From Streptomyces sp. SCL15-4 (GTDB lineage Bacteria > Actinomycetota > Actinomycetes > Streptomycetales > Streptomycetaceae), in the NCBI RefSeq assembly GCF_033366695.1, contig NZ_JAOBTQ010000001.1, forward strand, positions 1,922,001-1,986,000: a stretch of DNA of 64,000 bases, given 5' to 3'. The notes under the pieces are model-generated. The model worked only from the letters and a program-made list of their open reading frames with translations, searched no databases and had not been told where the DNA came from. Shown one piece after another: positions 1-64,000 of the stretch. Each line of letters begins with the position of its first letter. Position 1 is the first letter of the stretch. A program made the position numbers and the translations under genes.

Positions 1-1421
1 CGGCCGCCGTCCGCGCGGACGACTCCTGGCGCGTCGCCCCGGCCCCGGCCGCGCTGAACGACCGGCGCGTCGAGATCACCGGGCCCACCGACCGGAAGAT
101 GACCATCAACGCGCTCAACTCGGGCGCGAAGGTCTGGCTCGCCGACTTCGAGGACGCCTCCGCGCCCACCTGGGAGAACGTCGTCCTCGGCCAGCTCAAC
201 CTGATCGACGCCTACACCCGCGCCATCGACTTCACCGACGAGCGCACCGGCAAGTCGTACGCCCTGCGGCCGAACGAGGAGCTGGCGACCGTCGTCATGC
301 GCCCGCGCGGCTGGCACCTGAACGAACGGCACCTCGCCGACGCCGACGGCACGCCGGTGCCCGGCGCCCTCGTCGACTTCGGCCTGTACTTCTTCCACAA
401 CGCCCGGCGGCTGCTCGACCTCGGCAAGGGCCCGTACTTCTACCTGCCCAAGACCGAGTCGCACCTCGAAGCCCGGCTGTGGAACGAGGTGTTCGTCTTC
501 GCCCAGGACCACCTCGGCATCCCGCAGGGCACCATCCGCGCCACCGTCCTGATCGAGACGATCACGGCGGCGTACGAGATGGAGGAGATCCTCTACGAAC
601 TCCGCGACCACGCCTCCGGGCTGAACGCCGGCCGCTGGGACTACCTGTTCTCCATCGTGAAGAACTTCCGTGACGGCGGCGCCAGGTTCGTCCTGCCGGA
701 CCGCAACGCGGTGACGATGACCGCCCCGTTCATGCGGGCCTACACCGAACTGCTGGTCCGCACCTGTCACAAGCGCGGCGCGCACGCCATCGGCGGCATG
801 GCGGCCTTCATCCCGTCCCGCAAGGACGCGGAGGTCAACAAGGTCGCCTTCGAGAAGGTCCGCGCCGACAAGGACCGCGAGGCGAAGGACGGTTTCGACG
901 GCTCCTGGGTCGCCCACCCCGACCTGGTGCCCATCGCGATGGAGTCCTTCGACAAGGTCCTCGGCGACCGGCCGAACCAGAAGGACCGGCTGCGCGAGGA
1001 CGTCCGCGTCGAGGCGGCCGACCTCATCGCCATCGACTCGCTCGACGCCAAGCCGACGTACGAGGGCCTGGTCAACGCCGTCCAGGTCGGCATCCGTTAC
1101 ATCGAGGCCTGGCTGCGCGGGCTCGGCGCGGTCGCCATCTTCAACCTGATGGAGGACGCGGCCACCGCCGAGATCTCCCGCTCGCAGATCTGGCAGTGGA
1201 TCAACGCCGGGGTCGAGTTCGGCAACGGCGAGAAGGCCACTCCCGAGCTGGCCCGCAAGGTCGCCGCCGAGGAACTCGACGCCATCCGCGAGGAGATCGG
1301 CGAGGAGGCCTTCGCGGCCGGCCACTGGCAGGAGGCCCACGACCTGCTGCTCCAGGTGTCCCTGGACGAGGACTACGCCGACTTCCTCACCCTGCCGGCG
1401 TACGAGCGGCTGCGCGGCTGA
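1..1421 (+). CDS. aceB: Malate synthase A, 5'-truncated by window edge
   Basis: Condenses glyoxylate with acetyl-CoA to malate in the cytoplasm. The reading frame is open from base 3, about 32 codons before the first ATG at 99, so the start lies outside the window and the visible part (about 472 residues) lacks roughly the first 60-70 residues of a ~540-residue protein. Family segments are clear: [20 protein letters not shown], a GRWDYLFS segment, [11 protein letters not shown] and a C-terminal YERL. A 14-bp-stem terminator follows directly. The glyoxylate-producing purine genes from 20 to 60 kb suggest a role in disposing of purine-derived glyoxylate as well as in the glyoxylate cycle; that role is inferred. 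Confidence 0.96.
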
Positions 1422-1433
1422 CCGCCACCCGCT

Positions 1434-1467
1434 CCGAGGGGCCCGGGAACCCACCCGGGCCCCTCGG
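1434..1467. terminator. Bidirectional terminator between convergent aceB and HipA-like gene
   Basis: Perfect 14-bp inverted repeat: CCGAGGGGCCCGGG at 1434-1447 and its complement at 1454-1467, with a 6-base loop. It lies between two convergent stop codons, so it can serve both genes. There is no U-tract, as is usual in Streptomyces. Confidence 0.85.
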
Positions 1468-1479
1468 CCGTCTCCCGGC

Positions 1480-2394
1480 TCAGCCCAGGTGTGCCGACCA
1501 GTCCTGCTCCGCCGCCGGCTTGCCGTGCAGGTCGGGAACGCGCTTCAGCCAGTCCGGGCGGCCCGCCTGGGTCCGGGCCGCGCGGGCGGCCTCCTCGGCC
1601 GCCAGCTCCTCGCGGCTCGGGAAGTCGGTGGGCAGCCACTGGGCCGAGAGCCGGAGCCGGTCCAGCAGATAGCCGACGTAGGCGTCCCGGACGTCGTCGG
1701 GCGTGGCGAACGCGGCGTCCTCGGCGAGCCAGGCGTCCGGCACCTCGGCGACGATCGCGCGCAGCAGGTCCTCGGTCACCCGGGGCGCCAGCTCGGCGTC
1801 GGCGGCGCGCACGTCGGGGCCGTAGTGGCCGAGGGCGTGGTGCCGGAAGTCGTAGCGCCTGCCCGGGGCCGTGGTGTCCCAGCGGTGGTGGAAGACGAGG
1901 GCGGCGCCGTGGTCGATGAGCCACAGCCGGGCCGGCGCGGTGCCGAGGGTGGGCCACACCATCAGGTTGGAGCTGTGGACCGTACGGTCGACGTTGACGG
2001 TCAGCGCGTCCAGCCAGACGATCCGGCCCGCCTCCAGCGGGTCCACCGGGAAGGTCCGGGCGATCTCCGGGGTGAAGTCCCGGGCGCCCGTCAGACAGTC
2101 CATGCCGAGGTTCACGCCGGCGCTCGCGCTGTGCAGCTCGCGCACCTCCTGGTGCGGTTCGGCGGCGGCGATGGCGGGATCGAAGCGGACCAGCACCAGC
2201 TCGGGAAAGCGCAGGCCGAGCGCGCGGGCCAGCTCCCCGACGATGACCTCGGCCACCAGCGCCTTGTGCCCCTGCGCGGAACCGGTGAACTTGACCACGT
2301 ACGTGCCGAGGTCGTCGGCCTCCACGACGCCGGGGACGGAGCCACCCGAGCGCAAGGGTTCGATGTAGCGGGTCGCAGCGACTTCTCTCAGCAT
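1480..2394 (-). CDS. HipA-like kinase family protein
   Basis: 304 residues beginning MLREVAATRYIEP. The chosen ATG at 2394 has a GGGGAG ribosome site nine bases upstream; the open frame extends further but that part has no coding character. An early FTGSAQGHKALVAEV segment may bind nucleotide. NVDRTVHSSN resembles the HipA catalytic loop (N..D-R....N) and LIDHG the metal-binding Asp. It is shorter than HipA (~440 residues), and no HipB-like DNA-binding partner is adjacent, so it is not an obvious toxin-antitoxin pair. The fold assignment rests on motif resemblance; the substrate is unknown. Confidence 0.75.
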   Translation of the reverse strand: MLREVAATRYIEPLRSGGSVPGVVEADDLGTYVVKFTGSAQGHKALVAEVIVGELARALGLRFPELVLVRFDPAIAAAEPHQEVRELHSASAGVNLGMDCLTGARDFTPEIARTFPVDPLEAGRIVWLDALTVNVDRTVHSSNLMVWPTLGTAPARLWLIDHGAALVFHHRWDTTAPGRRYDFRHHALGHYGPDVRAADAELAPRVTEDLLRAIVAEVPDAWLAEDAAFATPDDVRDAYVGYLLDRLRLSAQWLPTDFPSREELAAEEAARAARTQAGRPDWLKRVPDLHGKPAAEQDWSAHLG

Positions 2395-2569
2395 TTTCGA
2401 GGGCTCCCCACTCGCTGGCCTCGCATTCCATGGTCCCGTCCACGGCGCTGCAGTCCGTGCATATGACCACGATGGGCCCTGGGGAGAATCCGGGGAGTTA
2501 CGACTGGCACGCTCCTGTCCCTTCCTCCCCAGCAGCCCATCGATCGCGCCGGAGGCCCTTGCTCCGGCC

Positions 2570-2752
2570 TCAAGGCACGAAGTGAGCATAGTAACCAAGC
2601 GTGACAGCCGGGGAGGGACGCCCGAGCCACCGCGCCAGCGCCCCTACGGACTCCTCCCTGGCGCGCTGGCGCGTCAGACGCGAGGTCGCCTCGGCGTTGA
2701 GAAGCTCCAGCGTGTCCTTCCGCGCCTCCAGTTCAGCCGGTGTCATCGTCAT
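2570..2752 (-). pseudogene. Remnant of a tyrosine recombinase C-terminus
   Basis: A 60-codon frame ending ALARWLGRPSPAVTLGYYAHF, the typical end of phage-type tyrosine integrases (…LGH.SP..TL..Y.H). The catalytic Tyr box is visible, but the core Arg/His/Arg catalytic domain is absent and the first ~30 residues do not resemble an integrase. There is no convincing ribosome site. It sits in a 409-base stretch (2395-2803) between the HipA-like gene and the fibronectin gene with nothing else recognisable, and I see no tRNA or att repeat nearby. It could be a chance small protein; I favour a decayed insertion. Confidence 0.4.
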
Positions 2753-2803
2753 GCCGAGAGCCTGGGAGCCAGGGATGGAAGGGCCGCACCCCGCTCCGGT
2801 GCG

Positions 2804-5071
2804 TCAGGGCGCCATCATCGATATCCCGAACGGCGCGGCCTGGGGGGCCGATTCGGTGCCGTCGGCGGCCACGGCGGTGACGACGTAGTAGTAGTACGCC
2901 CGCGCCAGACCGGCGTCCTTGTACGTCAGTGCCGTGACCCCCGTGGCGATGCGGCGCTCAGGGGTGAAGACGTCCGAGCTGGACGTGGACCGGTAGACGT
3001 TGTACGAGACGGTCGCCTCCTGGTCGCACGCACCGACCTCCCAGTTGAGCTGGGCGTAGTCCGCGCCCCTGCCGCCCCCGGTGATCCGGGGAGTGGCCGG
3101 TGCGGTGAGGACCGGGCAGGCCAGGGTGACTTCGGCCATCGGCGAGAAGTCGGACCACTGGCTGTGCGTGCTGACGGCGCGCACCACGTAGTGCCAGGTC
3201 TTGCCGGCGGGCACGTTCTCGTTCGTGAAGGTCGTCCCTGTGATGAGCGGGGAGACCGAGTACGCCATCGCCGGGTCCGTGCCGGTCGTGCGGTAGACGT
3301 AGTAGCCGGCCACATCGGCCGACGTGCTCGCGGTCCACTCCACCGTGATGTTGCCGTCGGCGGCCGTCGCGGTGACCGAGGCGGGCGCGGCCGGCTTCTC
3401 GTAGACCGGCAGGCGCTTGCCGTAGACGGTGCCGTAGCCGGGCTCGGGCATGGTGGAGACGTTGCCGGCCGCGTCGACGGCGCGGACGGTGTAGCCGAAC
3501 TGCTTGCCGGCCGGGGTACTGGTGTCCAGGTACTCGGCTCCCCGTACCACGGCGATCTGCTCCCACGCGCCGAACGTCGACGCACGCATGACGAGGTAGT
3601 GGTCCGTGTCGTCGGTGTTGGGCGTCCAGACGAGGTGCACGCCGTCCGATCCGTCCCAGGCGTTGAGGCCGTACGGCATGTGCGGCGGGGTGACGTCGCC
3701 GGTGCGGGTGGCCGAGGCCGTCGCTGACGGGTTCGACTCCGTGCCGTGGGTCGTGACCGTCCTGACCTGGTAGTAGCGCACCTCGCGGACGGGCGCCGCG
3801 TAGTCGTCGTAGGCGGGGCCGGTGACCGGCGTCTCGGTCAGCCGGGTCCAGGGACCGTCGGCCGACTCGGCGGCGTAGACGTGGAACCGGTGGGACGCGT
3901 CACCGTCGTACCGCCAGCTTACGGTGTTGCGGTCGACCCAGCCGTTGGCGGAGACGGCCGTCGGCGGCAGGGGCTTGGCCTCGGTGGCGTCGAGCCGGAC
4001 GGGCGCGGAGTATGGGGAGGCGTTGCCCGCACTGTCCTTGGCCCGCACGCGGTAGTAGTAGGTCGTGCCCACGGCGGCGGCCGGGTCGGTCAGGGCATAG
4101 CTCTGCGTGGGTGTGCCGACCGAGGCGAACGGCCCCTCGGGCGCGACAGCTCGCTGCACCTCGTAGGAGCTCGCCCCGCTCACCGCGGACCAGGAGAGCC
4201 GGGCCCCGGCAGACGGGTCGTACGTGGCCGTGAGCCCGGTGGGCACGACGGGGGCCGTCCTGTCGGCGCTGACGACGCTCGTCACGGCGGACAGCGCGGA
4301 GACGTTGTTGGAGCGGTCGACGGCGCGGAGGGCGTACTCGTAGGTGTCGCCGGTGGCCGGGGGCGCCTCGGTGAAGGTGGTGCCCGTGATCAGAGTGGTG
4401 TTGCGCAGGCTCCAGCCGCTGGTGCCGGCGATGCGGCGGTAGACGCGGTAACCGGCCAGGTCCATCTCGTAGTTGCCGGACCAGGTCAGGGTCGTCCTCA
4501 GGGTGGACGCCGAGTAGCTCGACTTCACGCCGGCCGGGGCCAAGGGGGCGGTCTTGTCGTACGTGGCGCCGATGACCGGCTTGTAGGAGAAGGAGACGTT
4601 GGCGGTGCCGGTGAAGGCGGCGAAGTCCACGCGCAGGGTGTGGGTCCCGCGCGGGATCGTGAGGCGGACGGTCTTGCGCTGGGTCGAGCTGACGTTGCGC
4701 CACAGGTCGATCTTGCGGGTGCCGTCGAGGTAGACGCGGGCGCCGTCCTGGACGGCGACGCTCAGGTCGAAGGGGCCGCCGGAGCCGAAGTTGCGGGTGG
4801 TGGTCCAGCGGACCCCGAAGTTGTCGCTCGGCAGGGTCACGCCGGAGGGGTCGCCGTAGCCGTAGTTCTCGGCGATGGCGGTATCGCAGACGGTGGCCTT
4901 CGGAGTGCCGGAGAGGGCGGTGTTGGCGTAGTACTGGGCCGTCCACACGCCGGGCGAGCAGTACACGGCCGCATGCGCGGTCGCGGGGAAGGCGAGGCCG
5001 GTCAGGGCAGTGGCCAGGGAGAGCACGGCCGCACCACCTGTACGGCGCGCCGCGCCGAGGGATCTTCGCAT
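2804..5071 (-). CDS. Secreted PA14 and multi-fibronectin-III protein
   Basis: 755 residues with an N-terminal signal peptide (MRRSLGAARR, a hydrophobic core, and cleavage near AHA-A at about residue 34). Residues ~36-170 look like a PA14 β-barrel (WTAQYYAN, a DGARVYLDG segment, and FAAFTGTANVSFSYKP). Six fibronectin type III repeats follow at roughly 177-265, 272-362, 366-455, 460-550, 556-650 and 655-750, each with a W and a YxVYR-type strand. No catalytic domain or cell-wall anchor is visible, so a carbohydrate- or surface-binding role is only an inference. It is transcribed alone; the 5' region is unusually AT-rich for this genome. Confidence 0.88.
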   Translation of the reverse strand: MRRSLGAARRTGGAAVLSLATALTGLAFPATAHAAVYCSPGVWTAQYYANTALSGTPKATVCDTAIAENYGYGDPSGVTLPSDNFGVRWTTTRNFGSGGPFDLSVAVQDGARVYLDGTRKIDLWRNVSSTQRKTVRLTIPRGTHTLRVDFAAFTGTANVSFSYKPVIGATYDKTAPLAPAGVKSSYSASTLRTTLTWSGNYEMDLAGYRVYRRIAGTSGWSLRNTTLITGTTFTEAPPATGDTYEYALRAVDRSNNVSALSAVTSVVSADRTAPVVPTGLTATYDPSAGARLSWSAVSGASSYEVQRAVAPEGPFASVGTPTQSYALTDPAAAVGTTYYYRVRAKDSAGNASPYSAPVRLDATEAKPLPPTAVSANGWVDRNTVSWRYDGDASHRFHVYAAESADGPWTRLTETPVTGPAYDDYAAPVREVRYYQVRTVTTHGTESNPSATASATRTGDVTPPHMPYGLNAWDGSDGVHLVWTPNTDDTDHYLVMRASTFGAWEQIAVVRGAEYLDTSTPAGKQFGYTVRAVDAAGNVSTMPEPGYGTVYGKRLPVYEKPAAPASVTATAADGNITVEWTASTSADVAGYYVYRTTGTDPAMAYSVSPLITGTTFTNENVPAGKTWHYVVRAVSTHSQWSDFSPMAEVTLACPVLTAPATPRITGGGRGADYAQLNWEVGACDQEATVSYNVYRSTSSSDVFTPERRIATGVTALTYKDAGLARAYYYYVVTAVAADGTESAPQAAPFGISMMAP

Positions 5072-5438
5072 CTACGGATGCTCACAGTTCGATGAGGAGA
5101 TGAGGACAAGGCGTGTATGCCGCCCCAATAGTGCCATTCGGAAGATCACTTGCGATAGGTGGTTTGTGCGGTGGAGCCACCGACGGAATAGCGCTGCGCA
5201 GGTGACGAAACGTAGCCACCAGAGGTTGTTCCATAACGGGTGCGGTGGCTGATGCGTTGAGCATCAGCTCGCGGCGCTCGCGGGTGAGCACCATGTACAC
5301 CGCAGAGCCCACGGTGAGGACGGGGCCGCCCGGGTCCCGCCGGGCGGCTTCCCTGAAAGACGCTGAACGGAGCGGAGAGGGATCACGTATCGGACGGCAG
5401 CCACATCGCGCGGCACACCGCAGGGTCGTCGTGGCCGG
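5072..5438. other. Intergenic region with small palindromes, no gene
   Basis: Lies upstream of the PA14/FnIII gene and downstream of the siderophore synthetase. Bases ~5095-5240 are clearly less GC-rich than their surroundings and contain the palindrome CGGTGGAGCCACCG (5169-5182) plus further GGTGG/CCACC half-sites on both sides, possibly operator sites for the secreted protein. Short open frames here lack ribosome sites and coding bias. I recognise no riboswitch. Confidence 0.5.
5325..5348. terminator. Terminator of the minus-strand siderophore synthetase
   Basis: GCCGCCCGG (5325-5333) pairs with CCGGGCGGC (5340-5348) across a 6-base loop, about 90 bases beyond the TGA at 5439. Confidence 0.6.
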
Positions 5439-6938
5439 TCAGTGGCCCGACAAGGGGTTCGGCAGCGGCAGGTAGCGGGCGTCCGCGCCGTCCGCGGCCG
5501 TCCAGCGCAGCAGCAGGTTGGTCTTGCCGGGCAGGGTGGGCGCGGTGAGCAGCGCGGGGATCTCGGGCAGGTCGTGCCGGGCGAGTTCGCGGCGGACGGC
5601 GGGCCACGGGTCGAGGCCGGGGTGGTGGTCGGCGAGGGCGCCGGCGATCTCGGTGAGGTGGTTGACGACCAGGCAGTACACCACCCGTTCCCAGCCCGCC
5701 GCCCGGCTCACGTCCGGCAGCAGCTTGGCGCCCTCGGCGTCCCGGAACAGCGCCTGCACGGGCGTGCCGGCCGCGTCCACGGCGACCAGGGTGTTCTGCA
5801 GATGGGCCTCCAGGACGACCCCGTGGGCGTCGAACGCGGTCAGGACGGGCGGGACGACCTGCCGCAGATACGCCTCCCACCAGGCGGCCGGGTCCTGCGC
5901 GGCGGCCAGCGGGCTGTCCTCGAACCCCTCGGCGAGGCCCGCCGCGAGCAGTGGTGTGGCGCCCGGCAGCAGATGCCCGCGCAGCCCGTCGCGGACCAGC
6001 ACGGCCAGTTCCTCGAAGGCGAAGACGGCGGTGCGGTAGCCGCGGTCGCTCAGCCAGGCCGCGGACGGGCCCAGCGCCGCGAAGGCGTGCTTGGCGGCGG
6101 TGTCGGTACGGCGCAGCCGGCCGAGGTCGTGGCGCCACAGCCGGCGGATGTCGTTGGTGATCCGGACGTCCAGGCTGAACTTGAGGAAAAGATCGCGGTT
6201 TGGCTCGTACACCGTGCGGACGGCGGCCGTCGGCCAGACGGGGAACGCGGTGGTGCCGAGCCGCAGCAGCCGGCCGTCGGCGAACGCGGGAGCGAGGTCG
6301 CGGCCGGTCAGGTCGAGCTGCCAGGGATGGGCGGGCAGCAGCCGGTAGCCGGGCGGGGCGGTGCCGAGGGCGTCCAGGACGCCGGTGTCGCCCTCCTCGG
6401 CCACCTGGTCCTCGCGGACGCCGAGGAGCGCCAGCGGGAAACGGGCGTGCGCCTCGGGGGCGTACGGCAGCCAGGACGCGACCGGGCCGCCGCCGCGCGC
6501 CTTGGGGGCCGGGTGGTAGGGGTGGCCGGTGAGCAGGGACTGCTCGGAGCGCAGATACGGGTCCCGCGGTGGCGTGGCCCGGGCGCGGGCGGTGAGCAGG
6601 GCGGCGACCGCGTCCCGGCTGTCGATCATCTCGGCGGGCAGGTCGCCGCCGGGCAGCCCGGTGTGCCGGCGCAGCACCTCGGCGACCAGTTTCACCAGTT
6701 CCGGGTGGCCGATGCGGTGCCAGGCGCCCGCCGTGTACACCTCGGGGCCGGTGGGCCGCCGGCCGGCGCGCACCCGCAGCAGCCGGCCGTCCGGCAGCCG
6801 GTGCACCCGGTGGTCACCTGCTGCCGGGAGCGGCTCGGCCACCTCCCGCAGCAGGCAGTTGAGCAGGGGGGCTGCCGCGTACGCGTCGGCCAGGCGGGCC
6901 GCCTCGCCGGTGGGGGGTGTGAGGTCCACGCGTTCCAT
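5439..6938 (-). CDS. IucA/IucC-family NIS siderophore synthetase
   Basis: 499 residues from the ATG at 6938 (MERVDLTPPTG). Enzymes of this family use ATP to condense a carboxylate (often citrate or succinyl derivatives) with an amine or alcohol. Seen: the GHPYHPAPKARGG nucleotide-binding motif, LLPAHPWQLDL, KFSLDVRITNDIRR, VVLEAHLQNTLV and a C-terminal FhuF-like part with LPGKTNLLLRW. The long open frame upstream to 7304 is repeat-encoded and was not included. The gene is divergent from a second synthetase at 7416. No decarboxylase, monooxygenase, transporter or iron box is visible beside the pair, so the product cannot be predicted. Confidence 0.92.
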   Translation of the reverse strand: MERVDLTPPTGEAARLADAYAAAPLLNCLLREVAEPLPAAGDHRVHRLPDGRLLRVRAGRRPTGPEVYTAGAWHRIGHPELVKLVAEVLRRHTGLPGGDLPAEMIDSRDAVAALLTARARATPPRDPYLRSEQSLLTGHPYHPAPKARGGGPVASWLPYAPEAHARFPLALLGVREDQVAEEGDTGVLDALGTAPPGYRLLPAHPWQLDLTGRDLAPAFADGRLLRLGTTAFPVWPTAAVRTVYEPNRDLFLKFSLDVRITNDIRRLWRHDLGRLRRTDTAAKHAFAALGPSAAWLSDRGYRTAVFAFEELAVLVRDGLRGHLLPGATPLLAAGLAEGFEDSPLAAAQDPAAWWEAYLRQVVPPVLTAFDAHGVVLEAHLQNTLVAVDAAGTPVQALFRDAEGAKLLPDVSRAAGWERVVYCLVVNHLTEIAGALADHHPGLDPWPAVRRELARHDLPEIPALLTAPTLPGKTNLLLRWTAADGADARYLPLPNPLSGH

Positions 6939-7078
6939 TCGTCCGTCGTCCAGGGGCCCGTGGCCGTCCCGGCGCACGCGAGGCGCGCCGGCGGGGAGCC
7001 GGAGACGATCAGTATGGCTGCCGTAGGGGCGGCCTCCGCCACTTCCGCGCGAGTGCGCGCGGAACCCGCCACGGCCGT

Positions 7079-7375
7079 TACCCGACCGGTTCCTGCCACA
7101 GCCGTACCCGACCGGTTCCTGCCACGGCCGCACAGACCGGTCCGGCGACAGCCGTGCCCGGCCGGTCCCGGGACGCAGCCGCACGCGACCGACCCCGAGA
7201 GCGCCGTACTCGGTCGCCTCGGACACCGCCGCCACGCCCGGCCATTCCCGGCACCGCCGTACCCGACCGCCCCCGAGACACCGCCATGCCCGGCCACCCC
7301 CCACCCTGCCCTACCCGGACCACCCCGGCACCGCCACGCCCGGCCATCCCCCGCACCGCCCACCCGCCCGGTCCC
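7079..7375. repeat. Degenerate ~26-bp tandem repeat between divergent synthetases
   Basis: About ten or eleven copies of a 24-27 bp unit. The first two are nearly identical (TACCCGACCGGTTCCTGCCA followed by CAGCCG or CGGCCG); later copies decay to the pattern YRCCCGRCCR-CCCC-ACRCCG. It fills most of the 477-base gap (6939-7415) between the two NIS synthetase start codons, where promoters would be expected. Open frames cross it on both strands only because the unit lacks stops. No iron box of the TTAGGTTAGGCT type is visible. Confidence 0.75.
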
Positions 7376-7415
7376 CGACAATCGTGCCGTGCCCCGCCTA
7401 CCCCAGGAGCCGACC

Positions 7416-8963
7416 GTGTGCCCTGCCCCCGCTGCCGCCGAGTCCGTGATCGCCGAGGAGCTGGCCGTGGTCCGGCCCGGCCTGCTGCCCCGGTACGCGG
7501 CGGAGCTGCCCGGCGCCCGGGCCGCCGTGCTGACCCGGCTGTGGCGGGCGCTGGTCCACGAGCCGCTGCCGTTCGTCACCGGCCGGGAGTCCGGCGCGCA
7601 CGGCCTCACGCTGCGTCTGGCCGACGGCCGGCGGCTGCGCGGGCCGCACGCGGACCCGTACGCCACCGCCGCGTACGTCACCGCCGTGCGCCTGGACCGG
7701 GAGCGGTACGCCGATCCGGCGCGGCTGATGTACTCCCTAGGGGTGCCGCACGCGACCGGGTTCGCGGCGGAGCTGGCGCACAGCGTGGCGTCGCTGGCGC
7801 TGTCCCGGGCCGGTGCGGACCGGCGGGAGCGAGAGGAGTGGCCGGTGGGGGTTCCTCCGGCGGGAGGCCGGGAGGGGGACTGGGAGTGGGAGCGGCGGGT
7901 GACCGACGGGCACCCGTTCCACCCGGGCTGCCGGTCCCGGCCCGGTTTCTCGGTGGCGGACCAGCTGGCGTACGGCCCGGAGCACGGGCCGGTGGTGGAG
8001 CTGGGCACGGTGCCGGTGCCGACGGCCGAGTGCGTGGTGTCCGGCGAATGGCCGGACGAACTCCGCGACGGCGGACGGCTGTTGCTGCCGGTGCATCCCT
8101 GGCAGGCGACGCATGTGCTGAAGCGGTCGTACGACACCTGGCGCCCGGCGCGGCCGTTGATGTCGCTGCGCACGCTGGCGCTGCCCGGCGGACCGCATGT
8201 GAAGACCGCGCTGAGCGCCCGGCTGACGTCGTCGGTGCGGGACATCTCCGTGTACTCGGTGCGGGCGGCGGCGCGACTGACGGCGTTCGCCGAGGAGTTG
8301 GCGGCGCGTACCGACGGGCTGCTGCACATCACCCGCACGCTGGCGGCGGCGACCGCGCACTCCCCGGATCTGGCCGCGCTGCTGCGGGAGTCGCCGGAGG
8401 TGTACGCGGGGCCGGGCGAGCGGGTGGTACCGGTGGCCGCGCTCACCACCACGTCGCTGCCCGGCCGTCCCGGCTGGCTGGCGGCGTTCACCCGGCTGGC
8501 GCTCACGGTGGGCCTGCGCCTGCTGGACCTCGGCGTGGCCCTGGAGGCGCACGGCCAGAACCTCCTGGTCGTGCTGGCGGCGGACGGCACTCCGAGGCGG
8601 CTGGTCTACCGCGATCTGGCCGACATCCGCATCAGTCCCGCCCGGCTGTCCCGGCACGGCCTCACCCCGCCCGGCCTCACGGGCCGCCTGATCACCGACG
8701 ACCCGACGGCCCTGCGCCGCAAACTCTTCGGCTCCCTGCTGGCGGGCGCCCTGGCCGCGACGGCGGGCTCCGCCCCCGCCCTGGCCGCGGCCCTGGAACC
8801 CACCCTGCCGGCCCTCCCCCGAACCCCCGACCTCCCCGCCCTGCGCGAATCGCCGCTCCCGGCGAAGGCCCTGACCTTGATGCGCCTCACACCCGACGGC
8901 GGCGGGGACATGTGGACGGAGCTGCCGCATCCCTGTACGGCACACTTTCCGGCGACAAACTGA
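7416..8963 (+). CDS. Second IucA/IucC-family NIS siderophore synthetase
   Basis: 515 residues from a GTG at 7416 with CAGGAG six bases upstream, which fixes the start within a much longer open frame. Motifs parallel its divergent neighbour but differ in sequence: GHPFHPGCRSRPG, LLPVHPWQATH, KTALSARLTSSVRDIS, ALEAHGQNLLVV and RDLADIRIS. The usual C-terminal GK.NLL segment is here LPAKALTLMRL. Two synthetases of different subtype suggest stepwise assembly on a central carboxylate, as in other two-enzyme NIS pathways; this is inferred. It is followed by an unrelated gene after 106 bases. Confidence 0.92.
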   Translation: MCPAPAAAESVIAEELAVVRPGLLPRYAAELPGARAAVLTRLWRALVHEPLPFVTGRESGAHGLTLRLADGRRLRGPHADPYATAAYVTAVRLDRERYADPARLMYSLGVPHATGFAAELAHSVASLALSRAGADRREREEWPVGVPPAGGREGDWEWERRVTDGHPFHPGCRSRPGFSVADQLAYGPEHGPVVELGTVPVPTAECVVSGEWPDELRDGGRLLLPVHPWQATHVLKRSYDTWRPARPLMSLRTLALPGGPHVKTALSARLTSSVRDISVYSVRAAARLTAFAEELAARTDGLLHITRTLAAATAHSPDLAALLRESPEVYAGPGERVVPVAALTTTSLPGRPGWLAAFTRLALTVGLRLLDLGVALEAHGQNLLVVLAADGTPRRLVYRDLADIRISPARLSRHGLTPPGLTGRLITDDPTALRRKLFGSLLAGALAATAGSAPALAAALEPTLPALPRTPDLPALRESPLPAKALTLMRLTPDGGGDMWTELPHPCTAHFPATN

Positions 8964-9069
8964 TGAGACGTCATCTTTAATAGACGCTCTGACGCGTTGG
9001 CCCCGTTCGATCGTCCGGCGGTGTGCCGAAGGCCGGCCGGCCCGGACACGAGAGCCTCGAAAGCAGCAG

Positions 9070-10611
9070 ATGACTGACGTCGACAGCAGTGACAGCCTGA
9101 TGACCCCGATCCAGCCCGAACAGCTGGAGCCCGGTGCCGTGATCGCGCAGTCGCTGGACAACCAGTGGGTCCCCGCACAGCTCACCAAGGACATGATCGA
9201 TCGCGGTCAGTCGCTGGAACAGATCGGCCACCGGCGCCTCCGGGAGGTGCGCGCCGAGTACTTCCGCAGTCTCATCAACGCCAGCCAGGTCGTGATCAAC
9301 CGCGCGTACTTCTACAACAACGACGCGATCAGCCGCGACCTGGTGACGGAAGGCGAGGCACGGGAGGCGCACCGCAGGCTCCTCGCCTCGGGAGCGATCG
9401 TCCCGTTCCTGCTGAACGAACGGCACCCGGCCGAGGAACCGCCCGCCTATCTTCACCTGCGAAGTGATGGATTCACGGGCTGGCAGGAGACGCTGACGGG
9501 CATGCCGTCCGGTGACCGGGTGCGTTGTGTGCGCATGTCGTGGGACGACTCCCCTGGCGACCAGGAGAACCGGGACCGCACCCGGATGCGGCTCTACCAG
9601 CCGTTCGCCGAGAAGGTCCAGGGGCTCACCGCGAAGGACATCGACATCCTCGCCGCCCAGGTCGGAGTGGCCCGCGAGGACGCCGACCGGTTCGGCGAAC
9701 GGCTCGGCGAGGTGGTCGGCTTCAGCAACGGCCTCAGCGTGCGCCGGCAGCAGGTCGTCCGCAACACGCTGTACGAGGAGTTCGTGTCGGTGCCCGGCAC
9801 GAACGTGGCGGAGGGCAGATACGACCGCGACAAGCCGTTCGCGGCGGAGATAAAGCAACTGCTGGATCTGATCTACAACGTCAACCTGGCCGATGCCCTG
9901 GGTCGTTACCCTCTCACGCCCGTCGGCAGCCTGCGGCGCGTGGTGCTGCAGGAGGCCCGCGAGGCCAGGGCCGCCACCGTCGGTGCCGTCGAGGACCCGG
10001 AGCAGTTGCTGACGTTCCTGCGGCGGCAGACCTTCGCCACCGTGCAGGACCACCTCACGCCCGCGGCGGTCGACGCCCTGAGCCTGCAGGACATCGTGCG
10101 GCTGCGGGAGACACCGGTCTGGAACGCCTACATCCGCGCGTTCGGCGCGCTCACCGCGGCTCCGGAGGCGTTCCACGACCACGCCGGTCAGGTGTTCGAC
10201 TGCTACGTCCGGCTCAACTCCGAGATCCTCAAGCTGGCACGGGAGCGCCGGCAGGCCCGGCCGGCCGTTTGGCGTCCGGTGGTCGAGGTCGTCGTCACCG
10301 TGGGCGCGGCCGTGTTCACGGCCGTCAGCGGCAACGACATCTGGGAGGTGGCCGGTTCGGTCCTGCCGCTCACGGTGAGCGGCTCGCTCACCGGTTCGGT
10401 GCAGTTGGTGCTGCGCAACCGCGTGGCCGGCCGGCAGGAGCAGAGGTTCGCCCGGGAGATCGCGACCGTGCGGCTGGCGAGTGAGCGAGAATGGTCGCAG
10501 TTCCACGACCTGGTACGCCGCTTGCCCGGCTACCGGGACACGGCGGGTCCGGCCCGGACGGGCGCGGCCTCGGCGACCACCCAGGACAACGAAGACCTGC
10601 CCGAATACTGA
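9070..10611 (+). CDS. Uncharacterised protein with C-terminal membrane segments
   Basis: 513 residues, not recognised. The N-terminal ~400 residues are soluble and mostly helical by composition, rich in Arg/Glu, with no motif I can name. Residues ~405-455 contain two hydrophobic stretches (VVEVVVTVGAAVFTAVSG and VAGSVLPLTVSGSLTGSVQL), followed by a basic tail, suggesting a membrane hairpin near the C-terminus. No signal peptide. Codon use is typical, so it is a real gene. The ribosome site before the ATG is weak (GAAAGCAGCAG). The Nudix gene follows 58 bases downstream and may be co-transcribed. Confidence 0.82.
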   Translation: MTDVDSSDSLMTPIQPEQLEPGAVIAQSLDNQWVPAQLTKDMIDRGQSLEQIGHRRLREVRAEYFRSLINASQVVINRAYFYNNDAISRDLVTEGEAREAHRRLLASGAIVPFLLNERHPAEEPPAYLHLRSDGFTGWQETLTGMPSGDRVRCVRMSWDDSPGDQENRDRTRMRLYQPFAEKVQGLTAKDIDILAAQVGVAREDADRFGERLGEVVGFSNGLSVRRQQVVRNTLYEEFVSVPGTNVAEGRYDRDKPFAAEIKQLLDLIYNVNLADALGRYPLTPVGSLRRVVLQEAREARAATVGAVEDPEQLLTFLRRQTFATVQDHLTPAAVDALSLQDIVRLRETPVWNAYIRAFGALTAAPEAFHDHAGQVFDCYVRLNSEILKLARERRQARPAVWRPVVEVVVTVGAAVFTAVSGNDIWEVAGSVLPLTVSGSLTGSVQLVLRNRVAGRQEQRFAREIATVRLASEREWSQFHDLVRRLPGYRDTAGPARTGAASATTQDNEDLPEY

Positions 10612-10669
10612 CCGCCGACCGGTCACCGACGAGCCGGAGTTCAGCCGTGCACAGCCTGCCGAGGCCCCG

Positions 10670-11413
10670 ATGAACCGGTACGAGGCCCTGCGCCGGGTCG
10701 CCCCGGAGTGGTTCCGCGAGGATCCCGAGGGGATCAGGATCCTCACGGATCCGGCGCTGATCCGCGACGCCCGCAGGCAGGTGACGACGGCCCGGCTCAG
10801 CGGGCGCGGCGGCCCGTTCGGGGCGCTGTGGGCCCGGTTGCGGGCCGCGCTGCGGCCGGTCCCGGCGGGCGTGGTGTCGGCCGGCCGGTATCTGTGGCAC
10901 CTGCGCGACCCGGTGCGTTTCCCCGACGGCCGGCTCGGTCTGTACGACCGCATCCTGCCGCCCCCGGGGTCCTCTCCCGGTGTGGTGGTCCTGCCGCTGG
11001 CGGGCCCGGAGGAACGGGTGGTACTGATCGAGCACTACCGGCACGCCACCCGCAGCCGGCACTGGGAGCTGGTGCGCGGCTTCGGTGATCCGGGCGCCAC
11101 CCCTCTGGAGAACGTCACCCGGGAATTGCGGGAGGAGATCGCCGCCACCCCGTCGGAGCTAGTCCCCCTCGGCGAGGTGCACCCCGACACCGGTCTGCTG
11201 GCCCACAAGGTCTCCCTCTACGCGGCGCGCGTGGACGGCTTCGGGGAGTTGGAGAAGGGCGAGGCGATCCACCGGGCGATCGCGGTGACACCGGCCGAGG
11301 CCGAGGAGATGGTGGCCGACGGACGGATCACCGACGGCTTCTCCATCGCCGCGCTGTACCGGGCGCGGCTCGCCGGCCTGTTCGGCGCGGGGCCATCGGA
11401 CGGTGGCGGCTGA
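10670..11413 (+). CDS. Nudix hydrolase, ADP-ribose pyrophosphatase-like
   Basis: 247 residues from the ATG at 10670. A Nudix fold is indicated by VVVLPLAGPEERVVLIEHYR followed by a Nudix box at residues 137-160 (GFGDPGATPL…RELREEI). The core R-E-L-R-E-E metal-binding part is intact, but the first acidic position is Asp and the E six residues before the usual Ala-Ala pair is Ala, so the box is degenerate. Proteins of this type cleave nucleoside diphosphates linked to another group, such as ADP-ribose. An N-terminal ~80-residue extension has no recognised domain. Confidence 0.85.
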   Translation: MNRYEALRRVAPEWFREDPEGIRILTDPALIRDARRQVTTARLSGRGGPFGALWARLRAALRPVPAGVVSAGRYLWHLRDPVRFPDGRLGLYDRILPPPGSSPGVVVLPLAGPEERVVLIEHYRHATRSRHWELVRGFGDPGATPLENVTRELREEIAATPSELVPLGEVHPDTGLLAHKVSLYAARVDGFGELEKGEAIHRAIAVTPAEAEEMVADGRITDGFSIAALYRARLAGLFGAGPSDGGG

Positions 11414-11442
11414 GCGCCGGTCACCGAGCCTGTCCCGGCGTT

Positions 11443-11472
11443 TTGGAGTCCGGCGTGTCTGATCAATAGGAT
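11443..11472 (+). promoter_or_regulatory. Promoter of a leaderless VWA transcript
   Basis: TTGGAG at 11443-11448 and TAGGAT at 11467-11472 are 18 bases apart, and the ATG at 11479 lies seven bases past the -10 box, just where transcription should begin. No ribosome site precedes the ATG, so a leaderless mRNA is likely. Confidence 0.6.
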
Positions 11473-11478
11473 CCGGCG

Positions 11479-12741
11479 ATGATCAGAAGACAACGGCTGG
11501 CGGTGGGGGTCTGTGCGCTGCTCGCCGCCCTGAGCGCCGGGATCGCGGTTCCGTCCGGTGCGGTCGCCGGCGAGACGGAGCAGGACGCTCCGAAGGTCGA
11601 ACTCGTGCTGGACGTCAGTGGTTCCATGCGGACCCGGGACATCGACGGCGGCACCCGGATGGCCGCGGCGAAGCAGGCGTTCAACGAGGTGCTGGACGCG
11701 ACGCCCGAGGAGGTCCGGCTCGGTATCCGTACGCTGGGCGCCAACTACCACGGTGACGACCGCAAGGAGGGCTGCAAGGACACCGCGCAGCTGTATCCGG
11801 TCGGCCCGCTGGACCGGACCGACGCGAAGACGGCCGTGGCCACGCTGGCGCCCACCGGCTGGACCCCGATCGGGCCCGCGCTGCTGAAGGCGGCGGACGA
11901 TCTGAACGGCGGGAACGGCACCCGCCGTATCGTGCTGATCAGCGACGGCGAGGACACCTGCCAGCCGCTCGACCCGTGCGAGGTGGCCCGGGAGATAGCC
12001 GCCAAGGGCATCGGCCTGACCATCGACACCCTCGGCCTGGTGCCGGACGCCAAGACCCGCGCCCAGCTCAGCTGCATCGCGGACGCCACCGGCGGCACGT
12101 ACACCGACGTCCGGCACAAGGAGGAACTGAGCGACCGGGTTGGCCAGTTGGTCGATCGCGCGGCGGACCCGGTGGTGACCCCGGTCGCCACCGAGGGCGC
12201 CGACCGGTGCGAGAAGGCCCCGTCCCTCACCTCCGGTCTCTACACCGACCGCGAGGAGTTCGGGCAGCAGCGCTGGTACAAGGTGGCCGTCGAGCCCGGC
12301 CAGGAGCTGCGCGCCTCGGTGAGCGTGGCGGACGACCGGGCCGTCGCCCCGCACTACGGGGTGCTGCTGCGGGCGGTGACCGTGCACGGACGGGAGATCG
12401 TGCGCGGCGAGGCCGCGGGCACCGGCCGTACGGACGTCATCTCCACCGGTCTGCGCTATCCCAAGCAGGACAGCGACGACGACTCGGCGCCCGCGGAGAC
12501 GGTGTGTCTCCAGGTCACCCACTCCTTCTCGGCGGCCTCGGGCGTGAAGACCACGCCGGGTCTGCCGCTGGAGCTGACCGTGGACGTGGTGGACGGCCCC
12601 TCGGGCCACCACGACGTGGCCTCCTTCGGCCTCGGCCGCGGCTGGTGGCTGCTCGGCGCACTGGTGCTGGCCGGCTTCCTCGCGGGTCTGCTGTGGGGCT
12701 GGGTGTCACGCTGGCGGGTCGCGGTCTGGAGGACGAACTGA
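11479..12741 (+). CDS. Secreted, membrane-anchored VWA-domain protein
   Basis: 420 residues with an N-terminal signal peptide (cleavage near residue 30). A von Willebrand A domain spans ~40-230; its metal site motif D-V-S-G-S lies at residues 45-49 and ISDGEDT supplies a later acidic ligand. The middle region is a β-rich extracytoplasmic domain, and a single TM helix near 392-412 (WWLLGALVLAGFLAGLLWGW) is followed by a short basic tail, giving an outward-facing type I topology. Cys pairs in the VWA domain fit export. Its stop overlaps the next gene, which has a similar β domain, so the two likely work together. Function unknown. Confidence 0.88.
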   Translation: MIRRQRLAVGVCALLAALSAGIAVPSGAVAGETEQDAPKVELVLDVSGSMRTRDIDGGTRMAAAKQAFNEVLDATPEEVRLGIRTLGANYHGDDRKEGCKDTAQLYPVGPLDRTDAKTAVATLAPTGWTPIGPALLKAADDLNGGNGTRRIVLISDGEDTCQPLDPCEVAREIAAKGIGLTIDTLGLVPDAKTRAQLSCIADATGGTYTDVRHKEELSDRVGQLVDRAADPVVTPVATEGADRCEKAPSLTSGLYTDREEFGQQRWYKVAVEPGQELRASVSVADDRAVAPHYGVLLRAVTVHGREIVRGEAAGTGRTDVISTGLRYPKQDSDDDSAPAETVCLQVTHSFSAASGVKTTPGLPLELTVDVVDGPSGHHDVASFGLGRGWWLLGALVLAGFLAGLLWGWVSRWRVAVWRTN

Positions 12742-13541
12742 TGCGGATCACACGCGTACTGGGCGCCGCGCTGCTGGCGCTGGGGCTGGCCGCCGGACCG
12801 GCCGCCGCCGATTCCTCGCCCTCGCCGAGCGCCTCGGCCGACGGTGACGCGCCCACGCAGGCGGGCACCTCCTTCCGTACGGCGACGGAGATCGAGCAGG
12901 GCGAGCGGGCCACCGCCTCCGGCTCCACCGGCGACTACCTGTACTGGTCCTTCCCGGCGGACACCGGACAGCGCCCCACCGTCGAGGCGACGGTGAAGCT
13001 CCCGGCCACACACGGCGCGCAGACCTGGCAGCTCGACGTGTACGACGGGCTGCGGCGCCGTCAGGCCTGCCAGTACGGCGCGCAGTCGCGCACCGCCGCG
13101 CCGGACGCCGGCACCGTCGGACTGGCCTGTGTGCTGCGTACGGTGCGCGGCTGGTCGGAGGCGTGGGCCAACGACCCGTTGCCGGGCACGTACTACATCC
13201 GGCTGACGGTGGTGGACCTCGCCGCCTCCGACCTCGGCCAGCCGGTCGGCGCCGAAGTACGCGTCGACTCCAAGGACATCGGCGGCGCGGCGGCGGTCGA
13301 CGGCTCGCTGGGCAAGCCGCTCGTCCCGGGCATCGCCGCCAAGTCCGCGGCGGACGAGGACGGTTCGAAGGGAGCCGTGCTGTCCAGCTTCGGCCGGGAC
13401 GACGGCTGGTCGTCCGGCTGGTGGTCCGACCGCTGGGTGTGGACCGGGATCGGCGGCGTGCTGGCCGCGCTCGCCGGCATCGGCGGCTACGCGCTGACGC
13501 GCGGGTCGGGCCGGCCGTCCCGGGTGCCGCCGGGCGCCTGA
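12741..13541 (+). CDS. Secreted single-TM protein coupled to VWA protein
   Basis: 266 residues whose ATG shares one base with the stop of the VWA gene (TGATG), indicating translational coupling. Signal peptide MRITRVLGAALLALGLAAG, a Ser/Pro-rich linker, then a β-rich ectodomain (residues ~40-190) beginning FRTATEIEQGERATASGSTG, like the pre-peptidase C-type region in the preceding gene. A C-terminal TM helix lies near 234-254 (WTGIGGVLAALAGIGGYALT). No catalytic motif. Most likely a partner of the VWA protein at the cell surface. Confidence 0.87.
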   Translation: MRITRVLGAALLALGLAAGPAAADSSPSPSASADGDAPTQAGTSFRTATEIEQGERATASGSTGDYLYWSFPADTGQRPTVEATVKLPATHGAQTWQLDVYDGLRRRQACQYGAQSRTAAPDAGTVGLACVLRTVRGWSEAWANDPLPGTYYIRLTVVDLAASDLGQPVGAEVRVDSKDIGGAAAVDGSLGKPLVPGIAAKSAADEDGSKGAVLSSFGRDDGWSSGWWSDRWVWTGIGGVLAALAGIGGYALTRGSGRPSRVPPGA

Positions 13542-13565
13542 GCCGTACACCTCGCGAGAAACGAT

Positions 13566-13592
13566 GAAGGCCCGCCGCTTTGGCGGGCCTTC
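13566..13592. terminator. Terminator between convergent VWA operon and HxlR gene
   Basis: GAAGGCCCGCC (13566-13576) and GGCGGGCCTTC (13582-13592), a perfect 11-bp stem with a five-base loop, 24 bases after the TGA at 13541. Confidence 0.88.
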
Positions 13593-13647
13593 GTCCGTAC
13601 CGCGCCGGCCCCCGCGGGGCTCACCGCACCGGCCACGCGACCGCCCG

Positions 13648-14274
13648 TCACGCCTCGCGCAGCGCCTTGGCGAGCGTGCCCTCGCCGGTCACCGTCACCC
13701 GTCCGTCCCGTACGGCCTGCGGCAGGGCCAGCTCGCCGCGGGCGACGGCCTCGCAGGTCGCCGCGTCCATCACCAGGTACGCGTCGGCCGTACCGGGCGC
13801 GGGCCCGTCACCGTAGACCGGCCCTTCCTCGGCGCCGGCACGGAGGTAGAACTCGCCTTCCTCCAGGCGTACTTCGACGAGCCCCTCGCCCTCCAGAGAC
13901 CGCAGCAGCGGCAGCGCGAACCAGTGCGCGCGCACCGCGTCGGTGGGTCTGCGCTCGCCCAGCTCGCGCGCGCCCCAGCTGCCCAGCGCCTGGAGGACCG
14001 GCAGCAACTGGCGGCCGCGCGCGGTGAGTTCGTACACGTACACGGCGCCCGGCGGAGGCAGCCTGCGGCGGGTGGCGAGGCCGTCGCGTTCCATCTCCTT
14101 CAGCCGTGAGGCGAGTACGTCCGTGCTCACGCCGGGCAGGTCCGCGTGCAGATCCGTGTAGCGGCGGGGGCCGGCGAGCAACTCCCGGACGATCAGCAGG
14201 GTCCATCGGTCGCCGACGAGATCGAGGGCGCGGGCGGTGGAACAGTACTGGTCGTAGCTTCGGCGAGGTGACAT
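13648..14274 (-). CDS. HxlR-family transcriptional regulator with C-terminal SCP2-like domain
   Basis: 208 residues. The N-terminal ~100 residues are a winged helix of the HxlR type: CSTARALDLVGDRWTLLIVREL, then RYTDLHADLPGVSTDVLASR and a wing. The C-terminal ~100 residues (to GTLAKALREA) resemble a sterol-carrier-like ligand domain often fused to this family. It has no ribosome site; TACACT (complement of 14282-14287) lies seven bases before the ATG, so the transcript may be leaderless. It is divergent from the aminotransferase gene across two palindromes, fitting autoregulation and control of that gene. Confidence 0.88.
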   Translation of the reverse strand: MSPRRSYDQYCSTARALDLVGDRWTLLIVRELLAGPRRYTDLHADLPGVSTDVLASRLKEMERDGLATRRRLPPPGAVYVYELTARGRQLLPVLQALGSWGARELGERRPTDAVRAHWFALPLLRSLEGEGLVEVRLEEGEFYLRAGAEEGPVYGDGPAPGTADAYLVMDAATCEAVARGELALPQAVRDGRVTVTGEGTLAKALREA

Positions 14275-14296
14275 GCGACGCAGTGTAGACGCGTTG

Positions 14297-14331
14297 TTGG
14301 ACTTTCCAAGCTCTCACTTGGTAAAACCAAG
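14297..14331. promoter_or_regulatory. Double palindromic operator between HxlR regulator and aminotransferase
   Basis: Two adjacent inverted repeats: TTGGACTTTCCAA (14297-14309) and CTTGGTAAAACCAAG (14317-14331), with 20 bp between their first bases. They share the half-site TTGG. The first overlaps the likely -35 (TTGGAA) of the regulator gene and both cover the likely aminotransferase promoter. Confidence 0.7.
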
Positions 14332-14355
14332 CAACACGAGTTCCCGGAGGGGCGC

Positions 14356-15564
14356 ATGGAGTTCCGGCAGTCCAACAAGCTCAGCGAGGTGTGCTACGAG
14401 ATCCGCGGCCCGGTGATCGAGCACGCCAACGCGCTGGAGGAGGCGGGGCACAGCGTGCTGCGCCTGAACACCGGCAATCCCGCGGCCTTCGGCTTCGAGG
14501 CGCCGGAGGAGATCCTCCAGGACATGATCCGGATGCTGCCGCAGGCGCACGGCTACACGGACTCCCGAGGCGTGCTCTCCGCCCGCCGCGCGGTCGCCCA
14601 GCGCTACCAGGGCTTGGGCCTGGACGTCGACGTGGACGACGTCTTCCTGGGCAACGGCGTCTCGGAGCTGGTCTCCATGGCCGTCCAGGCGCTGGTCGAG
14701 GACGGCGACGAGATCCTCATCCCCGCACCGGACTTCCCGCTGTGGACGGCCGTCACCACGCTGGCCGGCGGCAAGGCCGTGCACTACCTGTGCGACGAAC
14801 AGGCCGACTGGAACCCGGACCTGGCCGACCTCGCGTCGAAGATCACCGACCGCACCAAGGCCGTGGTCATCATCAACCCCAACAACCCGACGGGCGCGGT
14901 CTACCCGAAGGAGGTCGTCGAGGGCATCCTCGACCTGGCCCGCCGGCACGGCCTGATGGTGTTCGCGGACGAGATCTACGACCAGATCCTGTACGACGAC
15001 GCCGTCCACCACTCGGCCGCCGCGCTCGCCCCCGATCTGGTCGTCCTCACCTTCTGCGGTCTGTCCAAGACCTACCGGGTGGCGGGCTTCCGCTCCGGCT
15101 GGCTGGTGGTCACCGGTCCCAAGCAGCACGCCAAGGACTATCTGGAAGGCCTGACCATGCTGGCCTCCATGCGGCTGTGCGCCAACGCGCCCGCGCAGTA
15201 CGCCATCCAGGCCGCGCTCGGCGGACGCCAGTCCATCCGCGAACTGACCCGGCCCGGCGGACGTCTGCACGAACAGCGGACCGTGGCCTGGGAGAAGCTG
15301 AACGAGATCCCCGGCGTGTCCTGCGTCAAGCCCAAGGGCGCGCTGTACGCCTTCCCGCGCATCGACCCCAAGGTGCACCCGATCCACGACGACGAGAAGT
15401 TCGTCCTGGACCTGCTGCTGCGGGAGAAGATCCAGGTGGTCCAGGGCACCGGCTTCAATTGGCCCGCTCCCGACCACTTCCGCATCCTGACCCTGCCGCA
15501 CGCGGAGGACCTGGAGGCGGCGATCGGCCGGATCGGCAGGTTCCTCGCCGGGTACCGGCAGTAG
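14356..15564 (+). CDS. PLP-dependent class I aminotransferase (AlaA/AspC-like)
   Basis: 402 residues with GGAGG seven bases before the ATG. The fold type I signature is complete: YTDSRGVLSARRAVA, the INPNNPTGAVYP loop, FADEIYDQILYDD, the PLP lysine in LSKTYRVAGFRSGW, and a late Arg in the FRILTLPH segment. The family usually makes alanine or aspartate from the 2-oxo acid with glutamate as donor; exact substrates cannot be read. Regulation by the divergent HxlR protein is likely from the operator between them. Confidence 0.92.
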   Translation: MEFRQSNKLSEVCYEIRGPVIEHANALEEAGHSVLRLNTGNPAAFGFEAPEEILQDMIRMLPQAHGYTDSRGVLSARRAVAQRYQGLGLDVDVDDVFLGNGVSELVSMAVQALVEDGDEILIPAPDFPLWTAVTTLAGGKAVHYLCDEQADWNPDLADLASKITDRTKAVVIINPNNPTGAVYPKEVVEGILDLARRHGLMVFADEIYDQILYDDAVHHSAAALAPDLVVLTFCGLSKTYRVAGFRSGWLVVTGPKQHAKDYLEGLTMLASMRLCANAPAQYAIQAALGGRQSIRELTRPGGRLHEQRTVAWEKLNEIPGVSCVKPKGALYAFPRIDPKVHPIHDDEKFVLDLLLREKIQVVQGTGFNWPAPDHFRILTLPHAEDLEAAIGRIGRFLAGYRQ

Positions 15565-15761
15565 GCGGGACCGGCGCACCCGAACCGGCCACCGCAGTCG
15601 AGTTGGCCCGTTTCGCTCGCTTGTGCGAAGATCACCGCGCATGATCGGGGGACTTCCGCGACGAGCCCTCGGTGCGCGCCCGACCAGCGCCGCACCGCAC
15701 CGCCGCACCGCACCGCACCGCCACGCCCCCGGTCCGCTCCATCGACCAGGGGGAAACAGCA

Positions 15762-17606
15762 GTGTTCTCGTACGGAAGACCGGTCACGCACGGACGGCCG
15801 GCCGCTCGCGGCAGGCGTCGCGGCGCGGTCGTCGCCCTGCTCTGTGCGGCGCTGACCGCGGTCGTGGTACCGGCCGCGCGGGCCGGTGCGCCGGCGCCGG
15901 CCGCCGGGCAGGAGGCGCGGCAGGCCGCGCGGTTCTGGACCGCCGAGCGCATGGCCGGGGCGCGGCCGCTCGACGCGCTGCGGCACACGCCGCCGGCACC
16001 GACGGCACCTTCGGCGCCGGCCGCCGCGGCGGCCCGGCCGAAGGGCACCCTGTTCAAGGGCACCCGGCTCGTCGGGACGTTCTTCGGCGCCGACGGGCCG
16101 CGCGGCACCGCCTGGCACTGCACCGGCAGTGTCATCGACACCAGGGCCCGGAACATCGTGCTCACCGCGGCCCACTGCGCGCGGAGCATGAAGGGCGACT
16201 ACCTCTTCGTCCCGAAGTTCGTGAAGGGCGCGGCCCCCGACCGGCAGCCGTACGGCATCTTCCCCGTCAAGCGGATCTTCACCGACCCGCGGTACGTGCC
16301 CGACCCGGGCTCGACCACCACCAAGAAGGCCGTCTCCGACCTGGACACCGCGTTCGCCCGGGTCTCGGCCAACCAGTGGGGCCGGTCCCTCCAGGACGCG
16401 GTGGGCGGCGGACTGACCTTCACCCGGCCCTCGGGCTACACCCACCGGGGCGTCACCGTCGTCGGCTATCCCTCCCACCGGCACAACAGCGCCGGACGCG
16501 CGGTCAGGTGCACGGTGCCGACGAAGCAGTTGCGCGGATACCGGCAGCTGTCGATGACCTGCGGCGGCTACTACGGCGGCGTGTCCGGCAGCCCGTGGAT
16601 CACCGACTACAAGGACGACGCCCGCACCGGCCACGTCATCGGCAACCTCGGCGGCTACAACGGCGGCGGCAACGACGCCAACGTGGACTACATCAGCTAC
16701 GCCACCGCGTTCGGCGCCGACGCCGCGAACCTCCTCGGGTACGCCGTCGCCGATCATGCCCCGCCCGCCGATCTGCCTCCGTACCGAGGGCTGAAGGGCG
16801 GCCTGCCGGGCGGCGCCGGGCGCTGGCGCAAGGCCGCGCTCATGGCCTCCGGCGAGTACACCGGCGACCGGCACGGCGATCTGCTGGCGGTCTGGTCCGA
16901 CGGCGCGGTCACCCTGCATCCGGGCGACGGCAGGGGCGGGTTCGCGGCCGAGAAGCAACTGCGGCAGGCCAACTCCACCTGGACGCACGCCCGGACGCTG
17001 ACCGGCGGCACCTTCGCCGGCGGCGGGCGGGCCGGGCTGCTGGTGCGCTGGTCCGACGGCGAGGTCACCCTCTACCCGCAGCCCGGTCCCGCCGGGCTGG
17101 GCCGGGAGATCCGGATGGCGGCGCCGGGCTCCGCCTGGAAGAACGCCGTCCAGCTCACCGCCGGGGCGTTCCGCGCCGGCGGCGGCACCGCCCCGCTGGT
17201 CCGCTGGGCCGACGGCGGGCTCACCCTGTACCCGGGGGCCGGCACCGGCGGACTCGGCGCCTCCACCCGGCTCCTTCCGGCGGGCGGCACCTGGACCAGG
17301 GCCGCGTTGCTGACCGGCGGCGACTTCGGCGGCACGGCCGCCGGGGACCTGCTGGTGCGCTGGTCCGACGGCGCGCTCGACGTCTACACCGGCACCTCGG
17401 CGGCGGGACCCGGCGCCAAGTCCCGCCTGCGCGGCCCGAACGGCCTGTGGCAGCAGGCCCGGGTGCTGACGGCCGGCGCCTTCCGCCACGACGGCCCGGC
17501 CGACGACCTGGTCGTGCGCTGGTCCGACGGCGAAACCACGCTGTACGCCGACACCCGCGCCAAGGCCCTCGGCACCGAGTACACGCTGGTCCACCCCGGC
17601 ACCTGA
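15762..17606 (+). CDS. Secreted trypsin-like serine protease with five C-terminal repeats
   Basis: 614 residues from a GTG preceded by AGGGGGA; the longer open frame upstream is CCGCACCGCA-type simple sequence. Signal peptide at 1-42 (GRRRGAVVALLCAALTAVVV). The protease domain has VLTAAHC (His138), DLDTAF (Asp195) and GGVSGSPW (Ser275). From ~300 to the end there are five ~52-residue repeats built around RWSDGEVTLYP-like cores with an upstream GxF motif, like FG-GAP/VCBS propeller blades, probably for substrate or wall binding. No anchor is visible. The lipoprotein gene starts 29 bases downstream. Confidence 0.9.
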   Translation: MFSYGRPVTHGRPAARGRRRGAVVALLCAALTAVVVPAARAGAPAPAAGQEARQAARFWTAERMAGARPLDALRHTPPAPTAPSAPAAAAARPKGTLFKGTRLVGTFFGADGPRGTAWHCTGSVIDTRARNIVLTAAHCARSMKGDYLFVPKFVKGAAPDRQPYGIFPVKRIFTDPRYVPDPGSTTTKKAVSDLDTAFARVSANQWGRSLQDAVGGGLTFTRPSGYTHRGVTVVGYPSHRHNSAGRAVRCTVPTKQLRGYRQLSMTCGGYYGGVSGSPWITDYKDDARTGHVIGNLGGYNGGGNDANVDYISYATAFGADAANLLGYAVADHAPPADLPPYRGLKGGLPGGAGRWRKAALMASGEYTGDRHGDLLAVWSDGAVTLHPGDGRGGFAAEKQLRQANSTWTHARTLTGGTFAGGGRAGLLVRWSDGEVTLYPQPGPAGLGREIRMAAPGSAWKNAVQLTAGAFRAGGGTAPLVRWADGGLTLYPGAGTGGLGASTRLLPAGGTWTRAALLTGGDFGGTAAGDLLVRWSDGALDVYTGTSAAGPGAKSRLRGPNGLWQQARVLTAGAFRHDGPADDLVVRWSDGETTLYADTRAKALGTEYTLVHPGT

Positions 17607-17634
17607 CCGCACCACGGCACTTCCAGGGGGAACG

Positions 17635-18249
17635 ATGCCCGCCACCACCCGACCGGCCGCCGGCCTCGCCGCACGCACGGCCGGCCTCGCTCTCACGCTC
17701 GCGGCAGGCCTGACGCTGACGGCCTGCGGCACCACCACGACCGCCGCACCGGCCGCCACCGCACCGGCCGCCACCGCACCGCCCTGCCGTACCGCCTCGC
17801 TGGCCTGGACGCTGTCGCTGCTCGACGGCGACGGCGACGGCGACAGCGACGACGGTGACGGCGCGGGGCGGGGAGGCCACCGGTCCGGGGCCCGTCTCGT
17901 CGCCGTCAACAAGGGCTCCGGCCCCTGCGTGTTCTCCGGGTTCCCGGGCCTGGAGATCCACCACGGCAAGGCGGACGGCATCGAGGGCACCGGCGCCGGC
18001 CGTCCCGCGGCCCTCTCGCTGCCCGGCCAGGCGGCCGTCGCCGTGGACCTCCGCTACACCCGCCGCGGCACGCCGGGCGCGGACACCTCCTGGTGCGTAC
18101 GGCAGCACGAGGCCACCGTCAGGGCACCGCACGACACCGACGGCACGGTCGTCCCGGTCACGGACGCGCACGGGAAGGCGGCCGTGCTCGACGCGTGCGG
18201 GGAGACCATCGCCATGGCGGCCCCGCACCGCACGGCCGCCGGGAGCTGA
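17635..18249 (+). CDS. DUF4232-like lipoprotein
   Basis: 204 residues. A signal peptide ends in a lipobox (LTLTAC, lipidated Cys ~32), followed by a TAPAA linker. The mature domain shows features of DUF4232 proteins: early Cys with a following β strand, LVAVNKGSGPCVFSGFPGLE, LRYTRRG, then paired late Cys. An acidic run of alternating Asp/Gly/Ser (residues ~64-77) is encoded by near-repeats of GACGGC. Probably co-transcribed with the protease. Function unknown. Confidence 0.85.
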   Translation: MPATTRPAAGLAARTAGLALTLAAGLTLTACGTTTTAAPAATAPAATAPPCRTASLAWTLSLLDGDGDGDSDDGDGAGRGGHRSGARLVAVNKGSGPCVFSGFPGLEIHHGKADGIEGTGAGRPAALSLPGQAAVAVDLRYTRRGTPGADTSWCVRQHEATVRAPHDTDGTVVPVTDAHGKAAVLDACGETIAMAAPHRTAAGS

Positions 18250-18324
18250 CGGCGGCGGGCGCGCACAACGCCGTCCGGCGCAGTTCGTCCTGCGGGCGGC
18301 GGGGACCCATGGCACCGTGCCGTC

Positions 18325-18924
18325 ATGGGTGACCTCTTTCTCGTCCGGCACGGGGAGACCGAATGGTCGCGGTCCGGGCGGCACACCGGCCGGACCGACG
18401 TACCGCTGACCGAGCACGGGCGGGACGAGGCGCGCCGGCTGGTCCCCCTGATCCGCTCGCACCGGATCGGAGCGGCCTTCGTCAGCCCCCTCCAGCGGGC
18501 CCGGGAGACCGCCGAGCTGATCGGCGTCCCGGACGCGCGGGTCGACGCCGACCTGTGCGAATGGGACTACGGCGGATACGAGGGCGTGACCACGCCGGAG
18601 ATCCAGCGGAGCCGCCCCGGCTGGTTCCTGTTCACCGACGGTGTCGCACCAGGCCCTCCCGGCCGTCCCGGCGAGAGCCCGGAGCAGGTCGGGGAGCGCG
18701 CCGACCGGATGCTCGCCAAGGCCGACGCCGCCCTCGCCAACACGGAGGGGGTCGTCGTACTGATCGCGCACGGCCACTTCCTCCGCGTCCTCACCGCCCG
18801 CCGCCTGGGCCTGTCGCCCCGGCACGGCGCCCTCTTCCAGCTCGCCACGGGCGCGCTGGGCCGCCTCGGCACGGAGCACGGCCGCCATGTGGTGGCGGGA
18901 TGGAACATCCGGCCACCGGAGTAG
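18325..18924 (+). CDS. Histidine phosphatase (phosphoglycerate mutase-like)
   Basis: 199 residues. The catalytic RHGETEW motif is at residues 8-14, SPLQRARETAELI carries the second Arg, and IAHGHFLRVL provides the second His. Such enzymes remove phosphate from small molecules or sugar phosphates through a phospho-His; substrate not predictable. There is no ribosome site close to the ATG, so the mRNA could be leaderless. An alternative ATG at 18309 is out of frame. Confidence 0.9.
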   Translation: MGDLFLVRHGETEWSRSGRHTGRTDVPLTEHGRDEARRLVPLIRSHRIGAAFVSPLQRARETAELIGVPDARVDADLCEWDYGGYEGVTTPEIQRSRPGWFLFTDGVAPGPPGRPGESPEQVGERADRMLAKADAALANTEGVVVLIAHGHFLRVLTARRLGLSPRHGALFQLATGALGRLGTEHGRHVVAGWNIRPPE

Positions 18925-19084
18925 CGGAGCCGCCGCCCCGGCCGTACGGGCAGGAGCGACGACGCACCGCGCACCGGTCGTTGTCGGACCCCGGTCGTAC
19001 TCTTCGACCGGGGCCCACGACGGGCCCGGGCGGCCGTCCGCGGGGGCGGGGCCCAGGAGTCAGCGGTGCCGGAAGGAGCAGCCC

Positions 19085-19705
19085 GTGACCCGACCGCCGT
19101 CCGCCGCGCAGCGACGGGTGATCGAGGAGGCCGATCCGGTGACCGGGCGGCTGCGCGGTACGCCGGCCCAGCTCGCGGCGCTGGTGCGGCGGGGCCTGGC
19201 CTTCCGCCACCCCCGGCCGCCGCACGACCACTTCCTCACTCCGGCCGGACATCGCGTCCGGGAGGAGGTGCCCGGGCCGCCCGCCGGATCGGCTCCGGAC
19301 ACCGGGGTGTTCACGGCCCGGGTCGGCGGCGAGGAGGAACCGGCGGTGTCCGGCCCGGCCCGGCGCCGGGAGGTGCACAGTGCCTGGCAGGGGCTGCTGG
19401 AGCTGCGCAGGATGACGCATCCGCACGGCGCCGTGGACCGGCCCTGCGGCTGGGAGCGGACGCATCTCGTGCGGGCCGCCGCGCTCGCGCTGGAGGCGGC
19501 CGGACACCGCCCGGCGGACGCGGACGCGGACGGGTACCGGGTCCGGGCGACCCCGCAGCCGGAGGCGGTCGCGGTGTACGCGCCGGACGCCCGGACGCTG
19601 GCGGCCTGCGCGGCGACGCTGGAGGAGGCCGGCTGGCAGACCGGCGAGTACACCGAGCCCAGGACGAGGGCCCGCTATCTGCTGGCCTCGCCGCGCCGGG
19701 TGTGA
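19085..19705 (+). CDS. Uncharacterised protein with winged-helix-like N-terminus
   Basis: 206 residues from a GTG at 19085 with AAGGAG seven bases upstream. Residues 1-60 (AQRRVIEEADPVTGRLRG, then LVRRGLAF and LTPAGHRVRE) read like a MarR/PadR-type winged helix, including the typical LTPAG wing. The remainder has two compact α/β segments (ERTHLVRAAALALEAAG; AVYAPDARTLAACAATLEEAGW) with no motif I recognise. It may be a small regulator, but it lacks a clear recognition helix. Preceded by 160 bases without a gene and followed at 52 bases by the thioesterase. Confidence 0.75.
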   Translation: MTRPPSAAQRRVIEEADPVTGRLRGTPAQLAALVRRGLAFRHPRPPHDHFLTPAGHRVREEVPGPPAGSAPDTGVFTARVGGEEEPAVSGPARRREVHSAWQGLLELRRMTHPHGAVDRPCGWERTHLVRAAALALEAAGHRPADADADGYRVRATPQPEAVAVYAPDARTLAACAATLEEAGWQTGEYTEPRTRARYLLASPRRV

Positions 19706-19757
19706 CCGGCGTGTCAGGATCGGCCGACCGCAGTACCGAACACGAGAAGGGCGCGCA

Positions 19758-20180
19758 GTGACCGAACCGTTTTCCGTCCGGGTGACCGTCCGCGGCTACG
19801 AGACCGACACCCAGGGACATCTCAACCAGGCGGTATACCTCAACTACGCGGAACACGCCCGCTGGTCGCTGCTCCAGGCCGCCGGGATCAGCCAGGCCGG
19901 GCTGGTCGGCCGGGGTGTGGGACCGGTGGCGCTGGAGACCACCATCGGCTTCCGGCGGGAGCTGCTCGCCGGCGACGAGGTCGACGTGACGTGCGCCTTC
20001 GAGTGGGGCGAGGGCAAGACGTTCCGGATCCGGCAGGAGATACGCAAGACCGACGGCACGCTCGCCGCCGAGGTGACCGCGGTGGGCGGCATCATGGACC
20101 TCACGCAACGCAAGCTGGTCGCCGACCCGCGCGCGGTGTTCAAGGAACTGGCGACGGACCCCGCCCTGTTCGGCCTGTAG
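19758..20180 (+). CDS. Acyl-CoA thioesterase, 4HBT/YbgC type
   Basis: 140 residues from a GTG with GAAGG upstream. A single hot-dog fold: VRGYETDTQGHLNQAVYLNYAEHARWSLLQ contains the family's D-x-x-G-H-x-N-Q segment (here D-T-Q-G-H-L-N-Q), the active-site region of 4-hydroxybenzoyl-CoA-type thioesterases. Hydrolyses acyl-CoA; chain specificity unknown. A terminator lies between it and the convergent permease. Confidence 0.88.
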   Translation: MTEPFSVRVTVRGYETDTQGHLNQAVYLNYAEHARWSLLQAAGISQAGLVGRGVGPVALETTIGFRRELLAGDEVDVTCAFEWGEGKTFRIRQEIRKTDGTLAAEVTAVGGIMDLTQRKLVADPRAVFKELATDPALFGL

Positions 20181-20199
20181 GCCTCCGCACGCGCGACGG

Positions 20200-20235
20200 G
20201 GCCGGGGGCGACGGTGTGCTCCGTCTCCCCCGGCC
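20200..20235. terminator. Bidirectional terminator between thioesterase and NCS2 permease
   Basis: A 15-bp stem with one mismatch (20200-20214 with 20221-20235) and a six-base loop, in the 77-base gap between convergent stop codons. Confidence 0.8.
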
Positions 20236-20257
20236 GGCCGGGTCCCGGCACCCGGTG

Positions 20258-21625
20258 TCAGCGGACGGCGGCGATCTCCTCCCCCGCCTCCATGGGATGG
20301 GTGACGTCCTGTGCCTCGCGGCCCTTGCCGAGGTGGTTGAAGAGCAGGTTGAGCACCACGGCCGTGACGCAGCCGGTGGAGATGCCCGAGTCCAGGACGA
20401 TCTTCGCGGTCTCCGGGAAGGAGTGGTAGAACTCCGGCGCGGTGATCGGGATGATGCCGACCGCGAGGGACACGGCCACGATCAGCACGTTGTTGTCCTT
20501 GTCCAGGCCGGCCCGGACCAGGGTCTGGATGCCGCTCGCGGCGACCGAGCCGAACAGGACGATGCCGGCGCCGCCGAGGACCGGCCGGGGCACGACCGCG
20601 ATCAGCGAGGCGGCCATCGGGCACAGGCCCATCAGCACCAGGAAGCCGCCGCCGGTCGCGACGACGTACCGGCTGCGGATCCGGGTCATCGCGACCAGTC
20701 CGATGTTCTGGGCGAAGGCGCTGCACATGAAGCCGTTGAACAGCGGGCTGAGCGCGGAGCCGAGGGTGTCGGCGCGCAGGCCGGCCGCGATGGTCTTCTC
20801 GTCGGCGGGGCGTTCGACGATCTCGCCGAGGGCCAGCATGTCGGCGGTCGACTCGGTCATCGAGACGACCATGACCACGCACAGGGAGAGGATCGCGGCG
20901 AGCTGGAACCGAGGGGCGCCGAAGTGGAACGGGGTCGGGAAGCCGACCACGTCGGCGTCGGCGACCGGGCCGAAGTCGGTGACGCCGAACGGGATCGCGA
21001 GAAGCGTGCCGGCGACCAGGCCGATCAGCACGGCGATCTGCTTGACGAAGCCCCGGGTGAAGCGGCGCAGCAGCAGGACGATCAGCAGGGTGATGCCGGC
21101 CAGGGTGAGGTAGGTGGTCGAACCGTAGTCGTGGGCCCGGGGGTCGGGGCCCTGCGCCCAGCCGAAGGCGACGGGGAGCAGGGAGACGCCGATCAGGGTG
21201 ATGACGGAGCCGGTGACGACCGGCGGGAAGAAGCGGATCGCCTTGCTGAAGAAGGGCGCCGCGACGAAGCCGAGGAGGCCGGCGACGATGACCGCGCCGA
21301 AGATGACCGGCAGGGCGTCGGACTTGTCCTTCGTGGAGGCGACGATCGCGGTCATGGGGGCGACACCGGCGAAGGTGACGCCGTTGACGAAGGGCAGCCG
21401 GGCGCCGATCTTCCAGAAGCCGAGCGTCTGGAGGAAGGTGGCGAGGCCGGCGGTGAACAGGCAGGCACCGGTGAGGAAGGTCAGCTCGGTCGCGCTGAGG
21501 CCGATGGCCGCGCCGACGATGAGCGGTGGTGCGACGACACCGGCGTACATGGCGGCCACGTGCTGCAGGCCGCTGGTCGCCATTTTCAGGGCGGGGAGTT
21601 TCTCGTCTACGGGATGGGCGGCCAC
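20258..21625 (-). CDS. NCS2 nucleobase:cation symporter (xanthine/urate type)
   Basis: 455 residues with about 12-14 hydrophobic segments. NAT/NCS2 landmarks: HVAAMYAGVVAPPLIVG near the N-terminus, the TM8 MTESTADMLALGE segment with its conserved Glu, and the signature FAQNIGLVAMTRIRSR. Family members with this Q-N-x-G signature import xanthine or urate with a cation. It is a paralogue of the permease at 23381-24793 (same AAMYAGVV, FPPLVTG/FPPVVTG and SxFAQN segments). It is the distal gene of the minus-strand purine group, separated from the deaminase by a hairpin cluster, so its expression may be partly independent. Confidence 0.92.
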   Translation of the reverse strand: MAAHPVDEKLPALKMATSGLQHVAAMYAGVVAPPLIVGAAIGLSATELTFLTGACLFTAGLATFLQTLGFWKIGARLPFVNGVTFAGVAPMTAIVASTKDKSDALPVIFGAVIVAGLLGFVAAPFFSKAIRFFPPVVTGSVITLIGVSLLPVAFGWAQGPDPRAHDYGSTTYLTLAGITLLIVLLLRRFTRGFVKQIAVLIGLVAGTLLAIPFGVTDFGPVADADVVGFPTPFHFGAPRFQLAAILSLCVVMVVSMTESTADMLALGEIVERPADEKTIAAGLRADTLGSALSPLFNGFMCSAFAQNIGLVAMTRIRSRYVVATGGGFLVLMGLCPMAASLIAVVPRPVLGGAGIVLFGSVAASGIQTLVRAGLDKDNNVLIVAVSLAVGIIPITAPEFYHSFPETAKIVLDSGISTGCVTAVVLNLLFNHLGKGREAQDVTHPMEAGEEIAAVR

Positions 21626-21806
21626 GGCGGCTCCTCCGGGCGGGTGACACGTCGATCGTCGACGCGGGTTTCATGGAGGTGGTGCGGGCGGTCGTGCGGG
21701 ACCTCGCGGGGGGTGGCTCGATGAAGCGGTGACGAGTGTGTGGGGGTATGGGGCGATACGGGGGGTGTGTGGAGCGTGAAGAGGTGTGGGGTGTGTGGGG
21801 GTGGCC

Positions 21807-21906
21807 GTCCCCGGGGGCGTGCGTCCGCACGCGCCCCGGGGACGGTATCGCCGTGGATCCCGCTCGGATCCACGGGTCCGGCCGGAAGCCGTCCCTCCCG
21901 GCCGGA
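21807..21906. terminator. Cluster of three stable hairpins between deaminase and permease genes
   Basis: Within the 301-base gap 21626-21926: a 17-bp stem with one bulge (21807-21823 with 21826-21843), a perfect 10-bp stem CCGTGGATCC/GGATCCACGG (21851-21875), and TCCGGCCGG/CCGGCCGGA (21877-21906). In minus-strand order they follow the deaminase stop. The rest of the gap is G-rich and holds no gene that I can see. Confidence 0.7.
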
Positions 21907-21926
21907 GTCTCGGGTGAACCCGCTGA

Positions 21927-23312
21927 TCAGCCCTGGGCGGCGATCCGGGCGAGGCGCTGGGCCTCCTCGCGGGTGCTGACGGCGACGGCGTCCTCGTCGA
22001 CGGTCAGCAGGCGGCCGTCCTCGACGATCTGCCGGCCGTTGACGAAGGATGCGGTGACCGGCGCCGCCGCGCCGAAGACCAGTGCGGTCACCGGATCGGT
22101 GATGGAGGCGTGGGCGAGGGTGTCCATCTTCCACAGCACCACGTCGGCCAGCTTGCCGGGCTCCAGCGAGCCGATCTGCTCGGCCCGGCCGAGGACCTGG
22201 GCGCCGCCGTACGTGCCGAGCCGCAGCGCCTGACGGGCGTTCAGCGCGGCCTCGCGGTGTGCGCCGAGCCGGTTGATCAGCAGGGCGTTGCGCAGCTCGG
22301 TGTGGAGTTCGCCGGACTCGTTGGAGGCGGTGCCGTCGACGCCGAGGCCGACCGGGACGCCCGCCTTCAGCATGTCGGGGACGCGGGCGATGCCGGCGGC
22401 GAGGCGGGCGTTGGACGACGGGCAGTGCGCGACACCGGTCCGGGTGCGGGCGAACGCCTCGATGTCGGAGTCGTTCATGTGGACGCAGTGCGCCATCCAC
22501 ACGTCCTCACCGAGCCAGCCGGTGGACTCGAAGTAGTCGGTGGGGCCCATGCCGAACAGCTCGTGGCAGAACTTCTCCTCCTCCACCGTCTCCGAGCCGT
22601 GGGTGTGCAGCCGCACTCCCAGCCGGCGCGCCAGCTCGGCGCCCTCGCGCAGGAGTTCGGTGGACACCGAGAACGGGGAGCAGGGGGCGACCGCGACCTG
22701 GGTCATGGCGTCGAAGGAGGCGTCGTGGTGCTTCTTGACGGTCTCCTCGGTCGCGGCGAGCGCGCCCTCCAGGGTCTCGACGGCGAAGTCCGGCGGCAGC
22801 CCGCCGTCCTTCTCGCTGCGGTCCATCGAGCCGCGGGCCAGCGTGAAGCGCACGCCCGTCTCGGCGGCGGCCCGGATGATCGACCCGGACAGGTCGCCGG
22901 AGCCGTGCGGGTAGACGTAGTGGTGGTCCATGGCGGTGGTGACACCGCCGCGGGCCATCATGGCGAGCGATCCCCGCGCCGCCGCGTACGTCATCCGCTC
23001 GTCGATCCGCGCCCAGGTCGGGTAGAGCGCGACCAGCCAGTCGAACAGGTTGTGGTCGGTGGCCAGGCCCCGGGTGATCCACTGGTAGAAGTGGTGGTGG
23101 GTGTTGACCAGACCGGGCGTGGCCAGATGGCCGCGCCCGTCGATCCGGCGCACCACGTTCTCCAGTCCCTCGGGAGCCTTGCCCGCACCGACCGCCTCGA
23201 TCCGGTTGCCGGCGAGGACGAGGTACCCGGAGGCGTACTCCGTGTCGCCCGCGTCCACGGTGGCGATCGCACAGTTCTCGATGACGACGCGCTGGGCTGC
23301 CGATGGTGCCAT
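21927..23312 (-). CDS. Guanine/8-oxoguanine deaminase-type amidohydrolase
   Basis: 461 residues from the ATG at 23312, preceded by AAGGAAG. Metal-dependent amidohydrolase: first metal motif GLVNTHHHFYQW, then HTHGSE, VAHCVHMND and a late catalytic Asp in GLGVDGTASNES. The sequence type matches the family annotated as 8-oxoguanine or guanine deaminases (AtzA/TrzN-like) rather than the small zinc guanine deaminase. In this setting it would turn guanine into xanthine for xanthine dehydrogenase. Start 68 bases after the stop of the upstream permease, so it is probably in the same transcript. Confidence 0.88.
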   Translation of the reverse strand: MAPSAAQRVVIENCAIATVDAGDTEYASGYLVLAGNRIEAVGAGKAPEGLENVVRRIDGRGHLATPGLVNTHHHFYQWITRGLATDHNLFDWLVALYPTWARIDERMTYAAARGSLAMMARGGVTTAMDHHYVYPHGSGDLSGSIIRAAAETGVRFTLARGSMDRSEKDGGLPPDFAVETLEGALAATEETVKKHHDASFDAMTQVAVAPCSPFSVSTELLREGAELARRLGVRLHTHGSETVEEEKFCHELFGMGPTDYFESTGWLGEDVWMAHCVHMNDSDIEAFARTRTGVAHCPSSNARLAAGIARVPDMLKAGVPVGLGVDGTASNESGELHTELRNALLINRLGAHREAALNARQALRLGTYGGAQVLGRAEQIGSLEPGKLADVVLWKMDTLAHASITDPVTALVFGAAAPVTASFVNGRQIVEDGRLLTVDEDAVAVSTREEAQRLARIAAQG

Positions 23313-23380
23313 CGTGCTTCCTTGTCTTTCGGTGGCGGCCCGTGGTCCAGGGGGTCCCACGGGGAGGGCACGGCAGGACC

Positions 23381-24793
23381 CTAGGAGGATTTGAGTGCCG
23401 GAGCCGGCTGCGGGCTCCGGGTGCCGAGATGGTGGAAGAACAGGTTCAGCAGGACGGCGACGAGCGCGCCCGCGCTGATGCCGGAGCCGAGGACGGTCTG
23501 CGCCCAGGCCGGGAAGTCGGCGTAGAAGGTCGGCGCGGCCAGCGGGATGATGCCGGCGCCGAGTGCCACGGCCACCAGGATGATGTTGGAGCTGTCGTCC
23601 AGGCCCGCCTCGGAGAGCGTCCGGATGCCGCTGACGGCGATGGAGCCGAAGAGCACGATGCCGGCGCCGCCGAGGACCGGCATGGGGACCAGGGAGACGA
23701 CCGCGCCGAGGACCGGGAAGGCGCCGAGGACGATCAGGCTGCCGCCGGCCACGGCGACGACGTAGCGGCTGCGCACCCGGGTGAGCGAGACGACGCCGAC
23801 GTTCTGGGCGAAGGCGGAGGTGGGAAAGCCGCCGAAGACCGGACCGAGCAGGGTGGCGATGCCGTCGGTGCGCAGGCCCCGGGTGATGGTCCGGGCGTCG
23901 GTGCGGCGCTCGCAGATCTCGCCGAGGGCGAGCATGCCGGCGCTGGACTCGGTCATCAGCACCAGCATCACGATGCACAGCGAGAGGATGGCGGCGGGCT
24001 GGAACTCCGGGGCGCCGAAGGCGAACGGGGCGGGCAGCGCGGCGACGGGCGCGGACTTGATGCCGCTGAAGTCGGCCATGCCGAAGGGGATCGCGGCCAG
24101 GGTGCCGACGAGCAGCCCGAAGAGCAGGGCGACCTGTTTGACGAAGCCCCTGCCGAAGCGCTGGATCAGCAGGATGACGGCGAGGGTGAATCCGGCGAGC
24201 GCCAGATAGCGCATGTCTCCGAAGTCGGCGGCGGTCTTGTCGCCGCCTTGGGCCCAGCCGACCGGGACGGGCATCAGCGTGACGCCGATCAGGGTGATGA
24301 CCACGCCGGTGACCAGGGGCGGGAAGAAGCGGAGCAGCCTGCCGAAGAACGGGCCGAGGGCCAGGCAGAAGGCGCCGGCCACCATCACCGCGCCGTAGAT
24401 CGCGGGGAGTTGGTGTCCTTTGCCGTTGGTCTCGGCGATCGCGAGGATGGGGGCGATGCCGGCGGAGGAGGCGGCGTTGACGAAGGGCAGCCGGTTGCCG
24501 ACGAAGCCCTTGACGCCGATGGTCTGCAGGATGGTCGCGATGCCCGCGATGAGCAGGCTCGCGGCGATGAGCCGGGTGCGGGCCGCGATGTCGAGCCCGC
24601 AGGCCTGGCCGATGATGAGCGGAGGAGTGACAACGCCTGCGTACATCGCGGCGATGTGCTGGAGCGCGGCGGGGACGAGCCGCGAGGGGTGGAGCTTCTC
24701 GTCCACCGGGTGCACGGACGTGACGGCGTCCTCGATGTGCACCGGCGGGGTGGAACACGGGGCTTTCGCCGGCCCCTTTGCAGGCTGTGCCAT
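23381..24793 (-). CDS. NCS2 nucleobase:cation symporter, urate/xanthine permease
   Basis: 470 residues, about 12-14 TM segments, with an N-terminal cytoplasmic extension of ~35 residues. Landmarks: HIAAMYAGVVTPPLIIG, VMLVLMTESSAGMLALGE and FAQNVGVVSLTRVRSR. It lies directly downstream of uricase, making urate or xanthine the probable substrate. A strong hairpin in the 64-base gap after pucL may reduce its expression relative to uricase. It is a paralogue of the permease at 20258. Confidence 0.92.
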   Translation of the reverse strand: MAQPAKGPAKAPCSTPPVHIEDAVTSVHPVDEKLHPSRLVPAALQHIAAMYAGVVTPPLIIGQACGLDIAARTRLIAASLLIAGIATILQTIGVKGFVGNRLPFVNAASSAGIAPILAIAETNGKGHQLPAIYGAVMVAGAFCLALGPFFGRLLRFFPPLVTGVVITLIGVTLMPVPVGWAQGGDKTAADFGDMRYLALAGFTLAVILLIQRFGRGFVKQVALLFGLLVGTLAAIPFGMADFSGIKSAPVAALPAPFAFGAPEFQPAAILSLCIVMLVLMTESSAGMLALGEICERRTDARTITRGLRTDGIATLLGPVFGGFPTSAFAQNVGVVSLTRVRSRYVVAVAGGSLIVLGAFPVLGAVVSLVPMPVLGGAGIVLFGSIAVSGIRTLSEAGLDDSSNIILVAVALGAGIIPLAAPTFYADFPAWAQTVLGSGISAGALVAVLLNLFFHHLGTRSPQPAPALKSS

Positions 24794-24814
24794 TTCGTTC
24801 CCTCCGGTGTAGCG

Positions 24815-24846
24815 CGCCCCCGGCCCGTCAGGCCGGGCCGGGGGCG
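24815..24846. terminator. Hairpin between uricase and permease genes
   Basis: Perfect 13-bp stem, CGCCCCCGGCCCG (24815-24827) with its complement at 24834-24846, six-base loop, immediately after the pucL stop. It may act as a leaky terminator or an RNA 3'-end stabiliser inside the operon. Confidence 0.7.
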
Positions 24847-24857
24847 GGCGTCCCGCG

Positions 24858-25781
24858 TCAGAGGTTGGTCATGTCGACCGGGATACGGGCCTCACAGCCG
24901 TCCCGCAGGATGGTGGCCTCGATGAGGCCGTAGGGACGGTCGGCGGCGAAGTAGACCTCGTTGTCGTTCTTGAGACCGAACGGCTCCAGGTCCACGAGGA
25001 AGTGGTGCTTGTTGGGCAGGGAGAAGCGGACCTCGTCGATCTCGCTGCGGTTGTTGATGATGCGCGAGCCCATCTGGTACATCGTCTGCTGGAGCGAGAG
25101 GGAGTACGTCTCGGCGAAGGCGTGGAGCATGTGCTTCTTGACCTGCTCGTAGGACTTCTCCCAGTTGGGCATCTTCTGCGCGTCGTCGGTCCAGTTGAAC
25201 CGCCAGCGGCCGGCGACCTGGGTGGCGAGGATGCGGTCGTACGCCTCCTGGAGGGTGGTGTACTTGTCCTTGACGTAGCCCCAGAACTCGGAGTTGGTCG
25301 AGTTCATCACGACCAGGTCCTTCAGGCCGGAGATGACCTCCCACTGCTCACCGTCGAAGGTGATCTGGGTGAGGCGGACCTCCTGGCCCTTGCGGACGAA
25401 GGAGTGCTTGACGTCGTCGGCGCCGATGAACCTGCTGTTGGCGTCGGAGGTCTCGATCCGCTCCCAGGCGTATTCCTCGATGCGGATGCGCGCCCGGTGG
25501 ATCGGCTCCTGGCTGGTGACGAAGTGCCGGGCGAGGTGGATGCCGAACTGCTCGGCGGACTCGATGCCGTATTCCTTGGCGAACGCGTACACCGTGTTCT
25601 TGGTGGTGTCGGTCGGCAGGACGTTGGCGTTGGAGCCCGAGTAGTGGACCTCTTCCATGTCGCCGCTCAGTGCGATGGAGACGTTGAGGTCCTTGATGTG
25701 ATGGGTGGCGCCGTCCCGCGTGATCTTGACGACTCGGTTCTCGGCCTTGCCGTACTGGTTCTGTCCCAGGATGGTCGGCAT
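24858..25781 (-). CDS. pucL: Urate oxidase (uricase)
   Basis: 307 residues from the ATG at 25781, with GAGGGAG upstream. Oxidises urate with O2 to 5-hydroxyisourate, releasing H2O2. Recognised by LGQNQYGKAENRVVKI, PTDTTKNTVYAFAKEYG (catalytic Thr and substrate-binding region), IEEYAWERI, FNWTDDAQKMPNWEKSY and SLPNKHHFLVDL (catalytic-dyad His). Length is normal for bacterial uricase, and no signal peptide is present. The upstream uraH ends four bases before it, placing uraD, uraH and pucL in one transcript in reverse order of the pathway. Confidence 0.97.
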   Translation of the reverse strand: MPTILGQNQYGKAENRVVKITRDGATHHIKDLNVSIALSGDMEEVHYSGSNANVLPTDTTKNTVYAFAKEYGIESAEQFGIHLARHFVTSQEPIHRARIRIEEYAWERIETSDANSRFIGADDVKHSFVRKGQEVRLTQITFDGEQWEVISGLKDLVVMNSTNSEFWGYVKDKYTTLQEAYDRILATQVAGRWRFNWTDDAQKMPNWEKSYEQVKKHMLHAFAETYSLSLQQTMYQMGSRIINNRSEIDEVRFSLPNKHHFLVDLEPFGLKNDNEVYFAADRPYGLIEATILRDGCEARIPVDMTNL

Positions 25782-25785
25782 GTAG

Positions 25786-26187
25786 CTAGCTCCCTCGGTA
25801 AACGGAGTAGCCGAACGGGTTGAGCAGCAGCGGTACGTGGTAGTGCTCCCCGGGCACCACGGCGAAGGTGATCGCCACCTCGGGGAAGAACACGGCACCG
25901 CTGTCCCGGTTCGCGGGGGCGTCCTGCTGCGCATCGGCTTGCTTCTTCGCAGAAATTTCGAAGTACGGCTCGACCGCGAAGTCCAGCCGCACATGGGTGG
26001 TCCCCTCCGGCAGGGCCGGCAGGTCCTTGCACCGGCCGTCGGCGTCGGTCGCCGAGCCGCCGAGCGCCTGCCAGTCCGCGTCGCGTCCCGCGCGGGCGAA
26101 GAGGCGGACGGCGACGCCCTCGGCGGGGCGGCCGATCGAGGTGTCCAGGATGTGCGTGGACACGGAGGCGGTGGTGCTGGTGCTCAT
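25786..26187 (-). CDS. uraH: 5-hydroxyisourate hydrolase (transthyretin-like)
   Basis: 133 residues from the ATG at 26187. Hydrolyses 5-hydroxyisourate to OHCU. Seen: VSTHILDTSIGRPAEGVAVRL with the catalytic His, HYHVPLLLNPFGYS and the C-terminal YRGS signature. The protein carries an insertion of about 15 hydrophilic residues (AKKQADAQQDAPANRDSG) before the FFPEV strand compared with ~110-residue homologues. Starts four bases after the uraD stop; translation is probably coupled. Confidence 0.96.
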   Translation of the reverse strand: MSTSTTASVSTHILDTSIGRPAEGVAVRLFARAGRDADWQALGGSATDADGRCKDLPALPEGTTHVRLDFAVEPYFEISAKKQADAQQDAPANRDSGAVFFPEVAITFAVVPGEHYHVPLLLNPFGYSVYRGS

Positions 26188-26191
26188 GGTG

Positions 26192-26704
26192 TCAGGCGTC
26201 CTCTTCGACGAGTCGGGCCAGTCGGATGCGGTTGATCTTGCCCAGCTCGGTGCGGACGATCTCCCGCTCCCGCTCGGGCGAGTTGCCGATCCGCTCCTTG
26301 ACCGCGTCGCGCATCTGCTCGCCGGTCCGGCCGGTGGCGCAGATGAGGAAGACATGCCCGAACTTCTCCTGGTAGGCCAGGTTGAGGTCGAGCATCTCCG
26401 CCTTGAGCTCCTCGGAGGCACCGGCCATGCCGCGCTGCTCGCGGGCGGAGGCCGGGTCGCCGGGCCTGGGCCGCCCGATCGGCGGGTGCCCGGCCATCGC
26501 CTGCGCCAGGTCCGCCGCGCTCAGCTCGGCCATGGCGGCGTCGCTGGCGGTGTAGAGGTCCTCCGGAGTGGCGTAGGGGCGGGTGGCGAGCAGTCGCCGG
26601 GCCCACTCCGTGGAGGCGCACGCCTCGTGGAGGGCGGCGAGGGCCTCGCGCTCCTCCAGATCGTTGAACCGGGCCAGACCCGGGGGCGTGGAAGTCGTCG
26701 TCAC
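26192..26704 (-). CDS. uraD: OHCU decarboxylase
   Basis: 170 residues from a GTG at 26704 with GGAGG upstream. Converts 2-oxo-4-hydroxy-4-carboxy-5-ureidoimidazoline to S-allantoin. Seen: FNDLEEREALAALHEACAS, the active-site HPPIGRP (His67-type residue of the family), YQEKFGHVFLICATGRTGEQM and a C-terminal RTELGKINRIRLARL helix. First gene of the uraD-uraH-pucL transcript; its promoter is the 26753-26794 element. Confidence 0.96.
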   Translation of the reverse strand: MTTTSTPPGLARFNDLEEREALAALHEACASTEWARRLLATRPYATPEDLYTASDAAMAELSAADLAQAMAGHPPIGRPRPGDPASAREQRGMAGASEELKAEMLDLNLAYQEKFGHVFLICATGRTGEQMRDAVKERIGNSPEREREIVRTELGKINRIRLARLVEEDA

Positions 26705-26752
26705 GGGAGCCTCCGTGGCCGCTTCGGGCCGTTGTGCTGAACGGGCTGCGGA

Positions 26753-26794
26753 TAGCTAACGCCCTCGGAAACATCACGTCAACACTTTGTTGAA
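26753..26794 (-). promoter_or_regulatory. uraD promoter with CAACAAAGTGTTG palindrome
   Basis: Reading the minus strand: TTCAACAAAGTGTTGACG (complement of 26777-26794) contains the perfect palindrome CAACA-AAG-TGTTG and ends in a TTGACG -35 box. TAGCTA (26753-26758) is the -10 box after an 18-base spacer, about 50 bases before uraD. The same 18 bases with the same spacing precede the catalase gene. Confidence 0.8.
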
Positions 26795-26819
26795 AATTCC
26801 GCGTAACAAGCCGGGTTGG

Positions 26820-26854
26820 GGGCCGAACGGCCCTTGCGGCCCCCGGTTCGGCCC
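26820..26854. terminator. Terminator of the small regulator gene
   Basis: GGGCCGAAC (26820-26828) pairs with GTTCGGCCC (26846-26854), directly after the stop at 26857 on the minus strand; a nested G/C hairpin lies in the loop. Confidence 0.7.
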
Positions 26855-26856
26855 GG

Positions 26857-27219
26857 TCAGACGCCCTTCTCGCGGTTGAGGTAGTTGTAGACCGTGAAGC
26901 GACTGACGCCGAGCGCGCCCGCCACGGTCTCCACGCCGTGCCGCACGGCGAACGCGCCGCGCGCCTCCAGGATCCGTACGACCTCCTGTTTGGCCTTGCG
27001 GTCCAGGTCGGCCAGCGGCCGGCCCTCCTTGCGCTCCATGGCGGCCAGGATGTGGTCGAGGGAGTCGGCGAGCTGGGGCAGGCGTACGGCGACGACGTCG
27101 GCGCCCTCCCAGGCCAGCACGACGTCCTCCGGGCCGGCCTCGTCGGGCGGGAGCATCGTCCCGCCCATGGCGTCCACCAGCGGCTTCACCGCCGCGATGA
27201 AGGGCTCCTCCGCGGTCAC
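26857..27219 (-). CDS. Small helix-turn-helix regulator (YheO-like HTH)
   Basis: 120 residues from a GTG at 27219 that overlaps the stop of the preceding gene (GTGA). The C-terminal ~30 residues, FAVRHGVETVAGALGVSRFT then VYNYL, are a helix-turn-helix of the type found at the end of YheO-like proteins. The N-terminal ~75 residues (PEDVVLAWEGADVVAVRLPQ, DSLDHILAAMERKEG) look like a shortened sensor. Its position just upstream of uraD makes it the best local candidate for binding the CAACAAAGTGTTG palindromes; this is an inference. Confidence 0.82.
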   Translation of the reverse strand: MTAEEPFIAAVKPLVDAMGGTMLPPDEAGPEDVVLAWEGADVVAVRLPQLADSLDHILAAMERKEGRPLADLDRKAKQEVVRILEARGAFAVRHGVETVAGALGVSRFTVYNYLNREKGV

Positions 27220-27479
27220 CTATCACCCTCCCCGGTTCCGTCGCCGATCACGTTGACCTGGAGCGAGACCCGGGTGGCACCGGCCTGGAGGGTCTTGCGC
27301 AGCAGCGCGTCCACCGCGCCGAGCACCCGGTCGGCGCCGCCCTCGGCCGTATTGCCGAAGGGGCCGACGTCGACGGCGTCCAGCTCGGCCGTCTCGATGA
27401 TCTCGCGCGCCACCAGGGCGTGCGCGGGTGCCTCGTCCAGGTCGAAGGGCTCGGTCGTGAACTCCACTCTCAATCGCAC
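27216..27479 (-). CDS. MTH1187/YkoF-like thiamine-binding protein
   Basis: 87 residues from a GTG at 27479. The pattern VEFTTEPF…ALVAREIIETAELDAVDVGPFGNTAEGGADRVLGAVDALLRKTLQAGATRVSLQV (given here in pieces) matches the ferredoxin-like fold of MTH1187/YkoF proteins, small oligomers that bind thiamine or related heterocycles. Its stop overlaps the start of the HTH gene by four bases, so the two are translationally coupled. Gcl needs thiamine diphosphate, which could explain the location, but that link is speculative. Confidence 0.7.
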   Translation of the reverse strand: MRLRVEFTTEPFDLDEAPAHALVAREIIETAELDAVDVGPFGNTAEGGADRVLGAVDALLRKTLQAGATRVSLQVNVIGDGTGEGDR

Positions 27480-27532
27480 GCACTCAACCTAACGCGCGAG
27501 GCGGTCGCGGGGGCAGCCGTCGCGGACACCTC

Positions 27533-27597
27533 TTGACAAGCGGCGACACCCGACGGCAATCTTCCATTACGCAGAAACGAACTTCCGTAATACGGAA
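27533..27597 (+). promoter_or_regulatory. hyi-glxR promoter with two-site operator
   Basis: TTGACA at 27533-27538 is a good -35 box; the -10 region is weak (CAATCT, 27557-27562). Downstream lie a degenerate site TTCCATTACGCAGAA (27562-27576) and a near-perfect palindrome TTCCGTAATACGGAA (27583-27597), 21 bp apart, covering the expected transcription start. The same pair in the same order and phasing precedes gcl. The motif resembles my recollection of operators for the IclR-type repressor AllR. Confidence 0.75.
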
Positions 27598-27627
27598 TAT
27601 CGACCCACGGAAGGGAGCGCGGCCCGA

Positions 27628-28485
27628 ATGCCAGGTTTCGAGTGGAGCACCGCCGCAGACCAGCGCTTCAACGTCAACCTGTCGATCCTCTTCACGGAAC
27701 TCCCGCTCCTGGAGCGCCCCGCGGCCGCCGCCGCGGCGGGCTTTACCGCGGTCGAGCTGTGGTGGCCCTGGATCGACTCCCCCACTCCGGCCCGGTCCGA
27801 GCTGGACGCCCTGAAGCAGGCGATCGAGGATGCGGGGGTCCGGCTCACGGGCCTGAACTTCTACGCCGGACGGCTGCCGGGCCCCGACCGCGGCGCCCTG
27901 TCGCTGCCGGGCGAGGAGTCGGAGAGGTTCCGCGCCAGCATCGACGTGGCCGCCGGCTTCGCGGCCTCCCTCGGCTGCACGGCGCTCAACGCGCTCTACG
28001 GCAACCGGGTCGAGGGCGTGGACCCGGCCGAGCAGGACGCGCTCGCCCTGGAGAACCTGGCCCTCGCGGCCCGGGCGGCCGACCGGATCGGCGCGATCCT
28101 GCTGATCGAGGCGCTGAACAAGCCCGAATCGCCGCTGTATCCGCTGGTGTCGGCGCCGGCCGCCATCGAGGTCGTCGACAAGGTCAACGCGGCGACGGGC
28201 CTCGGGAACGCCAAGTTCCTGATGGACCTCTACCACCTGTCCATGAACGGCGAGGACCTGCCCGCCGTCATCGACGCCTGCGCGGCGAAGACCGGGCACG
28301 TGCAGATCGCCGACAACCCCGGCCGCGGCGCCCCCGGCACCGGCTCGCTCCCGCTCCAGGAGCTGCTCGGCCGGCTGCGGAAGGCCGGTTACGACGGCTG
28401 GGTCGGCCTGGAGTACAAGCCGGGCGACCGCCCGAGCGCCGAGGCGTTCGACTGGCTCCCGCGCGAGGCCCGCGCGGCCCGCTGA
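27628..28485 (+). CDS. hyi: Hydroxypyruvate isomerase-like TIM barrel
   Basis: 285 residues with AAGGGAG upstream of the ATG. Interconverts hydroxypyruvate and tartronate semialdehyde in glyoxylate use. Seen: RFNVNLSILFTELPLLERP, FTAVELWWPW, LNFYAGRLPGPDRG, ILLIEALNKPESP (metal-binding Glu), FLMDLYHLSMNGED and HVQIADNPGRGAPGTG, all typical of Hyi in the xylose isomerase-like superfamily. First gene of an operon with glxR (68 bases downstream); controlled by the two-site operator. Confidence 0.94.
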   Translation: MPGFEWSTAADQRFNVNLSILFTELPLLERPAAAAAAGFTAVELWWPWIDSPTPARSELDALKQAIEDAGVRLTGLNFYAGRLPGPDRGALSLPGEESERFRASIDVAAGFAASLGCTALNALYGNRVEGVDPAEQDALALENLALAARAADRIGAILLIEALNKPESPLYPLVSAPAAIEVVDKVNAATGLGNAKFLMDLYHLSMNGEDLPAVIDACAAKTGHVQIADNPGRGAPGTGSLPLQELLGRLRKAGYDGWVGLEYKPGDRPSAEAFDWLPREARAAR

Positions 28486-28553
28486 GCCGCCGGCCCCGCA
28501 CACCGGCCGCCCTTCACAGACGTACAGCCGCAGTAAGAGAGGCACCCCGAATC

Positions 28554-29468
28554 ATGAGCAACCTCGCAGCTTCCTCCCACCCGACCCGCCCTGCGATCGC
28601 GTGGATCGGCCTCGGCATCATGGGCTCCCCCATGTCCGAGAACCTGATCAAGGCGGGCTACCAGGTCACCGGTTACACCCTGGAGAAGGAGAAGCTGGAC
28701 CGCCTGGCCGCCGCCGGCGGCACCGCGGCCGGCTCGATCGCCGAGGCCGTGCGCGACGCCGACGTGGTCATCACGATGGTGCCCGCCTCCCCGCAGGTCG
28801 AGGCCATCGCCTACGGCCCGGACGGCATCCTGGAGAACGCCCGGTCCGGCGCCCTGCTGATCGACATGTCCTCGATCACCCCGCAGACCTCGGTGGACCT
28901 CGCCAAGGCCGCCGAGGACAAGGGCATCCGGGTGCTGGACGCCCCGGTGTCCGGCGGCGAGGCCGGCGCCGTGGAAGCGGTGCTGTCCATCATGGTCGGC
29001 GGCGAGCAGGCCGACTTCGACGAGGCCAAGCCGGTCTTCGAGGCCCTCGGCAAGACCATCGTGCTGTGCGGCCCGCACGGCTCGGGCCAGACCGTGAAGG
29101 CCGCCAACCAGCTGATCGTCGCCGTGAACATCCAGGCGTGCGCCGAGGCCGTGGTCTTCCTGGAGAAGTCGGGCGTGAACCTCCAGGCCGCCCTGGACGT
29201 CCTCAACGGCGGCCTGGCCGGCTCCACGGTGCTGACGCGGAAGAAGGACAACTTCCTCAACCGCGACTTCAAGCCCGGTTTCCGTATCGACCTGCACCAC
29301 AAGGACATGGGCATCGTCACCGACGCCGCCCGCAACGTCGGCGCGGCCCTGCCGGTCGGCGCCGTGGTCGCCCAGCTGGTCGCCAGCCTGCGCGCCCAGG
29401 GCGACGGCGGCCTGGACCACTCGGCCCTGCTGCGGGCCGTCGAGCGCCTGTCCGGCGCCCGGGTCTGA
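28554..29468 (+). CDS. glxR: 2-hydroxy-3-oxopropionate (tartronate semialdehyde) reductase
   Basis: 304 residues. NAD(P)H-dependent reduction of tartronate semialdehyde to D-glycerate. Rossmann motif GLGIMGSPMSENLIKAGY, VDAPVSGGE-type substrate loop (LDAPVSGGEAGA) and the catalytic Lys in GSGQTVKAANQLIVA, then FRIDLHHKDMGIV in the helical C-terminal domain, as in β-hydroxyacid dehydrogenases. Acts after Gcl in the same pathway. An ATG at 28554 with AGAGAGG upstream sets the start. Confidence 0.95.
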   Translation: MSNLAASSHPTRPAIAWIGLGIMGSPMSENLIKAGYQVTGYTLEKEKLDRLAAAGGTAAGSIAEAVRDADVVITMVPASPQVEAIAYGPDGILENARSGALLIDMSSITPQTSVDLAKAAEDKGIRVLDAPVSGGEAGAVEAVLSIMVGGEQADFDEAKPVFEALGKTIVLCGPHGSGQTVKAANQLIVAVNIQACAEAVVFLEKSGVNLQAALDVLNGGLAGSTVLTRKKDNFLNRDFKPGFRIDLHHKDMGIVTDAARNVGAALPVGAVVAQLVASLRAQGDGGLDHSALLRAVERLSGARV

Positions 29469-29548
29469 CGGCTCCTCGCACTTCCGGGCCGCGGTGCCGC
29501 CGACACCTGTCCTGTCGCGCCCAGGCGGCGCCGCGGTCCGGAATCGAC

Positions 29549-29616
29549 TTCAACAAAGTGTTGACGCTCTGATCGCCCCACTTCTAGGCTCCACAAAGCG
29601 GAAACAGTTTTCCGCT
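29549..29616 (+). promoter_or_regulatory. Catalase promoter with two different palindromes
   Basis: TTCAACAAAGTGTTGACG (29549-29566) is identical to the uraD promoter segment and includes the -35 box TTGACG. TAGGCT (29585-29590) is the -10 box at 18 bases. Just downstream, near the likely start point, lies a second palindrome, AGCGGAAACAGTTTTCCGCT (29597-29616, 8-base arms), absent from the uraD promoter. This suggests shared purine-linked control plus an additional, perhaps peroxide- or metal-responsive, control. Confidence 0.78.
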
Positions 29617-29639
29617 GACACCCGCACGGAAGGTCCACG

Positions 29640-31103
29640 ATGTCGAAGCGCGTGCTCACGACAGAGTCCGGCGCACCGGTCGCCGACAACCAGAATTCCG
29701 CCTCCGCCGGCGTCGGCGGCCCGCTCCTGATCCAGGACCAGCACCTCCTGGAGAAGCTCGCGCGCTTCAACCGCGAGCGGATCCCGGAGCGTGTCGTGCA
29801 TGCCCGCGGCTCCGGCGCGTACGGCCACTTCGAGGTGACCGACGACGTCACCGGCTACACCCACGCCGACTTCCTCGCCTCGATCGGCAAGCGCACCGAG
29901 GTGTTCGTGCGCTTCTCCACGGTCGCCGACTCCCTCGGCGGCGCCGACGCGGTCCGCGACCCGCGCGGCTTCGCGGTGAAGTTCTACACCGAGGAGGGCA
30001 ACTACGACCTCGTCGGCAACAACACCCCGGTGTTCTTCATCAAGGACCCGCTGAAGTTCCCCGACTTCATCCACTCGCAGAAGCGCGACCCGTTCACCGG
30101 CAAGCAGGAGCCGGACAACGTCTGGGACTTCTGGGCGCACGCCCCCGAGGCCACGCACCAGGTGACCTGGCTGATGGGCGACCGCGGCATCCCGGCGTCG
30201 TACCGCCACATGAACGGCTACGGCTCGCACACCTACCAGTGGACGAACGCCAAGGGCGAGGCATTCTTCGTCAAGTACCACTTCAAGACCAACCAGGGCA
30301 TCCGCTGCCTGTCCGCCGAGCAGGCGCAGGAGCTGGCGGGCAAGGACCCCAACTCGCACCAGACCGACCTGCTCCAGGCGATCGAGCGGGGCGTGCACCC
30401 GTCCTGGACGCTGTACGTGCAGATCATGCCGGCGGCCGAGGCGGCGGACTACCGCTTCAACCCCTTCGACCTGACCAAGGTCTGGCCGCACAGGGACTAC
30501 CCGCTCCGGCGCGTGGGCCGGCTGGTCCTCGACCGCAACCCGGACAACGTGTTCGCCGAGGTCGAGCAGGCCGCGTTCTCCCCGAACAACTTCGTGCCCG
30601 GCATCGGCCCGTCCCCGGACAAGATGCTCCAGGGCCGGCTGTTCGCCTACGCGGACGCCCACCGCTACCGCCTCGGCGTCAACCACACGCTGCTCGCCGT
30701 GAACGCCCCGAAGGCGGTCCCGGGCGGCGCCCGGAACTACGGCCGCGACGGCTTCATGGCGGTCAACGGCCAGGGCCGGCACGCCAAGAACTACGAGCCG
30801 AACTCCTACGACGGCCCGGTGGAGACCGGCCGCCCGCTGTCCGCCCCGCTTCCGGTGGCCGGTCACACGGGCAGCCACGTGGCTCCGCTGCACACCAAGG
30901 ACGACGACTTCTTCCAGGCCGGCGAGCTGTACCGGCTGATGTCGGACGAGGAGAAGTCCCGCCTGGTCGCGAACATCGCCGGCGGCCTCTCGCAGGTCTC
31001 CCGCGACGACGTGATCGAGAAGAACCTGGCCCACTTCCACGCCGCCGACCCCGAGTACGGCAAGCGCGTGGAGGAGGCGGTCCGCGCCCTGCGCGAGGAC
31101 TGA
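29640..31103 (+). CDS. Monofunctional haem catalase (small-subunit clade)
   Basis: 487 residues. Decomposes H2O2. Distal His in [16 protein letters not shown], catalytic Asn in the [17 protein letters not shown] segment, and proximal haem-ligand Tyr in [15 protein letters not shown]. Length fits clade 3 catalases of ~480-500 residues. Placement between glxR and gcl, with a promoter segment identical to that of the uricase operon, suggests it removes uricase-derived peroxide. A terminator follows closely. Confidence 0.97.
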
Positions 31104-31114
31104 GTCCCAAGACT

Positions 31115-31152
31115 GCGTCCGGGACGTGACGGGGAGGTCGTGCCCCGGACGC
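31115..31152. terminator. Catalase terminator
   Basis: GCGTCCGGG (31115-31123) pairs with CCCGGACGC (31144-31152), twelve bases after the catalase stop. A second stem (CGGGTGATC/GATCACCCG, 31170-31199) follows. Confidence 0.7.
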
Positions 31153-31430
31153 GAAGACCCCGCCGCCCTCGGGTGATCCGGATGAGGGGTGATCACCCGG
31201 GTACGGCGGGCAGGGCGAGGACCGCGGTGGCGTGCGAGCCAGTGCGGTGGTGAAGGAGATACGGGCTCCCCTCTCGACCAGAGGGAGGGGACGTCCGCCT
31301 CCGTCGCCGCCACCGCGGTCCCGGCCCGATCCTCCGGCCCCGCCGCCGGAGGAACACCGGCCCCGTCCGGCGGCGCGATCGACCTGTCGCGCCCAGCCTC
31401 GCGCCGTCGGACGGCCACCACCTGGTGGAC

Positions 31431-31463
31431 GAAGCGCTCCCTCCGGTCCGGAGGGAGCGCTTC
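31431..31463. terminator. Long perfect inverted repeat in the 31.1-31.5 kb gap
   Basis: GAAGCGCTCCCTCCGG (31431-31446) and its exact complement (31448-31463) form a 16-bp palindrome with almost no loop. It lies ~60 bases before the small gene at 31524 and ~330 bases after catalase, in a 420-base gap in which the frames on both strands look non-coding. It could be a terminator or an extrusion/operator site. Confidence 0.55.
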
Positions 31464-31523
31464 GCGCCGTCCGGGGCCGGCTCCCGGCGTGCGCGTCCTC
31501 CGTGTCCGCAGCACGCTGAAGGC

Positions 31524-31757
31524 ATGGGCAACCCGACACAGCACCCGCACATCGTGGTCCACTCCCCCGCCCTGGACGGCTCCCGGCGGGTCACCGAGGG
31601 GGACGTGACGCTGGGGATCGCCTCGCACCTGGACGACGTCGTGGAGATCCTGCGGCTGGCCGACCTGGACCGGATCGAGGTGGAGGTGAGCGACCTGATC
31701 GAATGGCAGGGCGGCGGACCGGACGACTGGCCCGGCCTGAGCGAGCACGACTTTTAG
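31524..31757 (+). CDS. Small conserved-looking hypothetical protein
   Basis: 77 residues starting MGNPTQHPHIVVHSPALDGS and ending WPGLSEHDF. The composition (IASHLDDVVEILRLADLD, then an acidic tail) is a compact α/β domain with good codon bias. From memory, actinobacteria carry many small proteins of this kind, with a β strand, a 'G…' turn and a Leu-rich helix, but no function is known. The ATG has only a weak, close AAGG. Confidence 0.7.
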   Translation: MGNPTQHPHIVVHSPALDGSRRVTEGDVTLGIASHLDDVVEILRLADLDRIEVEVSDLIEWQGGGPDDWPGLSEHDF

Positions 31758-31916
31758 CGACGCGGCCTGCGACAGGCGTCGTAGACGGGCTACGCAACCC
31801 TCAAATCAAGCTCTGAACAGCGCCGACGAGGCTTCGACGGCCGCTCGCGGCGGGCACAGTACGTGCAGACGGGGCCCGCCTGCACGGGGGCGGCGGGCCC
31901 CGCACGGGGGTGTCTC

Positions 31917-32636
31917 ATGGGCCGTACGACGCCGGTCGCCGTTCCTTGTCCGTACGCGGTCGCGCTGCTGCGCGGAGGTGACCGCGCCGCCGTGACCGTC
32001 GCCGTGCTCGCCCTGCACCTGCGCGGCGGAGTCGAGGCGGGCCGGCCCGGCACGCTGCGCAAGACCACGACGGGCGGCGCGGCGCCGCATCGGCACCCGC
32101 TGGAGAAGGCGGTCCGCACCGGCCTGTACCGGCCCGCCGGACCGTCGGAGCTGCCCGGCCGGGCCGTGGTGCGCCGGGCCCTCGTCCGGCTGCGGGCCGA
32201 GCTGACGGCCGAGGGGCTGCTGCGCCCGCTGCCGCCCCGCCGCACCCGCGCCGCCCGCCGGCTGCTGACGGCCCTGCGCGAGCGCCGGCCGCTGCCGCAG
32301 GGTCCCGGCGGTCTGCCCGAGGAGGAACTGCTGCTCGCCGTCGCGCTGTACGGCGAACGGGCCCTGACCGTCCTGGTACCGGACTTCGCCCGCCGGGCCG
32401 GGCTCACCGGCCGCGGCGCGCTCGCCGACGCGGGCCGCTTCCCGTTCGGCCGGGGCACCGACCACCGCCTGTTCCCCGACGACGAGCACGACACCTACGA
32501 CGCCTACGACACCTACGACGGGACACCGGACGACCGGGACGGCGGCGACCGGGACCAGGGCGGCGGTGCGCACACCGGGTACGAGCACGGCGGCCACGAC
32601 TACGGCGGCGGTTGCGGAGGCGGCGGATTCGACTGA
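31917..32636 (+). CDS. TIGR04222-like protein with Gly/Cys-rich tail
   Basis: 239 residues from the ATG at 31917 (the open frame continues upstream without coding bias). YAVALLRGGDRAAVTVAVLALHLRGGVEAG, read in parts, resembles the N-terminal conserved segment of the TIGR04222 group, whose members end in glycine/cysteine-rich tails. The tail here is HDYGGGCGGGGFD, preceded by an Asp/Tyr-rich repeat (DTYDAYDTYD). Unlike typical members it lacks clear TM helices, so it may be a soluble derivative. Function unknown. Convergent with gcl across a strong terminator. Confidence 0.75.
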   Translation: MGRTTPVAVPCPYAVALLRGGDRAAVTVAVLALHLRGGVEAGRPGTLRKTTTGGAAPHRHPLEKAVRTGLYRPAGPSELPGRAVVRRALVRLRAELTAEGLLRPLPPRRTRAARRLLTALRERRPLPQGPGGLPEEELLLAVALYGERALTVLVPDFARRAGLTGRGALADAGRFPFGRGTDHRLFPDDEHDTYDAYDTYDGTPDDRDGGDRDQGGGAHTGYEHGGHDYGGGCGGGGFD

Positions 32637-32647
32637 GGGCATGCCGA

Positions 32648-32681
32648 AGGGGCGGCCCGTCCCCCCGGGCGGGCCGCCCCT
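32648..32681. terminator. Bidirectional terminator between TIGR04222-like gene and gcl
   Basis: AGGGGCGGCCCG (32648-32659) pairs perfectly with CGGGCCGCCCCT (32670-32681); it sits between convergent stops at 32636 and 32697. Confidence 0.87.
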
Positions 32682-32696
32682 GAGGCGCCGGTTGCG

Positions 32697-34484
<1,788 letters not shown>

Positions 34485-34573
34485 CGAGTACTCCTGCTTC
34501 GGCCTCTCGGATGCGTACTCCCGTCGCGCCCCGCGGTGAGCACGGCCTCCCGAATGTCGATCTCCGCAATCTT

Positions 34574-34609
34574 TTCCGTATTGCGGAATATAACTTCTAC
34601 TATCTGGAA
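34574..34609 (-). promoter_or_regulatory. gcl promoter with two-site operator
   Basis: On the minus strand, TTCCAGATAGTAGAA (34595-34609) is followed 21 bp later by the palindrome TTCCGCAATACGGAA (34574-34588), matching 14 of 15 positions of the hyi operator. TATATT between and into the sites is a likely -10 box. The order (weak site distal, strong site proximal) is the same as at hyi. The -10 to ATG leader is about 95 bases. Confidence 0.78.
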
Positions 34610-34667
34610 GCAATGTAAGGGGGCCGGTGAAGGTCGTCAAGAGCGGTCCGGCCACCGGAAAGCACGA

Positions 34668-34698
34668 GAGGGCCGCCCGTGCGGCACGGGCGGCCCTC
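34668..34698. terminator. Terminator of the acyl-CoA synthetase pair
   Basis: GAGGGCCGCCCGTGC (34668-34682) and its complement (34684-34698), a 15-bp palindrome, 19 bases beyond the stop at 34717 on the minus strand. Confidence 0.85.
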
Positions 34699-34716
34699 CG
34701 CGGGATGCGGGGCGTC

Positions 34717-36363
34717 TCAGGTTCCGTAGGTCTCCCGCAGCTCGACCTTGCGCACCTTGCCGGACACCGTCATCGGGAAGGAGTCGAGCAGCTCCAGCCG
34801 GCTGGGGATCTTGTAGTGGGCGAGGCGGCCCGCGCAGAACTCGCGCAGCTCCTCGAGGGTGAGCGGCCGCGCGGGGTCGCTCGGGACGACACAGGCGAGG
34901 ACCTCCTCGCCGTACCGCTCGTGCGGCACCCCGACCACCTGGACGTCCCGGATGCCGGGGTGGGCGTGGAGGAACTCCTCGACCTCGCGCGGGTAGACGT
35001 TCTCGCCGCCGCGGATGATCAGGTCCTTGATCCGGCCGACGATCTCCACGTACCCGTCCTCGCGCATCACCGCGAGGTCCCCGGTGTGCATCCAGCGGCC
35101 GGCGTCGACCGCCTCGGCCGTCTTCTCCGGCTCGTTCCAGTAGCCGAGCATCACGCTGTAGCCGCGGGTGCACAGCTCTCCCGCGGTTCCCCGGGGCCGG
35201 GTCACTCCCGTGGCGGGATCGACGATCTTGACCTCCAGGTGGGGCAGCACCCGGCCGACGGTGGCGGTGCGGTGCTCCAGGTCGTCCTCGATCCGCGTCT
35301 GGAGGGACACCGGTGACGTCTCCGTCATGCCGTAGCAGATGGAGACCTGCTCCATGTGCATCTCGGTGACCACCCGTTTCATCACCTCCACCGGGCACGG
35401 CGAGCCCGCCATGATGCCGGTGCGCAGGGAGGACAGGTCGTGGTCCGCGAAGCCGGGCAGGTTCAGCTCGGCGATGAACATGGTCGGGACGCCGTACAGC
35501 GATGTGCACCGCTCCCGCTCGACCGCCTCCAGCGTGGCCCTCGCGTCGAAGGACGGGGCCGGGATCACCAAACAGGCGCCGTGCGAGGTGGCGGCCAGAT
35601 TGCCCATGACCATGCCGAAGCAGTGGTAGAAGGGGACCGGGACGCAGATCCTGTCCTGCTCGGTGTACGCGATCATCTCGCCGACGAAATAACCGTTGTT
35701 GAGGATGTTGTGGTGGGAGAGGGTGGCCCCTTTGGGGAAGCCCGTGGTGCCCGAGGTGTACTGGATGTTGACGGGGTCGTCGCAGGACAGCTCCTCGAAC
35801 GGCTTCGCCGCGGCCCCGGCAGTGGCGCGCGCGAGCAGTGCGTCCCAGCCCGGGTCGCCGAAGTAGACCGTCTCCCGCAGCCCGGGCAGCCCGGCCCGCA
35901 CCTCCTCGACCATCGCGCGGTAGTCGCTCGTCTTGTGGCCGAGGGAGGCGAACAGGAAGGACACACCGGCCTGTTCGAGGACGTAGGCGACCTCGTGGGT
36001 GCGGTACGCGGGATTGATGTTCACCATGATCGCGCCGAGGCGCGCGGTGGCGTACTGGACCAGCACCCACTCCGGGCGGTTGACCGCCCAGATGCCCACC
36101 CGGTCGCCCTTGGCGACCCCGCTCGCGCGCAGCGCGTACGCCAGCCGGTCGACGTCGGCGCCGAACTCCGCGTAGGTCCAGCGCCGGCCCGACGGCACGT
36201 CGACGAGCGCCTCGCGGTCCGGCCAGGCCGCGACGGCCCGGTCCAGACTGGCGCCGATAGTGTCGCCGAGCAGCGGGGTGGCGCCCGTCCCGCGGGCGTA
36301 CGAGAGCCGCGTCCCGGGGGTGTGCGGGGACCCGGTCGCGGGGGCCGGGGCGGGCGCGGTCAA
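34717..36363 (-). CDS. Fatty acyl-CoA synthetase (AMP-binding, FadD-type)
   Basis: 548 residues. Starts at a TTG (36363) with AGGAGG seven bases upstream and overlaps the stop of the preceding gene (TTGA), so translation is coupled. Activates carboxylic acids through an acyl-adenylate. Seen: P-loop [21 protein letters not shown], the [15 protein letters not shown] gate region, [27 protein letters not shown] and the C-terminal catalytic Lys in [10 protein letters not shown]. Length and sequence fit medium/long-chain ligases. The two adjacent ligases form a two-gene operon, substrate unknown. Confidence 0.92.
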
Positions 36364-38030
36364 CGGAAGTCCTCCTCGCGGTACTCGCCGGACGAGCCCG
36401 CGGCCGTGGCCTCGCGCAGCTCGATCCGGCGGATCTTGCCGGAGACGGTCTTGGGCAGGGCGCCGAACTCCAGCCTGCGGATGCGCTTGTAGGGCGCGAG
36501 GACCTCGCGGGAGTGCTCGAAGAGGACCTTCGCGGTGCCCGGACCGGGCTCCCAGCCCTCGGCCAGCACGACGTACGCCTTGGGTACGGCGAGCCGCAGC
36601 TCGTCCGGGGCGGGCACCACGGCCGCCTCGGCCACCGCCTCGTGCTCCAGCAGCGCGCTCTCCAGCTCGAACGGACTCACCTTGTAGTCGGAGGACTTGA
36701 ACACGTCGTCGCCGCGCCCGATGTAGGTGAGGTATCCCTCCGCGTCCCGGGTCGCGATGTCCCCCGTGCGGTAGTAGCCGCCCGCCATGGCCTCGGCCGT
36801 GCGGTCCGGGTCGCCGTGGTAGCCGGTCATCAGGCCGGCCGGGCGCTCGGCCAGGTCCAGGGCGATCTCGCCCTCGGCGGCACCGGGCGCGCCGGAGACC
36901 GGATCGAGGAGTTCCACCCGGAAGCCGGGGCTCGGGCGGCCCATGGAACCGGTCTTCAGCGGCTGGCCGGGGGTGTTGGCGACCTGCACGGCGGTCTCGG
37001 TCTGGCCGAAGCCGTCCCGGATGGTCACTCCCCAGGCCCGCCGGACTCGTTCGATGACCTCGGGGTTGAGCGGTTCACCGGCGGCGACGGCCTCGCGGGG
37101 CGGGTTCTTCAGCCGGGTCAGGTCGGCCTGGATGAGCATCCGCCACACGGTCGGCGGGGCGCAGAAGGTGGTGACGCCGGCGCGGTCCATCTCGGCCATC
37201 AGCCGGGTGGCGTCGAAGCGGGTGTAGTTGACGACGAGGACGGTCGCCTCGGCGTTCCACGGGGCGAACAGGCTGGACCAGGCGTGCTTGGCCCAGCCGG
37301 GCGAGGAGATGTTCAGGTGCACGTCGCCGGGCCGGAGCCCGATCCAGTACATGGTGGCCAGGTGGCCGATCGGGTACGAGGTGTGGGTGTGCTCGACCAG
37401 CTTGGGGCGGGCGGTGGTGCCCGAGGTGAAGTAGAGCATCAGCGGGTCGTCGGCCAGGGTCGGGCCGTCCGGGACGAAGTCGGCGGGGACCGCGCGGGCG
37501 TCCTCGTACGGCTCCCAGCCCTCCTCCGGCAGGCCGCCGACGCTGATCCGGGTGTAGGCGCCGGGCACGCCGTCGAACTTGGCGGTGTCCTGCGCGCGGG
37601 CGATCACGTGCCGCACCCGGCCCCGCTCCACCCGGTCGCGCAGATCGGCCGGGCCGAGCAGCGGGGTGGCCGGGATGACGACCGCGCGCAGCTTCATCGC
37701 GGCCAGCGCGGTCTCCCACAGCTCCGCCTGGTTGCCGAGCATGACGAGGATCCGGTCCTCGGCGGCGACCCCGCGCTCCCGCAGCCACCGGGCCACCCGG
37801 TTCGAGCGCGCGGACAGCTCGGCGAAGGAGAGGCGGGTCTCGGTGCCGTCCTCCTCGACGATGTGCAGCGCCGTGCGGTCGTTGTCCTGGGCGATGACGT
37901 CGAACCAGTCCAGCGCCCAGTTGAAGTGTCCGGGCCGGGGCCAGCGGAAACCCTCGTAGGCGGTGGCGTAGTCCTCCCGGTGTTCCAGCAGGAAGTCCCG
38001 GGCCCTGCGGAACGTCTCGGTCTCCGTCAT
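36360..38030 (-). CDS. Acyl-CoA synthetase, AMP-dependent (acetyl/benzoyl-type)
   Basis: 556 residues. Distinct subtype from the following gene: P-loop [61 protein letters not shown] and Lys in [10 protein letters not shown]. The [14 protein letters not shown] segment is typical of medium-chain/aryl acyl-CoA synthetases close to acetyl-CoA synthetase. First gene of the pair; divergent from the GAF-LuxR regulator across 113 bases, which may therefore control it. Confidence 0.92.
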
Positions 38031-38143
38031 CCACGTCCTCCTCGGTACCGGACCATTGCCGGGCGGCTCCCCGGCATCGTCTAATCCGTGATGCGGGTCT
38101 CACTACCCCCGAACGGGGTGGACCGCACCGAAGGAGCGACAAG

Positions 38144-38974
38144 GTGGCAGCAGAGGCCGTGGCGGCGGCGGAGATACACGGCGCGCTGGCCCGGCTGCGA
38201 CACGCCACGGGGCTGCCCGTCGCCTTCGGCGGCCTGGTGGAGCCCGGCCGGCCGCACATCCGCATCAGCGAGCTGAGCGGCACGGCCACGCCGGCGCTGC
38301 GCTCGCTCGCGGTGACCCGCGGCGCCGGGCTGGGCGGCCGGGCGGTGGCGCTGGCCCGGCCGTGCGCGGTGCCGGACTACTCGCGGTCCCGGCAGATCAG
38401 CCACGAGTACGACGCCCCGGTGGCCGCCGAGGGCATCCGCGCGGTGCTCGCGGTGCCGGTGGTGGTGCGGCGCCGGGTGCGCGCGGTGCTCTACGGCGCG
38501 CTGCGCTCGGCCCGGCCGCTGGGCGACCGGACGCTGGACGCGGCGGTGACGGCGGCCCGGGACGTGGAACAGGCGCTGGTGGCGGGGGACGAGGCGCGCG
38601 AGCTGCTGGCCGCGGCCCGGACCGGGCCCGCTCCGGCCGGCCCGGGCGCCGCCCGGGAACAGGTGCGCGAGGCGCACGCGGCGCTGCGGGCGCTGGCGCC
38701 CCGGATTCCCGACCCGGCGCTGCGGGCCGAACTGCTCGCCGCGTGCGCGCTGCTGACCACACCGCCGCGAGCCGGGGGCGTGACCCTGGCGCCACGGGAG
38801 CTGGACGTGCTGTCCTGGGTGGCGGCGGGAGCCACCAACGCGACCGTGGCCGAGCGGCTGGGCATCGGCCCGGAGACGGTCAAGAGCTATCTGCGTTCGG
38901 CGATGCGGAAGCTGGGCGCGCACACACGAGGAGAGGCGGTGAGCGCGGCCCGCGGGGCGGGACTGCTGCCCTAG
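38144..38974 (+). CDS. GAF-domain LuxR-type transcriptional regulator
   Basis: 276 residues from a GTG with AAGGAG upstream. Residues ~5-145 form a GAF-like sensor (GLPVAFGGLVEPGRPHIRIS; GLGGRAVALARPCAVPDYS; VLAVPVVVRRRVRAVLYGA), followed by a helical linker and a LuxR/GerE DNA-binding domain at ~212-265 (LAPRELDVLSWVAAGATNAT, then ERLGIGPETVKSYLRSAMRKLG). Such proteins commonly control adjacent acyl-CoA synthetase genes in Streptomyces; here the divergent pair is the obvious candidate target. Effector unknown. Confidence 0.88.
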   Translation: MAAEAVAAAEIHGALARLRHATGLPVAFGGLVEPGRPHIRISELSGTATPALRSLAVTRGAGLGGRAVALARPCAVPDYSRSRQISHEYDAPVAAEGIRAVLAVPVVVRRRVRAVLYGALRSARPLGDRTLDAAVTAARDVEQALVAGDEARELLAAARTGPAPAGPGAAREQVREAHAALRALAPRIPDPALRAELLAACALLTTPPRAGGVTLAPRELDVLSWVAAGATNATVAERLGIGPETVKSYLRSAMRKLGAHTRGEAVSAARGAGLLP

Positions 38975-38983
38975 CCCCAAGCC

Positions 38984-38999
38984 GGCGGGGAAACCCGCC
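38984..38999. terminator. Terminator of the GAF-LuxR gene
   Basis: GGCGGG-GAAA-CCCGCC at 38984-38999, ten bases after the TAG stop at 38974. Confidence 0.6.
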
Positions 39000-39022
39000 C
39001 ATTCCTCCGGCGCCGCTTTGAA

Positions 39023-39097
39023 TTTCCCTCTGCTTGACCGTTTGTTATTTCCCTCACCACGGCTTCCGTCCGAATTTCAGGGATCGTTGCCTAGAAT
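39023..39097 (+). promoter_or_regulatory. LAL regulator promoter with TTTCCCTC direct repeats
   Basis: TTTCCCTC at 39023-39030 and TTTCCCTCA at 39048-39056 are direct repeats exactly 25 bp apart. A -10 box CCTAGAAT (TAGAAT 39092-39097) follows 43 bases after the second repeat. The same repeat pair at the same spacing precedes the trypsin gene, so the regulator probably activates itself and the protease. Confidence 0.72.
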
Positions 39098-39127
39098 TTG
39101 GCCCGGACACGACACAGGAGGGGAGCG

Positions 39128-41947
39128 GTGACCGTGCGACGGGACTTCCAGGAGTCTGCCAGGTGCCGTCCCGACCTGGTCATCGGCCGCGAAGAGCTGT
39201 TCGCCGACGCCCGTGGGCAACTCTCCTCGGGGGGCAGTGTGCTGCTCCACGGCCCCGCCGGAATAGGGAAATCCACCGCCCTGCGGGCATTGGCCGAGGA
39301 ATACGGCGCCACCGCGCGCACGGTCTTGCGGTGCTCGGCGACGGAGTCCGAATCCCACCTTCCGTTCCTCGCCCTCGCCGATCTGCTCGGTCTGGTCCTC
39401 GACGAGGTCTCCCCCCGGCTGCCCGCCGCCCAGCGCACCGCCCTGGAGTCGGCGCTCACCGGCCGCGGCGAGTCCAGCCTCCAGCGCGACGGCCTCGCGC
39501 TGCGCCTGGCGGTGCTCTCCGCGCTGCGCGCGCTCGCCGCCGACGGCCCGGTCCTGGTCGTCGCCGACGATCTGCAGTGGCTGGACCCGGCCAGCGCCGA
39601 ACTCCTCGGCTTCGCCGCCCGGCGCCTGGAAGGCACCCCGGTGCAACTGCTGTGCGCGGTACGCACGGAGGGCCAGGAGAGCCAGGAGTACGACCGTCAG
39701 CTGCGCGCCTGCCCGCCGGGCACCCTCTCCGTCCGGCTCGGCCCGCTCACCCGCGCCCAGGTCGCCCAGCTCCTCGACCACCGCGGTCACGGCGGGCTGC
39801 CCCGCTCCACGGTCCGCGAGATCCACCGCACCAGCGGCGGCAACCCGCTGTTCGCCCTGGAACTGGGCCGCGCCCTCGCCGACAGCCCCACCCCGCCCCG
39901 CCCCGGCGAGCCGCTGCCGGTGCCGACCTCGCTGCGCGCCCTGGTCCTCAGCCGCCTGGACATGCTGTCGGTGCAGGCCCGCCGCACCCTGCTGGTGGCC
40001 AGCGCCGGCGCCCGGCCCACCCCGGCGCTGCTGCACGCGGCTGGCCGGGAGAACGCCGAGGCCGAGTGCGCCCAGGCCGCCGAACTCGGGCTGCTGGCCA
40101 CCGAGCCCGACGCCCCCGCCGTACGCTTCGCGCACCCGCTGATCTCCGCCGCGCTGTACGCCGAGGCACCCGCGCACGAGCGGCGGGCGGCGCACGCGGC
40201 GCTGTCCACCGCCGCCTCCGACCCGATAGAGCGGGCCCGGCACCTGGCCCTGGCCACCACCGGCACCGACCCGGAGGTCGCCGCCCGGCTCGCCGGGGCC
40301 GCGGCCCTCGCCCGGGACCGCGGCGCGCCCTCGGTCGCCGCCCAGCTCGGGCTGCTCGCCGCCCGGCACACTCCCGCCGACGGCAGTCCCGGCCCGGAGG
40401 AACGCCGGCTCGCCGCCGCCGAGGACGCGATCACCGCCGGCGAGGTCGACCTGGCCCGGGACATCGCCCGGGAGGTGCTCACCCGGGCGAGCGTGCCCGC
40501 CGACCGGGTCCGGGCCTGGATCATCGTCATCGACACCGCCGGCCACACCATGGCCGAGGTCGACGCCGTCTTCCCGCAGGCCCTCGCCGACGCCGGCGAC
40601 GACCCCCGGCTGCTGGCCCTGGTCCACTACCAGCTGGCCTGGCGGGCGCTGATCGTGGAGGGCGACTTCACCGAGGCCCGGCAGGCCGCCGCGCACGCCG
40701 CCGAGCTGGCCGCGCGCGGCCAGGACCGGCGCACCGAGCTGCTCGCCCTCGCCTTCCAGGCACAGACCGAGACCCTGATGGGCCATCCGGAGGCACCCCG
40801 CACCATCAAGCGGGCCCTGCGCGAGCCCCAGGACCCCCGGGTGGCGTGGCATCACAACGGCGCGGGCAGCGCCCGGTTCCGCTGGCTGGTGATGGGCGAC
40901 CAGCTGGCCGAGGCCCGGGCCACCGTGACCGCGCTGCTGCGCGAGGTCCGCCGGCACGGCTCGGTGGAGAGCGAGGTGCACTTCCTGCGCGGCCTCGCCG
41001 AGACCGAGCTGCGCGCCGGGCACTGCGGGCGCGCCCTGGAGCTGGCCCGCGACAGCCTGCGGCTGGCCCGGGACTCGGGCATCGGCGAGACCGCCTCGGC
41101 GATGCTCACCTCCCTCGCGGAGGCCTCCGGCGGCGATGTGGACCGGGCGCTGGCACTCGCCCGGGAGGCGGTGCTGCACGCCGAGGAGGACGGCGACCAG
41201 ATGTACCTCTCCCGGGCGCTGGGCGCCCTCGGGTACGCGCAGCTGGTGGCCGGGGACCCGGCGGGCACCGTCCGTTCGCTGCGCCGGGTGCGCAGCCTGG
41301 AACTGGGCCTCGGCATCACCGACCCGGCCCGCGGCCGCTGGCACGGGGACCTGGCCGAGGCGCTGGTCCGCACCGGTGAGGCGGCCGAGGCGCAGGACGT
41401 CATCGACGCGAGCCGGGAGCACGCGCTCCGGCTCGGCCGGGAGAGCGTGCTCGCCGTGCTGGACCGGTCCGAGGCGCTGGTGCGCGCCGCCCGGGGCGAC
41501 CGGGAGGCCGCCGTCGCGCAGCTGACGTCCGCTCAGGACCGGCTGGGCAAGCTCGGCTACGGCCTGGAGGAGGCGCGGGCCGCGTTCGCGCTGGCCCGGC
41601 TGCGCGGCCGGGGACCCGGCGCGGCGGCCTTCGACGAGGCCGGCCGGATGTTCCGGCGCTGCCGGGCGCTGCCCTGGCTGCGCCAGGTGGAGGACACGCT
41701 CGCCGCTCCCGAGCCGGACCGGCTGCCGGAGCGGCCGGAGGCACCGGCCGCGCTGGAGGTGCTGGCCGCGATGGAGCGTCAGGTCGCCGCGCTGGTGATG
41801 GAGGGGGCCACCAACCGGGAGATCGCGGCCCGGCTGTTCATCAGCGTGAAGACGGTGGAGGCGACCCTGACCCGGGTCTACCGGAAACTGGGGATCCGGT
41901 CGCGGGTCGACATCGTCCGATTGGCGGCGGCTCGACGGGCGCGCTGA
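39128..41947 (+). CDS. Large ATP-binding LuxR-family (LAL) activator
   Basis: 939 residues from a GTG at 39128 with AGGAGGGGAG upstream; earlier in-frame codons precede the -10 region and were rejected. Walker A GPAGIGKST at 43-51 and Walker B VLVVADDLQWLD near 140-150 mark a STAND/AAA-type ATPase. A long helical TPR-like region spans ~350-860, and a LuxR-type helix-turn-helix lies near 880-935 (MEGATNREIAARLFISVKTV). Streptomyces LAL proteins often activate one neighbouring secreted enzyme gene, and the trypsin gene is 212 bases downstream with matching repeats. Confidence 0.92.
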   Translation: MTVRRDFQESARCRPDLVIGREELFADARGQLSSGGSVLLHGPAGIGKSTALRALAEEYGATARTVLRCSATESESHLPFLALADLLGLVLDEVSPRLPAAQRTALESALTGRGESSLQRDGLALRLAVLSALRALAADGPVLVVADDLQWLDPASAELLGFAARRLEGTPVQLLCAVRTEGQESQEYDRQLRACPPGTLSVRLGPLTRAQVAQLLDHRGHGGLPRSTVREIHRTSGGNPLFALELGRALADSPTPPRPGEPLPVPTSLRALVLSRLDMLSVQARRTLLVASAGARPTPALLHAAGRENAEAECAQAAELGLLATEPDAPAVRFAHPLISAALYAEAPAHERRAAHAALSTAASDPIERARHLALATTGTDPEVAARLAGAAALARDRGAPSVAAQLGLLAARHTPADGSPGPEERRLAAAEDAITAGEVDLARDIAREVLTRASVPADRVRAWIIVIDTAGHTMAEVDAVFPQALADAGDDPRLLALVHYQLAWRALIVEGDFTEARQAAAHAAELAARGQDRRTELLALAFQAQTETLMGHPEAPRTIKRALREPQDPRVAWHHNGAGSARFRWLVMGDQLAEARATVTALLREVRRHGSVESEVHFLRGLAETELRAGHCGRALELARDSLRLARDSGIGETASAMLTSLAEASGGDVDRALALAREAVLHAEEDGDQMYLSRALGALGYAQLVAGDPAGTVRSLRRVRSLELGLGITDPARGRWHGDLAEALVRTGEAAEAQDVIDASREHALRLGRESVLAVLDRSEALVRAARGDREAAVAQLTSAQDRLGKLGYGLEEARAAFALARLRGRGPGAAAFDEAGRMFRRCRALPWLRQVEDTLAAPEPDRLPERPEAPAALEVLAAMERQVAALVMEGATNREIAARLFISVKTVEATLTRVYRKLGIRSRVDIVRLAAARRAR

Positions 41948-41981
41948 GCGCGGCCCTAGTTAACTGAACCGGACCGAGGGT

Positions 41982-42045
41982 TTTCCCTCACCCAGCCCCT
42001 TAGGGGGTTCCCTCATTGGGAGCCGTGGGTTCCGGGTCCTAGCGT
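41982..42045 (+). promoter_or_regulatory. Trypsin promoter with TTTCCCTCA direct repeats
   Basis: TTTCCCTCA (41982-41990) and GTTCCCTCA (42007-42015) are 25 bp apart, as upstream of the LAL gene. A CCTAGCGT -10 region (TAGCGT 42040-42045) begins 32 bases after the second repeat, eleven bases (one helical turn) closer than in the LAL promoter. The leader to the ATG is about 110 bases. Confidence 0.72.
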
Positions 42046-42159
42046 AAAGGGCGTGCCGCTCGCCCGGGCACACGGGGTCGGTCCTGCGGCCTCCCCGTGC
42101 ACGCCGCCCACCGACACCCGCGCGACCCCCCACCGGTGCAACCCCCACTGAGGAGACTC

Positions 42160-42951
42160 ATGTTCGGGCCCAGACGTGTGAGAAAGACCGCCGCGACCCT
42201 GGTGGCCACCGCCGCCGCCGCGGCGACCGCGCTGCTCGCCTCCCCCACGGCGAGCGCCGCGCCCCAGCCCGTCGTCGGCGGTACGACCACCACGACGACC
42301 GCGTACCCGTTCATGGTGCAGATCACGGACGCGTCCCAGAACCAGTTCTGCGGCGGCACCCTGGTGGCGCCCACGAAGGTCGTCACGGCCGCGCACTGCA
42401 TGGTCGGCGAGACCACGAGCAGCGTCCGCGTGGTCGGGGGCCGGACCTATCTCAACGGCACCAACGGCACGGTGAGCCGGGTCGGCAGGATCTGGATCAA
42501 CCCGGGCTACACGGACGCCACCAACGGCGACGACGTGGCCGTGCTGACCTTGTCGACCTCGATGCCGTACACCACGGCCAAGTACGTCACCTCCTCCCAG
42601 ACGAGCGTCTACGCGGCCGGCACCACGGCCCGGATCCTCGGCTGGGGGACCACTTCGGAGAACGGCAGCTCCTCCAACCAGCTGCGGACCGCGACCGTGC
42701 CCGTCGTGTCCGATTCCGGCTGCCGTTCCTCCTACGGCTCGGACTTCGTCCAGTCCGACATGGTCTGCGCCGGATACACGTCCGGCGGCGTGGACACCTG
42801 CCAGGGCGACAGCGGCGGTCCCCTGCTCATCGGGGGCGTCCTGGCAGGGATCACTTCCTGGGGCGAGGGGTGCGCGGAGGCCGGTTACCCGGGTGTCTAC
42901 ACCCGGCTGACCACCTTCTCGGACCTGGTGACCGCGCAGGTCAACTCGTAA
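42160..42951 (+). CDS. Secreted trypsin (chymotrypsin-fold serine protease)
   Basis: 263 residues with AGGAG before the ATG at 42160. Signal peptide to ~34 (ATLVATAAAAATALLASPTA) and a short propeptide; the mature enzyme probably begins at VVGG (38-41). Catalytic triad: His79 in VTAAHC, Asp125 in GDDVAVLTL and Ser218 in CQGDSGGPL. Asp212, six residues before the Ser, gives trypsin specificity (Lys/Arg). Six Cys can form three disulfides. It is close to the S. griseus trypsin type. Probably activated by the LAL regulator upstream. Confidence 0.95.
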   Translation: MFGPRRVRKTAATLVATAAAAATALLASPTASAAPQPVVGGTTTTTTAYPFMVQITDASQNQFCGGTLVAPTKVVTAAHCMVGETTSSVRVVGGRTYLNGTNGTVSRVGRIWINPGYTDATNGDDVAVLTLSTSMPYTTAKYVTSSQTSVYAAGTTARILGWGTTSENGSSSNQLRTATVPVVSDSGCRSSYGSDFVQSDMVCAGYTSGGVDTCQGDSGGPLLIGGVLAGITSWGEGCAEAGYPGVYTRLTTFSDLVTAQVNS

Positions 42952-42961
42952 CCCGAAGGCC

Positions 42962-43028
42962 TCCCGAGTACCCCTCGGGAATGTGCCGGGGGGCGTTGCG
43001 GGCCACCACGAGCGGCCCGCAACGCCCC
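42962..43028. terminator. Trypsin terminator, two hairpins
   Basis: TCCCGAG/CTCGGGA (42962-42980) is followed by a perfect 15-bp stem, GGGGCGTTGCGGGCC (42990-43004) with its complement at 43014-43028, then CTTT. It also terminates the convergent five-gene minus-strand operon. Confidence 0.9.
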
Positions 43029-43059
43029 CTTTCCACCGAACACCGCCCGGCCCGGCATC

Positions 43060-44376
43060 TCACGACGGGCGGTCGCACACCGTCGGCTGCCAGGTCGGGC
43101 CCGAGGTGTCGCCGAGCGCGTCCAGGGAGCGCAGCAGGCGGTCCAGGCGGCCCGGGTGGGCGAGGAACTCGATGGCCGCCTCGGCGAACGCGTCCCGCAC
43201 CGCGGGCGGCATGACGTCGGAGGCGTCGAAGCAGTGCGCCGTCTCCTCGTCGCGCAGGGCCGCCGCGAGGGAGCGGTGCCAGGCGGAGCCGCCTTCGGAG
43301 GCGGGCCGCAGCCCGGCGTGCACGGAGAAGCCGGAGTCCTTCTCCGTCCAGGCGCGTTGGGCGTCGGTGGAGGCCAGATGGCGGATCAGCTCGCGCGCCT
43401 GCGGGGTGTCGTGCAGCAGGGCGACGAGGTCGCCGGAGACCTCCCAGGCGCCGGGGGCGGGCGCGTCGAGGAGCAGCTCCGCGGAGGAGGCGTACCGGCC
43501 GTCGGCGTGCCGCCAGGCGGGCTGGTTGCGGACGAACGACGCCTGGTGCTCCAGCGTGCAGCCGCGCGGGTCGTCGGCGACCGGCTCGGAGGCCGACCGG
43601 TACGGCGTGTTCAGCGCCCGCCGCACCAGGTCCGGCTCACCGCCGGCGCCGACCAGATCGCGCCAGGTCCTCCACGCCTCCTCCACCTGCGGGGACTGCC
43701 AGCGCAGGCCGCCGCGCGCCCACCGTTCGTACACGCCGGGGCCGTGGCGCTGGAGCAGGATGTCCTCGATCCAGTCGGTGCCGGGCCAGCCGCTGGTGGC
43801 ACCGGAGCCCATGCCGACGCACCACGCGGCCGGCCGGTGCGCGGCCGCACGGCGTTCCCGCTCGCCGAGACCGCCCGGGTACCAGACGATGCTCTTCACG
43901 TCGGCCTTCAGCGGGAACCAGTACACGTGCCCGTCCGCCAGCGGGGTGCTCCAGGGCGCGCCGAAGTCGGCGGGGCGCACCAGGTTCTCGAGCGGGACGA
44001 GCTGCTTCTGCCGGGCGTACTCGGCGAGTTCGCCGGGTCCGGTGAGCACCACCACGTCGGGCGGGGTGCCGGCCTCGACGTCGGCGCCGAGCACCTGGCT
44101 CTCGGCGTTGCTGCCCTGGTAGTCGACGTGGACACGGTGCTCGCGCTCGAACGGTTCGATGACCGCCTCGCGGAAGTGGTCCTCGTCGCCGCCGGTCCAG
44201 TTGGCCAGCAGGGTCACGGTCGGTTCGTGCCCGGCCGCGCGTACGCCGACCACGACGGCCGCCGCCAGGAGGGCCAGGGCGCCGGCCACCCCGGTGACGG
44301 TGCGCGCCAGGCGGCGGGAGGGGCGGGTACGGGCCTCGGGGGCGGCCGTCGCCGGGTCGCCGGGGTGCGCGTTCAC
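43060..44376 (-). CDS. Membrane-tethered extracellular solute-binding protein (family 1)
   Basis: 438 residues from a GTG at 44376 overlapping the stop of the preceding gene (GTGA). An N-terminal TM/uncleaved signal anchor (~25-46, ARTVTGVAGALALLAAAVVV) without a lipobox is followed by a family 1 binding-protein fold: TVTLLANWTGGDEDHFREAV, NAESQVLGADVEAGTPPDVVVL, WFPLKADVKSIVWYPGG. No transport permease or ATPase is present, so it likely senses rather than imports. Last gene of the PknG operon; it occupies the place of GlnH in mycobacterial and corynebacterial pknG loci, although GlnH belongs to a different (amino-acid) binding-protein family. Confidence 0.88.
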   Translation of the reverse strand: MNAHPGDPATAAPEARTRPSRRLARTVTGVAGALALLAAAVVVGVRAAGHEPTVTLLANWTGGDEDHFREAVIEPFEREHRVHVDYQGSNAESQVLGADVEAGTPPDVVVLTGPGELAEYARQKQLVPLENLVRPADFGAPWSTPLADGHVYWFPLKADVKSIVWYPGGLGERERRAAAHRPAAWCVGMGSGATSGWPGTDWIEDILLQRHGPGVYERWARGGLRWQSPQVEEAWRTWRDLVGAGGEPDLVRRALNTPYRSASEPVADDPRGCTLEHQASFVRNQPAWRHADGRYASSAELLLDAPAPGAWEVSGDLVALLHDTPQARELIRHLASTDAQRAWTEKDSGFSVHAGLRPASEGGSAWHRSLAAALRDEETAHCFDASDVMPPAVRDAFAEAAIEFLAHPGRLDRLLRSLDALGDTSGPTWQPTVCDRPS

Positions 44377-45602
44377 CGGGGCCTGAACCGGTAGTCGTTG
44401 ATGTGCCGTCGCAGGCCGGTCTCGGCCAGTGCCATCAGCAGGACGCCTCCTATCAGGATCCACACCGACGCCGCCGCGCGGAAGCCGGTGCCGGCCAGGT
44501 ACGAGGCGGTGTGCCGCCCCGCCTCGGGGATGTGCGGCCCGCTCAGCGGGCGGTCGAGCAGCGTGCGGGTGTCGGACATCCCCGCGTGGGTCCACACGGT
44601 GAACAGCACCGTGACGGCGAGACCGGCGAGCGTCAGCAGGCCGGCGGCGAGGAGTTGACGGTTGTAGCGGCGCCGGAAGCGGTGGCGCAGGAAACGCTGG
44701 GTCTCCAGCAGCGCCGCGGTCAGGACGAGGGCGAGCAGCAGCGTCGCGCCCCAGGCGAGCCACAGCAGCGGGCCGAAGGAGGTCTGGCGGTGCACCGTGG
44801 CGCGCTGCCGCCGTTGCAGGTCCTTCAGCCGGGCCCGTATGCCGGAGCCCTTCTCCGTCAGGACGCCGGTGGCGTAGCTGAGGTACGCCTTGCGCAACAC
44901 ATCGTCGTCGGCCCGGAGTTGGGACTGCTGGACCTTGACGGCGTAGACCGTGATCAGACCGGCCACGGTCTGCAGGGCCTGGCGGCCGGCCGGCCCGGCG
45001 AGGTCGTCGTCGGCCGCGGCGGCGGCGAGGCTCTGCACGGCGACCGAGATCTGCTTCTGGAAGTCGCTGGTCGGGACCGGCCGCGCGGCGTCCCGCTGGG
45101 CCTCGCCGAGCGCGTACAGCGCGGTGTCCAGGGACAGCACGGTCGGGGCGGTGGAGGTGCGCAACGGGTTCGCGTCGCCGTGCACGCCCTGGTACGACAC
45201 GAACAGCGACAAGGTGAGCAGGGCCGACAGAGCGAGCAGGAGGCGGTGCCGGAGGGCGAGATCCCGAGCGGTGGTGCTGCCGTCCGGGGCGGGTGAACCG
45301 GTGCCGCCGGCCCACGCGAGCGGCCCGGAGACGATCCGGGCGAGGAGACGGGCCGGACGACCGGGTGCACGGCGGTGGGCGGGAGGTGCCGAGGGGGCCG
45401 CCGGGGCGCGCCGGGGCTGCGGGGAGGACGGGGGCTGCCGGGGGGACGGGGGCTGCGGAGCCGTATCCCGGCCGCCGCCGGAGCCGGCGGGCGTGCCCTG
45501 ACCCGCACCGGAACCGGCCGGTGTGCCCCGGCCCGCGCCGGGCTCCGGCGGTATGCCCCGGCCGCCGCCCGCGCCGAGCGGCCCCGCGTGGCCCGGGTTC
45601 AT
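44373..45602 (-). CDS. Four-TM sensor-like membrane protein (GlnX-like)
   Basis: 409 residues from an ATG at 45602 that overlaps the upstream stop (ATGA). A Gly/Pro-rich cytoplasmic N-terminus (~1-110) precedes TM1 (LLLALSALLTLSLFV, ~120-140), a ~170-residue extracytoplasmic helical domain (DTALYALGEAQRDAARPVP to RARLKDLQRRQRATVHRQ), then TM2 (LLWLAWGATLLLALVLTAAL), TM3 (LLTLAGLAVTVLFTVWTHAG) and TM4 (VWILIGGVLLMALAETGL). This topology and its place between a PknG kinase and a binding protein match GlnX, which relays ligand binding to PknG. Family identity is inferred from context and topology. Confidence 0.82.
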   Translation of the reverse strand: MNPGHAGPLGAGGGRGIPPEPGAGRGTPAGSGAGQGTPAGSGGGRDTAPQPPSPRQPPSSPQPRRAPAAPSAPPAHRRAPGRPARLLARIVSGPLAWAGGTGSPAPDGSTTARDLALRHRLLLALSALLTLSLFVSYQGVHGDANPLRTSTAPTVLSLDTALYALGEAQRDAARPVPTSDFQKQISVAVQSLAAAAADDDLAGPAGRQALQTVAGLITVYAVKVQQSQLRADDDVLRKAYLSYATGVLTEKGSGIRARLKDLQRRQRATVHRQTSFGPLLWLAWGATLLLALVLTAALLETQRFLRHRFRRRYNRQLLAAGLLTLAGLAVTVLFTVWTHAGMSDTRTLLDRPLSGPHIPEAGRHTASYLAGTGFRAAASVWILIGGVLLMALAETGLRRHINDYRFRPR

Positions 45603-47389
45603 GCCGTCGCTCCTCTCAGCAGCCGCCCGCAGTCGCCTCCGCAGTAGACGGAGCCGGCCGGACCGAGCCAGTGGCACTCCGGGCACTCGATCAGCCCGTC
45701 GGGCCGGACGGGCAGGGCGGGGCCGGCGGCGTGCGGCGCGGGCGCGGCATCGGCCTCGACGGCCTCCGGCCCCGGCGACCCGGGCGTTCCGGCCCCGACC
45801 GGGCGCGCGCCGCCCGGAGTCGGGTGGCCCGGCGGCACGCGGTCCGGGCCCGGGCCGCCCGGGTCCGCGCCATCCGGACCCGCGCCGTCCGCCTTGACGC
45901 CGGCCATGGCCGCACCGCCTCCGTCACGGCTCCCGTGACCACCGCCTCCCGCCGGCCTCCGCACCCCGGCCGCGCTCCCGGCCCCTGCGCCACCCGCCCC
46001 CGTACCGCCCGCGCCCGCCGGCGGTGGCGTCGGCTGTTCCGGAGGGGTCGTCAGGGCGCTGGAGAGGATGAGGTGCTGCCAGTCGACGTCCTTGAGTCCG
46101 GGGCGGATGCGGCCGGTGCCCGGCGCCGACTCGATCAGGCGGAGCGCGCCGAGCAGCGCGGCGTCGCCCAGTTCGGCGGCCAGCGCGAGGGCGCGGGCGA
46201 GTTCGCGGTCCGCCGTGTCCCGGCCGTCCGCGCCGCGCAGCCAGGCCCGGTACGCCTGGGCGACGGCGGCGCTCGCCCGCTGGTACAGCTCGTGCCGGCG
46301 GATCCCGGGATGCTGCCGGGAGGCGTCGAGCGGGTCGTCGGTCCAGCGCACCAGGATGGGCCGGGGCGGCGGCAGCCGCAGCGGGCGCCGGACGCCGGGT
46401 ACGACGATCTCCGCGGCGGCCAGCTGGAGTTCCTCGCCGCTCTCCCGGCCGGTGGGGTCGGCGGTGAGGACGACCTGGAAGTGCCGTACCTCGTCGCCCC
46501 AGGCCCGGGTGACGTACTCCGCGGCGCGCCCGCCGGGGCCGGCCGGGACGGGTCGCAGCTCCTGTTCGTTCGGCACCACCTGCTTGACCTGGCGGATCAC
46601 CGTGCCGGGGGTGGTGGGGGTGAGGCGGATGCGCAGTTCGGGCACCGCCGTGCCGAGCAGCCCGGCGATCAGTTCCTCGTACGCGGCGGTGAGTTCGGCC
46701 TCCCGGCGGACGGCCCGGGCCCGGCCGTGCAGCCGCCGGGTGATGTTCAGCAGCAGTTCGGCGTCCCAGTCGTCGCCGATGCCCCAGGCGTCGCAGACGA
46801 ACTGGTCCGCGCAGGCGTCGAGCACGGTCTCCAGCGGCCGGCGGGAGCGGTGGTCGTGCTCGTTGCGGCCGTCGGTGAGCAGCAGGACGTGTTTGACGGG
46901 CGCGGGCTGGTCCTTGAGCAGCCGCCGGGCGAGGTCGAGCCAGGCGCCGATGGAGGTGCCGCCGTCCGCGTCCAGGATGCGCACCGCGCGTTCGGCGGCC
47001 TCGCGTTCGCCGGGCCGGGCGACGGCGAGCACCTGGCGGCCGGGGCCGGGGTGGACGACGGTGGCGTCGAAACGGCCGGACAGGACGGCGAAGGCGGTGC
47101 CGAAGGGCAGCATCCGGACGGCGGCGACGGTGGCGTCCTTGGCCGCGTGGAGCTTCGCCGGCGGGTGGAGCATCGAGCGGGAGGTGTCGATGATCAGCAC
47201 CTCGGCGAGGGCGGGGCCGGTGCCGGGCGCGGGCGTGGCGCGCGGCGCGCCGGCCGGGCCGCGGACCCCGATCTCCAGGATGGCGTGCATCTCGCGTTCG
47301 GGGTGGTGCCCGGCCGGGTCGGGCACGGCGGGCAGTTCCGTCCGCTGGCCGACCTCCAGCGTCACCTCGGTCTCCTCGGCCACGGTCAT
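45599..47389 (-). CDS. VWA-domain protein with C-terminal zinc ribbon
   Basis: 596 residues from the ATG at 47389; no signal peptide, so cytoplasmic. A von Willebrand A domain (~65-235) has the MIDAS motif in VLIIDTSRSM (D-T-S-R-S) and LLTDGRNEHD. A β-rich domain follows to ~400, then a ~130-residue Gly/Pro/Ala linker, and finally a zinc ribbon CPECHWLGPAGSVYCGGDCG. The zinc ribbon mirrors the one at the start of the PknG-type kinase encoded 29 bases upstream. It may be a kinase substrate or scaffold; that is inferred. Confidence 0.88.
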   Translation of the reverse strand: MTVAEETEVTLEVGQRTELPAVPDPAGHHPEREMHAILEIGVRGPAGAPRATPAPGTGPALAEVLIIDTSRSMLHPPAKLHAAKDATVAAVRMLPFGTAFAVLSGRFDATVVHPGPGRQVLAVARPGEREAAERAVRILDADGGTSIGAWLDLARRLLKDQPAPVKHVLLLTDGRNEHDHRSRRPLETVLDACADQFVCDAWGIGDDWDAELLLNITRRLHGRARAVRREAELTAAYEELIAGLLGTAVPELRIRLTPTTPGTVIRQVKQVVPNEQELRPVPAGPGGRAAEYVTRAWGDEVRHFQVVLTADPTGRESGEELQLAAAEIVVPGVRRPLRLPPPRPILVRWTDDPLDASRQHPGIRRHELYQRASAAVAQAYRAWLRGADGRDTADRELARALALAAELGDAALLGALRLIESAPGTGRIRPGLKDVDWQHLILSSALTTPPEQPTPPPAGAGGTGAGGAGAGSAAGVRRPAGGGGHGSRDGGGAAMAGVKADGAGPDGADPGGPGPDRVPPGHPTPGGARPVGAGTPGSPGPEAVEADAAPAPHAAGPALPVRPDGLIECPECHWLGPAGSVYCGGDCGRLLRGATA

Positions 47390-47418
47390 CGCTGTCTCTC
47401 CCGGAGCTGGTGGGCGGG

Positions 47419-49695
47419 TCAGAAGGTGGTCAGGGGCCGGACGGCGTGGGCCAGGTCGAGCAGCCGGCCGTGTTCCCCGGCGGTGCGGGCCTGCGCGGCG
47501 AGCTGCCGGAAGGACTGCTCCAGCCGGGTGCGCAGCCCGTCCTCGTCCCCGGCGCCGAAGACGTCCCCGGCGGGGAAGTCCGGTCCCCAGCCCTGGGCGG
47601 GGCGGCTGTGCAGGGCGTTCTCCCGGACCTCGGCGACCAGCCGGGCCCGGGACTCGCCGTCGGCGGCGCCGCCGTCCAGGCGCAGTTCGGGCAGCCGCCG
47701 GGCCGCGTCCCGCAGGCCGGCCGCGGTGGGCGGGGTGCCGTGCAGGATGCCGACGCGGATGCGGACGGCCGCGATGCGGGCGGCGTCGTGGTGCCGGGAG
47801 GTGGCCGGGACCTCGTCGAGGACGTGCACGGCGGCGTCCCGGTCGCCGGCGGCGAGGTGGCCGCGGGCCAGGCCGAACGCGGCGGCGGTGTGCGTGAAGT
47901 CCCGCCTCCAGACGGCCTCGTAGTACCGCATGGCCCGGTCCCGGCGGGCGTCGGCGGTGTGTTCGGCGCAGTGGCCGAGGGCGAGCTTGGGCACGTACTC
48001 GCCGGGCAGTGCCTGGTAGACGGCGTCGAAGCGGGCGCCGGCCAGGTCCACCTCGCCCTTGCTGAGGTGCAGTACGCCGTGGTGCCAGGCGATGCGCCAG
48101 TCGTGGGCGGCGGCGCGTTCGCCGAGCTGGGTCTCGGCCTCGGCGAGCCAGCTGTCCGCGGCCCGCTGCTCGCCCTTTCTCAGATAGGCGCGGCACAGCC
48201 ACAAGGCGGTCTCGGGGGTGCCGAGGCGGGATTCGCGGGGCCATTGCCGGGCGACCCGGTCGGGGGCGTCGGGCGGGAAGGAGTCGAGCAGCAGGGCGGC
48301 GCCGTCGTCGGGGTCGGGGAACGGCTCGGGCAGGGCGCCGGCCACCTCGGCGGGGTCGGGCGGGGAGACGTCCAGGGGGGCGGGCAGGTCGCCGGCGCGG
48401 CGGGTCCAGTGGCCGAGGGCGGGGATCGCGCCGAGTCCGGCGTCGAGGCCGGCGCCGGACGGACGGAACCGGGTGGAGCCCTCCGGCAGCTGCTCGCCGA
48501 AGCGCAGCGCGCGGAACTCGCGCAGCACCTCCCAGAGCTGGCGGGACATCTCGGCGGCGGAGCGGAACCGGGCGCGGGGCTTGTCGTGGGTGGCGCGGGC
48601 GACGATGCGCCGGAAGGAGTCGGCACTGAGGCCGCGGGCGGGTTCGGCGTCACGGGCCAGGGCCTGGAGTGTCATGCCGACGGTGTAGAGGTCGCTGTCG
48701 ACGTGCCAGCCGCGGCGGTCGATCTCCTCCTTGGGCGGGGCGAAGCCGGGCGTGTAGACGTAGGCGGAGGCGCGGTCGCCGATGGCGCGGACGGCGCCGA
48801 GGTCGACGACCTTGACGGCGCGGCCGAAGTGGACGACGTTGGCGGGCTTCATGTCGCAGTAGAGCAGGCCGCGTTCGTGCATGTACTGGAGGGCGCCGAG
48901 GATCTTGCAGCCGTAGGTGAGGACGTGGTCGAGGCGGGGGCGGCCATGGAAGATCCGTTCGATGTCGTCGGCGTCCATGAGCTGTTGCAGGGAGCGTCCG
49001 GCGATGTAGTCCATGACGAGGTAGCCGGTGGACGGGTGGCCGGCGCTCTCGTACTCGAAGTAGTTGACGAAGCGGACGATGTCGGGGTGGTGCAGGGCGG
49101 TGAGGGAGCGGCGCTCCTCGACGGCGGTGTGCCGGGCGTGCACGTCGTGGACGTTGATCTGGCCCTTGAGGACGACCCGGTAGCCGTCGGCGCGGGTGTC
49201 CTCGGCGAGGTAGATCCAGCCGAGGCCGCCGTGGGCGAGGCAGCCGAGCACCTTGTAGTGGTCGTCGACGATGTCGCCGGGGTGCAGCTGCGGCAGCAGC
49301 GAGTAGGCGGTGCCGCAGCGGGGGCAGTGGCCGGTGGGGCGGGCGGGCTGGTCGCCGTAGCCGACGCCGATGGTCATGGTGCAGCCGCCGGCACCGCAGC
49401 GGCGGCCCCCGGAGGGCGGGCGGGGGTCCGCGACGAGGACGTCGCCGGGGGCGGGGACCTCGGGCAGGACGACCAGTCCGTGCTGGTCGAGTTCGCCGAG
49501 TCCGGCGACGGCGTGCACGGCCGCCGGTACGGGCGGTTCGTCGGCGGCGGTCGCGAGCCGGGTCGGTCCGGGCGGTCCGGCAGCCGGCCCGGGGTGCGGT
49601 TCGGTGCGGGGTTCGGCGTGGCGGTGGCCGCAGGTGTCGCAGTAGCCGGTGGCCATGATGCGGCCCGCGCAGCCGGGCCGGACGCACGAGGTCAC
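47419..49695 (-). CDS. pknG: PknG-type serine/threonine protein kinase with TPR domain
   Basis: 758 residues from a GTG at 49695 with GAGGAGG upstream, overlapping the previous stop (GTGA). Order: an N-terminal CxxxxC…CxxC knuckle (4-23), a rubredoxin-like site (C100, C105, C124, C127), kinase domain ~145-410 with AHGGLGWIYLAED (glycine loop), Lys177 in VVLKG, YCDMKPANVV (catalytic Asp), VVDLGAV and YTPGF, then TPR-like helices to the end, finishing HAVRPLTTF. Length and the C-terminal segments LPGEYVPKLAL and LDEVPATSRHH match mycobacterial PknG closely. PknG phosphorylates the FHA protein GarA/OdhI to tune 2-oxoglutarate metabolism; no such gene is in the window. Confidence 0.95.
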   Translation of the reverse strand: MTSCVRPGCAGRIMATGYCDTCGHRHAEPRTEPHPGPAAGPPGPTRLATAADEPPVPAAVHAVAGLGELDQHGLVVLPEVPAPGDVLVADPRPPSGGRRCGAGGCTMTIGVGYGDQPARPTGHCPRCGTAYSLLPQLHPGDIVDDHYKVLGCLAHGGLGWIYLAEDTRADGYRVVLKGQINVHDVHARHTAVEERRSLTALHHPDIVRFVNYFEYESAGHPSTGYLVMDYIAGRSLQQLMDADDIERIFHGRPRLDHVLTYGCKILGALQYMHERGLLYCDMKPANVVHFGRAVKVVDLGAVRAIGDRASAYVYTPGFAPPKEEIDRRGWHVDSDLYTVGMTLQALARDAEPARGLSADSFRRIVARATHDKPRARFRSAAEMSRQLWEVLREFRALRFGEQLPEGSTRFRPSGAGLDAGLGAIPALGHWTRRAGDLPAPLDVSPPDPAEVAGALPEPFPDPDDGAALLLDSFPPDAPDRVARQWPRESRLGTPETALWLCRAYLRKGEQRAADSWLAEAETQLGERAAAHDWRIAWHHGVLHLSKGEVDLAGARFDAVYQALPGEYVPKLALGHCAEHTADARRDRAMRYYEAVWRRDFTHTAAAFGLARGHLAAGDRDAAVHVLDEVPATSRHHDAARIAAVRIRVGILHGTPPTAAGLRDAARRLPELRLDGGAADGESRARLVAEVRENALHSRPAQGWGPDFPAGDVFGAGDEDGLRTRLEQSFRQLAAQARTAGEHGRLLDLAHAVRPLTTF

Positions 49696-51380
49696 GACGC
49701 ACCCTCCTCCTCGGGTGTGGGAGTGGAGCAGAAACCGACGAACCGCTCGACGGCGGCCTCGGCCCGCTCGATGTCGCAGGGGGTCTGCCGCAGCAGCGAC
49801 AGCGCCTCTTCGTAGAGCCGGTACGCCGCCATGACCCGGTCGCCGTGCGCGGCGGCCCGCTGCCGGCACAGCGGCCATTCGGCGCCGACGCGGCCGAGGA
49901 GTTCGGTGCGGCGGCGCAGCCGGGCGTCCAGCATGCCGACGGCGTTCTCCAGGCGCCGCCGGCGGCGGGCGACGGCGGCCTCGAAGGTGAACAGCAAGGT
50001 GGCGGTGGCGGGGTCGCGCTCGGGGTCGGAGGTGTGGGCGACCCAGGCGCGCAGCATCCGGGTGCGCCGTACGCCGGCGTCGGCGCGGTCGATCAGCGGG
50101 CGGGTGCCGGGGCCGGGCAGGACGCGGTCGCGGCGGATGTCGAGCGCCGGGCCCAGTTCCTCGGTGATCCGGTCGACTTCGGCGCGCAGCCGGGCCCAGC
50201 GGTCGCGCAGCGGACGGTGGACGAGCAGCTCGGCGGCGCGGGCGGCGCGTTCGCCCGGGGTGCGGAAGGTCAGCAGCAGCCGGGCGCCCTGCCGGGCGAG
50301 CCGGTCCAGCAGGGCGAGCAGGGCGTCGGGTTCGGCCGCCTCGTCCACGCCGGCCAGTACGGCGGCGAGCGGCAGGCGCAGGGTGCCGAGCCGTTCGGGG
50401 CGGGGGTCGTCGCGGATGCCGAGGCGTTCGGCGATCCGGTCCATGACCTGGGCGGCCGTCAGGTGCTCGACGTCCAGGGCGAGGTCGTGGGCGCCGGCCG
50501 GCGGCACGGTTTCGGGCGGGTCGTGGCTGACGGCGCTGGTGTTGCGGTGCGTGCGCAGTTCGCGGTCGGCGAGGGTGACGGCCCGCTGGAGGGTGAAGGC
50601 GCGGTCGCCGCGGTCGGGGACGACGGTGACGAGCACCGGCCAGCCCTCGCCGCGGAACCAGGAGGCGAGTTCGGTGGCGAAGGGCACGTCGAGCCGGCCG
50701 GCGGCCGGGCCGGTGCCGGTGCGCAGCCGGGGATCGACGGCCTCGGCGCCGTCGGTCCAGGCGGCGGCCTGCGGCAGATGGCTGAGGATGGTCTCGGTGG
50801 GGCTCATGTAGCTGAAGGCGGAGCCCGGTCCCTCGTCGACGCTGAGGACGATGCCGATGACCTGGTCGGTGGCGTGGTCGACGACTCCGCCGCCGCTGAA
50901 GCCGGGTGCGGCGAGTTCGCCGGGGAGCGGGCGCAGTTGGACCTGGCTGTCCCGGCCGCGGGCGGCGACCAGGGTGGCGCCGTGCCAGCGGCCGCCGTCG
51001 TCGCCGTCCGGGAAGCCGTACATGCTGACGGGTCCGTGCGGGGCGGCGAGCCGGTAGAGGCGGGTGGTGTGCTCGGCGGGCAGCGGCGGGGCCAGGCGGA
51101 GCAGGGCGAGGTCGCCGCTGCGGTCGCCGAAGGTGTCCTCGCGCTGGGGCACGTACTCGTCGGGGCGGACGGTGGCGGTCACGGGGGCCAGGCCGGGTAC
51201 GCCGACCAGGCGGACGGTGTAGGGGCGGCCGGGGCGGACCACGTGGCCGGCGGTGAGGACCCGCTCGGGTGCGAGCAGCACCCCCGCGCCCAGGACCCGC
51301 CCGTCCGGCGTCTCGATGCGCGCGATCCAGGCGGGTGTCCGTAACCATGCCGTGCCGACTCGCTCCCCCGTGCGCGTCAT
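49692..51380 (-). CDS. Cytoplasmic trypsin-fold protein with helical C-terminal domain
   Basis: 562 residues, no signal peptide. The N-terminal ~200 residues are a trypsin-like fold with an intact-looking triad: VLTAGHVV (His), SGDLALLRL (Asp) and GFSGGGVVD (Ser). A middle region (~210-370) is α/β with VLVTVVPDRGDRAF and a Leu-rich ARLLLTFRTPGE segment; the C-terminal ~190 residues are strongly helical and Arg/Glu-rich. First gene of the five-gene operon and coupled to pknG by a four-base overlap. The architecture resembles effector-associated trypsin-like modules beside signalling ATPases and kinases. Whether it is an active protease is not known. Confidence 0.87.
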   Translation of the reverse strand: MTRTGERVGTAWLRTPAWIARIETPDGRVLGAGVLLAPERVLTAGHVVRPGRPYTVRLVGVPGLAPVTATVRPDEYVPQREDTFGDRSGDLALLRLAPPLPAEHTTRLYRLAAPHGPVSMYGFPDGDDGGRWHGATLVAARGRDSQVQLRPLPGELAAPGFSGGGVVDHATDQVIGIVLSVDEGPGSAFSYMSPTETILSHLPQAAAWTDGAEAVDPRLRTGTGPAAGRLDVPFATELASWFRGEGWPVLVTVVPDRGDRAFTLQRAVTLADRELRTHRNTSAVSHDPPETVPPAGAHDLALDVEHLTAAQVMDRIAERLGIRDDPRPERLGTLRLPLAAVLAGVDEAAEPDALLALLDRLARQGARLLLTFRTPGERAARAAELLVHRPLRDRWARLRAEVDRITEELGPALDIRRDRVLPGPGTRPLIDRADAGVRRTRMLRAWVAHTSDPERDPATATLLFTFEAAVARRRRRLENAVGMLDARLRRRTELLGRVGAEWPLCRQRAAAHGDRVMAAYRLYEEALSLLRQTPCDIERAEAAVERFVGFCSTPTPEEEGAS

Positions 51381-51478
51381 GGTCCCGAGGTTACTCCGCG
51401 TACCCGGCCGGTACCACTGGTGTGCACGGGGTCGTTGCCCGGTTGACCCGGATGTGACCCGGGGGCTCGAACGGCTGC

Positions 51479-51499
51479 ACTATACACGCAGTGTATAGT
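51479..51499. promoter_or_regulatory. 21-bp palindrome over the deacetylase -10 box
   Basis: ACTATACAC and GTGTATAGT are perfect 9-base arms around GCA (51479-51499). The right arm contains TATAGT (51494-51499), a -10 box seven bases before the ATG at 51506. No good -35 is visible. A repressor bound here would block transcription directly. The A/T-rich palindrome stands out in this GC-rich region. Confidence 0.75.
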
Positions 51500-51505
51500 C
51501 CGGGC

Positions 51506-52321
51506 ATGCCTCTCTTGACCGACACGAACGCCATGCCGCAGCACGCGCCCAGGAAGATGCACACAACGGGCCGGAGGTTGCGCCGGTGGGCGCTCGCCGC
51601 CGCGGCCGGCCTGTCGCTGACGCTGGCCGGCTGCGCCCAGGTCGACACGACCGCCCCGAGCACCGTCCGCGCCGAGGCGGCACCCGGCGCGCCGGCCAAG
51701 TTCGGGACGGTCGACTGCCGCAAGGCCAAGTGCATCGCGCTCACCTTCGACGCCGGGCCCAGCGAGAACTCCGCGCGGCTGCTCGACATCCTGAAGGAGA
51801 AGAAGGTGCCGGCCACCTTCTTCCTGCTCGGCAAGCGGCACATCGAGAAGTACCCGGAGCTGGTCAAGCGGATGGCGGCGGAGGGCCACGAGGTCGCCAG
51901 TCACACCTGGGACCACAAGATCCTCACGAAGATATCGGACAAGGAGATACGTGCGGAGCTGAACCGGCCCAACGAGGCGATCGAGCGGCTCACCGGGCAC
52001 AAGCCGACCCTGATGCGTCCGCCCCAGGGCCGCACCGACGCGAACGTGCACGAGATCTGCAAGGAGCTGGGCCTGGCGGAGGTGCTGTGGAGCGTGACCG
52101 CCAAGGACTACACGACCAAGGACTCGGCGCTCATCACCCAGCGCGTCCTGGACCAGTCCTCCCGGGACGGGATCATCCTGCTGCACGACATCTACGACGG
52201 GACCGTGCCGGCCGTGCCCGGCATCATCGACGCGCTGAAGAAGCGCGGCTACGTCTTCGTGACCGTCCCCCAGCTGCTGGCACCCGGCAAGGCGGAGCCC
52301 GGCAAGGTGTACCGCCCGTAG
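51506..52321 (+). CDS. Polysaccharide deacetylase lipoprotein (NodB domain)
   Basis: 271 residues from the ATG at 51506, which fits a leaderless transcript from the TATAGT box. A GTG at 51491 lies inside the operator, and an ATG at 51557 is a possible shorter start at the signal peptide. Signal peptide RRLRRWALAAAAGLSL with lipobox LAGC. NodB domain: ALTFDAGPSENSARLLDIL (catalytic Asp), SHTWDHKILT (metal H-x-x-x-H), LMRPPQGRTD and IILLHDIYDGT (catalytic His). The usual TFDDGP is TFDAGP: the metal-ligand second Asp is replaced by Ala. Acts on cell-wall or exopolysaccharide N-acetyl groups. Confidence 0.87.
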   Translation: MPLLTDTNAMPQHAPRKMHTTGRRLRRWALAAAAGLSLTLAGCAQVDTTAPSTVRAEAAPGAPAKFGTVDCRKAKCIALTFDAGPSENSARLLDILKEKKVPATFFLLGKRHIEKYPELVKRMAAEGHEVASHTWDHKILTKISDKEIRAELNRPNEAIERLTGHKPTLMRPPQGRTDANVHEICKELGLAEVLWSVTAKDYTTKDSALITQRVLDQSSRDGIILLHDIYDGTVPAVPGIIDALKKRGYVFVTVPQLLAPGKAEPGKVYRP

Positions 52322-52376
52322 CCGCCCGCGGCCCCGTCCCACGGCACGACGGGAGCGGCACGCCTACGATCGTGCC

Positions 52377-52817
52377 GTGCCCCTCTTCTCGCTCGCGCGC
52401 ACGGTGCCCCTCCCGCCAAAGGAGGCGTGGCGCCGGCTCACCCGGTGGCCGCGGCACGCCGGCGCGGTCCCGCTGACCCGGATCAGGGTGCTCACGCCTG
52501 CGCCGAACCGCGAGGGCACGCGCTTCGTGGCCCGGTCCGGGATCGGCCCGCTCACCCTGGACGACGTCATGGAGGTGACGGTCTGGCACCCGCCGGCCGG
52601 CGGCGAGGACGGGATGTGCCGGCTGGAGAAGCGGGGCCGGACGATCCTCGGCTGGGCCGAGATCGAGGTCCGGCCCGCTCCCGGGGGCGGCAGCCGGGTG
52701 GTGTGGCGGGAGGAACTGCGGGTCCGCTTCCTGCCACGCGCCTTCGACGGCGCGCTGGAGCGGACGGCCCGCCGGATGTTCGGCCGCGCGGCCGACCGCC
52801 TGCTCGAGCAGCCCTGA
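52377..52817 (+). CDS. SRPBCC (START-like) family protein
   Basis: 146 residues from a GTG at 52377. TACGAT (52365-52370) sits seven bases before the GTG with no ribosome site, so it is probably leaderless. The sequence (ARTVPLPPKEAWRRLTRWPR; a central β sheet; a C-terminal amphipathic helix FDGALERTARRMFGRAADRL) follows the polyketide cyclase/START helix-grip fold, which binds hydrophobic ligands. No catalytic residues are identifiable. Monocistronic; convergent with xdhC. Confidence 0.85.
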   Translation: MPLFSLARTVPLPPKEAWRRLTRWPRHAGAVPLTRIRVLTPAPNREGTRFVARSGIGPLTLDDVMEVTVWHPPAGGEDGMCRLEKRGRTILGWAEIEVRPAPGGGSRVVWREELRVRFLPRAFDGALERTARRMFGRAADRLLEQP

Positions 52818-52919
52818 GCCTGCCGCCACGCCCCCGCAGACACCAGCCGGACGACACGGCCACAGGAACCACCCGGCGCGCTGGAACCGCCGGCCGGCTG
52901 CCTGTCCGGCGCCTTCCGC

Positions 52920-54071
52920 TCAGGCCACCGACCCGATCCGGCCCGCCGGGCGGGCGGTGGTGTCGTGGTGGATCGGGGTGTGCGCGCCGGTCAGCGCCAC
53001 GCCGCTGCCGCCGCGGCGGGCGGCGACGATCTCCGCCCCGATGGACAGCGCCGTTTCCTCGGGCGTACGGGCGCCGAGGTCCAGGCCGATCGGGGAGCGC
53101 AGCCGGGCCAGTTCCAGCTCGGTGACGCCGACGGCGCGCAGGCGCTCGTTGCGGTCCAGGTGGGTGCGGCGCGAGCCCATGGCGCCGACGTAGGCGACCG
53201 GCAGCCTGAGCGCCAGCTTCAGCAGCGGTACGTCGAACTTGGCGTCGTGGGTGAGGACGCACAGGACGGTACGGGCGTCGACCTCGGTGTGCTCCAGGTA
53301 CCTGTGCGGCCACTCGACGGCGATCTCGTCGGCCTGGGGGAAGCGGGTCCGGGTCGCGAACACCGGGCGGGCGTCGCACACGGTGACGTGGTAGCCGAGG
53401 AACTTGCCGACGCGGACCAGCGCGGCCGCGAAGTCGATCGCGCCGAAGACGATCATCCGGGGCGGCGGGACCGAGGACTCGACCAGGACGGTGAGCGGGC
53501 TGCCGCAGCGCGAGCCCTGTTCGCCGATCTCCACGGTGCCGGTGCGGCCCGCGTCCAGGAAGGCCCGGGTCTCGGCGGCGACCGTGCGGTCCAGTTCGCG
53601 GTGGCCGCCGAAGCCGCCGTCGAAGGAGCCGTCGGGACGGACCAGCAGGGCCCGGCCGCGCAGCTCGGCCGGCCCCTCGGCGATCCGCGCGACCGCCGCC
53701 GCCTCCCCTCGGGCGGCGGCGGCCAGCGCGGCCGCGAACACCGGCCGTGCGGGACCGTCCGCGCGGACCGGCGTGACGAGGATGTCGATGACGCCGCCGC
53801 AGGTCAGGCCGACGGCGAAGGCGTCCTCGTCGCTGTAGCCGAAGCGCTCCAGGACGGTCTCGCCGTCCTCGAGCGCCTGCCGGCACAGCTCGTACACGGC
53901 GCCCTCCACGCACCCGCCGGAGACCGAGCCGATGGCCGTGCCGTCGGAGTCCACCGCGAGCGCGGCGCCGGGCCGGCGCGGGGCGCTGCCGCCGACGGCC
54001 ACCACGGTGGCGACGGCGAAGCCGCGGCCCTGCTCGACCCACCGGTGCAGTTCCTCGGCGATGTCCAGCAT
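52920..54071 (-). CDS. XdhC-family molybdenum cofactor insertion protein
   Basis: 383 residues. Binds Moco and helps its sulfuration and insertion into xanthine dehydrogenase. The N-terminal XdhC/CoxI domain has FAVATVVAVGGSAPRRPGAA and GSVSGGCVEGAVYE; the C-terminal Rossmann domain has MIVFGAIDFAAALVRVGKFLGY, VCDARPVFATRTRFPQAD, LTHDAKFDVPLL and YVGAMGSRRTHLDR. The typical GxGHVG of the Rossmann loop is here GAIDFA. Lies 48 bases downstream of the AzgA-type permease and serves the upstream xdh genes. Confidence 0.93.
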   Translation of the reverse strand: MLDIAEELHRWVEQGRGFAVATVVAVGGSAPRRPGAALAVDSDGTAIGSVSGGCVEGAVYELCRQALEDGETVLERFGYSDEDAFAVGLTCGGVIDILVTPVRADGPARPVFAAALAAAARGEAAAVARIAEGPAELRGRALLVRPDGSFDGGFGGHRELDRTVAAETRAFLDAGRTGTVEIGEQGSRCGSPLTVLVESSVPPPRMIVFGAIDFAAALVRVGKFLGYHVTVCDARPVFATRTRFPQADEIAVEWPHRYLEHTEVDARTVLCVLTHDAKFDVPLLKLALRLPVAYVGAMGSRRTHLDRNERLRAVGVTELELARLRSPIGLDLGARTPEETALSIGAEIVAARRGGSGVALTGAHTPIHHDTTARPAGRIGSVA

Positions 54072-54119
54072 CTTTCGGTCTCCTAACGGGTGTGGCGGGC
54101 GGGGGCGGTGCGGGCGGCG

Positions 54120-55577
54120 CTAGTGGACGCCCAGCCAGCCCTCGATGGGATGAAGGGCGAAGTAGACGAGGAACACCACCGTCAAACCCCACATGAAGGC
54201 GCCGATCTCACGTGCCTTGCCCTGGGCGGTCTTGATGGCGACGTAGGAGACGACGCCCGCGGCGACACCGGTGGTGATGGTGTACGTGAACGGCATCAGC
54301 ACGACGGTCAGGAAGACCGGGACGGCGGTGGCGCGGTCGGCCCAGTCCACGTGCCGGGCGTTCATCATCATCATCGCGCCGATGACGACCAGGGCGGCGG
54401 AGGCGACCTCCTGCGGCACGATGGCGGTGACCGGCGTGAAGAACAGGCAGGCCGCGAAGAACAGGCCGGTGACGACCGAGGCCAGCCCGGTGCGGGCGCC
54501 CTCGCCGACGCCGGTGGCCGACTCGACGAACACGGTCTGGCCGGAGCCGCCCGCCACCCCGCCGATCGCGCCGCCGGCGCCGTCGATGAACAGCGCCTTG
54601 GACAGGCCCGGCATCCGGCCCTTGTCGTCGGCGAGGTCCGCCTCGGTGCCGACGCCGATGATGGTGGCCATCGCGTCGAAGAAGCCGGCCAGCACCAGCG
54701 TGAAGACGATCATTCCGACGGTCATCGCGCCGACCTCGCCCCAGCCGCCGAACTCGACGTCGCCGAAGAGCGAGAAGTCGGGCATGGAGACCGCGCTGCC
54801 GTGCAGCTCGGGCGTGCCGTTGGCCCACTGCCCGGCGCCGATGACACCGGTGGTGTTCAGGATCAGGGCGACGACGGTGCCGCTGACGATGCCGATCAGG
54901 ATGGCACCGGGGAAGTTCCGGGCCTGGAGCATGAAGATCAGCAGCAGGGTGCCGGCGAAGAGCAGGACCGGCCAGCCGGTCAGCTCGCCGGCGGGCCCGA
55001 GGCTGACGGGTCCGCCTTTGCCCTGGTGGACGAAGCCGGCCTTGTAGAAACCGATGAACGCGATGAACAGGCCGATGCCCATCGTGATGCCGTGCTTGAG
55101 CGCGAGCGGGATCGCGTTCATGATCATTTCACGCAGGCCGGTGACGACGAGCAGCATGATGACCGCGCCGTACATCACGCACATGCCCATGGCCTGCGGC
55201 CAGGTCATCTCGGGCGCGACCTGGGTGGACAGGACACCGGAGACGGAGAGGCCGGCGGCGAGGGCGAGCGGCACCTTGCCGACGAAACCCATGAGCAGCG
55301 TGGTGAGGGCCGCCGCGAACGCGGTCGCGGTGATCAGCGCCTTCTGGCCGAGCGTGTCCCCCGCCGCGTCCTTGCCGGACAGGATGAGAGGGTTGAGCAG
55401 GAGGATGTACGCCATCGCCATGAAGGTGGTGATGCCGCCGCGCACTTCCCGTGCGACGGTGGATCCTCTTCTGGATATGTGGAAATACCGGTCGAGCCAG
55501 GACCTCCCGGCGGGGACGCGGCTGCCTTCGCCTGCGTCCTCGGCCGCGGTCCTGGGCTCCACTGACTGATGGGTCAT
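54120..55577 (-). CDS. AzgA-type guanine/hypoxanthine permease
   Basis: 485 residues from the ATG at 55577 with GGGAG upstream; 12-13 TM segments. The AzgA branch is recognisable from REVRGGITTFMAMAYILLLNP, GLSVSGVLSTQVAP, ALKHGITMGIGLFIAFIGF and ATIIGVGTEADLADDKG, with SGQTVFVESATGVGEGARTGLAS replacing the Q-N-x-G signature of xanthine permeases. Imports hypoxanthine, guanine or adenine, the substrates upstream of xanthine dehydrogenase. Separated from xdh by a hairpin, so it may have its own promoter in 55578-55678. Confidence 0.93.
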   Translation of the reverse strand: MTHQSVEPRTAAEDAGEGSRVPAGRSWLDRYFHISRRGSTVAREVRGGITTFMAMAYILLLNPLILSGKDAAGDTLGQKALITATAFAAALTTLLMGFVGKVPLALAAGLSVSGVLSTQVAPEMTWPQAMGMCVMYGAVIMLLVVTGLREMIMNAIPLALKHGITMGIGLFIAFIGFYKAGFVHQGKGGPVSLGPAGELTGWPVLLFAGTLLLIFMLQARNFPGAILIGIVSGTVVALILNTTGVIGAGQWANGTPELHGSAVSMPDFSLFGDVEFGGWGEVGAMTVGMIVFTLVLAGFFDAMATIIGVGTEADLADDKGRMPGLSKALFIDGAGGAIGGVAGGSGQTVFVESATGVGEGARTGLASVVTGLFFAACLFFTPVTAIVPQEVASAALVVIGAMMMMNARHVDWADRATAVPVFLTVVLMPFTYTITTGVAAGVVSYVAIKTAQGKAREIGAFMWGLTVVFLVYFALHPIEGWLGVH

Positions 55578-55678
55578 GGGCCGACTCCCAAGGTTCAAAG
55601 GGGCACCCGCGCAGCGTCTGGGGAGCACGGGATTTGGGATTGGACGACCCGGGGGACGGCCCGAGACGAACAGTGGGG

Positions 55679-55701
55679 TCCGGGGGGCCGAGCCCCCCGG
55701 A
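55679..55701. terminator. Terminator after xanthine dehydrogenase operon
   Basis: TCCGGGGGGC (55679-55688) and GCCCCCCGGA (55692-55701) with a three-base loop, 25 bases beyond the stop of the large subunit on the minus strand. Confidence 0.75.
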
Positions 55702-55726
55702 AAGGCACCGGTCGCACCCCGAAGGG

Positions 55727-58111
55727 TTACGCGGTGCCCGTGAGGTGCTCGGGCCGTACCGGCGTACGGTTGAGTTCCAGGCCCGTCGCGTTCCGGATCG
55801 CCGCGAGGACGGCCGGAGTGGACGACAGGGTCGGGGCCTCGCCGATGCCGCGCAGCCCGTACGGGGCGTGCTCGTCGGCGAGTTCGAGCACGTCGACCGG
55901 GATGGTCGGCGTGTCGAGGATGGTGGGGATCAGGTAGTCCGTGAAGGAGGGGTTCCTGACCTTCGCGGTCTTGGGGTCGACGATGATCTCCTCCATCACC
56001 GCCACGCCCAGGCCCTGCGTCGTACCGCCCTGGATCTGGCCGATGACGGAGAGCGGGTTGAGCGCCTTGCCGACGTCCTGGGCGCAGGCCAGCTCGACCA
56101 CCTTCACCAGGCCCAGCTCGGTGTCGACCTCGACCACGGCGCGGTGCGCGGCGAAGGAGTACTGCACATGTCCGTTGCCCTGGCCGGTGCGCAGGTCGAA
56201 GGGCTCGGTCGGCCGGTGCCGCCACTCCTCCTCGACCTCCACGACCTCATCCTCGAGGACGTCGGCCAGGTCGCCGAGGACCTCGCCGCCGTCGGTGACG
56301 ACCTTGCCGCCCTCCAGCAGGAGTTCGGCCGTGGCCCAGGCCGGGTGGTAGGAACCGAACTTGCGCCGGCCGATCTCCAGGACCTGCTCGCGGACCAGCT
56401 CGCAGGCGTTCTTCACGGCGCCGCCGGTGACGTACGTCTGCCGGGAGGCGGAGGTCGAACCGGCGCTGCCCACCCGGGTGTCGGCCGGGTGGATGGTCAC
56501 CTGGCTGACGCCGAGCTCGGTGCGGGCGATCTGCGCGTGGACGGTGACGCCGCCCTGGCCGACCTCCGCCATCGCGGTGTGCACGGTGGCGACGGGCTCG
56601 CCGCCCACGACCTCCATGCGCACCTTGGCGGTGGAGTAGTCGTCGAAGCCCTCGGAGAAGCCGACGTTCTTGATGCCGACCGCGTAACCGACACCCCGTA
56701 CGACGCCCTCGCCGTGCGTGGTGTTGGACAGGCCGCCGGGCAGCTGGCGGACGTCGGCGCCCTCGCTGGACTCCCACTGGCGCTCCGGCGGCAGCGGCCT
56801 CGCCTTGACGCGGCGCAGGAGTTCGGCGACGGGGGCGGGCGAGTCGACGGGCTGGCCCGTCGGCATGACGGTGCCCTGCTCCATCGCGTTCCGCTGCCGC
56901 AGCTCCACCGGGTCCATGCCGAGCTTCGCGGCCAGCTTGTCCATCTGCGCCTCGTAGGCGAAGCACGCCTGGACCGCGCCGAAGCCGCGCATGGCGCCGC
57001 AGGGCGGGTTGTTGGTGTAGAGGGCGATGGCCTCGATGTCGACGTCGTCCACCACGTACGGGCCGACCGACAGCGAGGCGGCGTTGCCGACGACCGCCGG
57101 CGAGGCGGAGGCGTAGGCGCCGCCGTCCAGCACGATCCGGCACTTCACGTGGGTGAGCCTGCCGTCCTTGGTGGCACCGTGCTCGTAGTACAGCTTGGCC
57201 GGGTGGCGGTGGACGTGCCCGAAGAAGGACTCGAACCGGTTGTAGACGATCTTGACCGGCTTGCCGGTGCGCAGTGCGAGCAGGCAGGCGTGGATCTGCA
57301 TCGACAGGTCCTCGCGGCCGCCGAACGCGCCGCCGACGCCGGCCAGCGTCATGCGCACCTTCTCCTCGGGCAGGCCGAGGACCGGTGCCATCTGGCGCAG
57401 ATCGGAGTGCAGCCACTGGGTGGCGATGTAGAGGTGGACGCCGCCGTCCTCCTCGGGCACGGCGAGGCCGGACTCGGGGCCGAGGAAGGCCTGGTCCTGC
57501 ATGCCGAAGGTGTACTCGCCGCGGACGACGACGTCGGCGCGCCCGGCGGCCGCGGCCGCGTCGCCGCGGACGATCGGCTGGCGGTGCACGACGTTGGGGT
57601 GCGGGACGTGCCCGCTGTGGTGGTCGTCGCGGTGGTCGTGGACGAGGATCGCGTCCGGCGCGAGGGCCGACTTCTCGTCGGTGATCACCGGCAGCTCGCG
57701 GTACTCGACCTTGATCTTGGCGGCGGCGCGGCGGGCCGTCTCCGGGTGGTCGGCGGCGACGATCGCGACCGGCTCGCCGTGGTGGCGCACCTTGCCGTGG
57801 GCGAGGACCGGGGTGTCCTGGATCTCCAGGCCGTAGTTGCGCACGTCGGTGGGCAGGTCGTCGTACGTCATGACGGCGTACACGCCCGGCAGGGCCAGCG
57901 CCTCGGAGGTGTCGATCGAGACGATCTCGGCGTGCGCGACGGTGGAGCGCAGGATCTGGCCCCACAACATGTCCTCGTGCCACATGTCGGACGAGTACGC
58001 GAACTCGCCGGTGACCTTCAGGGTGCCGTCCGGACGGAGCGTGGACTCGCCGATGCCGCCCTTGGTCCGCGATCCCTGGGTGATCTTGGTGGGTGCGCCG
58101 TTGGCAGGCAT
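55727..58111 (-). CDS. Xanthine dehydrogenase, molybdopterin-binding large subunit
   Basis: 794 residues from the ATG at 58111, two bases after the stop of the 2Fe-2S gene. Hydroxylates hypoxanthine and xanthine to urate. Seen: VTGEFAYSSDMWHEDMLWGQILRS (given in full family position near residue 35; first aldehyde-oxidase hammerhead), AGVGGAFGGRED, NNPPCGAMRGFGAVQACFAYE (Moco and substrate pocket; the Arg and FGA), AMAEVGQGG and, near the end, GIGEAPTLSSTPAVLAAI with the catalytic Glu in GIGE. Three-gene layout matches xdhABC/pucBCDE-type enzymes. Confidence 0.94.
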   Translation of the reverse strand: MPANGAPTKITQGSRTKGGIGESTLRPDGTLKVTGEFAYSSDMWHEDMLWGQILRSTVAHAEIVSIDTSEALALPGVYAVMTYDDLPTDVRNYGLEIQDTPVLAHGKVRHHGEPVAIVAADHPETARRAAAKIKVEYRELPVITDEKSALAPDAILVHDHRDDHHSGHVPHPNVVHRQPIVRGDAAAAAGRADVVVRGEYTFGMQDQAFLGPESGLAVPEEDGGVHLYIATQWLHSDLRQMAPVLGLPEEKVRMTLAGVGGAFGGREDLSMQIHACLLALRTGKPVKIVYNRFESFFGHVHRHPAKLYYEHGATKDGRLTHVKCRIVLDGGAYASASPAVVGNAASLSVGPYVVDDVDIEAIALYTNNPPCGAMRGFGAVQACFAYEAQMDKLAAKLGMDPVELRQRNAMEQGTVMPTGQPVDSPAPVAELLRRVKARPLPPERQWESSEGADVRQLPGGLSNTTHGEGVVRGVGYAVGIKNVGFSEGFDDYSTAKVRMEVVGGEPVATVHTAMAEVGQGGVTVHAQIARTELGVSQVTIHPADTRVGSAGSTSASRQTYVTGGAVKNACELVREQVLEIGRRKFGSYHPAWATAELLLEGGKVVTDGGEVLGDLADVLEDEVVEVEEEWRHRPTEPFDLRTGQGNGHVQYSFAAHRAVVEVDTELGLVKVVELACAQDVGKALNPLSVIGQIQGGTTQGLGVAVMEEIIVDPKTAKVRNPSFTDYLIPTILDTPTIPVDVLELADEHAPYGLRGIGEAPTLSSTPAVLAAIRNATGLELNRTPVRPEHLTGTA

Positions 58112-58113
58112 GT

Positions 58114-58698
58114 TCAGACCCCCTCGGACTGGCGGGCGGCCGCCAGGCGGACCGCGTCCATGATCTTCTCGTAGCCCGTGCAGCGGCACAGGTTGCCCGA
58201 CAGCGCCTCGCGGATGTCGGCGTCGGTCGGGTTCGGGTTGCGCTCCAGCAGTTCGTCGGAGGCGACGAGCAGGCCCGGGGTGCAGAAGCCGCACTGGACG
58301 GCGCCGGCGTCGATGAACGCCTGCTGGACCGGGGCGAGTTTGGTGCCCTCGCCGGTCTGGGAGTCGGTGCCCTTGGCCTGCCAGTGCCGGGCCTCGTCCA
58401 GGCTGGTGCCACCGCGGGCGCCGGTCGCGCAGCCGCCCTCGGCGCGCTGCCGGGCGAAGTCCGCGAGGCCCTCGACGGTCACCACGTCACGGCCCTCGGC
58501 CTGGCCGGCCGCGACCAGGCAGGAGCACACCGGCACGCCGTCCAGGCGGACGGTACAGGAACCGCACTCGCCCTGCTCGCAGGCGTTCTTGGAGCCCGGC
58601 AGGCCGAGCCGTTCGCGCAGGACGTAGAGGAGCGACTCGCCCTCCCAGACGTCGTCGGCCTCCTGCGGACGCCCGTTGACGGTGAAGTTGACGCGCAT
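58114..58698 (-). CDS. Xanthine dehydrogenase, [2Fe-2S] small subunit
   Basis: 194 residues from the ATG at 58698, which overlaps the stop of the FAD subunit (TAATG). Plant-type cluster motif CEQGECGSCTV with a later Cys at VCSC, and the second cluster VQCGFCTPG…LCRCTGYEKI. It is ~35 residues longer than typical subunits because of an insertion (about residues 96-135, QRAEGGCATGARGG to QTGEGTKLAP) between the two cluster domains; the insertion contains one extra Cys. Carries electrons from the Mo site to FAD. Confidence 0.95.
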   Translation of the reverse strand: MRVNFTVNGRPQEADDVWEGESLLYVLRERLGLPGSKNACEQGECGSCTVRLDGVPVCSCLVAAGQAEGRDVVTVEGLADFARQRAEGGCATGARGGTSLDEARHWQAKGTDSQTGEGTKLAPVQQAFIDAGAVQCGFCTPGLLVASDELLERNPNPTDADIREALSGNLCRCTGYEKIMDAVRLAAARQSEGV

Positions 58699-59591
58699 TA
58701 CGCAGCTCCCTCGGTGGCGCGGCGGGTGCCGCGGTACGACTCCCAGGTCCAGGTCAGCGTCCGGCGGGCCATCACGCCGACGGCGTGCCGGCGGTAGCTC
58801 GCGGTGCCCCGGACGTCGTCGATCGGGTTGCAGGCGGCCGAGCACAGGTCGGCGAACCGCTTGGCGACCGACGGGGTGATGATCTTTCCGTTGTCCCAGA
58901 AGCCGCCCTCCTCCAGAGCCGCGTTCAGGAACTCCTCGGCGGCCCGGGCGCGCACCGGGGTGGGGGCGGCGGAGCCGATGCCGGTGCGCACGGTCCGGGT
59001 CCCGGGGTGCAGGGCGAGTCCGAAGGCGCACACGGCGATGACCATGGCGTTGCGGGTGCCGACCTTCGAGTACTGCTGCGGGCCGTCGGCCTTCTTCACG
59101 TGCACGGCGCGGATCAGCTCGTCGGGCTGGAGCGCGTTGCGCTTGACGCCCGTGTAGAACGCGTCGATCGGGATCAGCCGGGTGCCCCGGGCCGCCGACG
59201 CCACCTCGACCTCCGCGCCGGCGGCGAGGAGGGCGGGATGGGCGTCGCCGGCCGGCGAGGCCGTGCCGAGGTTGCCGCCGACGCCGCCGCGGTTGCGGAT
59301 CTGCGGGGAGGCGACCGTGTGCGAGGCGAGCGCGAGGCCCGGCAGCTCGGCACGGAGGTTCTCCATGATCGCGGTGTACGGGACGGAGGCGCCCAGCCGT
59401 ACGCTCTCCTCGCCGACCTCCCATTCGTAGAGATCGCCGATGCGGTTCAGGTCGAGCAGGTACTCGGGCCGGCGGTGGTCGAAGTTGATCTCGACCATCA
59501 CATCGGTGCCACCCGCAATCGGCACAGCGGTGGGGTGCTCGGCCTTCGCGGCGAGCGCCTCCTCCCAGCTGGCGGGGCGAAGGAAGTCCAT
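58698..59591 (-). CDS. Xanthine dehydrogenase, FAD-binding subunit
   Basis: 297 residues from the ATG at 59591 (MDFLRPASWEEAL), chosen over an upstream in-frame start because the family begins here and GAGAG lies upstream. FAD motifs VPIAGGTDVMVEI and the IRNRGGVGGNLGTASPAGDA loop are clear, as is the C-terminal CO dehydrogenase-type domain. First gene of the xdh operon, divergent from the PucR regulator. Confidence 0.94.
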   Translation of the reverse strand: MDFLRPASWEEALAAKAEHPTAVPIAGGTDVMVEINFDHRRPEYLLDLNRIGDLYEWEVGEESVRLGASVPYTAIMENLRAELPGLALASHTVASPQIRNRGGVGGNLGTASPAGDAHPALLAAGAEVEVASAARGTRLIPIDAFYTGVKRNALQPDELIRAVHVKKADGPQQYSKVGTRNAMVIAVCAFGLALHPGTRTVRTGIGSAAPTPVRARAAEEFLNAALEEGGFWDNGKIITPSVAKRFADLCSAACNPIDDVRGTASYRRHAVGVMARRTLTWTWESYRGTRRATEGAA

Positions 59592-59944
59592 GACCGGCTC
59601 TCTTCTTCGTCTCGTGAGTCGTTCGGATCGAGCCAATCCGTGTGCGGCGGGCGCGGCTCGTTCATGTGTTGTTGACGCGGAGTGGACTCAGTACACCGCT
59701 CCGTACTCCGGCGCGGTCAGTCACCGAAACCATGAAGGAGTTGGCTGGCCACGGCGGGCATCTTGTAGATTCGTATGAACGGAGGCCATCGGTAACCTCT
59801 CCGATTTCCCGGGGAAACGCGGGAAACAGCGCGGAGGACCGCACCACGCCTCCCCGGGCGTCCGCTTCCGGGTGCCCCGGGACGGCCCCGGCCCACCCTC
59901 CAAGATCCATCGTAGGTTTCGAGACAAAGAACGGCGGCGACGAG
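59592..59944. promoter_or_regulatory. Divergent control region between xdh and pucR-like gene
   Basis: 353 bases without a gene. A plus-strand promoter candidate is TTGGCT (59741-59746) with TAGATT (59766-59771), 19 bases apart. The neighbourhood is relatively A/T-rich (59655-59800), consistent with two opposing promoters. I see neither the CAACAAAGTGTTG nor the TTCCG-type operator here, so this operon is probably controlled by the PucR protein rather than the regulators of the uricase and glyoxylate genes. Confidence 0.55.
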
Positions 59945-61618
59945 ATGCGGCTGCGCGCACTGCTGGACACCGATGCGCTGGGCCTGCGGCTGCTCGGCGG
60001 CGAGGACGAGCTGGACCGCGCGGTACGCGGGGTCATGACCACCGACCTGCGCGACCCGAGCCGCTACCTCTCCGGCGGCGAGCTGGTGCTGACGGGCCTG
60101 GCCTGGCGCCGGGACGCCGCCGACTCCGAACCCTTCGTGCGCATCCTGGCGCAGTCCGGGGTGGCGGCCCTGGCGGCCGGCGAGGCGGAGCTGGGCGATG
60201 TGCCGGAGGACCTGGTGCTGGCCTGCGCCCGGCACCGGCTGCCGCTCTTCGCGGTGCACGAGTCGGTGGCGTTCGCCACGATCACCGAGCACGTCGTCCG
60301 GCAGGTCTCCGGTGAGCGGGCCGGGGACCTGGCCGCGGTGGTGGACCGGCACCGCCGGATGATGACCTCGGGCCCGGCGGGCGGCGGCCCGGACGTCGTC
60401 CTGGACCTGCTCGGCTCCGACCTGGACCTGCGCGCCTGGGTGCTCTCCCCCACCGGCCGGCTGATCGCCGGCTCCAAGGTGGCGGGCCCGGCGCTGCCCG
60501 CCGACACCTGCGCCCGGCTCGCCGCCGAGCATCTGGCGGCCACCCGCACCGGCCGCCGCGGCCCGCACCGGATCCAGCTGCACGGCACCACCTACTCCCT
60601 CTTCCCGGTCCGCTCCTCCGGCCGCTCCCCGCAGGCCGCCCGCGACGTGCGCGAAACGGTGCTGTCGGACTGGCTGCTGGCCGTGGAGGCGGACGCGGGC
60701 GACTGGCCCGGCGAGCGGCTGGACCTGCTCCAGGGCGTCACCCAGCTGATCGCCGTCGAACGCGACCGCCGGGACGCGGCCCGCACGGTCCGGCGCCGGC
60801 TCGCCCAGGAGGTGCTGGAGCTGGTGCAGAGCGGCGCCCCGCCCGCCGAGACAGCCGCGCGCCTGCGGGTGGCGGCGCCGGTGCTGCTGCCCGGGCTCGG
60901 CGCGGCCCCGCACTGGCAGGTCGTGGTGGCCCGCGTGGAGTGGGAGGGCGGGGAGATCGACGGCGGCCCGGTCGCCCAGTCCCTGCTGGAGGAGGTGCTC
61001 GTCGACCCGCTGGCGACCGGCCCGGAGCCCTCCGACCGGATCGCCGTCGCGCACACCGGCGGCGAGGCCATCGCCCTGGTCCCGCTGCCCGCGGTCGCCT
61101 CCGAGCACGACGGCTCGGAGACCGGCCTGCTCGCCGACTCCCTGCTCCAGGCGGTGCGCGAGCCGCTGTCGGCGGGCCTGGACGACGACGGCCGGCTCAC
61201 CCTCGGCGTCAGCGCCGCCGTGCACTCCGCGGAGGGCCTGCGCGGCGCGCTGGAGGAGGCCCGGCACGCCCGCCGCGTCGCCGCCGCCCGCACCGGCCGG
61301 GTCTGCGCGGCCGGCCACCAGGAACTGGCCAGTCATGTGCTGCTGCTGCCGTTCGTCCCGGACGACGTCCGCCGTGCCTTCACCGCCCGGCTGCTGGACC
61401 CGCTGAAGGACTACGACCGCCGGCACCGGGCCGAGCTGATCCCGACCCTGGAGGCGTTCCTCGACTGCGACGGCTCCTGGACCCGCTGCGCCACCCGCCT
61501 CCACCTGCACGTCAACACGCTGCGCTACCGGGTCGGGCGGATCGAGCAGTTGACGGGACGGGACCTGTCCCGCCTGGAGGACAAACTGGACTTCTTCCTC
61601 GCCCTGCGCATGAGCTGA
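59945..61618 (+). CDS. PucR-family transcriptional regulator
   Basis: 557 residues from the ATG at 59945; the open frame upstream has no coding bias. The N-terminal PucR domain (~1-125; RALLDTDALGLRLLGGEDEL, VMTTDLRDPSRYLSGGELVLTG) senses purine metabolites in the B. subtilis prototype. A GGDEF-like degenerate middle follows, and the C-terminal HTH_30 (FLDCDGSWTRCATRLHLHVN then TLRYRVGRIEQLTG, ~505-545) binds DNA. Divergent from xdh, so the likely regulator of that operon and perhaps of the AzgA permease and xdhC. Confidence 0.92.
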   Translation: MRLRALLDTDALGLRLLGGEDELDRAVRGVMTTDLRDPSRYLSGGELVLTGLAWRRDAADSEPFVRILAQSGVAALAAGEAELGDVPEDLVLACARHRLPLFAVHESVAFATITEHVVRQVSGERAGDLAAVVDRHRRMMTSGPAGGGPDVVLDLLGSDLDLRAWVLSPTGRLIAGSKVAGPALPADTCARLAAEHLAATRTGRRGPHRIQLHGTTYSLFPVRSSGRSPQAARDVRETVLSDWLLAVEADAGDWPGERLDLLQGVTQLIAVERDRRDAARTVRRRLAQEVLELVQSGAPPAETAARLRVAAPVLLPGLGAAPHWQVVVARVEWEGGEIDGGPVAQSLLEEVLVDPLATGPEPSDRIAVAHTGGEAIALVPLPAVASEHDGSETGLLADSLLQAVREPLSAGLDDDGRLTLGVSAAVHSAEGLRGALEEARHARRVAAARTGRVCAAGHQELASHVLLLPFVPDDVRRAFTARLLDPLKDYDRRHRAELIPTLEAFLDCDGSWTRCATRLHLHVNTLRYRVGRIEQLTGRDLSRLEDKLDFFLALRMS

Positions 61619-61673
61619 GCCCGGCGCGGGCGCGCGACGGCCGGACCCGGCCACGTCCGCGTCCCCCTACTTT

Positions 61674-61687
61674 GTGAAATTTTTCAC
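61674..61687. promoter_or_regulatory. GTGAAA-TT-TTTCAC palindrome upstream of TPR-like gene
   Basis: A 14-bp perfect palindrome inside TTTGTGAAATTTTTCACCC, a very A/T-rich spot. The outer bases TTGTGAA-n4-TTCAC resemble the operator of the redox regulator Rex, but the centre differs and one flank (CC) does not match. It lies ~85 bases before the GTG at 61771. Confidence 0.5.
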
Positions 61688-61770
61688 CCATCCTCTTGGC
61701 CGGGCCCGGCCAAGGGTGCTGGAATGCGGCCACCACTCAACAGCTCGATGGCGTGCATGGGGAGGGCAAC

Positions 61771-62550
61771 GTGGCGCATACCGCCATGTCTGGTAACGGA
61801 ACGACCGATGACGATCCTCTCCAGACCGCGGTATGGCGGCTGCGCAGCCGGGCCTGCTGGGCCGACGCGGCGGCCCTGCTGCCGGCCGACCGGGCAGCAC
61901 CGGCGTTGCAGCGGGCCGCGCTGCTGGTCGAACGGTGCCTGTACACCGAGCGGGGCTGGGCGGAGGCGGAGGACGCGCTGCGCACGGCGGAGGCGGTGGC
62001 GCACAGCGACGAGGAGCGCGGGGCCGCCGCGTGCGAGCGGGGCCAGCTCGCCTACACGGCCACGCTGCACGGCGTCCGGGACCGCGCGGACGAGGCGCGG
62101 GCCGCGCTGGGCCGGGCGGCGGCGCTGATCCCTCCGGGGTCGCCGGGGCGGGGCCTGCTGGACTTCCGCCGGGGGCTGGTCGCGGAGAACCTGACCCGCT
62201 CACCGCAGGCGGCGCGCGCCGCGTACCGCCGGGCGCACGCGGCGGCGGGGGCGCGCGCGGACTCTCTGCTGCTGTCCTTCACCTGGCGGCACCTGGCCGG
62301 ACTCGCCCTGCGGGACGGCGAGTTGGCCGACGCGCGGCACGGCTTCGCCGAGTCCCTGCGGATCCGGGAGGAGCTGGGCTATCTGGTGGGCACGGCGCCG
62401 GCACTGGTGTCCCTGGCCGACACCGAGGAGGAACCGGAGGCATCCCGCCTGCGCGAGGAGGCCCGGCGCCTGTTCCGGCTCCTGGGCGGCGTCCCGACAT
62501 GGCTGGCGAGCCAACTGGCGCCGCCGGCTCCGGGGGTGGCGACGGCGTAG
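61771..62550 (+). CDS. TPR-like helical protein of unknown function
   Basis: 259 residues from a GTG at 61771 with GGGGAGGG upstream; an ATG at 61786 is an alternative. Throughout it is alanine-rich helical hairpin sequence (ERGWAEAEDALRTAEAVAHS, RDRADEARAALGRAAALIPP, ADARHGFAESLRIREELG) typical of degenerate tetratricopeptide repeats, about five hairpins. No signal peptide or catalytic motif. Probably a protein-interaction module. A Rex-like palindrome lies upstream. Confidence 0.82.
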   Translation: MAHTAMSGNGTTDDDPLQTAVWRLRSRACWADAAALLPADRAAPALQRAALLVERCLYTERGWAEAEDALRTAEAVAHSDEERGAAACERGQLAYTATLHGVRDRADEARAALGRAAALIPPGSPGRGLLDFRRGLVAENLTRSPQAARAAYRRAHAAAGARADSLLLSFTWRHLAGLALRDGELADARHGFAESLRIREELGYLVGTAPALVSLADTEEEPEASRLREEARRLFRLLGGVPTWLASQLAPPAPGVATA

Positions 62551-62656
62551 GGGCGGAGTCGGCGTTGGGGCGGAGTCGGCGTAGGAGTGGAGTGGTTCGG
62601 GTGCGTGGCCGGGTGCGGTGCGGTGCGTGGCCGGGTGCGGTGCGGTGCGTGGCCGG
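62550..62656. repeat. Short tandem repeats after the TPR-like gene
   Basis: Two arrays in a 165-base gap: GGGGCGGAGTCGGCGT twice (62550-62565, 62567-62582), and a 22-bp unit, GTGCGTGGCCGGGTGCGGTG plus CG, in 2.5 copies (62601-62622, 62623-62644, partial to 62656). The first copy of the 16-mer starts at the last base of the TPR-like gene. Nothing else is visible in this gap. Confidence 0.8.
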
Positions 62657-62715
62657 TCGCGCCGGTGCGCGCGCTCCTGACGGGGCGCGGTCCGACGGCG
62701 CCGTTCCGCCAGGGC

Positions 62716-63420
62716 TCAGCTCGCGCCCGCGAAATGCCGGTGCACCAGCCCCCGCACCACGTCCACGTCCCCGAGGCACAACGCGTCCAGGAGAGCCACG
62801 TGTTGCGCCGCGTCGGCGACCAGGTCGGCCCGTCCCCGCCGCACCGGCGGCCACTGCGCCCGCCGGTGCAGATCCTCGGCGATCCGGACCAGCTGCTCGT
62901 TGCCCGCCGGCGCGAGCAGCGCCCGGTGGAAGGCGCGGTCGGCCTCGGCGTACGCCGCCGGGCAGCCCGTGGCCGCCACGCGTACCGTCTCCTCCGCCAG
63001 CGGCCGCAGCTCGGCCCACCGCTCGGCCGGCACCGTGCGCGCGAGCCGCATCATCACGGGCACCTCCAGCAGCGCCCGCACCTCCGCCAGCTCGGCCAGC
63101 TCGCGGGCCCCGCGCTCGACGACCCGGAAGCCGCGGTTGGGCACGACCTCGACGGCGCCCTCCAGCGCGAGCTGCTGCATGGCCTCCCGCACGGGCGTGG
63201 CCGAGACGCCGAACCGCTCCCCGAGCGCCGGCGCCGAGTAGACCTCGCCGGGCCGCAGGTCGCCGGTGACCAGCGCGGTGCGCAGCGCGTCCAGGATCTG
63301 CCCGCGCACCGAGGAGCGCCGTACCGCGCCCCGCGGCAGCGGAACCGGCCGCTCGGCGCACGGGTGCTCGCCCCGGGCCGCGACCGGCTTGCCCGGGGAG
63401 CCCTGCACGCCCTGCTTCAC
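62716..63420 (-). CDS. GntR-family regulator, FadR (FCD) type
   Basis: 234 residues from a GTG at 63420 with AGGAGG upstream. The winged helix lies at ~35-105 (RGQILDALRTALVTGDLRPG, LGERFGVSATPVREAMQQLA), followed by the all-helical FCD ligand domain with its metal-binding residues (EADRAFHRALL, and HVALLDAL then VHRHF near the end). FCD regulators respond to small organic acids. Divergent from the iron-box gene at 63599, though nothing indicates that it controls it. Confidence 0.92.
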   Translation of the reverse strand: MKQGVQGSPGKPVAARGEHPCAERPVPLPRGAVRRSSVRGQILDALRTALVTGDLRPGEVYSAPALGERFGVSATPVREAMQQLALEGAVEVVPNRGFRVVERGARELAELAEVRALLEVPVMMRLARTVPAERWAELRPLAEETVRVAATGCPAAYAEADRAFHRALLAPAGNEQLVRIAEDLHRRAQWPPVRRGRADLVADAAQHVALLDALCLGDVDVVRGLVHRHFAGAS

Positions 63421-63530
63421 GGGTCCTCCTGGCGGCTTGTCGGTCTTGGGGTCATTGACGACGGGTTGTCGGTTGTCCGTCAAGCACCTTAGGCGCACCG
63501 GGCGGCAGGTCAAACTCCACTCCAACTGAG

Positions 63531-63549
63531 TAAGGTTAGGCTTGCCTTT
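63531..63549 (+). promoter_or_regulatory. Iron box (DmdR/DtxR-type operator)
   Basis: TAAGGTTAGGCTTGCCTTT matches 14 of 19 positions of the Streptomyces iron-box consensus TTAGGTTAGGCTCACCTAA, including the whole AAGGTTAGGCT-type core. It lies 50 bases before the FhuF-like ATG, overlapping a possible -10 box TAGGCT, so iron-loaded DmdR1 would repress the gene. Confidence 0.88.
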
Positions 63550-63598
63550 ACAGCTCGGTCCATGACCACGGACGCTTCCAAGGATCGGTGGTTCCGCC

Positions 63599-64000
63599 AT
63601 GCCCGCCGCGACCTCGCCGCTCACCGCCGCCTACGACCGCCTCGCCGCCGCCTTTCCGGGGCTGAGGGTGACCGAGCTGGGCCCGCGGGACCCGGCGCCC
63701 GGCGGCCCGGGCTGGGTCGAGGCCGCCGCCCTCGCGGCGGGCGGCGCGGCACTGGACACCTTCCTGGCCTGGGACGCGGCGCAGGTGGAGCGGGACTACG
63801 GCCGGCCGGCCCGCCCGGACGTCGTCGCGAGCTTCGGCCTGCACCGCTACGCCTGGGCGGCCGCTCTGCTGATCACCGTCCCGTGGTTCCTGCACCGCCG
63901 GGTGCCCCGGCTGCCCGTGACGCACGTCGGCTACGACCGTACGGCGGGCCGGATGGCCGTGCGCCGCCCCGTCTCCGTCGCCTGTCTGCCGGACGACCCC
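63599..64000 (+). CDS. FhuF-like iron/siderophore reductase, 3'-truncated by window edge
   Basis: 134 codons visible from the ATG at 63599, open to the window end. The start MPAATSPLTAAYDRLAAAFP, the FLAWDAAQVERDYG segment and HRYAWAAALLITVPWFLHRR follow (2Fe-2S)-binding FhuF-like proteins of Streptomyces, which reduce ferric siderophores in the cytoplasm; the C-terminal Cys cluster lies beyond the window. An ATG at 63562 is out of frame. The iron box supports the iron role. Confidence 0.8.
   Translation, partial: MPAATSPLTAAYDRLAAAFPGLRVTELGPRDPAPGGPGWVEAAALAAGGAALDTFLAWDAAQVERDYGRPARPDVVASFGLHRYAWAAALLITVPWFLHRRVPRLPVTHVGYDRTAGRMAVRRPVSVACLPDDP

Follow-up and report, generated by a model that had tools for sequence, protein, structure and literature searches.

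The window, the whole stretch of 64,000 nucleotides from Streptomyces sp. SCL15-4 that was analysed, contains five adjoining minus-strand genes. Read in the direction of transcription, they encode a trypsin-fold protein (TRY; 49692-51380, 562 amino acids, Pfam Trypsin_2), a PknG-type kinase (47419-49695, 758 amino acids; PknG_rubred, Pkinase and PknG_TPR), a VWA protein (45599-47389, 596 amino acids; VWA_3), a GlnX-like membrane protein (44373-45602, 409 amino acids; four hydrophobic segments) and a membrane-tethered binding protein (SBP; 43060-44376, 438 amino acids; SBP_bac_1 and SBP_bac_8 in Pfam). The genes lie where the preliminary description had placed them, with 4-base overlaps at three of the junctions and a gap of 29 bases between the kinase and VWA genes. 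Judged by its sequence, this locus is of type II, a predicted paralogous and remodelled branch of the actinobacterial PknG receptor-kinase system, and our literature searches found no description of such a branch. We examined whether a palindrome at 51479-51499 might be the operator of the module and rejected this idea, since in one related locus (L004) it remains with the deacetylase gene despite an inserted gene. A mobile-element reading was also rejected, as no plasmid or phage match was obtained.

Domain composition of the encoded proteins

Most of what is known about PknG concerns amino-acid sensing in mycobacteria and corynebacteria, where it works with two partners. The window kinase consists of an N-terminal zinc ribbon followed by rubredoxin, kinase and TPR domains, and the latter three all score above their Pfam cut-offs (29.7 bits for PknG_rubred, against a cut-off of 28.5). 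It can be aligned end to end with the PknG structure 2pzi (residues 73-758), and the catalytic Lys, the catalytic-loop Asp and the DxG motif are retained in this alignment. In the kinase tree, which was obtained by a quick search on a hand-thinned set of 82 of the 127 loci, contains long branches and carries SH-aLRT support only, type II kinases fall on one side of a branch with a support of 100.

The VWA protein matches VWA_3 with 59.5 bits and carries a DxSxS motif and a C-terminal zinc ribbon, while a hydropathy scan revealed one weak hydrophobic stretch (residues 401-419). The same type of scan predicts four membrane segments in the GlnX-like protein, one segment near the N-terminus of the SBP and none in TRY. 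The GlnX-like protein reaches no Pfam family above its cut-off, and it matches the NCBIfam GlnX model with an E-value of 1.2e-12 and 47.8 bits, the cut-off of that model being far higher (250).

TRY is composed of three parts. The trypsin domain (50850..51290, minus strand; residues 31-177, Trypsin_2 40.9 bits) has His46, Asp90 and Ser162 all in place by alignment, which corresponds to an S1-type triad and makes proteolytic activity a prediction. The triad is kept in 44 of 50 TRY relatives, a count for which the His of the L053, L057, L085 and L089 proteins was checked separately on account of their called starts lying too late. It is lost in the other six, and proteolysis therefore cannot be the role of the protein in every lineage. 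The central domain (50226..50780, minus strand; about residues 201-385) remained unnamed when Pfam was run on all 50 members of the TRY alignment, and it was an Amycolatopsis sequence retaining a remnant of the P-loop that led to its recognition. When compared to 62 STAND proteins, a set drawn from outside the iSTAND family itself, it gave a profile probability of 98.9, with nine controls at 2.5 or less; the P-loop is lost in the window protein. The C-terminal part (49731..49994, minus strand; about residues 463-550) appears as a helical adaptor in profile-profile comparison. What is new is a predicted cytoplasmic protein that joins a trypsin domain, a degenerate STAND NTPase and a helical adaptor, and the proteolytic or scaffolding branch that had been proposed on first inspection is plausible.

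Conservation of the five-gene set

The five-gene set is conserved in soil actinomycetes. All five genes were matched in order and on one strand in 60 of the 70 kinase-relative loci that were fetched, as scored by profile matches that are lenient because the profiles were built from the same loci; of the remainder, seven are interrupted by a contig end and three are different. The order is retained across several families, and its recurrence with the same strand indicates an arrangement beyond chance. The preliminary description raised the question of whether the protease and VWA genes always accompany the kinase: they do so in these 60 loci, but in L010 and L126 only PknG, GlnX and SBP were matched, hence TRY and VWA are not obligatory. 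Furthermore, the five proteins diverge in step, with distance correlations of r 0.956-0.981 (64 of the 67 distinct complete loci). Genes of the fetched loci were called by an in-house GC-frame script, and the first annotation relied on the proteins of the window, of L003 and of five diverged loci. A locus is termed complete when the profiles match in order, a definition that also admits L055, whose VWA gene is split over two frames, L060, where VWA and GlnX share one ORF, and L087, in which the kinase is broken into two pieces. The 71 complete loci correspond to 67 distinct ones, as L004-L007 come from the same genomes as L026, L044, L046 and L063.

Binding proteins of the SBP_bac_1/8 class normally serve ABC importers, and the nearest relatives of the SBP are sugar-binding proteins. 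It could thus be argued that the five genes are chance neighbours that are merely co-transcribed, with the SBP serving an importer encoded elsewhere, a view that also draws on the nearest SBP paralogue of the same genome sitting with two permeases when local neighbourhoods were checked. The shared order, its spread over several families and the co-divergence of the proteins make this very improbable. The SBP had been described as lacking a transporter, and the wider sample bears this out for the immediate neighbourhood: two permease queries found no permease within 2 kb of the SBP gene in 70 of the 71 complete loci, within the fetched DNA, which ends a few hundred bases from the SBP gene in L007, L062 and L063. 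The single exception is L009, where the permease lies on the opposite strand.

Relationship to the classic PknG locus

The same genome carries a seven-gene classic (type I) locus, L003, with the order GlnX-GlnH-coiled coil-PknG-PP2C-VWA-FHA. Using sets restricted by locus type (the initial type I VWA and PknG sets had included a few type II or L093 rows), the profile probability between type II and type I was 100 for PknG, 100 for VWA and 99.7 for GlnX. The C-terminus of TRY matched the coiled-coil protein of the classic locus with a probability of 99.1, or 98.9 with the type-restricted sets. Three weaker cross-matches (type II VWA with type I PP2C, 88.1, and with type I PknG, 74.9; type II PknG with type I PP2C, 41.7) were all traced to zinc ribbons. 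These results uphold the earlier view of a receptor-kinase core, in which the PknG-type kinase is paired with a remote relative of GlnX, and overturn the claim that two extra proteins lack a classic counterpart, since both a VWA homologue and a relative of the TRY C-terminus are encoded in L003. The assignment of the SBP to a different, sugar-type family also stands, as its probability against GlnH was only 1.2 with the type-restricted sets; in type II, GlnH is thus exchanged for a tethered binding protein of a predicted carbohydrate class.

PknG, GlnX, VWA and the helical adaptor of type I streptomycete loci (L003 and others) are therefore homologous to those of type II. The type I locus additionally has GlnH, PP2C, FHA and a stand-alone adaptor, whereas type II has another SBP class, a trypsin and a degenerate STAND domain fused to the adaptor, and neither PP2C nor FHA (0 of the 71 complete loci). 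Phosphorylation of an FHA protein (OdhI/GarA) is a hallmark of the classic GlnH-GlnX-PknG system. PP2C is present in 31 other loci, together with VWA in 28, the adaptor in 27 and FHA in 29. Kinase-PP2C-vWA gene sets also include the TerY-P triad, and they share a zinc-ribbon kinase and a stand-alone VWA protein with type II, which lacks PP2C; of the two locus types, type I alone contains all three components. Kinase-PP2C-vWA sets have been noted for GAP1-N2 systems (PMC7159879). The GlnH-GlnX-PknG system of mycobacteria and corynebacteria resembles type II in its rubredoxin-kinase-TPR PknG, its GlnX homologue and a tethered SBP in the operon, but there the SBP is of the GlnH (SBP_bac_3) type, and the VWA and TRY genes present in type II are not mentioned in excerpts of the published accounts (PMC6069109, PMC9769921, PMC8546545).

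Our preferred reading, to which we assign a probability of about 0.55, is a remodelled PknG receptor-kinase system in which an extracellular, probably carbohydrate, signal is passed through GlnX to PknG and on to a trypsin/STAND-like partner held by the VWA protein. Ligand binding outside the cell would change GlnX, which, in the manner proposed for the classic kinase, would act on PknG through its TPR domain, and PknG would phosphorylate the VWA protein, TRY or both. The VWA protein may hold the complex together through its DxSxS site and zinc ribbon, and the trypsin unit, once released or activated, would cleave cytoplasmic targets in a regulated stress or conflict-type response. Support for this reading comes from the shared gene order, the co-divergence of the proteins, the kinase branch, the profile matches, the triad kept in 44 of 50 relatives and, as set out below, the Trypco neighbours, the L093 fusion and the VMAP-like score of the TRY trypsin; the six lost triads, the reduced loci L010 and L126, the lack of Trypco genes in the window's clade and the lack of relatives of the MoxR-like query weigh against it. 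The sampled loci point to a wider PknG kit, the second branch of which swaps the sensor and gains the trypsin/STAND unit, and the type II set suggests roles of this kinase family beyond amino-acid sensing. If correct, the VWA protein and the adaptor would become new candidate partners for the PknG field, testable in non-pathogenic Streptomyces.

It is possible, although we consider it somewhat unlikely, that type II acts solely as a metabolic sensor, the sugar-sensing counterpart of classic PknG. It would then control carbon metabolism, for instance by phosphorylating an FHA protein encoded elsewhere, and the trypsin/STAND unit would serve as a docking scaffold devoid of proteolytic output. 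The components common to both locus types, the sugar-binding relatives of the SBP and the six degenerate triads are in line with such a role, while the triad retained in the other 44 relatives and the lack of FHA and PP2C genes in complete loci speak against it.

Trypsin conflict systems and Trypco neighbours

Type II also resembles the VMAP/iSTAND vWA-MoxR ternary systems, which, according to published accounts (PMC7159879; PMC10907252), likewise contain a VWA protein and a trypsin fused to an inactive STAND domain, and for which Trypco1/Trypco2 serve as markers of trypsin conflict systems. These systems have MoxR where type II has the PknG kinase, GlnX and the SBP: Pfam detected no MoxR AAA ATPase among the five window genes, and the MoxR-like ATPase of L137, used as query, had no relative in the 71 complete loci. 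The TRY trypsin profile scores higher against a VMAP-protein trypsin (68.6 bits) than against a secreted trypsin (28.2 bits), and Pfam found no VMAP-C.

Of the 71 complete type II loci, 30 have a Trypco1 or Trypco2 gene nearby (Pfam confirmed 23 of 23 tested), and among the 56 other loci only near L080, a type II locus cut by a contig end. None is found beside any locus of the window's own clade, the window included, and the sole Trypco match of its genome is elsewhere, in a VMAP locus. The 30 Trypco neighbourhoods weigh against a purely metabolic sensor, whereas their absence from the window's clade fits it, as does the published report that almost every trypsin domain occupying the effector position of vWA systems is inactive (PMC7159879). 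In the receptor-kinase reading that we prefer, the trypsin unit would have the Trypco1/2 proteins, whose genes lie near many relatives, as its partners, and a membrane receptor kinase would drive a Trypco-type trypsin.

A more far-reaching version, which we regard as speculative and rather improbable, is an immune or death switch driven by the receptor kinase: the tethered SBP would sense an extracellular carbohydrate fragment and thereby unleash the trypsin/STAND-like effector inside the cell, and PknG, a nutrient kinase, would stand in for the AAA switch found in vWA ternary conflict systems. If true, classic and type II loci would represent metabolic and conflict-type outputs of one ancient GlnX-PknG-VWA-adaptor core. 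A receptor-driven conflict system, in which PknG replaces the MoxR ATPase and an outside threat (cell-wall or chitin fragments, a competitor or phage damage) elicits a death- or dormancy-like proteolytic response, seems distinctly unlikely. The MoxR-like query had no relative in the complete loci, no phage or plasmid copy was found, and the loci of the window's clade occupy a shared chromosomal setting with no obvious island; in addition, the PADLOC models that matched the kinase were all of kinase type, and TRY had just two weak matches. Its support comes from the Trypco neighbours of the relatives, from the parallel between a trypsin fused to a degenerate STAND, with a VWA partner, and the iSTAND ternary systems (PMC7159879), and from L093, where trypsin and PknG are fused in a single ORF that adjoins a weak alpha/beta-hydrolase match.

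The five-gene locus and its conservation

The type II locus of the window (43060..51380, minus strand) encodes a trypsin-domain protein (TRY), a PknG-type kinase, a VWA protein, a GlnX-like membrane protein and a solute-binding protein (SBP), in a genome of 8.42 Mb whose proteins are closest to Streptomyces; TRY of S. achromogenes is 93% identical to that of the window. The layout is the one that the preliminary description had given, with 4-base overlaps at three junctions and a 29-base gap at one. Pfam and NCBIfam assign Trypsin_2 to the first protein, PknG rubredoxin, kinase and TPR domains to the second, VWA to the third, a remote GlnX match to the fourth and SBP_bac_1/8 to the fifth. The solved PknG structure 2pzi can be aligned to residues 73-758 of the window kinase, in which the catalytic Lys, the catalytic-loop Asp and DLG are all kept.

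Genome contigs scanned with the window kinase yielded 70 loci, and 60 of them match TRY-PKNG-VWA-GLNX-SBP in this order on a single strand. Seven of the scanned loci are cut by a contig edge (L034, L040, L042, L043, L061, L077 and L080), and the remaining three have a short kinase and no VWA (L068), are broken (L092) or show another arrangement (L093). Nine more non-classic loci, fetched from 41 genomes, comprise eight complete ones and a minimal one with PknG-GlnX-SBP only (L010). By record title, the genera with complete loci in the scan include Streptomyces, Amycolatopsis, Saccharothrix, Kutzneria, Actinoplanes, Plantactinospora, Actinacidiphila and Streptantibioticus. Pairwise distances calculated for each of the five proteins are correlated (r 0.956-0.981; 64 of 67 distinct complete loci). 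Within the genus the distribution is patchy, as 8 of 24 relatives carry type II (seven complete, one minimal), and all eight carriers also have a second, classic-type hit, three of these being known from the search hit alone. In one draft genome, the VWA and GlnX-like parts share a 798-aa ORF (L060:10441-12837); the two genes are fused there, or the sequence contains an error.

Classic loci and the kinase tree

The window's genome encodes a second PknG in a seven-gene, classic (type I) locus (L003:4684-15234; G000:C1:5506001-5526000), in the order GlnX, GlnH (SBP_bac_3), a coiled-coil protein, PknG, a PP2C phosphatase with zinc ribbons, VWA and FHA. Eleven classic-type loci were fetched from relatives (L013-L023), and each has the same set. 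In a class-wide sample, PknG_TPR is present in 27 of 118 genomes, in 38 loci: 21 are type I-like (PP2C and/or VWA), seven have only GLNX-GLNH-PKNG, six of which come from one family, five are type II (four complete, one minimal), one is mixed and four are without a partner on the kinase strand, two of these (L118, L125) having GlnH and GlnX on the opposite strand. Among all 127 loci (the window and L003-L128), PP2C is present in 31, accompanied by VWA in 28, the coiled coil in 27 and FHA, GlnX and GlnH in 29 each. The mixed locus (L123) lacks the trypsin but encodes the coiled-coil protein, PknG, VWA and GlnX along with a type II SBP, and is perhaps an intermediate or a recombinant.

In a kinase tree of 82 rows, a branch with SH-aLRT 100 sets apart every kinase from a complete (34) or a minimal (2) type II locus. 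The cut type II locus L080, L093 and L121 fall on the same side; the L121 row is very long-branched and half-empty, and its neighbouring genes are type I. The three-gene loci lie within the type I side, grouped with seven-gene loci at 89 percent support (not starred), so the operon of three genes known from the literature could be a shortened seven-gene locus, although the tree is unrooted. Neither the type II module nor the seven-gene locus was found described in the literature searched, of which subscription papers, supplements and preprints were mostly beyond reach.

Shared core, exchanged sensor and proposed output

Profiles split by locus type, each with 69-70 rows (type II) or 25-30 rows (type I), match between the two types for PknG (probability 100), VWA (100) and GlnX (99.7), and type II TRY matches the type I coiled-coil protein (98.9); type II SBP reaches 1.2 against GlnH. 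Four components recur in both types, namely PknG, GlnX, VWA and the adaptor (the coiled-coil protein or its counterpart at the C-terminus of TRY), and we therefore regard these as the core, with everything else as exchangeable input and output; even VWA and the adaptor may be missing, as in the two minimal loci. Of the other 30 profile pairs, 27 reach at most 1.4, and the exceptions (88.1, 74.9 and 41.7) are zinc ribbons. The C-terminal ribbon of type II VWA resembles the first ribbon of type I PP2C, and the N-terminal ribbon of the type II kinase resembles the second in a weak match. By a simple motif, a ribbon is present in 66 of 71 type II VWA proteins versus 0 of 28 in type I, and in 48 of 70 type II kinases; DxSxS of VWA is kept in 70 of 71 type II proteins. 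Genes for PP2C and FHA are absent from all 71 complete type II loci, and it looks as if the phosphatase was lost and its ribbons were left behind on VWA and the kinase.

The SBP has a single N-terminal hydrophobic segment, and its solved relatives are weak matches (chitin-oligosaccharide-binding NagB2, E 7.6e-5; YesO, 0.0018). The only other match in the genome, an SBP_bac_1 protein with 32 percent identity, sits with two BPD_transp_1 permeases, which points to a sugar importer as the probable origin of the type II sensor. Within 2 kb of the type II SBP, as far as the fetched DNA extends, a permease was found in one of 71 loci (L009, opposite strand). The gene divergent from the window locus encodes a polysaccharide deacetylase, which may or may not be relevant to the ligand. 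Directly before it lies a perfect 9-base inverted repeat, ACTATACAC, with the 3-base spacer GCA (window 51479-51499), a candidate operator; the pattern with 7-base arms is found at a single place in the genome, and 15 distinct related loci have it with a spacer that varies.

In the classic system, GlnH, GlnX and PknG are described as functionally linked (PMC6069109, PMC9769921, PMC8546545), and the Fig. 10 legend of PMC9769921 presents physical contacts among the components as not demonstrated. Further kinase-SBP gene pairs named in PMC6069109 are SGR_4432 and SCO1468. Gene content, homology, linkage and co-divergence are established for type II, and we propose that SBP would bind a sugar-type ligand, GlnX would contact the TPR of PknG, PknG would phosphorylate VWA or TRY, and the trypsin would be the output.

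TRY and the conflict systems

A membrane segment was not found in TRY, and tblastn found no copies in plasmid or phage collections. The window protein keeps the trypsin triad, as do 44 of the 50 rows aligned; the six that have lost it are P0083, P0086, P0087, L072, L079 and L088. The centre of TRY matches a STAND-type domain profile of 62 proteins at 98.9, and none of nine control families exceeds 2.5. The P-loop is lost in the window TRY, so the domain is probably inactive there; Amycolatopsis TRY retains a P-loop-like stretch and finds a protein with a caspase-like start, an intact P-loop and TPRs (Pfam caspase and TPR families). A fusion of trypsin to an inactive STAND is reported in PMC7159879 for the iSTAND type, which is described there as almost absent from actinobacteria.

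Kaur et al. 2020 (PMC7159879) named the Trypco domains, which occur with trypsins, mutually exclusively, in vWA-MoxR systems, and PMC10907252 terms Trypco1/2 adapters. A Trypco1 or Trypco2 gene, never both, is present in 30 of 71 complete type II loci (23 of 23 tested were confirmed by Pfam, 18 Trypco2 and 5 Trypco1), and among the other 56 loci only in the cut type II contig L080. A single VMAP locus of the type known from the literature is present in the window's genome (L137, G000:C1:5764001-5778000), encoding an AAA ATPase, a trypsin with VMAP-C (141 bits) and Trypco1; its first gene, which is cut, has BTAD and no VWA. None of the 71 complete loci has a relative of the L137 ATPase, loci of the window's own clade lack a neighbouring Trypco gene, and Trypco2 is absent from the window's genome; the window locus is thus not a member of the vWA-MoxR ternary systems, although it resembles them in make-up.

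The TRY trypsin profile scores 68.6 bits against the L137 trypsin versus 28.2 against a secreted-type trypsin encoded beside the window locus (42160-42951, convergent with the SBP gene; Pfam 185 bits); a gene of this kind is often close to the locus in relatives of the window's clade. In Streptomyces sp. MZ04, a single 963-aa ORF combines trypsin, rubredoxin, kinase and PknG_TPR (L093:7437-12612); it is followed by a 437-aa protein without Pfam match, CHAT-like by eye only, and by a weak alpha/beta-hydrolase match.
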